Shown in pieces: positions 1 through 32,960 of a stretch of DNA of 32,960 nt. The stretch spans positions 1 through 32,960 of the forward strand of contig CAIQJJ010000649.1 in assembly GCA_903872065.1 (NCBI GenBank), read 5' to 3'. How positions within the stretch are numbered: the first letter of the stretch is position 1; the number at the start of each line of letters is the position of its first letter. The translations under genes and the position numbers were made by a program. The notes beneath the pieces were generated by a model. The model saw only the letters and a program-made list of their open reading frames with translations, did not search any database and was not told the origin of the DNA. This stretch comes from an uncultured Anaerolineales bacterium (GTDB lineage: Bacteria > Chloroflexota > Anaerolineae > Anaerolineales > UBA4823).

Positions 1-64
1 CGTGAGCCTGTCGAAGCGTGAGCCTGTCGAAGCGTGAGCCTGTCGAAGCGTGAGCCTGTCGAAG
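1..64. repeat. Tandem direct repeat, 16-bp unit CGTGAGCCTGTCGAAG x4, open at the window edge
   Basis: Four perfect consecutive copies at 1-16, 17-32, 33-48 and 49-64; the array may continue left of the window. Confidence 0.97.
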
Positions 65-79
65 CGCCTCTTCAACCGG

Positions 80-130
80 ACATCCTTCGACAATCCTTCA
101 ACAATCCTTCGACAGGCTCAGGATGCCTCG
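80..130. repeat. Dispersed repeat arms (CCTTCGACA..., CCTTCGACAGGCTCAGGATGCCT)
   Basis: ATCCTTCGACAATCCTTCAACAATCCTTCGACAGGCTCAGGATGCCTCG; same core as at 24531-24622, 26728-26800 and, in reverse complement, 11543-11573 and 29936-30029. Confidence 0.85.
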
Positions 131-152
131 AACGCATCCCCTGGGAAAGACG

Positions 153-187
153 AAAAAAAGCCCCTTCCCGCAAGCACGGGAAGGGGC
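153..187 (-). terminator. Rho-independent terminator of the giant surface-protein gene
   Basis: On the - strand: GCCCCTTCCCG-TGCTTG-CGGGAAGGGGC followed by TTTTTTT; 11-bp perfect stem about 40 nt past the stop at 227. Confidence 0.93.
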
Positions 188-226
188 CAAAGACCATTCA
201 AGCAGCTCCCCCAGGGGAGGAATGGT

Positions 227-3200
227 TTACAGTTCGCGCCGCCGCCAGGCACGCCCCGCCGCCAGGCTCAAGCCCAGCAGCAGAGCCGCCGCCGCCAGCC
301 ACAGCCAAGACTGCGACGAATGAGCCGTGAAGTCGGTCAGCGTGATGGCCGTAGGGCCGAAACTAACCAGATAGTCTTCTGTCTCGCCATTGAGCAGCAG
401 TCCTGCCGAATCCATCTGAACGAGCGGAATCGCCGCAGCGCGCACGCGGATAAAGACATTGCTGTTAGCCACATAGCCCGCCGGGACCGACACTGTCACC
501 GATTCACTCACAGGACTGCCCGTGAGCCTGGAGCCTGAGTAGAAAGCGTCAAAGCTGCCATTGTTGTCCCAGTCAATCCATACTCCGTAGTACACGCGCA
601 CACTGCTTGCACTGCCATTGAGGATGACTGTCAAAGTGCTGCTGCCGCCAGCAACCCAGCCGGTGGAAGCAAAGGCCAGGCTGTCTTCGTCCAGTCCATC
701 CCCCGAGGCGGTGGCCGAGGCCTGTCCATCAGCCTCTACATCCACAACCGTACCTAGCCAGACTGCCTGGATGCCGCCAGCCGCGTCCGGGATATTATCC
801 CCGCCATCGGGGAAGATGGCATTGGCTGCGCCAGAGGCGGCAAAGGTGGTGGGATAGGTGGCCGGCAAATCACCCAGGTCAAAGCGGGTAGTGTAGAAAC
901 CGAAGTCATACGAGGTATCGGTTTCACCTTTCAACACTGTGGCGATCTCACTGGCGCCATCCGAGTCGCCGTCAACTTGATCGTTATTGCCAGCAGCGGT
1001 CGCATTTTCGGGCGAGGCGGCAACCCCTGCCGGAGTCGCCACACCAATTGTGTAGATCACATCTGCGACGCCGGTACCCGAGGTAGAGAAGTTCTCGTCC
1101 AAGAGCAGGTTGCCGAATTCGTAAGCGCCGTCCGCCTGGCTCAGGGTGTTAAGCGCGACCATCTCTCCATTGGGATAGACAGCGGTTAGAACAACCAACA
1201 CACCGCGAATCCCCGGCTCACCGGCATCCTGCACCCCATCATTATCCAGATCAAGCCAGACGAAGTCGCCCACAGCGGCCGGGTACAGGAAGTAGCCGAA
1301 GTCGCCTGTACTGTCAGTCGCCCCAGCCGCCACTGCGACGCTGTAAGGATCGACCTGGCTGTTGTTGTCGCTGCCATCAGCCGCCCCATCGCTGTGCCAG
1401 TAACCGTTGAGGATGCCCCAGTCATCGGTGACATCCACGCGATAGGTATCGTCGGGCAGGTTTACAAATTGGTAAGCTCCATTGGCATCAGTGGTCGTCG
1501 CGCCGACCCTGTTGCCATTGCTATCGTACAACACAACCGTCACGCCGGCAAAGCGTCCGGTCTCAGCGCCCAGGGTTCCATCCATATCGGTATCTTCCCA
1601 CAGCGTGCCAGCGATCGTGTTCGCCGCCGCGGCGGGTTCGTAACCGAAGTCCTGGCTGAGGTTGACTGCCCCAGCCGCCAGGGTCACAGTGGAACGGTCG
1701 GCGACGCCGCCATCCGGGTCTACTGTGTTGGTCAAGCCGCCCGGCAAAGTCGCCGTGTCTACCCGCACCGAGTAGGTCGCGGCGGACAGGTTGCCGAAGA
1801 AGTAACTGCCATTGTTATTCGTAACCGTGGTTTGCAGCAGCGCGCCCGAGGTATTGTTATACAGGCGCACCGTCACCCCTGCCAGACCCTCGCCGGTATC
1901 CGCTATACCGTCGCCATCGCGGTCGAGGAAGATCGTGTCGCCGATCAGGCCTTCCGTTGAAGTTTGCCCGGCGGGAGTATAGCCAAAGTCCTGGAAGGTA
2001 TTGCTGCTCCCAGCGATCGTGAGCGTGTTTTGATTGGTGCAGGCGCCGCCGCATACCTGGCCGGCGTCGGCGGTGTTGTTCGGGCGGCTGCTCTGCGCCA
2101 GCGCGCCCAAGACATGAGCTACATCATTGACCCAGACCGTGTAAGTCCCATTCGGCAGGCCAGGGAAGCTGTACTGCCCGGCGCTATCCGTCACAGTCGT
2201 CGCAATGACCTTGCCAGCCGCGTTTTTCAACGCCACTGTCACCCCCGCAATGCCAGGTTCGCCTGCGCCGAAGCTGCCATTGCCATTGACGTCCACGAAG
2301 ACCTGGTTGCCGATAGTGTACCCGGCGCTGGGCTTGTAGCCAAAGTCGGCGTTCACATAGACATCGCCTGGGGCCAACAAGATCGGCGTCGTCGTTTGAT
2401 TGTCGCAAACCACGCAGGTCGCGCCCGGTTCATCGGGATCGCCCGTTGAAACATAGCCGCCCGGCGCTGCGCCGCTGTTGACGCGCACCACATACGCGCC
2501 CGCCGGCAGAGCATCGAAATAGTACATCCCTGCCGCATCGGTCGTCGTCGAGGCTTCAACCACGTCGTCCGTCGTCCCAAAGAGGCCATCCGGCCCAGCC
2601 GTCAGCAGATCCACTGCGACGCCGCCCAGGCCAGCTTCGCCGGGATCCTGCACGCCGTCGCCATCCGCGTCAATCCAGATGCGGTCGCCGATTGCGCCCA
2701 GGCCATCATTGCCAGTGACATCCAATATGGCCGACCAGTTGTAGCCGAAGTCCACATCCAAATTCTTCTCCCCCACCGCCAATGTCAAGTCTGCCAAATG
2801 CGGCAGGCCGCCATCCAGATCATAAGTCGGGTTCTCGGCCAGGCCAGCCGGCAGCGATGAGTCAATCACCGCCACTGTATACGCGCCGGATTTGACATTG
2901 GTAAAGAGGTAATGTCCCTCATTGTCCGTAACCGTCGTCAGGCAGTCCACAGTTGAGACGCAAACGCCATCTTGCAGTTCCACGATGACATTCGGAATGC
3001 CTGGTTCGCCAGCATCCTGCACCCCGTCGCCATTTTCATCCAACCAGACATAGTCGCCAAAGGTCGCCGGGCGAACAAAGCCAAAGTCATAGGTATCGTC
3101 GGTCTGCCCCTTGAGAACTGTCGCCGCCTGGCCATCCGGGTCGTCCGAGTCGACGGACGCGTCTCCTCCAACGTGCAAGAAGGTGGACGCGTAACCAGAC

Positions 3201-6200
3201 GGAGGGATCACGCTGAGCGAGAAGGTCGGCTCATCCGCGACGGCGCCAACGCCATCAAAGTTCTCATCGAGCAGCAAATTGCCAAAGCGGTAAAGGCCAT
3301 TCAGATCGGTGGTTGTTGCCAGGACAGTAGCGCTGCCATCCAGCCAATCAATCGTCAGGCGAACCTCAAAGCCGCTCAAAGGAAGCTCGCCGGCATCCTG
3401 TATGCCATCGCTGTCGGCGTCTTCCCAGACGAAGTCGCCCACAGCGGCCGGGTACAGGAAGTAGCCGAAGTCGGCAGTTGTGTTAGTCTCCCCACCCGCC
3501 AGCGCGACGGTGTAAGGATCGAGCTGGCTGTTGTTGTCGCTGTCAGCGGCCGGCCCATCGCTGTGCCAGTAACCGTTGAGGAGTTCCCAGTCATCGGTAA
3601 CGTCCACGCGATATTCACCGTCGGGCAGGTTGGCGAATTGGTAATCCCCATTGCCATCGGTCATAGTCGCGCCAACAATATTGCCCTTGCTGTCGTACAA
3701 CACGACCGTCACACCGCCAAAGCGCAAGGTCTCAGCGCCCAGGGTTCCATCCGTGTCGGTATCTTCCCACAGCGTGCCAGAGAGCGTATTCGCCACGGTG
3801 GGTTGGTAACCGAAGTCCTGGTCGAGATCAACTGCGCCAGCCGCCAGGGTCACAATCGAGCGATTGACAATACCGCCATCCGGGTCTACTGTGTTGGTCA
3901 CGCCGGCCGGCAAAGTCGCCGCGTCCACCCGCACCGAGTAGGTCGCGGCGGACAGGTTGCCGAAGAAGTAGCGTCCATTCTCATCGGTAACCGTGGTTTG
4001 CAGCAGGGCGCCCGTGGTATTGTTGTACAGGCGCACTACCACTCCTTCCAAACCCTCGCCGGGGAAGAAAAATCCGTCGCCATCGCGATCCAGGAAGATC
4101 GTATCGCCGATCAGGCCTTCCGTTGAAGTTTGCCCGGCGGGAGTATAACCAAAGTCCTGGAAGAGATTGTCGCTCCCAGCGATCGTCAGCGTATTCTGAT
4201 TGCTGCAGGCGCCGCCGCATGCCTGGCCATTGTCGGCGGCGTTATTCGGGCGGCTGCTCTGCGCCAGCGATCCCAGGACATTGGCCACATCATTGACCCA
4301 GACCGTGTAGTCGCCCGGCAGGACATAGAAGGAATACCACCCATTAATCGTTATAGCCGTCGCAATGACCTTGCCAGCCGCGTTTTTCAACGCCACCGTC
4401 ACCCCTGGAATGCCAAGGTCGCCGCCATCCAGGCTGCCATTGCCGTTGAGATCCGCAAAGATCACATCACCGATGCCGTATCCAACATCCGGTATGTAGC
4501 CAAAGTCGGCGTTCAAGTACACATCGCCCGGGGCCAGCACGATGGGAGTGGTTGTCTGCCCGTCGCAGTCAGCGCAAGGGCCACCCTCATCGGGATCGCC
4601 CGTTTGGGTATAAGTCCCCAGGGTGGATTCATCCACCGCGACCACGTACGCGCCGGCCGCCAGGCCATCGAAGATGTAAAAGCCAGCCGCGTCGGTCGTC
4701 GTCGAGGCGGCGGTGACATCGTCCGCCGTCCCAAAGAGGCCGTCTGCGCCAGCCGTCAGCAGATTGACCGTAACGCCGCCCAGGCCGGCTTCGCCGGCGC
4801 CCTGCAGACCGTCGGCGCCCATATCAATCCAGAGGCGGTCGCCGATCGCTCCCGTCCCCGTCCCAGCGGTGACATCGGAGGTCGGCGCCCAGTTATAGCC
4901 GAAATCGGCCAGCAGCATTTCCTGGTTGGGGCGCAGCGTGACCGCCGCTCTGCCGGCGCTGCCCGTCCCATCATAATCATAGGTCGGGGACAGACCAGCC
5001 GCCAGGCCGCCCACAGAGACCGTGTAGTCGCCGGCCGGGACATTCTTGAAGAGATAGCGTCCATCCAGGTCGGTAACAGTAGTGCGGTTGACGGCACTGC
5101 CATAAGCGTCCGTCCCGCTCAAGGTCACGGTGAGGTTGGGGATGCCAGTCTCGCCAACATCCTGCACGCCGTCGCCATCTTCATCGAACCAGATATAATC
5201 GCCGAGCGCTGCGGGGAAAGGATCGGGGAAGCGATAGTCTTCCACCTCGCCGTTGGTCGCCAGGCCGCTGGGCTGCGCCATGCCTAACGTCGTGCTGCGG
5301 TAGAGGCGGAAACGGGCGTATAAGTACATCTCATTGCCGTCCGGGTTGTTCGCCAGGACGCTGCGCGGGATGTCAAAGGTCAGCGTGTGAGTGCCGGCCG
5401 CCAGGGCTTCATCCAAGAGGATGCGCTCGCCGCCGTCGTTCATATCGCCGTCGCGGTTCCAGTCAAACCAGGCGCTCAGGTAGCAAGGATTGGCCGCCGT
5501 GCAGGTGGCGCCGCCAACCACCACCTGGACACTGCCGCCGCCCTCGCCCACAGTCCAGGGCGCATTGAGAATGACGACGCCATCTTCATCATCACTGCCC
5601 GCCGCATCATCCCCGCTGGCGGCGGCGGTTTCGTAACCGCCCACCAGGACGCTGGCCGCCTGCGGCCCGCTCATTTCGGTGTCCGGAGGGAGCGCGCCCA
5701 GGTAAACCTGTCCCGAAGAAACCAGGACATGCTTGGCGCCATCGTTGGCGGCGGCGGTATTCTTATACGAATCCGGCAGATCGCCAAAGTCTACATTGGA
5801 GATAAAGCCAAAGTCGCGCCGGGCGGGGGAGGGGTCTGCGCCGAAGTCAACCAACGGGCTGGCCACGGCGTCAAAGAGTGTTACCCCATCATAGACGGTG
5901 GTCGTCGTCTGCTGGGCGCCGATCAGAGATGGCGCGCCGGCGTCGAGCGAAACCACATAGACCTCCCCTAACAGACCGCTAAAGCTGTAGTCGCCAGCGG
6001 CATCCGTCGTAGTCGAAGCGACCAGGTGAACATTGCCGGGGGTGCAGCTTCCTCCCTCGCACCACCACAGGTAGACCGGCGCATCGGCATAGCGCTCCAA
6101 CTCGGTCGCGCCGATCTCACCCACGCCCCCACTCTGACCTTGAGGATCGTCAGGATCGTACCAGACCGTGCCGATGATTTGATTCGGCCCGCTCAAGTCG

Positions 6201-9200
6201 TAACGATACGCCAGGTCGGCGTTCAGATCACAGTCTGTACACGCGCCGCCGCCAATGGATTCGACCACGCCGCCATTGATCGTGATGGCTGCAACCACAT
6301 TGTCAGCCGCACCTCCATCTCCATCCCAGGAGGCAGCCACACCAGCGGGGAAGTCAGCATCAAAAGCATTCACCTTGACAAAGTAAAGGCCGTCTGCCAG
6401 GCCGCTAAAGGTATAGAACCCGTTTTCATCCGTCTCTGTGGTCGCAAGGATCGTGCAGGCGTAATCACTACATAACCACACCGTCACGTAGGGAACGCCG
6501 ACTTCTCCCGCGCTGAGCAGGTGATCGTCGTCCAGGTCAATCCAAACCAGGTCGCCGATCATGCCGCCATCCGGCTTGAAGCCGAAGTCAGCGCCCATGT
6601 AATTCGTCCCGTTGTAGAAAAGTCTCCCATCGCGCCCATCGCAGATCGTGCCGGCCGTCAGTCCAGCGCAAGGCTCGCCGTCAGCGCTTGGGTCGGCGGT
6701 CAGGGTTGTGTTGGCTGGCGGCGTGACCACCACGGCGTAATTGCCCGGCTGCAGACCGGTGAACTGATAGTAACCGGCCTCGCCGGTTACAGGGTCATTG
6801 GCCGTTGTCGTCGAATCCACCGCCGCGCCGACCAGAGATTCGGTCGGATCAAGCCACCCATTGCCATTGGCGTCTGTATAGCGGTATAGTTCAACATTAA
6901 CGCCGTTGATGCCAGGTTCAGTCGTCTGCTGAACGCCGTCGCCGTTGTTATCATAGTAAACCCGATCGCCAATCGCAGCCGGCGGCGCAAAGCCAAAATC
7001 CGCTGTCAGGTCACTTGGATCGGCGTCCGTCAAAGTCACGGGGATGTAAACCAGGTCTCCAGAGATTGTCCCAGTGGAGGGATAGTAAGCGCCGCCATAA
7101 ATATCCTTCGGCAGGAGGGCGGCGTCAACCGTTTTATCCACCACCACGCGATACACGCCCACCGGCAAACCGGTAAACAGGTATTTGCCGTCTGCGTCAG
7201 TGACCTGGGCCGTGACGGTGACATAGTTCCCGTCGCCGTCCCAATCCACCTGCAAATACACCGTCACGCCGGCAACGCCGGCCTCAGTCGCTTCTTGCGT
7301 CCCGTTCCCATTGACATCCTTAAAGACCGTATCACCAATGCTGCCCGATCCGACCGGCTTATAGCCGAAATCCTTATCCTCATAAGTCATATCGAGCAGG
7401 AAGGTGCTCTGATTGTCACGCGTGCTGTCGGGATCATACGACTGCACCACGCCCGCTGGCAGGCTGCCAGATGCCACCTGAACTGTGTAGTAAGCCCGCG
7501 GGTAACCGGTGAAATTGTAAATCCCATCCGAACCGGTTATCGGCGACTCAATCTGCCTCCCATCTGGGCCCAGCAAGCGTACCGTAACGCCAGGAATAGG
7601 CTCATCCGGGCCATTCATCGCCCCATTGCCATCCCAATCGAAGAAGATCTGGTTGCCAATGTTGTACACGCCGGCAGGGATATTATAGCCAAAGCTCACA
7701 TTGGTCAGGGCGGTATTATCGTCCAGATCGCCAACAAAGCCTGGGGTGACAGCGCCTGGAAGGTCTTCCAGATCATCCGTGCCGCTGGTCTGGGCAGGAT
7801 CATTCGACCGGCTGTCGCAAGTGGTGCAAACGCCGTTCTGGTTGACATCGGCAGTCTGACTGCCGGCAATCACAGAGGAACGCACCACCACGTAATAATA
7901 TCCCTGCCGCAGGTTGGTAAACGAGTAAGCGCCGTTTACATCTGTTGAAACCGTCTGTAAATACTGCCAGGAGCCACCCTCCTGAACACAGGTTCTGTTA
8001 TTTGCTACACCACTGATAGGCGCAAAAGTAGTCGCATTCAAACAAGCATACAGATCAACCGGAATATTGCGAATACCGGCATCGCCGGCATCCATCCCAG
8101 TCTGCCCGGCCCCCGTTCCTGGCTGAGTCCAAAGCGCCGTCTGCCAGCCATTGGTATTGTTGTCGTCGAACACTACGCCAGACAAGGTGCGCGTCTGAGC
8201 ATTCACCCCAATCGTCACATTGGCAGTATTAAATACGGGGGAATTGGCCGGCAGACCATTAGCAAATTTGCTGTTGGTGCTGGTAGCAGTGTTGATAGTT
8301 TCAGGGGAGGCGCCAGCCTGCGTGGCGCGCATGTAGACATGGATGTAGCGCGTCTGGCCAGGGTAGATCGGCCCAACATTATCCCAAGTCAAGGAGCCAA
8401 TGTCCGACGAAGACACCGATGGATTGGCTGAGACAAAATCGAAGTAATCATCGTTGAAGGTATCAACCAGCGGCACCGGGTTGAGTGTGCCAGAATCGCT
8501 GGCGCAAGGCTGATCGGTGGTAATGATCACGCCAAACCCATCCAAATCCAGGTCGCCGCGAGTGCCGCCGCCGCCTTTGCGGCCAACCAACTGAAATTCC
8601 AACAGGCTATCTAACAAACTGATAACGCCAGGATCACCAGCAAAGTCGCTCCATTCCCAGGTTTTGCCGACGCCCTTCACTGTCTCCGGATTGATCGTTT
8701 CGACAATTGTATATTCCGTACCAGTGCCGCCGCCAAAAGCCACCTGGGTTGCAGGAGCAGTAACAGTACCATTACCATCATAGGTATAAAGAGCAGCGCC
8801 AACAGGAAGGTTATTGTAATACACTTGAACTTCAAATTTATCGCCAGCCAAAAGATTGACACGCTCATGCAAGTTGGCGATAAACTGCACACCGGTGATC
8901 TTTCCGCCCATATTCCCCAGGTTATAGCCACTGATCCCCACATAGTTCGTACTATTGGTCATATCCGTATAGGAGTATTTTTCGTCCGGAGCGCCTACCG
9001 CATTAGCCGTACTCGACCAACGGGAATTGGCAGCTCCACCAGGCGGAGTCATAGTTGTGTCCGGATAAGCTTCTTTAGCCCATAGCTTATATGAACACGT
9101 GGCTGAACCCGCTGCACCCGAACCGGGCAGCTTATTGGTCAAGGCAATCAGGTAATCAATCGTATCGCCAACTACAATCGGATTGGTATTGACCACCGAT

Positions 9201-11401
9201 TTCTTGATTTCCAACGCCGGCGCAAAGCCAAAATCGCTGGGTTCAGAGCCATCCGCGGCGTCGCCGTAGGTACCCACCACTTCAATCTGCTTGTAAGCGG
9301 TCGCCGTGGTCGGGCCATAACCGGTGGGGATATCGCCATCGGTCGTATCCACCATAATCAGATAGCGCGCCGCGCCCGTGGGCGGCAGGTTGGTGAAGGT
9401 GTAATTGTCGGGCGTGAGGGCGCTGGTTTCCACCGTGTCGTAAATAAAATCGTTCGCATCCTCGCAATCACCGTCGCCGTTGGCGTCCCAACACAAGGAG
9501 ACCGTCACACCGGTTGTATCAGTATCCGCTCCATCGCTGATAACCGCTTCATCGCCTTCCTGCACGCCATTGCCCAACACGCCGGTCGTCCCCCCATTAT
9601 CACGCCAGACATGCCCAATAATAGTACCGCTGCCTTTGATCAGAGTGGTATAGGTGTCTTCGGAAAAACATGGGCCAGCGCCCAATTTAAGGCAGGCGGT
9701 GTTGTCAATGATCACCAAAGGATAAGCCAACGGGACAATGGCCTGGAAAGTAACCTGGCCGGTCGTCGCCAGGCCGGTCTTTGGGCTGACAATGCCTTCA
9801 TCCAACTGCCATTGGATGTTCGTCACCAGCGAGGCCGGTACCGGTTCATCCGTAGACCAGGTGAGGCCGTTATCGGTGGAGAACAAACGCGTCGCATTCA
9901 CAGTCGGCGAGGAATAATTGGTCATCGCCACCGTGCTGCTGGCGCTGCCGGCAACATAGACCAATCCGTCGGGAATAGTTTCGTAGTAGACCAGCGGCAT
10001 GCCCAGAGAGGGGGCGCCAACTGTAACCACCATCGTGTCCTCTGCGGCGTCCACATCCGGCAGGGTAAAGGTCAACTTATAATCGATCGTCCCGCCCAGG
10101 CTAACTTTTTTGCCCGTCACGGGATCCACGGCCGTGGTGGCGGTCTTGTCCAGCGTCATGCTGCTTTCTCGGCTTTGCAGCGGCGGAATGCCGGCGCCGA
10201 AGTCGGCGTTGAACTTCTCATTGTCGTAGCCGGAGGCGACCTCTTGATAGGGCGTCAACCCGGCGGTGCAGGCGCCGTTCAAGGCGACGTATTCGTAATA
10301 CACCAACCCCACCGCGCCGGTGTTGTTTTCGGGGATGTTCTCGAAGTACATCTGATCCACAAAGGGGATCAACTTCTCGGTGCCGTCATTGAGCTTGACC
10401 ACCACCAGTCCGTAGGTGCGCACCAAACGGAAGCAGCCGGGGTCATAAGTGGTGGCGTCGCCGATCGGCTGCACCCAGGCATTGCGGTCGGGGACATAGT
10501 TGTAGTTGTTATCGAAGCCGGCCCCCACATTGCCCAGGTCATACCAGATGCCCTGGCTGGTCACAGTCTCGCCAGGGTAAGCCGTGGTGCCGGTGCCGTT
10601 GGGCGTCCAGGTCTCCCAACCCAAAACATCCTGGATGGCCAGTTTGTATTGATCTGGCACTTTGTTATCGCCATTCGGCCAGATTTTGTTGGCCATGGCC
10701 GAAATCTCATTGCGCATGGTCACCGGGCGCCAGTAATACGATTCGGGGGTGGAATGGGTTTCCGAGGTGGCCCACATAAAGTACGACAGCCAGAGATCGT
10801 CTTCCGGCTTGATGCCGCCGGTCACATTCTGCCAGCCTCCGGCAATCTTAGCCTTGCGCGGGTAGGAAACCAACCAGTATTCGGTGCGGCATTCGCCGGC
10901 CGCCAAAGTGCCAATGAAGCGCGAGGCGTCCACCTCATCCGAGACGGAGCCGGATTCATGCTCCAGGGCAAAAAAGCGCGTCGGGTCGCCGAAATCCACC
11001 TCCGTCACACCGGCCAGGCTAAATGCCGCCGGGTCCTGCATCGGATAGGTACCGGGGGTGACATCGCCCGCCTCAAGCAGCGCGCCATCCCCATCCGCAT
11101 CCAGGTTGCCAATATAGGCCCAGACATCCTTTAATTCCCCGCCCGAGGTGTTGCAAAACTTGGCGCCCAGGGTGGCCGCCGAAGGGCCATACGAGGAGGG
11201 CGAGAGGACGTTCGAGTCGACGATCAGGTTATAGGCTGTGATCGGCTCGATGGTAATCCCCCCCGCGGCGCTGGAGATATCATACGTCGTTGGCAGGTCA
11301 TAACGCGCCGGGGCGGCGCGTCCCACCTGGCTAAAGGTAAGGGAGAAAAGAAAAACAACGATCAACACACTGAAGAGGATGGTTCTGGACTTCTTGGTCA
11401 T
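227..11401 (-). CDS. Giant secreted multidomain surface protein (SdrD/Cna-B-like repeats, GEVED-type domains, DUF11-like regions)
   Basis: 3724-aa ORF. N-terminal signal peptide (MTKKSRTILFSVLIVVFLFSLTFSQVGRAAPA); AAGGAG 5 nt before ATG. About 19 repeats of the form [IV]GDxxWxDxDGDGxQDxGExGxxGVxVxL...DxxGxYxFxxLxxGxYxVxV...DFGY. Two 'DxGDLPxxY...GE[VT]EDY' domains. C-terminal hydrophobic helix plus RRREL. Confidence 0.96.
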   Translation of the reverse strand: MTKKSRTILFSVLIVVFLFSLTFSQVGRAAPARYDLPTTYDISSAAGGITIEPITAYNLIVDSNVLSPSSYGPSAATLGAKFCNTSGGELKDVWAYIGNLDADGDGALLEAGDVTPGTYPMQDPAAFSLAGVTEVDFGDPTRFFALEHESGSVSDEVDASRFIGTLAAGECRTEYWLVSYPRKAKIAGGWQNVTGGIKPEDDLWLSYFMWATSETHSTPESYYWRPVTMRNEISAMANKIWPNGDNKVPDQYKLAIQDVLGWETWTPNGTGTTAYPGETVTSQGIWYDLGNVGAGFDNNYNYVPDRNAWVQPIGDATTYDPGCFRLVRTYGLVVVKLNDGTEKLIPFVDQMYFENIPENNTGAVGLVYYEYVALNGACTAGLTPYQEVASGYDNEKFNADFGAGIPPLQSRESSMTLDKTATTAVDPVTGKKVSLGGTIDYKLTFTLPDVDAAEDTMVVTVGAPSLGMPLVYYETIPDGLVYVAGSASSTVAMTNYSSPTVNATRLFSTDNGLTWSTDEPVPASLVTNIQWQLDEGIVSPKTGLATTGQVTFQAIVPLAYPLVIIDNTACLKLGAGPCFSEDTYTTLIKGSGTIIGHVWRDNGGTTGVLGNGVQEGDEAVISDGADTDTTGVTVSLCWDANGDGDCEDANDFIYDTVETSALTPDNYTFTNLPPTGAARYLIMVDTTDGDIPTGYGPTTATAYKQIEVVGTYGDAADGSEPSDFGFAPALEIKKSVVNTNPIVVGDTIDYLIALTNKLPGSGAAGSATCSYKLWAKEAYPDTTMTPPGGAANSRWSSTANAVGAPDEKYSYTDMTNSTNYVGISGYNLGNMGGKITGVQFIANLHERVNLLAGDKFEVQVYYNNLPVGAALYTYDGNGTVTAPATQVAFGGGTGTEYTIVETINPETVKGVGKTWEWSDFAGDPGVISLLDSLLEFQLVGRKGGGGTRGDLDLDGFGVIITTDQPCASDSGTLNPVPLVDTFNDDYFDFVSANPSVSSSDIGSLTWDNVGPIYPGQTRYIHVYMRATQAGASPETINTATSTNSKFANGLPANSPVFNTANVTIGVNAQTRTLSGVVFDDNNTNGWQTALWTQPGTGAGQTGMDAGDAGIRNIPVDLYACLNATTFAPISGVANNRTCVQEGGSWQYLQTVSTDVNGAYSFTNLRQGYYYVVVRSSVIAGSQTADVNQNGVCTTCDSRSNDPAQTSGTDDLEDLPGAVTPGFVGDLDDNTALTNVSFGYNIPAGVYNIGNQIFFDWDGNGAMNGPDEPIPGVTVRLLGPDGRQIESPITGSDGIYNFTGYPRAYYTVQVASGSLPAGVVQSYDPDSTRDNQSTFLLDMTYEDKDFGYKPVGSGSIGDTVFKDVNGNGTQEATEAGVAGVTVYLQVDWDGDGNYVTVTAQVTDADGKYLFTGLPVGVYRVVVDKTVDAALLPKDIYGGAYYPSTGTISGDLVYIPVTLTDADPSDLTADFGFAPPAAIGDRVYYDNNGDGVQQTTEPGINGVNVELYRYTDANGNGWLDPTESLVGAAVDSTTTANDPVTGEAGYYQFTGLQPGNYAVVVTPPANTTLTADPSADGEPCAGLTAGTICDGRDGRLFYNGTNYMGADFGFKPDGGMIGDLVWIDLDDDHLLSAGEVGVPYVTVWLCSDYACTILATTETDENGFYTFSGLADGLYFVKVNAFDADFPAGVAASWDGDGGAADNVVAAITINGGVVESIGGGACTDCDLNADLAYRYDLSGPNQIIGTVWYDPDDPQGQSGGVGEIGATELERYADAPVYLWWCEGGSCTPGNVHLVASTTTDAAGDYSFSGLLGEVYVVSLDAGAPSLIGAQQTTTTVYDGVTLFDAVASPLVDFGADPSPARRDFGFISNVDFGDLPDSYKNTAAANDGAKHVLVSSGQVYLGALPPDTEMSGPQAASVLVGGYETAAASGDDAAGSDDEDGVVILNAPWTVGEGGGSVQVVVGGATCTAANPCYLSAWFDWNRDGDMNDGGERILLDEALAAGTHTLTFDIPRSVLANNPDGNEMYLYARFRLYRSTTLGMAQPSGLATNGEVEDYRFPDPFPAALGDYIWFDEDGDGVQDVGETGIPNLTVTLSGTDAYGSAVNRTTVTDLDGRYLFKNVPAGDYTVSVGGLAAGLSPTYDYDGTGSAGRAAVTLRPNQEMLLADFGYNWAPTSDVTAGTGTGAIGDRLWIDMGADGLQGAGEAGLGGVTVNLLTAGADGLFGTADDVTAASTTTDAAGFYIFDGLAAGAYVVAVDESTLGTYTQTGDPDEGGPCADCDGQTTTPIVLAPGDVYLNADFGYIPDVGYGIGDVIFADLNGNGSLDGGDLGIPGVTVALKNAAGKVIATAITINGWYSFYVLPGDYTVWVNDVANVLGSLAQSSRPNNAADNGQACGGACSNQNTLTIAGSDNLFQDFGYTPAGQTSTEGLIGDTIFLDRDGDGFFFPGEGLEGVVVRLYNNTTGALLQTTVTDENGRYFFGNLSAATYSVRVDAATLPAGVTNTVDPDGGIVNRSIVTLAAGAVDLDQDFGYQPTVANTLSGTLWEDTDTDGTLGAETLRFGGVTVVLYDSKGNIVGATMTDGNGDYQFANLPDGEYRVDVTDDWELLNGYWHSDGPAADSDNNSQLDPYTVALAGGETNTTADFGYFLYPAAVGDFVWEDADSDGIQDAGELPLSGFEVRLTIDWLDGSATVLATTTDLNGLYRFGNLLLDENFDGVGAVADEPTFSLSVIPPSGYASTFLHVGGDASVDSDDPDGQAATVLKGQTDDTYDFGFVRPATFGDYVWLDENGDGVQDAGEPGIPNVIVELQDGVCVSTVDCLTTVTDNEGHYLFTNVKSGAYTVAVIDSSLPAGLAENPTYDLDGGLPHLADLTLAVGEKNLDVDFGYNWSAILDVTGNDGLGAIGDRIWIDADGDGVQDPGEAGLGGVAVDLLTAGPDGLFGTTDDVVEASTTTDAAGMYYFDALPAGAYVVRVNSGAAPGGYVSTGDPDEPGATCVVCDNQTTTPILLAPGDVYVNADFGYKPSAGYTIGNQVFVDVNGNGSFGAGEPGIAGVTVALKNAAGKVIATTVTDSAGQYSFPGLPNGTYTVWVNDVAHVLGALAQSSRPNNTADAGQVCGGACTNQNTLTIAGSSNTFQDFGYTPAGQTSTEGLIGDTIFLDRDGDGIADTGEGLAGVTVRLYNNTSGALLQTTVTNNNGSYFFGNLSAATYSVRVDTATLPGGLTNTVDPDGGVADRSTVTLAAGAVNLSQDFGYEPAAAANTIAGTLWEDTDMDGTLGAETGRFAGVTVVLYDSNGNRVGATTTDANGAYQFVNLPDDTYRVDVTDDWGILNGYWHSDGAADGSDNNSQVDPYSVAVAAGATDSTGDFGYFLYPAAVGDFVWLDLDNDGVQDAGEPGIRGVLVVLTAVYPNGEMVALNTLSQADGAYEFGNLLLDENFSTSGTGVADVIYTIGVATPAGVAASPENATAAGNNDQVDGDSDGASEIATVLKGETDTSYDFGFYTTRFDLGDLPATYPTTFAASGAANAIFPDGGDNIPDAAGGIQAVWLGTVVDVEADGQASATASGDGLDEDSLAFASTGWVAGGSSTLTVILNGSASSVRVYYGVWIDWDNNGSFDAFYSGSRLTGSPVSESVTVSVPAGYVANSNVFIRVRAAAIPLVQMDSAGLLLNGETEDYLVSFGPTAITLTDFTAHSSQSWLWLAAAALLLGLSLAAGRAWRRREL
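893..3073 (-). repeat. Copy B of the six-domain SdrD-like cassette (tandem duplication within the giant CDS)
   Basis: Domain order GDYVW / GAIGDRIW / YTIGNQVF / LIGDTIF / TIAGTLW / AAVGDFVW matches copy A one-for-one, at a nucleotide offset of about 2166-2169. Confidence 0.93.
3074..5215 (-). repeat. Copy A of the six-domain SdrD-like cassette (tandem duplication within the giant CDS)
   Basis: Domain order GDYIW / GAIGDRLW / YGIGDVIF / LIGDTIF / TLSGTLW / AAVGDFVW. Long identical runs with copy B, e.g. 3425-3473 vs 1256-1304 (49 nt) and 4107-4147 vs 1941-1981 (41 nt). Confidence 0.93.
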
Positions 11402-11450
11402 AGGGTCTCCTTGGACAACAGAGCTGAACGACTTTACACAGAATTAACGT

Positions 11451-11478
11451 CATATATATAGTCGTAAGATATTGGCAA
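11451..11478 (-). promoter_or_regulatory. Candidate sigma70-type promoter for the giant surface-protein gene
   Basis: - strand TTGCCA-N16-TATATG in an AT-rich stretch directly upstream of the start; the -10 match is weak. Confidence 0.3.
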
Positions 11479-11542
11479 AAAGTTCATTTTTGGTTAATAA
11501 TCTAATCTTCTCAGTTCTAACGAAAAAGCAGGCTGCCACCCC

Positions 11543-11573
11543 AGGCGCGCTGAGCTTGTCGAAGCGCCGCGCC
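11543..11573. repeat. Dispersed repeat copy AGGCGCGCTGAGCTTGTCGAAGCGCCGCGCC
   Basis: Same GCGCGCTGAGCTTGTCGAAGCGC core as at 24563-24586 and 29937-29956; intergenic. Confidence 0.88.
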
Positions 11574-11599
11574 GTGAAACATCCAATGATTTACCCTTC

Positions 11600-13501
11600 T
11601 TAACCCTTGGGCTGCTTCAAGCGCCGTGCATCCCCTTCGCGCACTGTGACCCCAATCGCATCCAGGTGTTCGAGCAAAGCCAATACATAGCGCCGGCTGG
11701 TGTTGAAATGATCGCGCGCCTCGGCCGCGGTAATCGTCCCATGCGCCTTGATCCAGGCGCGCACCGCGCCCGTCATGGCCTCGTAATCCGCCTGGCGAAA
11801 GACGACTTCAGGGGAAACCAACGCCAGTTGGCCCAGATCCAGCAAGGCATTGAACAGGTCTTCCCCCACTTCGGCCTGGCAGTCCTTCACAGTCGGCGGG
11901 GCGGCCGGGGCGGCGGCAAAGCGCGCCAGCAAAGCCTCCACCCTTTTTTGTTGGGCAGCGTTGAAGCGAATTGCATGGCCGGCGCGGCGCACAAAGGCCC
12001 CGCTCTCTTCCACCGCGCCCTCGCCGGCCAGGCGGCGCAGGGCGGCGTTAAAGACGCGCGGCGCAAGCTTCACGCGGCTTTTCAATTCCTCGCGCCCAAT
12101 CCCCAGGCGCAAAGGGTAAGCCTGGTGATAAGCTTCGATCTCGTCCAACAAACGCTCCGAGAGTTGATTCCAATGCGCCAGGCTGATCACCAGGTCTGGC
12201 GGGCGGGGCGCGTCGCCGGACTCGAGGCCAATGATCTGCCCGCTTTCCCACAGTTCAGCCAGAGCCTGCTGCGCGGCGGCCGCTTCCAGGCTGGAGCGGG
12301 CGATGACCTCTTGCAGAGGCGCCGCCCCCAGGCTTTGCAGGGCCTGCGCCAGCACCTCGGCCGGCGTCCCCTGCAAGAGCGCCTCCAGGCGGGCCAGCAC
12401 GGCCTGGTCAAAACGCTTGTGGCGGCCCGGCGGGTTGACATCCATTACTACCCCGCCGCCCAGGGTTTCGCCGGGCGAGGGACGGCGCAGAATATAGCGG
12501 TCGCCGCGCCGCGCCGTCACCGCATGGCTCAATTCCAGTTGCAGCCAGCCCGATTCGCCCGGAATAAGCTGCTCGCTGCCCAAGAGGCGCACGCGGGCGG
12601 TCGTCTCGGCCGCGCCGGTGAAAAACTTGACCTCATCACTGTGCGCCAATGGATGAGCGGCGTCTGCCAACAGGCGAAAACGCACATCCAGGCGGCGGGT
12701 GGGTTCATAATCGCCGGGGTGCACTACCACCTCGCCGCGCGCCACCTGATCCACATCCAGGCCGGCAATATTCACCGCCGTGCGCCCGCCGGGCAAAGCC
12801 GCCTCTTCTTTGCGCTTGTGCGTCTGCAAGCCGCGCACCCGCCCGCGCAAGGCAGAGGGCAAAATTTCGACCTCATCGCCCACCTTCAAGCGCCCATCGA
12901 GCAACGTGCCGGTGACAATGGTGCCAAAGCCAGCAATGGTAAAGACCCGATCCACCGGCAGGCGCGGCCGTCCCAGGTCCGGGCGCGGCGGGCGTTCGGC
13001 CAGGCAGTCGGCCAGGGCTTTTTTCAAGGCCGGGATGCCAGTCCTGGCGCGGGCCGAGACGCGCACCATCGGCGCGTTCTCCAACACAGTGCCGGCAAAA
13101 GCCTGCGCCAGGTCATCTTCCACCAGAGTGAGCCAGTCGGCGTCCTCGATCAAATCCGTCTTCGTCAATGCCACCACACCCCCCTGGATTTGGAGCAGGT
13201 CCAGGATGGCCAGGTGTTCGCGGGTCTGAGGCATCACCCCTTCATCCGCGGCCACCACAAACAAAACCGCGTCAATCCCCCCCACGCCCGCCAACATATT
13301 CTCAATGAAATCACGATGCCCTGGCACGTCCACCACCCCCACTTCGCCCACGCCCTCCAGGGTCAACCAGGCAAAGCCCAGGTCAATCGTCATCTCGCGC
13401 TCGCGCTCTTCTTTCAGCCGGTCAGGATGCGTCCCCGTCAGCGCCTGCACCAGGGTAGACTTGCCATGATCCACATGCCCAGCCGTACCAATCACACGCA
13501 T
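11600..13501 (-). CDS. selB: Selenocysteine-specific translation elongation factor SelB
   Basis: MRVIGTAGHVDHGKSTLVQALTGTHPDRLKEEREREMTIDLGFAW, DVPGHRDFI, TKTDL GTPase motifs; C-terminal winged-helix repeats ending ARDHFNTSRRYVLALLEHLDAIGVTVREGDARRL, typical of SelB. Confidence 0.95.
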   Translation of the reverse strand: MRVIGTAGHVDHGKSTLVQALTGTHPDRLKEEREREMTIDLGFAWLTLEGVGEVGVVDVPGHRDFIENMLAGVGGIDAVLFVVAADEGVMPQTREHLAILDLLQIQGGVVALTKTDLIEDADWLTLVEDDLAQAFAGTVLENAPMVRVSARARTGIPALKKALADCLAERPPRPDLGRPRLPVDRVFTIAGFGTIVTGTLLDGRLKVGDEVEILPSALRGRVRGLQTHKRKEEAALPGGRTAVNIAGLDVDQVARGEVVVHPGDYEPTRRLDVRFRLLADAAHPLAHSDEVKFFTGAAETTARVRLLGSEQLIPGESGWLQLELSHAVTARRGDRYILRRPSPGETLGGGVVMDVNPPGRHKRFDQAVLARLEALLQGTPAEVLAQALQSLGAAPLQEVIARSSLEAAAAQQALAELWESGQIIGLESGDAPRPPDLVISLAHWNQLSERLLDEIEAYHQAYPLRLGIGREELKSRVKLAPRVFNAALRRLAGEGAVEESGAFVRRAGHAIRFNAAQQKRVEALLARFAAAPAAPPTVKDCQAEVGEDLFNALLDLGQLALVSPEVVFRQADYEAMTGAVRAWIKAHGTITAAEARDHFNTSRRYVLALLEHLDAIGVTVREGDARRLKQPKG

Positions 13502-13507
13502 ACTCTA

Positions 13508-14689
13508 TTATGTCCTTCCAATGGCGCGCTCATAGGTTGACACCCATTCGTGGGCCAACGCCAAAAGGCCTTGCAGACGCTTTTCGGCCAGTTCATTGAA
13601 CTGCTGCAGCAAATCTTGCACCTCTTGCTGGCGCTCGGCCAGTTCGACGATCTGCTCCGTCATACGTTCATACTGGCGGCGCGCCTCGCCGCGCTGCTCT
13701 TCCTGGGTCAAAGTATAGTTGGTCCAACGTTTTTGGTCATCCGCCTTAAAAGTGACCCACTCCTGGCGAAAACGATCATCCGCCAGGCGCTGCACTTCGG
13801 CCACCTCGCTCAAGCGCCGCTCCACCTTCTGGTTGAGTTCATCCAACACCACCTGGGCGCGCTTGGTATCGCGATGCGTAGCGTCCAGCGTGATCAACTG
13901 GCGTTCGATCTCGGTCGCTTGTTTTTCGACCGTCTCAAAACGCGCCTGCCATTCACGCCAAACGCGCTCCCGCTCAACCTGCGCCAGGGCCTGCTTATCA
14001 ATGAACTCGCCCACTTCCTCGCGGCGGTCGGCCTCAACCACCGCCAATTCATTCAAGCGCGTATCAAGCTTGCGCTGCGCCGTATTCAGAATCTCGATCT
14101 GGCCGCGCTGGCTGTCTCCCTGCTTGCGCAAGGCGGCCAACTCGCCCTGCAAATCAGTGATCCGCTTGGCGTCCTGCCGGCGGCCATCTTCCAACAGGCG
14201 GTAAGTGCGCGTATATTCTTCCTCGTCCCGCCGCAGCAGTTCGACGCGCTGCGCGACCTCATCAATCGAGCGGCGCAAACGCACATCTTCATCAACGCGC
14301 ATCTGGATGCCCTTTTCCAAGCGCGGCAAAACATCCAATTGGCGGCGCACGTCGGCAATGCTGCTCTCTAAAGCCCGCATTTCCACACGGCGCACTTTTT
14401 CAGCCTCTTCATCGCGCTTCTTAACATCCTTTTCCACTTCTTCGAGCGCCCGCCGGGCTTCAAGGCGCTGCTGCAATAACACCCCATCATACTGATCCAT
14501 GCGCGTCAAGACGGCGGTCAAACGCGCCACCTCACTGCTTACCTGTTTGATCTGCTCTACAACCGCTTTGCTGCCCCCCTCCACAGCCACAATGCGGTTA
14601 TCCAGCATGGTAAGGACATCCTTATCCTTACGGCGTTCTTCTTCCGCCCATTGAATCCGCTTTAACAACTGATCAACATCCATCCACAC
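13508..14689 (-). CDS. Long coiled-coil protein of unknown function
   Basis: 393 aa, almost entirely charged heptad-like sequence; no signal peptide or TM; stop lies 6 nt upstream of the selB start. Confidence 0.85.
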   Translation of the reverse strand: MWMDVDQLLKRIQWAEEERRKDKDVLTMLDNRIVAVEGGSKAVVEQIKQVSSEVARLTAVLTRMDQYDGVLLQQRLEARRALEEVEKDVKKRDEEAEKVRRVEMRALESSIADVRRQLDVLPRLEKGIQMRVDEDVRLRRSIDEVAQRVELLRRDEEEYTRTYRLLEDGRRQDAKRITDLQGELAALRKQGDSQRGQIEILNTAQRKLDTRLNELAVVEADRREEVGEFIDKQALAQVERERVWREWQARFETVEKQATEIERQLITLDATHRDTKRAQVVLDELNQKVERRLSEVAEVQRLADDRFRQEWVTFKADDQKRWTNYTLTQEEQRGEARRQYERMTEQIVELAERQQEVQDLLQQFNELAEKRLQGLLALAHEWVSTYERAIGRT

Positions 14690-14779
14690 ACCTCTTGAAA
14701 TGGCGAGCGTATCATAACACTCTCCTTAAAAATGCCACGTCCAACTCATCAATGTGGGGTATTATACATGAAGAGCCGC

Positions 14780-16234
14780 TTATGGAGTAAGGTGTCCAAA
14801 AGCGCGCGGCAGGGCGGCTAAAAACTGGCCTAAAAGCTGCTGCGGCAGCAAACCAAGCGCCAAAAGCCCCACCACCCCGCTCACGAGCAAAACGATCTGC
14901 AAGGGTCGCTCTTCGCTGCGCCAGTTCTCCCCCTGTCCGCCGGCCAGGAGAGCCGCCAGCGAGCGCAGGCCAGCCGCCAACAATCCCAGGCGCGCCGCTA
15001 AGACCGCCGCCTGCCCGTAATCTCCCCAGGGCAAATGGGCCGCGCTGGCTTGCGTCATCCCCTGCTGCAGCGCCAGGTGAACGGGAAAACCGCCCAGGAG
15101 GGGCAAACCTGCCAGCGAAAAGACGGAAAGGGTCAGCGCCAGGGTCGCCACGGGCATACGCCGCGCCGCGCCGCCCACCGCCTCAAAGTGCAAGCTTTGG
15201 TTATCTGCGCGCAGCACCGAGAGCGCCAGCGCCCATACTCCAAATGCCAGGGCGCGCGGCGGCAGGAGTGCAAAATGCAGGCGCAGCCCATTGGCGTCAG
15301 TCTGCAATAAAGACAGCGCCAACAGTGAAAACCCCGTCTCCGCCATGACGGCGTAACCCATCATGCGCCCCAGGTGGCGTTGAAAGGCTATCCACACGCC
15401 TCCCACCAAAGCCATCAAAGCGCCAGCCGCCATCAGAACCTCAAAGACACGCGGCGTCTGTCGCAGCCAGGCATAACGATCGAAAAAATTCAAGCCAAAC
15501 AACATGACCATCTCTGGCAAAATGGTGAAAACCAGCGCCGCCTTATAAGGGTGCGTCTCGCCGGCCAGCATGGGCAGCCAACTGTGGAAAGGGAAAATGG
15601 CCAGCAAAAAGCTAAAACTGGCCCCCATCAACAGCCCTACCCGCAGCATCAAGGTCTGATCGCCGGGGTTGGCCTCAATGCCGGCCAACAAATGGCCGGT
15701 GAAGAGGATAAAAGGCATGCCAAAGGTTTGGAAGATCAAAAAATACAGCACGCCGCGCGGCGCAGGCTGGCCGGGCGGGGCTAAGATTGGCACGCATACC
15801 AGGGCGGCGGCATTGATCAAGAGCGCGGCATACAGAAATGGTTCCACCGCCAGGGCAGCCGTCAGCAGCGCCACCGCCGCCAGGCCGAGAGGCAGCGCCA
15901 GGCGTCCCGCCCTGGCCGTATTCACCCCGCCAAACCAGAAAGCCGCCCCCAGGTAGATCATCAGCAGCAAGGGACGATCGAGGTTGGTCAATTCCAGGCG
16001 GCGGCCAAAAAACACCAGCGCCGGCTCCAGCTTAAAGCTCCAGCTCGCCAGGCGCACCGTCTCTCCCACGGGCATGCGCCAGGCCAACAGGGTTAAAGCC
16101 AGGGCGAACGCCACCCCCAAGAGTGACGTCAGGCGCGGCCAGCCGCGCAGCGCATACAACAAACCAGCAAACGCCAGGGGCAGAAGGACCCAGACCAACG
16201 GCGCACTGCTTGTCAACGCGGCAACCACTGGCAT
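14780..16234 (-). CDS. Proton-conducting membrane transporter family protein (NuoM/NuoN/HyfF-like)
   Basis: 484-aa polytopic protein; LLAIFPFHSWLPMLAGETHPYKAALVF resembles the Proton_antipo_M TM7 region; RHLGRMMGYAVMAETGFSLLALSLLQ resembles the DIKRMLAYSSIAHxG region. Confidence 0.85.
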   Translation of the reverse strand: MPVVAALTSSAPLVWVLLPLAFAGLLYALRGWPRLTSLLGVAFALALTLLAWRMPVGETVRLASWSFKLEPALVFFGRRLELTNLDRPLLLMIYLGAAFWFGGVNTARAGRLALPLGLAAVALLTAALAVEPFLYAALLINAAALVCVPILAPPGQPAPRGVLYFLIFQTFGMPFILFTGHLLAGIEANPGDQTLMLRVGLLMGASFSFLLAIFPFHSWLPMLAGETHPYKAALVFTILPEMVMLFGLNFFDRYAWLRQTPRVFEVLMAAGALMALVGGVWIAFQRHLGRMMGYAVMAETGFSLLALSLLQTDANGLRLHFALLPPRALAFGVWALALSVLRADNQSLHFEAVGGAARRMPVATLALTLSVFSLAGLPLLGGFPVHLALQQGMTQASAAHLPWGDYGQAAVLAARLGLLAAGLRSLAALLAGGQGENWRSEERPLQIVLLVSGVVGLLALGLLPQQLLGQFLAALPRAFGHLTP

Positions 16235-16246
16235 CCCATTCTCCTT

Positions 16247-16849
16247 TCAGTCTCCTTCCCCGCTCATTGTCGGGGCAGTCAACAAGTACGCGCCGGCCAG
16301 GGCCAGGCCCAAGTTAACGCCCGCCAACAGGCCGGCGACCAGCGCCGAGGTTTCAACCGCGGCGTACAATACCTCAAAGCCAGAAAGCATCGTCAACAGG
16401 CCCAACGCCACCCGCAGCGGTTGAGCGGTCAACCCCAGGTGAAGCAGCCCCATGCCGATCAACAAAACCCCGCCCCACAACTGCTGATCATGAACCCCAG
16501 GCAGCCAACTGTGCAAAGACGGCGCCAGGTTGAGCATCACCAGGCCCACCATCGCCGCCGCCAACAGGCGGAAAACTCGCCCGGCCGGCCAAAAGCGCTC
16601 TTCCAAACGCCAGGCCTGCGGCGCGCCGAACATGGCGACGCCCAGCACCGCGCCGGCCATCCAGCCGGCCGCCAGCTTGGTCGCCGCCATCCCCAACGGC
16701 CAACTTAGCAGCGTCAAAACAAACACGCTGACATACTGCGCCGCCAGGGCCAGCACACTGCGCCGCCAGTTGCGACTGATTAGCAAAGCCAGCGAGGTGA
16801 TCAAGATGAAAGGCGCAGCCAACAGCGCCAGCAAGTCTATATTCACCAT
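16247..16849 (-). CDS. HyfE/NuoK-like small membrane subunit
   Basis: 200 aa from MVNIDLLALLAAPFIL; C-terminal three-helix NuoK-like region (LRVALGLLTMLSGFEVLYAAVETSALVAGLLAGVNLGLALAGAYLL). The start overlaps the upstream stop (TGATG), which favours this start over the longer ORF at 16903. Confidence 0.75.
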   Translation of the reverse strand: MVNIDLLALLAAPFILITSLALLISRNWRRSVLALAAQYVSVFVLTLLSWPLGMAATKLAAGWMAGAVLGVAMFGAPQAWRLEERFWPAGRVFRLLAAAMVGLVMLNLAPSLHSWLPGVHDQQLWGGVLLIGMGLLHLGLTAQPLRVALGLLTMLSGFEVLYAAVETSALVAGLLAGVNLGLALAGAYLLTAPTMSGEGD

Positions 16850-18423
16850 CAGCGCCCACCCAACAAGAAAGAAGCTCCCAACGCCAGCGCCACCAGCACC
16901 CACAGCAGGCCGCCCTCGCCTTCGATGAGATGGGAGAGCAGGGCTAAGAATTTTTCGACCAGGCGATAAAGCAGGAGAAGTGGCCCGGATAACCAGGCGA
17001 GCGAAAAGAAACGCTCCAATGCGCCGACCAGGGCGCGAGGCGGACGCCAGTGAGAACGCGCCAGCAGGGCCAACAGACCAGCCGCCCCCAGGCTGGCCGC
17101 GCCGGCCCAGCCTTGCTGAAGCCCTTCAAGTCCCCCAATTTGCCAGGCCAGAGGGGCTTGCACAAAAAACCAGACCCCCGGCAGCAGCGCCAGGCCCAGA
17201 GGGTAAACGAACCAGGCCCAACGCTGCGTAGCATCCAGCCAAGCGGCCGGGCGCAGCAAATGGCGCGCGTAGCCAAACAGCAGCAAAGCATGCGCCGCAA
17301 GAAACAGCATCATGAAGGCCGGCGCGAAACGGCCCAAAGTCGCGGCCGCCGGCCAGGTGGGGGTCAGCGGCAGCGCCGAAATGCAGACGCCGCTCAACCA
17401 GGGCAAAAGCGCCAGACGGCGGCGGCGCGCCGTATAGAGAAAGATATTCGTCCCGCCCAGCAGCATCGCCAACACCCAGGCCATCACCGCCTGCGGCTGC
17501 GCCAAAACCGCGGCCGCGCTGGCAAAGGAAGCCAGGCTCAAAACCCAAAATGGCCGGCCGTTCATCTCATCGGCGGCGAGCGCCCACTGCAGCGCCCCAT
17601 ACAGCGCCGAGATGCCGGCCAGCCCGGTCAATACACCCGCCCAGTCGGCCGCAATGCTGCCCGCGGCGGCGGCCCGCGTCAGCAGCGCCAGGCTGGCTGT
17701 CGCCGGGGCCAGGCGCAGCGAAGTCCCCAGGCCGCGGCGTATGAGGGGCTCTTGCGAAAACGGCAGGTGCAAAGGCGCGACCCCCATGCGCAAAGTGACC
17801 GCCAGCAAGACATACAGGCCGGCCGCCGCCGGCAGATGCTCCCAATCTGGCAGCGCCGCCAACATCCCGCCGCCTGGGATGACGACCACTGCCAACAAAA
17901 AGACGCCGCCCGAACGGGCCGCGAATGCCAGCGCCGCGCCCTGCGAAACCGATGGCTGGCGGATTTGGGTCAGCAAGATAAACAATTCGGCCAGGTCGAG
18001 CGCCGCCCAGCACAGCAGCAGCGTCAGCACATTGCCGGCCAGCACCGCCAGCGCCCCCAGGCCAGCCAGGATCAGAGTGCCGGCCCAGGCGCGCCAGTTG
18101 GTCGCGCCGGGGCGCGCCGCCACCGTCAAGATCACCACTGTCGCCAGCGTCGTCAGAGCCGCCGCATAACGCCAGGAAATCTCATCCAGGATCAGGGTTA
18201 AGGGCGGCAAAGCGCCGGCGGCCGTATTCACCGCCGGCTGCCAATTGACCTGGATAATCTGAGCCGGGATCTGCATGCGCGCCGCCAACGCCAACGACCA
18301 GGCAAGCAAGCAGCCCAGCGCAGCGACCAGCCAACGCACGCCAACCGAGGCGCGCAGCAAACGCGCCGCCCCCAAAGCAGCCGCGGTTAAAAACAACAGC
18401 AGGGCGGCGATTAAGGCGAGCAT
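16849..18423 (-). CDS. NuoL/HyfB/MrpA-like proton-conducting membrane subunit
   Basis: Polytopic protein from MLALIAALLLFLTAAALG. Contains ILDEISWRYAAALTTLATVVILT and GVAPLHLPFSQEPLIRRG, reminiscent of antiporter-like subunits. The ORF-track start at 18531 would overlap the PfkB gene more heavily, so 18423 is preferred. Confidence 0.78.
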   Translation of the reverse strand: MLALIAALLLFLTAAALGAARLLRASVGVRWLVAALGCLLAWSLALAARMQIPAQIIQVNWQPAVNTAAGALPPLTLILDEISWRYAAALTTLATVVILTVAARPGATNWRAWAGTLILAGLGALAVLAGNVLTLLLCWAALDLAELFILLTQIRQPSVSQGAALAFAARSGGVFLLAVVVIPGGGMLAALPDWEHLPAAAGLYVLLAVTLRMGVAPLHLPFSQEPLIRRGLGTSLRLAPATASLALLTRAAAAGSIAADWAGVLTGLAGISALYGALQWALAADEMNGRPFWVLSLASFASAAAVLAQPQAVMAWVLAMLLGGTNIFLYTARRRRLALLPWLSGVCISALPLTPTWPAAATLGRFAPAFMMLFLAAHALLLFGYARHLLRPAAWLDATQRWAWFVYPLGLALLPGVWFFVQAPLAWQIGGLEGLQQGWAGAASLGAAGLLALLARSHWRPPRALVGALERFFSLAWLSGPLLLLYRLVEKFLALLSHLIEGEGGLLWVLVALALGASFLLGGR

Positions 18424-19634
18424 GTCGCCAACCAGACCTGCTGCGCCGCATCCCATCCCCAGCCGGGCGCATCCAGCGCCCACACCCGCCGCGGCCAACC
18501 GGCGGCCACACGCGCCATCGTCTCTTCCCATGGACGCAAACCACTCAGAGCGTCAGCGGCTTCCACATTGCACGCCCCGACGGCAGTGGCGGCGGTCATG
18601 GCCTGTCGCGGGCCAAGATCGCGCAGCAAAGCGCTCAGAAAACCGGCGATTGTCGCATCCCCCGAACCGGTCGTCCCCACCACATCCACCGCGAAGCAAG
18701 GCGCCCACAATTCCACATTCGCCCAGGCCGCCGCGTCCGATGGCGCGGCGCGCCCCAACTGCTGCATCTGCTCAGCCCCGGCCGTGCGCAAATAGGCCCC
18801 CCGGCTGCCGGTCTTAATCACCACAATCCTGGCGCCCATTTCTAGCACTTCAGCGCCCAGGCTCGAAAGCAGCGCCGGCGTCAAAGCTTCCAGCAGACCG
18901 CCTGGCAAAGCCGCCAACCGGGCGTAGGTCTCTCGCCGCAGCATAAACAACAGTTCGTCAATACTCGGCGCAAACACATCTACAAAAGGCAGCAGCGATT
19001 TGAAGATGGCCGGCCAATCCGCCTGCCCGCCAGGGGAATTGGGGTCGGGAAAAGTCATATCCAGCGAGGTGGTCGCCCCGGCGGCCTTGGCGCGGCGGAA
19101 AAGCTCGATCATCTGCGCCGCGCCGTTTTCATACATCCGCCGCATGACCGGCGGATAGCCAAAATGCAGCAGAGCCGCCTGCGCCAGGCGTTCATCGCTG
19201 ACATCCGCGGCGGTAAACTCGTTGTTAGCGCCCGAACAATGCAAAAAGATGCGGTCGATCTCCGGCGGGCTGATGATGACAGTATAAGAAGAACCTACCC
19301 TGGCATCCCGAATCAGCCCCTGGGAGAGGCGCGGCCCATAAGCGTCCACCACATCACAAATCACCTGTCCAAAAGCGTCATCCCCTATTTTGGCCGCCAG
19401 TTCGGTCGGGATGCCCAGGCGGTGCAAGGCCAGGCCAGTGTTTGAGACCGCCCCGCCGGTGGCAATGGCCGCCGGCCCCACCAGGAGCATTTTGCCCGGC
19501 TGCAAGATGGCGTCCAATCGCCCGCCGGGAATCGGATCAATTTGAGGAATAATATCGAGGCAGATATGCCCGGCCACAATTGCTCTGCGCAAAGCCGGGT
19601 GCGAAGCAGTGAATGATGAAGCAAGATCGGACAT
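18411..19634 (-). CDS. PfkB-family carbohydrate kinase
   Basis: GGAVSNTGLALHRLGIPTELAAKIGDDAFG (N-terminal PfkB signature) and DVVGTTGSGDATIAGFLSALL (C-terminal PfkB signature with catalytic D). Confidence 0.92.
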   Translation of the reverse strand: MSDLASSFTASHPALRRAIVAGHICLDIIPQIDPIPGGRLDAILQPGKMLLVGPAAIATGGAVSNTGLALHRLGIPTELAAKIGDDAFGQVICDVVDAYGPRLSQGLIRDARVGSSYTVIISPPEIDRIFLHCSGANNEFTAADVSDERLAQAALLHFGYPPVMRRMYENGAAQMIELFRRAKAAGATTSLDMTFPDPNSPGGQADWPAIFKSLLPFVDVFAPSIDELLFMLRRETYARLAALPGGLLEALTPALLSSLGAEVLEMGARIVVIKTGSRGAYLRTAGAEQMQQLGRAAPSDAAAWANVELWAPCFAVDVVGTTGSGDATIAGFLSALLRDLGPRQAMTAATAVGACNVEAADALSGLRPWEETMARVAAGWPRRVWALDAPGWGWDAAQQVWLATCSP

Positions 19635-19672
19635 AAAAAGACTCTTTCAATTTTCTACCAAGACAAATCGGG

Positions 19673-20920
19673 TCACATCCGCTGAGGCAGGGCTGCCAGG
19701 CGGGCAAAATAAGCCAGCGTCTCGCGGCGATACAAATTCTTTGTTGGGGGGTCAAATAACGTGTAGGCGTCGTTGTCAATCAGAAACATCATTTTCAGCA
19801 AGGGCAGCCAATCCTCATCCACATAGCGCAAAATCTCCGCCTCGCTCAAGGGAGCTTCTTGCGGCCAGTCGCGCAGCACACTTATGGATACATGCAGCAA
19901 GATAGCTTTCACAACCCAGGCCGCCGGCGGGCCGAACAAACGGTCAGTCTCCAGCAGGATCGCCTCCAATTTCTGATTGTCTTGCACCCACCTGCCCGGC
20001 TGCTGAAGCAGCGCATTGAAGACTAACGCTTCCCAGGCATCCAGCGCTTGCGGCGCGGCCTGCGGCGAAACGGCAAAGCCCAGGCCAGCCAGGATTCTGC
20101 CGGCGCGCGCCGCCGAGCGAAAGGCATGGATTGGGTCGCGCTGGCCGGCCAAGGGACGCTTGGCGATATCGTGCAGCAGGATCATCCACTGCGCCAGCGC
20201 TTGCTGTTCTTCCGCCGCTTCTTGATACTCCGGGCAGGCCGGCAAAACAGCCAGGGCGGTCATTAAATGGGTCAGGGTAGCGCCGCCGTCGCTGGCGATC
20301 ATCTCCGCCCAGCCTGGCAGAAGCCCATCCACGCCGGCGATCCTATCGGGTGAGAAAAAGGCCATCACCCGCTCTTGGATCTCCGAGGGGGAGGCCAACT
20401 GCTCAACTTCAATTTCTTCCGCCAGGGCCGCGGCGAAAGCCGCCACTGCGGGCAAACGTTGTTCAAAGCGGGGAAACGGCAGTTCTTTGGAACGTTTGCG
20501 CCTGGTAACAGGATGCTTCACCTGCAAAAGCTGCTCCACCGCCGCCGCCTCTGCCGGCCCCGCCACCTGGACGAAGAGCCAACATCCATCAGGCAGCTGC
20601 GGCGCTGCGCGCAGCAGACGCGCCGCCGTCTCACCCAGATCCAGCGCCAGGGCCTGCTCCACCTGTTCTTTGCTCAAGACCACCTGGGCGACAAAAGCGT
20701 TTTCCTGGGGATAAAGCGTGACCAACGATTTGCCGCCCTGCCGGTACCACAGAGTCCAGCCATATTTTTTGCCGCCATAAACCATATCCCCAACCATATC
20801 GTAATGGGCCTGGATAAAAATCACCAACCGATCCCACAAAGGGCCGGCCGTCCCCAGGCGCGCGGCAACCTCCGCAGGTTCAGGAGGCGAGTTTTCCTGG
20901 CTAAACACACTGATCGCCAC
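19673..20920 (-). CDS. Fusion protein: N-terminal DUF3788-like domain plus C-terminal HD-type domain
   Basis: N-term: WDRLVIFIQAHYDMVGDMVYGGKKYGWTLWYRQGGKSLVTLYPQENAFVAQVVL...DGCWLFVQV (DUF3788-like). C-term: LTHLMTALAVLP...QWMILLHDIAKRPLAGQRDPIHAFRSAARAGRILAGLGF (HD motif). Confidence 0.78.
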   Translation of the reverse strand: MAISVFSQENSPPEPAEVAARLGTAGPLWDRLVIFIQAHYDMVGDMVYGGKKYGWTLWYRQGGKSLVTLYPQENAFVAQVVLSKEQVEQALALDLGETAARLLRAAPQLPDGCWLFVQVAGPAEAAAVEQLLQVKHPVTRRKRSKELPFPRFEQRLPAVAAFAAALAEEIEVEQLASPSEIQERVMAFFSPDRIAGVDGLLPGWAEMIASDGGATLTHLMTALAVLPACPEYQEAAEEQQALAQWMILLHDIAKRPLAGQRDPIHAFRSAARAGRILAGLGFAVSPQAAPQALDAWEALVFNALLQQPGRWVQDNQKLEAILLETDRLFGPPAAWVVKAILLHVSISVLRDWPQEAPLSEAEILRYVDEDWLPLLKMMFLIDNDAYTLFDPPTKNLYRRETLAYFARLAALPQRM

Positions 20921-20922
20921 AG

Positions 20923-22098
20923 TCAGCCTCCTGTTTTCCCCAGATACGCTTTCACACGCTGCACCGCTTCGACAACCTCATCCGTCGGACTGGAGACGGC
21001 AATGCGCATGAAGCCCTCCCCGTATTGGCCAAAGATGCTGCCGGGGGTAAAACTGACGCCGGCGTTCTCCAGCAGCGCCGTAGTGAACTGTAGCGAGGTC
21101 TGCCCGGCCGGTACCGGGCTCCAAATGTATAAAGAGGCCTGCGGCGTCAGGGGATTCAGCCCCACTGCCCGCAGCCCTTGCAAGAGGATATCCCGCCGCT
21201 GGCGATAAACTTCGTTGCGTTCATCAAGCCATTCCTGATCGCCGGTCAGCGCGGCGATACAGGCTTCATGGATGGCCGGGAAGTGCCCGCTGTCCAGGTT
21301 CGTCTTTAGGGTGAAGAGCGCCTTGAGCGCCGGCGCATTGCCCACCGCCGCCGCCACGCGCCAGCCAGCCATATTGTGTGATTTAGAGAGCGAATTAAAT
21401 TCAATCGCCGTCTCTTTGGCCGCCGGAATTTCCATCACACTGGGCGGGCGATAGCCGGCAAACCCCACCTGGGCATAAGCTGCATCATGACACAAGAGCA
21501 GATCGTGCTGACGGGCAAAACGCACCGCCTCGGCCAAGAATTCTTTGGGCGCAGTGGCCGCGGTGGGGTTATTGGGATAATTGAGCCACAGCAGCTTGGC
21601 GCGGCGCAAAATCTCGCCTGGGATGGCGGAAAAATCGGGCAGGTAGCTGTTTTCGGGCAGCAGCGGCATAAACCACGCCTCCGCCCCGGCAAAATTCGCG
21701 CCAGCGGCGTAGGTCACATACCCCGGATCGGGGATCAAGGCCACGTCGCCCGGATCGAGAAAAGCCTGCGACAGGTGAAAGATGCCCTCCTTCGACCCCA
21801 TCAGAGGCAGAATCTCGCTCTCAGTATCCAATGCGACCCCATGCAAGCGCAGATACAGATTGCCCCAGGCCTTGCGCAGCGCCAGCGGCCCCTTGTGACT
21901 GCCATAGCCATGCATCCGCGGATCGGCAACCGCCCGCTGCATGGCCTCAACGATGTGCGGGGCGGGAGGCATATCGGGCGAGCCGATATCCAGGCGTAAA
22001 ACGTCTTTGCCGGCCGCCTGGAGCTGCGCGATCTTGGCGCTTAAGGCGGCAAAAAACTGGGTAGACGATCGCTGCATACGAAGAGAGAGAGATTTCAT
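20923..22098 (-). CDS. Class I/II PLP-dependent aminotransferase (LL-diaminopimelate aminotransferase-like)
   Basis: LRLDIGSPDMPPAPHIVEAM, YPNNPTAATAP, HDAAYAQVGFAGYRPPSVMEIPAAKETAIEFNSLSKSHNMAGWRVAAAVGN (PLP lysine motif SLSKSHNMAGWR). Confidence 0.93.
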   Translation of the reverse strand: MKSLSLRMQRSSTQFFAALSAKIAQLQAAGKDVLRLDIGSPDMPPAPHIVEAMQRAVADPRMHGYGSHKGPLALRKAWGNLYLRLHGVALDTESEILPLMGSKEGIFHLSQAFLDPGDVALIPDPGYVTYAAGANFAGAEAWFMPLLPENSYLPDFSAIPGEILRRAKLLWLNYPNNPTAATAPKEFLAEAVRFARQHDLLLCHDAAYAQVGFAGYRPPSVMEIPAAKETAIEFNSLSKSHNMAGWRVAAAVGNAPALKALFTLKTNLDSGHFPAIHEACIAALTGDQEWLDERNEVYRQRRDILLQGLRAVGLNPLTPQASLYIWSPVPAGQTSLQFTTALLENAGVSFTPGSIFGQYGEGFMRIAVSSPTDEVVEAVQRVKAYLGKTGG

Positions 22099-22190
22099 AA
22101 GAGTTCACCTGAGAGAATAAAGAATGATTCGGCCTGGCTGCGATAAAAGCAGGCGGTCTGACGAAAAAAATAGTATATCACGCCGGGCCG

Positions 22191-22218
22191 TCCTCATAAC
22201 GTAATCCTCATAACGTAA
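22191..22218. repeat. Perfect 14-bp tandem duplication TCCTCATAACGTAA x2 spanning the histidine-kinase stop codon
   Basis: 22191-22204 and 22205-22218 are identical. Confidence 0.95.
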
Positions 22219-23719
22219 AATAAAAGGTCGCCCCTTGTTCAATCACCGCGTTGACCCACACCCGCCCGCCGTGACGAGTGATAATGCGGTGGACAATCGC
22301 CAACCCAACGCCGGTGCCATCATATTCTTCCACCGAATGCAGGCGCTGAAAAACCCCAAAGAGTTTATCCACATATTGCATGTCGAAACCGGCGCCGTTA
22401 TCCCTGACAAAATAAACTGCTTTACCATCTTGCTGCGACCAGCCCACCTCGACCCGCGCCGCTGCTTGTTTGCGCGTGAATTTCAACGCGTTCGAGAGCA
22501 AATTAATCCACACCTGCCGCAGCAAGGTCGCATCTCCCTGGCAGGCCGGCAGCTCGTTGATCACAATATCCACCTTACGGCCCTGGTATTCACCGCTCAA
22601 ACCATCCAACGCCTGCCGCACCAAGAGATCCATATCCACGCGGCGGCGCGTCAAAGGCTGCCGGTTCAGGCGGGAAAATTGCAACAGATCGTCAATTAAG
22701 CGCCCCATCTGCTGCGCGCCCTGGCGCACATGGCGGAACAATTCCAACGCATCCGGCGGAAGCTGCGCCCCATACTCATTGACCAGGATGCGTGAAAACC
22801 CATCAATCGTGCGCAAAGGGGCGCGCAGATCGTGCGAAATGGAATAGGAAAACGCCTCCAATTCACGGTTTGCCGTTTCAAGCTGCGCTGTGCGTTCGGC
22901 GACGCGCTTTTCCAATTCCAGGTTCAAACGCTGCGCCTCTTCTTCCGCTCGCTTGCGGTCACTGATATCCACCATAATCCCACGCACCGCCGCCGGCCGT
23001 CCATTCTCCCAAACCAATGTCATAATATCGCGCAGCCACTTGACCTGACCCGCGGCGGTCAGCATACGGTACTCTAATACCCCACCCGCAGGGAGTATCC
23101 CCTGCCTGGCCTGTTCAATGTGGGTCAACAATACCTCGGCGCAATCCTCAGGATACAACGCCTGGCGCCAGCATTCCATGTCGCCGGCCCAGGAAGCAGG
23201 ATCGTAGCCCAGGATATCCGCCAACTTTGGACTTACATATCGAAAGGCGAGCGGCTCCAGGCTGACTTCCCAGACGATCCCTTCCATACTTTCGACCAAT
23301 TGGCGATAACGTTCTTCGCTTTGCTTCAATTTGCGATCGATCTGATGCTTATACAGCGCCATCTCAATCATAGTATGTAGGGTGCGGTAATCGAAGGGCT
23401 TTAAGATATACCCAAATGGGCCGGTCGCCTGGGCGCGGCGCAGCGTTTCTTCATCCGAATAGCCTGAGAGATAGACCACCGGAATATCAAAGCGGCTGCG
23501 AATTTCATCTGCGGCATCGAAGCCGCTCATCTCATCGCCCAGGCGAATATCCATCAGCACCAAATCGGGGTGGGTTTGCGCAACCTTGCGCAGGGCATCT
23601 TCTTTTGAAGAGGCGGTCGCCGCGATCTCATATTTCAGGGATTTCAAACTCCGCTGAATATCCAACAACACCACACCTGAATCCTCGACGACCATAATTT
23701 TTGCGCCAACCATAACCAC
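22208..23719 (-). CDS. Hybrid sensor: REC receiver - PAS - HisKA - HATPase_c histidine kinase
   Basis: REC: KIMVVEDSG...DLVLMDIRLGDEMSG...PFGYILKPF. PAS with QVKWLRDIMTLVWENGRPAAVRGIMVDISDRKRAEEE. HisKA: AFSYSISHDLRAPLRTIDGFS. HATPase: INLLSNALKFT, VRDNGAGFD, GTGVGLAIVHRII. Confidence 0.95.
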   Translation of the reverse strand: MVMVGAKIMVVEDSGVVLLDIQRSLKSLKYEIAATASSKEDALRKVAQTHPDLVLMDIRLGDEMSGFDAADEIRSRFDIPVVYLSGYSDEETLRRAQATGPFGYILKPFDYRTLHTMIEMALYKHQIDRKLKQSEERYRQLVESMEGIVWEVSLEPLAFRYVSPKLADILGYDPASWAGDMECWRQALYPEDCAEVLLTHIEQARQGILPAGGVLEYRMLTAAGQVKWLRDIMTLVWENGRPAAVRGIMVDISDRKRAEEEAQRLNLELEKRVAERTAQLETANRELEAFSYSISHDLRAPLRTIDGFSRILVNEYGAQLPPDALELFRHVRQGAQQMGRLIDDLLQFSRLNRQPLTRRRVDMDLLVRQALDGLSGEYQGRKVDIVINELPACQGDATLLRQVWINLLSNALKFTRKQAAARVEVGWSQQDGKAVYFVRDNGAGFDMQYVDKLFGVFQRLHSVEEYDGTGVGLAIVHRIITRHGGRVWVNAVIEQGATFYFTL

Positions 23720-23777
23720 ACTCCCGCGCGTTCTACTGCTGCGAAATCAACGCGCCTGCTTCAACCACTGATGCAGA

Positions 23778-24494
23778 TCAAGCATAGCCGCGCCGCTTGG
23801 CTTCAGTCAAAATTGCATCTGTCGCCGTCGCCCCGCAGCGCGTCACACCTAAGGTTCTCACCCGCAGCAAATCATCCAACAGACGCACACCGCCGGCGGC
23901 TTTGACCTGCACTTCAGGCGCGCAATAACGGCGCATTAAGATCAAGTCGCTATCAGTGGCTCCGGCATAATTATAGCCTCCCTCCGCCTGCTTGACAAAA
24001 CCATAACCGGTGGAGGTCTTCACAAAAGCCACACGCTGCTGACTGCAAATCTCGCACAGCTTGATTTTATAGTGATCGCCGGGCAAATAATCGTTCTCAA
24101 AGATCACCTTCAAGATTGCGCCGCGCTGCACACAGGTATCGTTGATGGCTTTGATCTCCGCCGAAACATAAGCCCAATCCTTGCTCAGCACTTTGCCGAT
24201 ATTCACCACCATATCAATCTCACGCGCCCCATCGGCAATCGCCTGTTCTGCTTCATATACTTTGACATTCGTCTTGCTGTTGCCATGCGGAAAACCGATC
24301 ACGGTACACACGCCCACATCCGAGCCTTTAAGCAGGGAGGCGGCCATGGGGACCGCATAAGGTTTGATGCACACCGTCGCCACGTGATGGCGCGCCGCCA
24401 GCGCGCAGCCATCCGTTAACTCTTTGTCGGTCATTGTGGGGTGCAGCAGTGAGTGGTCAATCATCTTCGCAAAAGATAAAATGGTATCCATCAT
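23778..24494 (-). CDS. deoC: Deoxyribose-phosphate aldolase
   Basis: MIDHSLLHPTMTDKEL, CTVIGFPHGNSKTNVKVYEAEQAIADGAREIDMVVNIG, FVKTSTGYG, VKAAGGVR motifs. AAGGAG precedes the ATG at 24494, so this start is preferred to 24515. Confidence 0.95.
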   Translation of the reverse strand: MMDTILSFAKMIDHSLLHPTMTDKELTDGCALAARHHVATVCIKPYAVPMAASLLKGSDVGVCTVIGFPHGNSKTNVKVYEAEQAIADGAREIDMVVNIGKVLSKDWAYVSAEIKAINDTCVQRGAILKVIFENDYLPGDHYKIKLCEICSQQRVAFVKTSTGYGFVKQAEGGYNYAGATDSDLILMRRYCAPEVQVKAAGGVRLLDDLLRVRTLGVTRCGATATDAILTEAKRRGYA

Positions 24495-24530
24495 AAAATG
24501 CTCCTTGTTCTTCAACTATCCTTCGACCAT

Positions 24531-24645
24531 CCTTCGACAAGCTCAGGATGCCTGCCGTTTCAGGCGCGCTGAGCTTGTCGAAGCGCCTCCGTCCCTCAAC
24601 CATCCTTCGACAGGCTCAGGATGCCTTCGGCAAACCAGGATGCCT
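24531..24645. repeat. Dispersed-repeat cluster with inverted arms
   Basis: CTTCGACAAGCTCAG (24532-24546) and its exact reverse complement CTGAGCTTGTCGAAG (24569-24583), with an inner GCCTG/CAGGC palindrome; then another CCATCCTTCGACAGGCTCAGGATGCC copy. Confidence 0.93.
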
Positions 24646-24652
24646 GTAGGGA

Positions 24653-25621
24653 TTAACCCCATAAGGCGGTCAAAAATTTGACCTTCTCCACGGTTTGGAA
24701 ATCGCCGCCGCCTTCGTGGTTGTTATAAGTATAGACGCGGATGTCCTTCGACCCGCTCCAGTTATTGTAGGCGGCGTAAACGGTGGAAGGAGGGCAAACC
24801 GTATCCATCAAACCGACCGAAAACAAGGCGCTGGCCTGAGCGCGCGCGGCAAAATTGACGCCGTCGAAATAAGCCAGCGCGCCAAAGACCTGCTCGACCT
24901 GATCGCGATGCGTGTTCAAATAGCGCCCGATTTCATTGTATGGGTAAGTGTCCACAATTTCTGTCGCGCGGCGGTAGTGGCATAAGAAAGGCACATCCGC
25001 CATCGCCGCAACCACATCCGGCGTCAAACCAGCCGCCGCCAGGGTGATGCCGCCGCCCTGCGAGCCGCCGGTGACAGCAGTGCGCGCCGCATCCACCGCG
25101 GGGTGGCTGCGAGCGGCTTCAATCGCCCGCACGGCATCGGTAAAGACGCGCCGGTAATAATACGTCTGGGGGGACAAAATGCCTTGCGTCATGAAACCCG
25201 GATGAAATGAATTGCCGCCAGCCCCATTATCCGCCGTATCGCCCTTTTGCCAGACTGAGCCCTGGCCGCGCGTATCCATCACGAAGTGGGCGTAGCCCAC
25301 GCTGGCCCACAACAGCCAATCGGTCGGAAAACCGCGCCCGCCGCCATAGCCAATGTACTCCACCACACACGGCAGTTTGCTGCTCCGATTGCGCGGCAGA
25401 ATGAGCCAACCTTTGATCGGCTGTCCGCCGAAGCCGGCAAAGGTAACGTCAAAAGTCTCTTGCGCCTTCAAGCCATAATCCACCGGGGTGAAAGCCGCCG
25501 CCAGGGGATACTGGCGCGTCTCGGCCAGGGTAGCCTGCCAGAAAGCGTCAAAATCAGCCGGCTCATTGCGCGCCGGGCGATAAGTTTGCAATTGTTCGAG
25601 AGAAAGATCAAAGAAAGCCAT
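24653..25621 (-). CDS. Acetyl-xylan esterase / cephalosporin-C deacetylase family (CE7, AXE1)
   Basis: [75 protein letters not shown] (GxSQGG nucleophile elbow), [25 protein letters not shown]. Confidence 0.94.
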
Positions 25622-25705
25622 ACGAATCTCCTATTCAGTGTAGAACCAAATTATACAACGCGCGCCGCCTCGGCTGCCCCTGGTTTGTCAATCCAGCGCA
25701 GCTTT

Positions 25706-26512
25706 TCAATCTTCCAGCGCCAGGCAGGCTTCCGCCGCCAGCCAGAATAAACTTTCACGCACCTCAGCGCGCGACTGCCAGCCCCGCTCATCCCAGGTCT
25801 CGCCGCTCAAATCGTCCCCTCCATATAAGACCTGTCCCAAAATCACCGGCGGCGCTCCAGGCGGCGAACGAAATTCAGCCACCGCCATCAGACTGGCAGC
25901 CTCCATTTCCACCGTCAGGCAGCCCTCCCGCCGGCGGCTGGCGATCTTCTCTGCCGTTTCGCGGTACGGCGCATCGGTGGTCCATGTTTTGCCAACGCGG
26001 TACGGCGCGCCGCGGCGGGCGAGCGCCGCTTCTAAGGCGCGCACTCCTGATGGGTTTGCCTGCACTTCTCGCCCGGGCGGCAAATAATGATACGAAGTAC
26101 CTTCATCGCGCACCGCCGCCGACGCCACGATCAAATGACCGACGGCAATATCTTTTTCCAACACCCCACAGCCGCCGCAAACGATAAACTTGCGACAGCC
26201 ATAGGCAATCGCCTCTTCCAAAAGGCCGGCGGCGATTGGCCCGCCGACGCCGGGATGAAAAAACGCCAGCCGCCGCCCCAAATATTCCACCTCATACAGC
26301 GGATGCGGCCCATCTTCCCACCGGCTGTTCACCGCCACCCGCGCCGATGGCAGGGCGGCTGCTTTGGCAATCACTTCCTGAAAGAAACAGATGACGCAAT
26401 GCTCAGGGACATCGCGCCGCTTAATCAGCCGCTCTGGATCGATCTTGGCCTGGCGCGTCGCGTCGAACTCCAAAATAGGGTATAAGGGATGCCCTTCCGC
26501 TATGCTGCTCAT
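25706..26512 (-). CDS. Nucleoside phosphorylase (PNP/UDP family)
   Basis: VGGPIAAGLLEEAIAYGCRKFIVCGGCGVLEKDIAVGHLIVASAAVRDEGTSYHY and LTVEMEAASLMAVAEFR, typical of PNP_UDP_1. Confidence 0.9.
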   Translation of the reverse strand: MSSIAEGHPLYPILEFDATRQAKIDPERLIKRRDVPEHCVICFFQEVIAKAAALPSARVAVNSRWEDGPHPLYEVEYLGRRLAFFHPGVGGPIAAGLLEEAIAYGCRKFIVCGGCGVLEKDIAVGHLIVASAAVRDEGTSYHYLPPGREVQANPSGVRALEAALARRGAPYRVGKTWTTDAPYRETAEKIASRRREGCLTVEMEAASLMAVAEFRSPPGAPPVILGQVLYGGDDLSGETWDERGWQSRAEVRESLFWLAAEACLALED

Positions 26513-26558
26513 TCTTCACCTTCCATAATATTGTTTCCACAGCTCCTGTTACGACCAA

Positions 26559-26591
26559 AGACCTTTAGGATTTCAGAAACCCTAAAGGTCT
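26559..26591. repeat. Near-perfect palindrome AGACCTTTAGG-ATTTCAGAAAC-CCTAAAGGTCT (terminator-like, + strand T-rich tail)
   Basis: 11-bp perfect outer stem, inner TTT/AAA pairing around CAG, followed by CGTTTTC; no + strand gene lies upstream of it. Confidence 0.85.
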
Positions 26592-26727
26592 CGTTTTCAT
26601 CCTTTGGGGCGTCAGATAGACATGATTTTGCCTGAAAAAACGCTGATCGGTGGAAGCAATCTTACCACAGCCTGGAATCTCAGGCCAAAACAGACTTCAT
26701 TTTTCCATCAAGAACTTTCTGCTCCAG

Positions 26728-26803
26728 GCATCCTGAGCCTGTCGAAGGATAGTCGAAGGACACCTGCGGGAGGCGCTTCGACAAGCTCAGCGCGCCTACT
26801 AGT
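26728..26803. repeat. Dispersed-repeat copy with both arms
   Basis: AGGCATCCTGAGCCTGTCGAAGGATAGTCGAAGG...GGAGGCGCTTCGACAAGCTCAGCGCGCCT: the two arm types in inverted orientation, upstream of the GH20 gene. Confidence 0.9.
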
Positions 26804-26873
26804 AAGCCAAAAGCAGTGATAAAATCACAACCATAACAACTTTAGCCAGATTTCATCCAACAGGAAATGAACT

Positions 26874-28775
26874 ATGACTTCTGAATTACTGCTCGTTCCC
26901 CAACCGCGTCAGCTTACCTTTCAGCCAGGAACCTTTGCCCTCCACGAAGAACGCCTGATACTGCTCGACGCGCCCGGCCCCAGCGCCGCTCCACACCGGT
27001 TGCAATTTTCCGCCCAACGGGCGCAGCAAACCCTCCAACAATCCGCCGGCCTTGCCTGGTCTATCACCGCCAGCCGCGCAGTTCCCCTGCCTCAAATTGG
27101 CCTGGCGCTGCGCCTCACCCCGGAGAAGGTCGCCCGTCCGCAAGGCTATGAACTGACCATCACCCCAGCCTCAATCCAGATTAACGCCCATGATGAAGCC
27201 GGCGTTTTCTACGGCGTCTGCACGCTCAACCAGATCCTCGCTCAGGCCGCCGGCGAGGCCTCACACGGTGAAACCTCGCGCAAAGAAATCCCCTGCCTGC
27301 AGATCGTAGATTGGCCCGATTTTCCGGCCCGCGGCGTCATGCTGGATGTTTCGCGCGACAAAGTCCCCACGCTGCAAACGGTCTGCGATCTCGTAGACCG
27401 CCTGGCAAGCTGGAAAATCAACCAGGTGCAGCTTTATACCGAACACACCTTCGCTTACCGGCAGCATCCTGTGGTGTGGGCCAACGCCTCGCCCTTCACC
27501 GGCGAGGAGATCTTAATCCTGGATGCCTTCTGCCGCGCTCGCCATGTCGAATTAGTCCCCAACCAAAACTCCTTCGGCCATCTCCACCGCTGGTTGGTGC
27601 ATCCTGCCTATCGTCCGCTGGCCGAATGTCCAAACGGCTACGATTGGCCCTGGGGCGGCCATTCCGATGAGCCCTTCACGATCTGCCCGGCGGACCCCGG
27701 CAGCATCCAATTGATTCGCGAGATGTATGATGAGCTGCTGCCGCATTTTTCCAGCAGCCTGCTCAACATCGGCTGCGATGAAACCTGGGACCTGGGACAG
27801 GGACGCAGCCAGGCCGAATGCGCCAGTCGCGGGACGGGACGCGTCTATCTCGATTTCTTGCTCCAGCTTTATCGCGAAGCCAGCGCGCGCGGCCGCCGCA
27901 TCCAGTTCTGGGGCGACATCATCATCCAACACCCTGAACTGGTGCAAGAACTGCCCAAAGATGTCATCGCCCTCGCCTGGGGCTACGAAGCCAACCATCC
28001 CTTCGACGAAAACTGCGCTCAATTTGCCGCCGCGGGCCTGGAATTTTATGTTTGCCCCGGCACATCAAGTTGGAACAGCATTGCCGGGCGTACAACCAAT
28101 GCTCTGGGCAACCTGCTCAACGCCGCCGAAAATGGTCTCAAGTATGGCGCCTCCGGTTACCTGAACACGGATTGGGGCGATAACGGCCACTGGCAGCCGC
28201 TGCCGGTAAGTTACCTGGGCTTTTTGGCCGGCGCGGCGTACTCCTGGGCCTTGCAAGCCAATCGCGCCCTCGATATCCCCACCGCGCTGAGCCGCTTTGC
28301 ATTCGAGGATCCCACCCAAACGCTCGGCGTCCTGGCCTGCGAGCTGGGCGATGTGTATCGCCAGGTGGGACTGGATACACCCAACAATTCGCCATTGGCA
28401 AGCATTTTGCACACCTCGCTCGCCGGCCTGGAACACTACAAAGACAAGGTGCAGGCTGAAAACATTCGCCGCACCCTGGCCGCGGTGGAAGCCGCCAGCG
28501 CCCCTCTCGCCGCCAACGCCGCCGAGATCTGCCGCGCCAGCCGCCGCCCCGATGCAGCCCTGATCGTCCGTGAGTTCAATTTTGTTGCGCACGCCCTACG
28601 CCACGCCTGCCAGCGGGCGTTGTTCTTCCTGGATGAAAACCAGGCCGGCGCGGCCGCGCCGGCGGCGCTGCAAGACGATCTCACCCTCCTGATCCAGGAA
28701 CATCAAACCATCTGGCTGGAACGCAACCGACCGGGCGGTTTGGTGGATAGTGTGGCGCGTTTTGCGAAACTGTGA
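26874..28775 (+). CDS. Glycoside hydrolase family 20-like (beta-N-acetylhexosaminidase-type) protein
   Basis: LLLVPQPRQLTFQPGTF (GH20b-like N-domain), DWPDFPARGVMLDVSRDKVPTLQTVCDLVDRLASWKINQVQLYTEHTFAY, catalytic-type LLNIGCDETWDLGQGRS, SGYLNTDWGDNGHW. Confidence 0.92.
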   Translation: MTSELLLVPQPRQLTFQPGTFALHEERLILLDAPGPSAAPHRLQFSAQRAQQTLQQSAGLAWSITASRAVPLPQIGLALRLTPEKVARPQGYELTITPASIQINAHDEAGVFYGVCTLNQILAQAAGEASHGETSRKEIPCLQIVDWPDFPARGVMLDVSRDKVPTLQTVCDLVDRLASWKINQVQLYTEHTFAYRQHPVVWANASPFTGEEILILDAFCRARHVELVPNQNSFGHLHRWLVHPAYRPLAECPNGYDWPWGGHSDEPFTICPADPGSIQLIREMYDELLPHFSSSLLNIGCDETWDLGQGRSQAECASRGTGRVYLDFLLQLYREASARGRRIQFWGDIIIQHPELVQELPKDVIALAWGYEANHPFDENCAQFAAAGLEFYVCPGTSSWNSIAGRTTNALGNLLNAAENGLKYGASGYLNTDWGDNGHWQPLPVSYLGFLAGAAYSWALQANRALDIPTALSRFAFEDPTQTLGVLACELGDVYRQVGLDTPNNSPLASILHTSLAGLEHYKDKVQAENIRRTLAAVEAASAPLAANAAEICRASRRPDAALIVREFNFVAHALRHACQRALFFLDENQAGAAAPAALQDDLTLLIQEHQTIWLERNRPGGLVDSVARFAKL

Positions 28776-28789
28776 AAAGGAGTCAACTG

Positions 28790-29827
28790 ATGAGTAGTAT
28801 TCTGCATACCGAAATCCACCAGCAGCCGGCGGCGATCCGCCAGCTTTTGGACAGCGAAACGGATAATGTCCATCAGATCGCCGCGCAGTTGCGCGATCGC
28901 TTTGACTATGTGATGATCGCGGCGCGCGGCACATCCGATAACGCCGCCCGCTACGCCCAATATCGCCTGGGGAGTCACAACAATATCGCCGTGGCGCTGG
29001 CTACCCCCTCTGTTTTCACCACCTACCACGCCGCGCCGCGTTTGAATGGGGCGCTCGTGGTTGGCATCTCGCAGTCGGGGCGCTCGCCAGACATCATTTC
29101 AGTGATCGAGGAGGGCAAGCGGCAGGGCCGCCCCACCCTTGCAATCACCAATGCTCCCGAATCGCCGTTGGCCAAGACCTCAGATTTTGTCATTCCCCTC
29201 CATGCCTGGCCCGAACAGGCGGTCGCGGCGACAAAATCCTACACGGCTTCGCTCGTTGCCCTGGCCCTGTTCTCTTGCGCGCTCAGCGGCGACCAAAAAG
29301 CTCTGGCTGAACTGCAGCAAATGCCAGCCTGGATGCAGCACACGCTGCACATCACCCAAAGCATCTTGCCGCGCGTGGAACGCTACCGTTACATGTCGCA
29401 TTGTGTAGTGCTGGGGCGCGGCTTGAACTATGCCACGGCTTTCGAGGTGGCGCTTAAAATCAAAGAATTGACGCGCGTCGTCACTGAGCCATATTCCCCG
29501 GCGGATTTCTTGCACGGGCCGATCGCGATCGTCCGCCAGGGTTTCCCCTGCATCCTCATCGCCCCCTCGGGTGAAACGTTTACCGATATGCTGGCGATCT
29601 CCCAGCGTTTGAAGGAAAACGGGGCGGAAAGCCTGGTGATCAGCGACCACGAAGAACTGCTTGAACAGGCCTCGCTGCCGCTGCGCCTGCCGCCGGGCAT
29701 CCCCGAATGGCTCTCGCCATGCGTCGCGGTGCTGCCAGGTCAGCTTTTTGCCATGACCCTCTCAGCCGCGCGTGGGTTAAATGTGGATAACCCGGAAGGA
29801 TTGACGAAAGTCACCGAAACCTGGTAA
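28790..29827 (+). CDS. Double-SIS sugar-phosphate isomerase/deaminase (GlmS-isomerase-like, AgaS/NagB-II type)
   Basis: IAARGTSDNAARYAQYRLG, GALVVGISQSGRSPDIISVIEEGK, AVAATKSYTASLVALALFS, LKIKELTRVVTEPYSPADFLHGP. AAGGAG precedes the ATG at 28790; the longer GTG start at 28772 is less likely. Confidence 0.92.
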   Translation: MSSILHTEIHQQPAAIRQLLDSETDNVHQIAAQLRDRFDYVMIAARGTSDNAARYAQYRLGSHNNIAVALATPSVFTTYHAAPRLNGALVVGISQSGRSPDIISVIEEGKRQGRPTLAITNAPESPLAKTSDFVIPLHAWPEQAVAATKSYTASLVALALFSCALSGDQKALAELQQMPAWMQHTLHITQSILPRVERYRYMSHCVVLGRGLNYATAFEVALKIKELTRVVTEPYSPADFLHGPIAIVRQGFPCILIAPSGETFTDMLAISQRLKENGAESLVISDHEELLEQASLPLRLPPGIPEWLSPCVAVLPGQLFAMTLSAARGLNVDNPEGLTKVTETW

Positions 29828-29935
29828 CAGGATAAATGCTTTGTTCATACAAATGATTGTTCTTTTGCCGTTCCATGCGCCGGCTGTCGCCGCGGCAGGA
29901 GGCGCGATGCCAGCCGGCGTTTTCTCCAATGACAG

Positions 29936-30029
29936 GCGCGCTGAGCTTGTCGAAGCGTGGCTTGTCGAAGCGTGGCTTGTCGAAGCGTGGCTTGTCGAAG
30001 CGTGGCTTGTCGAAGCGTGGCTTGTCGAA
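29936..30029. repeat. Tandem direct repeat, 15-bp unit CTTGTCGAAGCGTGG x5 plus a partial sixth (CTTGTCGAA)
   Basis: Perfect copies at 29946-29960, 29961-29975, 29976-29990, 29991-30005 and 30006-30020, partial at 30021-30029; preceded by the dispersed-repeat arm GGCGCGCTGAG. Confidence 0.97.
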
Positions 30030-30060
30030 ATGCTATCCTTTGCCTGTGAGGACTCCCCCT

Positions 30061-32960
30061 GTGTCTACGATTGATCCACTGACCGGGGTTTGCGCGCGCA
30101 CCCTTCTGGGGGAACGCCTGCAAGAGGAAGTAGGACGTTCGTCCCGTTACCATCTCCATTTTGCGCTGTTTATGCTCGATCTGGATCATTTTAAAAGCGT
30201 CAATGACGCTTTCGGCCACCGCCGCGGCGATCAAGTGTTGATCGAAGTCGCCCAACGGCTGCGGCGGGTGGTGCGCGAAATGGATGAAGTATACCGCTAT
30301 GGGGGAGATGAATTTGTGATCTTGCTGCCTCATACAGACCTGGAACAGGCGGCGGTAGTTGCTGCGCGCCTGCTGCGCGAGGTGGGGAATATCCCCATTG
30401 CCGGCGATCCTCCGATCAATGTCAGCCTGAGCATCGGGGTAGCCATCTTTCCCGACGACGCCGCTACCGCTGAGGTGCTTTTCGAGGTGGCCGATCAGCG
30501 GCATTACCAGGCCAAGCAGCAAGGGCGCGGGCGCGCGGTTTTGCGCGATCAGGCGCGGCCAGAAAGCCCCTTTTTAACTGCGCCTTCACGCTTGATCGAG
30601 CGGGACGATGCCGTTCGCGCCTTAGAACAATTTCTGACCGACCTTCCAACCAAAAAGCGCGGCCTGCTGCAAATTAGCGGCGCGGCTGGCATGGGTCGTT
30701 CGCGCCTGCTTGACGAAACGCGCAAATCGGCCCGCCTGCGCGGCTATGGCATTTTTACCTTCCAAGGGAACCCGGCGCTGAAATCGCGTTGGATGGGGGC
30801 GCTGATCGAAGCGCAGCGCCATTGGGAAAACTGGCCCGTCATCCTGACGCAAAAAGAAGCCCTGTCTGAGGCCTTGCATGATTGGCTGCTGAGTAAAGGC
30901 CGCCAGGGGCTTGTCATCACGATCGATGCCGCGCAAGAAATTGACCGGCATTCCCTGGATACGATCGGCTATCTGCTGCGTTCGGCGCAGTTCGGACAAT
31001 TGGCCGCCGTTTACACCTGGACCGAAGAGCGCATTGGATCAAAGGGAAGTGAGAGGTCGTTCCCAAGCAAAGAGCGTTCCAATACCGTAGCGCATTTGTG
31101 GAGAGATTTTCCATTGAAAAGCACGATCAAGCTGTCGCCGCTCAGTGCAGGGGGTGTGCAAGTCTGGCTGCGCCACAGTTTGAAATGGGAAGCGCCCGCT
31201 GAATTTACAAGCTGGCTGCACAAGGAAACCGGCGGACACCCCGCCATGATTCACAGAGGGCTGCTCTGGCTGATTAACCAGAACATTTTGCACAATGAGA
31301 CAGAAGAAGCAGCCTCAAGCGCCGCGCTGTCTGTGTCCAGCGAACCTGGCTGGAAACTGAACAGCAGCTATCCTGAAATTCACCTCGCCCAGCGTCTGCC
31401 GACCAGGGCCGTCGCGCCGACGAATCTGCCGGCCCACCTGCCAACCTTTATCGGTCGTGAAAATGAGATTGAATACCTGAAACAATCGCTGTGCGAACAA
31501 CGCCTGACAACGGTAGTTGGCCCTGGGGGATTAGGAAAAACCAGCCTGGCGCGGCAGGCGGCGGCGGAATGCCTGGAGGAAAATAATGAGTATGGCGAGG
31601 ATCAGTACTACTTTGTAGATGGGGTGTTTTTCATCCCCCTGACAACTTTAACCGCCCCACAAAATACCAACGGAGACATCATCTTGACCGCCGTCGCGGA
31701 CGCGATCGGCATAGAACACAGCCTCACCCAAAACATGCGCGAGCAAATGTTCGAACGGCTGTGCAAGATGAATACCCTGGTGGTGCTGGATAACTTCGAA
31801 CATCTGTTGGAAGAAGCTCCCGTGTTAAGTGAGATCATTGAATGCGCCCCTCGGGTGCATTTTCTGACCACCTCGCGCGAGCCGCTCAATCTTCCCGAAG
31901 AAAGCCTGGTGGAATTGGGGGGGCTGCCGTTTCCTGAAGAAAACTCCACAGAAGAAAGTTCCGCCTACAGCGCCGTGCAGTTATTTTTGCACATCGCTCG
32001 CCAGATTACCCCCGACTTCAACCCTGGAGGAGAGGAGACGGAGGCGATGGTGCGCATCTGTCAATTGGTAGAAGGGATGCCGCTTGGCATCGAGCTGGCC
32101 GCTTCAACCGTTTCGATGTTTACCTGCCAACAAATTGTGGCCGAGGTGGAACAAAATTTGACCTTCTTATCCAGCACAAGTCCAGAACTCTCCCTGCGCC
32201 ATCGCAGTATGCGAGCCATATTTGACTCGTTCTGGGGTCTGTTATCGGATTGGGAACGCGGAGTGTTGGCGGGGCTTTCTGTTTTTCGCGGTGGATTCAC
32301 CTTCAACGCTGCCCAGGCAGTCGCCGGCGCGTCGCCCTTTTTTATTGACGCCCTGGCCAAGAAACTCTTCTTGCACCGCTTGCCTCAGCGACGCTACACC
32401 ATGCACAGCCTGCTCAACCAATACGCGGCGGAGAAACTGCAAGCGCAACCCGAGGCGGCGAGCAAGAGCCAAAAACAGCATTGCGATTACTTTATCAACC
32501 TGCTGCAAACGAACGAGGCGCAGTTGCAAAACGGCCAATCGCCCGAAGTGTTCAATCGCATCGCCGTTGAGGTAGATAACTTGCGCGCCGCGTGGGAATG
32601 GCTGGCTGCCAGAGACGACCTGCAGCGCATGGAAAAAATTTTACCCGGCCTCAAAAGTTTCCTGGACAACCGCGGCTGGTTCCGTGAAATGCTCAGGATT
32701 CTTTATGCGGCCAAAGAAAAATTAATCCAGGGCTGCCAGGCTGATTTTTCTGATTCGCCGCGCACACGCTCATTGGTACGCGTATTGACCGACTTGGGTG
32801 AATCTCACTATCACCTGGGCAGTTATGCCGCCGGGCGGCAAGAACTCGAACTGGCGCTCGCTATCCTCACGCCGCTCGATCTGCCGGCCGAAACGGCGAC
32901 GGTTATCCAGCAGCTGGCGAATATCGTCCGCTCGACCGGCGATTACGCGAGCGCTATTCA
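30061..32960 (+). CDS. GGDEF (diguanylate cyclase) - AAA-like NTPase - NB-ARC/STAND NTPase - TPR-like fusion protein (C-terminus beyond window)
   Basis: Read by eye in the frame starting GTG 30061 with no stop to the window end (966 codons). GGDEF: STIDPLTGV...LFMLDLDHFKSVNDAFGHRRGDQVL...REMDEVYRYGGDEFVILLP. Degenerate P-loop GAAGMGRSRLL. Second P-loop PTFIGRENEIEYLKQSL...TTVVGPGGLGKTSLARQAA, LVVLDNFEHLLEE, HFLTTSREPL, EGMPLGIELAA. Helical-repeat-like tail DLGESHYHLGSYAAGRQELELALAIL. GAGG lies 9 nt before the GTG. Confidence 0.92.
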   Translation, partial: MSTIDPLTGVCARTLLGERLQEEVGRSSRYHLHFALFMLDLDHFKSVNDAFGHRRGDQVLIEVAQRLRRVVREMDEVYRYGGDEFVILLPHTDLEQAAVVAARLLREVGNIPIAGDPPINVSLSIGVAIFPDDAATAEVLFEVADQRHYQAKQQGRGRAVLRDQARPESPFLTAPSRLIERDDAVRALEQFLTDLPTKKRGLLQISGAAGMGRSRLLDETRKSARLRGYGIFTFQGNPALKSRWMGALIEAQRHWENWPVILTQKEALSEALHDWLLSKGRQGLVITIDAAQEIDRHSLDTIGYLLRSAQFGQLAAVYTWTEERIGSKGSERSFPSKERSNTVAHLWRDFPLKSTIKLSPLSAGGVQVWLRHSLKWEAPAEFTSWLHKETGGHPAMIHRGLLWLINQNILHNETEEAASSAALSVSSEPGWKLNSSYPEIHLAQRLPTRAVAPTNLPAHLPTFIGRENEIEYLKQSLCEQRLTTVVGPGGLGKTSLARQAAAECLEENNEYGEDQYYFVDGVFFIPLTTLTAPQNTNGDIILTAVADAIGIEHSLTQNMREQMFERLCKMNTLVVLDNFEHLLEEAPVLSEIIECAPRVHFLTTSREPLNLPEESLVELGGLPFPEENSTEESSAYSAVQLFLHIARQITPDFNPGGEETEAMVRICQLVEGMPLGIELAASTVSMFTCQQIVAEVEQNLTFLSSTSPELSLRHRSMRAIFDSFWGLLSDWERGVLAGLSVFRGGFTFNAAQAVAGASPFFIDALAKKLFLHRLPQRRYTMHSLLNQYAAEKLQAQPEAASKSQKQHCDYFINLLQTNEAQLQNGQSPEVFNRIAVEVDNLRAAWEWLAARDDLQRMEKILPGLKSFLDNRGWFREMLRILYAAKEKLIQGCQADFSDSPRTRSLVRVLTDLGESHYHLGSYAAGRQELELALAILTPLDLPAETATVIQQLANIVRSTGDYASAI

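Follow-up and report, generated by a model that had tools for sequence, protein, structure and literature searches.

A GGDEF diguanylate cyclase domain joined to two tandem STAND-type modules and a TPR tail in Chloroflexota

Introduction

GGDEF enzymes act as dimers, as exemplified by PleD and WspR, in which an N-terminal receiver drives dimerisation of a domain with the full catalytic set and an RxxD site. Another group of messenger enzymes, the class III nucleotidyl cyclase-ATPase-TPR proteins, includes the mycobacterial cyclase-ATPase-LuxR proteins and mammalian soluble adenylyl cyclase; its members combine an N-terminal cyclase, an AAA_16 or NB-ARC ATPase (a single module by Pfam) and a TPR tail, and make cAMP or cGMP, not c-di-GMP, with a catalytic domain that belongs by sequence to a different family. 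STAND-TPR proteins such as MalT and PH0952 (PMC6468293; PDB 6mfv) have one NOD, an NBD-HD-WHD core with intact Walker A and B motifs, followed by a TPR sensor; they are closed with ADP, opened by an inducer and multimerise with ATP (PMC6468293). MalT itself acts through a DNA-binding domain and not through an enzyme. The nearest literature mention of the present combination concerns the three-component vWA-MoxR-VMAP conflict systems, where GGDEF is a rare substitute for cNMP cyclases beside an NTP-dependent switch (PMC7159879).

The gene described here shares features with these systems. It has the GGDEF catalytic residues and RxxD site of PleD and WspR, with a putative ATP switch on the C-terminal side in place of an N-terminal receiver. 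The general layout of the class III group is also present, with an N-terminal messenger cyclase, AAA_16/NB-ARC modules and a TPR tail. The core and sensor resemble those of MalT and PH0952, preceded by an extra, degenerate NOD; and, unlike the vWA-MoxR-VMAP systems, everything is encoded in a single gene, with no conserved neighbours in the contexts examined. While the parts are well known, the GGDEF-NOD1-NOD2-TPR combination appears to be undescribed: the openly accessible literature searched yielded no account of GGDEF-STAND proteins, in agreement with an earlier note on this DNA that had called the architecture little described.

Results

Gene structure and domain architecture

The window (the whole stretch of 32,960 nucleotides that was analysed) is contig C649 of a draft host genome of 7.49 Mb in 927 contigs. 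The gene occupies its 3' end, and the reading frame was correctly described in the earlier note as open from GTG 30061 to the end of the window, which is also the end of the contig.

30048-30052, + strand: ribosome-binding-like GAGGA, 8 nt 5' of the GTG start (sequence)
30061-32960, + strand: GGDEF-NOD1-NOD2-TPR coding sequence, 5' part, 966 codons; the 3' end lies on contig C152
30067-30540, + strand: GGDEF diguanylate cyclase domain, aa 3-160 (PF00990, 151 bits, aa 3-157; TIGR00254, 157 bits)
30589-31425, + strand: NOD1, degenerate AAA+/STAND-type module, aa 177-455 (AAA_16, 64 bits, aa 177-314; modelled separately)
31438-32445, + strand: NOD2, NB-ARC STAND switch with helical and winged-helix parts, aa 460-795 (NB-ARC/AAA_22/nSTAND1, aa 461-607; fold match to PH0952, 6mfv)
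32458-32958, + strand: arm and start of the TPR sensor, aa 800-966 (TPR_12, TPR_MalT; all-helical in the model)

The first 141 bp of C152 are an exact copy of the window end and are found nowhere else in the host genome, so that the two contigs appear to be adjacent in the assembly graph. Continued across this overlap to a stop codon, the frame ends at C152:826 and encodes 1194 amino acids in total, with the caveat that the full gene spans two contigs of a draft genome. The join is supported by the C152-encoded part, whose TPR repeats have homologues in the tails of relatives.

On the joined protein, GGDEF, AAA_16, NB-ARC and TPR all score above the curated Pfam cut-offs. The original proposal, a diguanylate cyclase joined to a STAND ATPase that ends in TPR repeats, is therefore borne out by Pfam as well as by family conservation (see below). 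The proposed order of GGDEF, NTPase, NB-ARC and repeats also holds, with one revision: there are two AAA+/STAND-type modules in tandem, which we named NOD1 and NOD2, and the first is degenerate, its Walker A lysine having gone, which leaves NOD2 as the one NTPase with an intact P-loop (GPGGLGKTS); this loss had escaped the earlier note. The order along the protein is GGDEF, NOD1, NOD2, TPR repeats. TPR_12 and TPR_10 matches begin at aa 945 (TPR_12, 91 bits, aa 987-1053) and the repeats run on to aa ~1140, encoded on C152; as in other STAND proteins, a C-terminal repeat sensor is thus paired with a terminal effector, here the N-terminal GGDEF. An AlphaFold2 model of the 966 window-encoded residues, built from an alignment of 27 family members, reached a mean pLDDT of 86.8 and a pTM of 0.78. 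A Foldseek search with this whole model returned GGDEF structures and PH0952 (6mfv; E = 8.9e-11, 605 columns), a STAND-TPR protein of known structure.

A small family found in Chloroflexota

The same architecture, for which a search in other genomes had been suggested, recurs in 33 further GGDEF-NOD1-NOD2 genes, giving 34 in 25 Chloroflexota genomes. We searched with profiles of NOD1 alone, without the GGDEF, at the level of the class (396 genomes), phylum (400) and order (301). Strong hits were present in at least 21 of 301 genomes of the order, at least 5 of 396 of the class and at least 4 of 400 of the phylum, these being lower bounds from a scoring of a few candidates in each genome; the 34-gene comparison includes extra copies found in the retrieved regions, and a strict peptide-pattern scan of contigs gave two loci only. 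Loci retrieved from the phylum- and order-level searches fall into two score groups. Hits at or above about 125 bits all have a GGDEF in front (23/23), and those at or below 73 bits never do (0/32), this latter group including class III cyclase-AAA_16-TPR, SARP and kinase proteins with mostly intact P-loops. The family is small, apparently undescribed and, across the class, phylum and order searched, found here only in Chloroflexota.

Because the gene lies at a contig end in a 927-contig draft, and because one relative is frameshifted (L018) and another is split by an N-run (L081), we considered an assembly chimera or a frameshifted gene; we give this hardly any credence. The GGDEF/NOD1 junction is internal to one contig, the order is the same in 34 genes of 25 genomes, and the exact 141-bp overlap leads to a contig that continues in frame as relative-like TPR repeats. 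A chimera at the GGDEF/NTPase junction, which the earlier note had named in advance as an event that could overturn its reading, is ruled out: the junction sits within a single contig and 33 other genes share it, so it is the product of neither chance nor misassembly. We also rejected a programmed frameshift at the NB-ARC/TPR border, as the apparent splits trace to an N-run in the L081 record and to a single indel in L018.

Several copies are present in some genomes, with five in G843 and two in the host. The host paralogue, on C882, is 45% identical and ends right after NOD2, without TPR, so a TPR ligand is not required for every member. Tandem pairs of GGDEF-STAND genes are found in G033 and G066. 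In two such pairs (L019:1693-8531 and L020:1830-8680) the first gene has an AGDEF signature and a fully eroded NOD1, and the products of tandem pairs possibly form a heteromer.

The GGDEF domain is predicted to be catalytic

30274-30285, + strand: RxxD product-inhibition site, R72-D75 (R72 in 26/34 members, D75 in 27/34)
30301-30315, + strand: GGDEF signature, aa 81-85 (GGDEF or AGDEF in 33/34; D83 and E84 in 34/34)

The catalytic motif, described as intact in the earlier note, is indeed complete, with D40, N48, D57 and G81-F85 all in place. The metal residues D40 and D83 are kept by all 34 members and the guanine-binding residues N48 and D57 by 33 each. This is the set seen in GGDEF domains that make c-di-GMP; D40, D83, N48 and D57 correspond to PleD D327, E370, N335 and D344, and the guanine-recognition Asp57 argues against the Hypr (cGAMP) subtype. 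The protein is therefore predicted, from its residues, to synthesise c-di-GMP. In nearly all members a possible start codon lies only a few residues from the start of the GGDEF and no sensor domain precedes the latter, meaning that control must come from the C-terminal side.

Two deviations bear on an inverse arrangement, in which a degenerate GGDEF receiver binds GTP or c-di-GMP and controls the STAND switch, the real output lying elsewhere. First, the RxxD site is missing in seven members, having gone as a block from a single clade in the 27-gene tree. Second, a 2611-aa member from G843 (L083:7155-14990; G843:C127) reads GGDEF-NOD1-NOD2-TPR followed by BTAD-AAA_16, a SARP-type regulator, and its cyclase is broken, with GEDEM for the signature and N48 and D57 gone. 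Set against these, 33 of the 34 members retain every catalytic residue, more than a receiver needs, and ordinary members show no other output domain; we judge the inverse arrangement very improbable. L083 is the only member fused to another output, so that one chain holds two STAND parts and two different outputs, and decay of the cyclase in this one case, where another output is attached, is consistent with a cyclase that serves as output in all other members.

A probably eroding P-loop in NOD1 beside a strictly kept one in NOD2

30679-30702, + strand: NOD1 Walker A, GAAGMGRS, with Arg for Lys (R213); Lys kept in 9/34 members
31519-31542, + strand: NOD2 Walker A, GPGGLGKT (K493); Lys in 33/33 aligned members; the 34th carries it on its second ORF
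31777-31791, + strand: NOD2 Walker B, LVVLD (D577); Asp in 29/33 members, Glu in 2/33

NOD2 carries both Walker motifs of a STAND nucleotide-binding domain (GPGGLGKT and LVVLD), and the GLGKT lysine that had been singled out for mutation is K493 of this module, retained in every member. Following the nucleotide-binding domain, a GLPL-like motif (GMPLGIELAA) and a winged-helix segment (MHSLLNQYA) are located where expected; Pro674 is present in 27/27 and His782 in 16/27 members, and the model has helices and strands there. Mean pairwise identity is 49% for GGDEF, 38% for NOD2, 32% for NOD1 and 22% for the arm/TPR region, the fastest divergence thus falling in the sensor, as expected of different ligands.

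These data also bear on the idea that the GGDEF is constitutive or controlled by nothing but GTP and its product, with the STAND part serving for localisation or scaffolding, for example as a TPR docking platform. The RxxD feedback site of this gene and most members would suit such an arrangement, as would the C882 paralogue without TPR and the fact that TPR domains often dock proteins. It is hard to reconcile with NOD2, whose Walker A lysine is invariant and Walker B acid nearly so at only 38% identity, a pattern that argues for nucleotide-dependent switching, and we consider the arrangement unlikely.

In NOD1 of this gene the Walker A lysine expected of a STAND is replaced by Arg (GAAGMGRSR). 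Modelled alone (pLDDT 88.6), NOD1 nonetheless has a fold that matches MuB, Cdc6/Orc, MalT and plant NLRs. Across the 34 genes the Walker A position is Lys in 9, Arg in 9, Gln in 7, Ala in 5, Val in 2 and His and Tyr in 1 each, and the contrast in P-loop lysine between NOD1 and NOD2 gives a Fisher p of 4e-11, which overstates the case since the genes are related. At least three changes between Lys and not-Lys are needed on a tree built without the Walker A columns, and every gene without the NOD1 Walker B Asp is also without the Lys (9/9). Taken together, the sequences look like a gradual erosion of the NOD1 ATP site while the NOD2 site and the cyclase are strictly maintained. As the tree is unrooted, we infer, rather than read from it, that the lysine was lost and not gained; an Arg in Walker A is also no proof that nucleotide binding has been lost. 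NOD1 would most likely be a structural coupler or autoinhibitory clamp and not a second motor, the one basis of this proposal being that the AAA+ fold is retained and the ATP site lost. The natural series of Lys, Arg, Gln, His and Ala in the NOD1 P-loop offers a way to ask what an inactive NOD does in a STAND.

A proposed switch with c-di-GMP as output

The reading we prefer, and regard as reasonably probable, is a MalT-like STAND switch with c-di-GMP synthesis as its output and NOD1 as a degenerating coupling module. The protein would be a cytoplasmic STAND-type signalling protein whose C-terminal TPR superhelix binds a ligand, probably a small molecule, peptide or protein. Binding would release the autoinhibition of NOD2, which would exchange ADP for ATP and oligomerise, gathering the N-terminal GGDEF domains so that two GTP-loaded domains could make c-di-GMP; NOD1, between cyclase and switch, would act as coupler or clamp. 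The product would feed back at the RxxD site and act on the PilZ, HD-GYP and EAL network of the host. The host genome encodes 26 GGDEF, 14 HD-GYP (HD_5), 2 EAL and 2 PilZ domains, and c-di-GMP is therefore in use there.

The path from ligand through NOD2 opening and oligomerisation to GGDEF pairing is the simplest reading, obtained by analogy, as it combines the switching described for STAND-TPR proteins (PMC6468293) with the dimer requirement of GGDEF enzymes. The geometry of face-to-face GGDEF pairing may be less straightforward. STAND oligomers are usually rings of more than two protomers, which counts against it. More tentatively, we suggest a lineage-restricted and previously undescribed design in which tandem active and pseudo NODs gate c-di-GMP, NOD1 becoming a pseudo-ATPase coupler and NOD2 being the motor. 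If the proposed switch is real, a major messenger of biofilm formation and motility would be joined in one chain to a switch of the NLR/MalT kind, with the regulator unusually placed C-terminal to the cyclase, and there would be a testable route by which Chloroflexota feed intracellular signals into c-di-GMP.

Genomic context

The earlier note had left room for a role in defence. Such a protein would be NLR- or Avs-like, sensing a phage trigger through its TPR and using c-di-GMP to switch on a toxic effector or arrest growth. Phage defence commonly employs STAND proteins that carry an enzyme at the N-terminus (PMC12931631, PMC12169576), and GGDEF does, if rarely, replace cNMP cyclases in conflict systems (PMC7159879). 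The surroundings of the family offer no support. Except between pairs of close relatives, an all-against-all BLAST of neighbours at 28 loci gave no conserved operon partner, and hence no conserved effector neighbour; nothing in the 28 contexts was recognisable as a defence or mobile gene, as judged by ORFs and homology. NOD1 matched none of 72,556 plasmids and none of 50,697 phages, matches in viral contigs cover the GGDEF part only, and PADLOC returned a weak hit to mad8 alone and no family of note. Neither the defence family nor the island context of anti-phage STANDs (Avs, bNACHT) was thus found, nor the CD-NTase and effector gene of CBASS, the cyclase being a GGDEF with no conserved neighbour. 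The many housekeeping c-di-GMP partners in the host would, moreover, make for a noisy alarm. We regard defence as distinctly improbable, and the claim is not upheld by PADLOC, plasmids, phages, viral contigs or gene contexts.

The parallel with class III cyclase-ATPase fusions drawn in the earlier note is visible in the neighbourhood itself. The gene converges with one such fusion on C152 (L006:940-4992, - strand), which has double class III cyclase domains, AAA_16 and TPR, in a layout that resembles mammalian soluble adenylyl cyclase. A family member in G207 has a class III cyclase-NB-ARC gene immediately upstream, and in G939 and G843 a gene of this type lies within a few kilobases of a member.

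Short repeats surround the gene:

29945-30029, + strand: intergenic array of a 15-bp repeat, GCTTGTCGAAGCGTG x5.7, 5' of the gene (repeat analysis)

Tandem 15-16 bp repeats with the core TTGTCGAAGC / CTGTCGAAG occur in the window at 29945-30029 and 1-66 and on C152 at 836-862, where two inverted copies follow shortly 3' of the gene stop, so that inverted copies bracket the gene. AGCTTGTCGAAGC has 218 occurrences in the host genome versus 1 for the reversed control, identifying it as a genome-wide interspersed repeat, and the 15-bp array is probably such a repeat, outside the protein system. A structured RNA in the array (fold z-score -0.39) and a promoter there (promoter-like site absent) were considered and rejected.

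Other genes were observed nearby. On C152, the gene for a 2044-aa protein (L006:4989-11123, - strand), which has a signal-like N-terminus and contains numerous repeated units, has a stop that overlaps the start of the class III cyclase gene. Within the window, an open frame of 3724 codons at 227-11401 (- strand) encodes a very large protein, and a SelB elongation factor with two SelB winged-helix domains, encoded at 11600-13501 (- strand), suggests selenocysteine use in the host genome.
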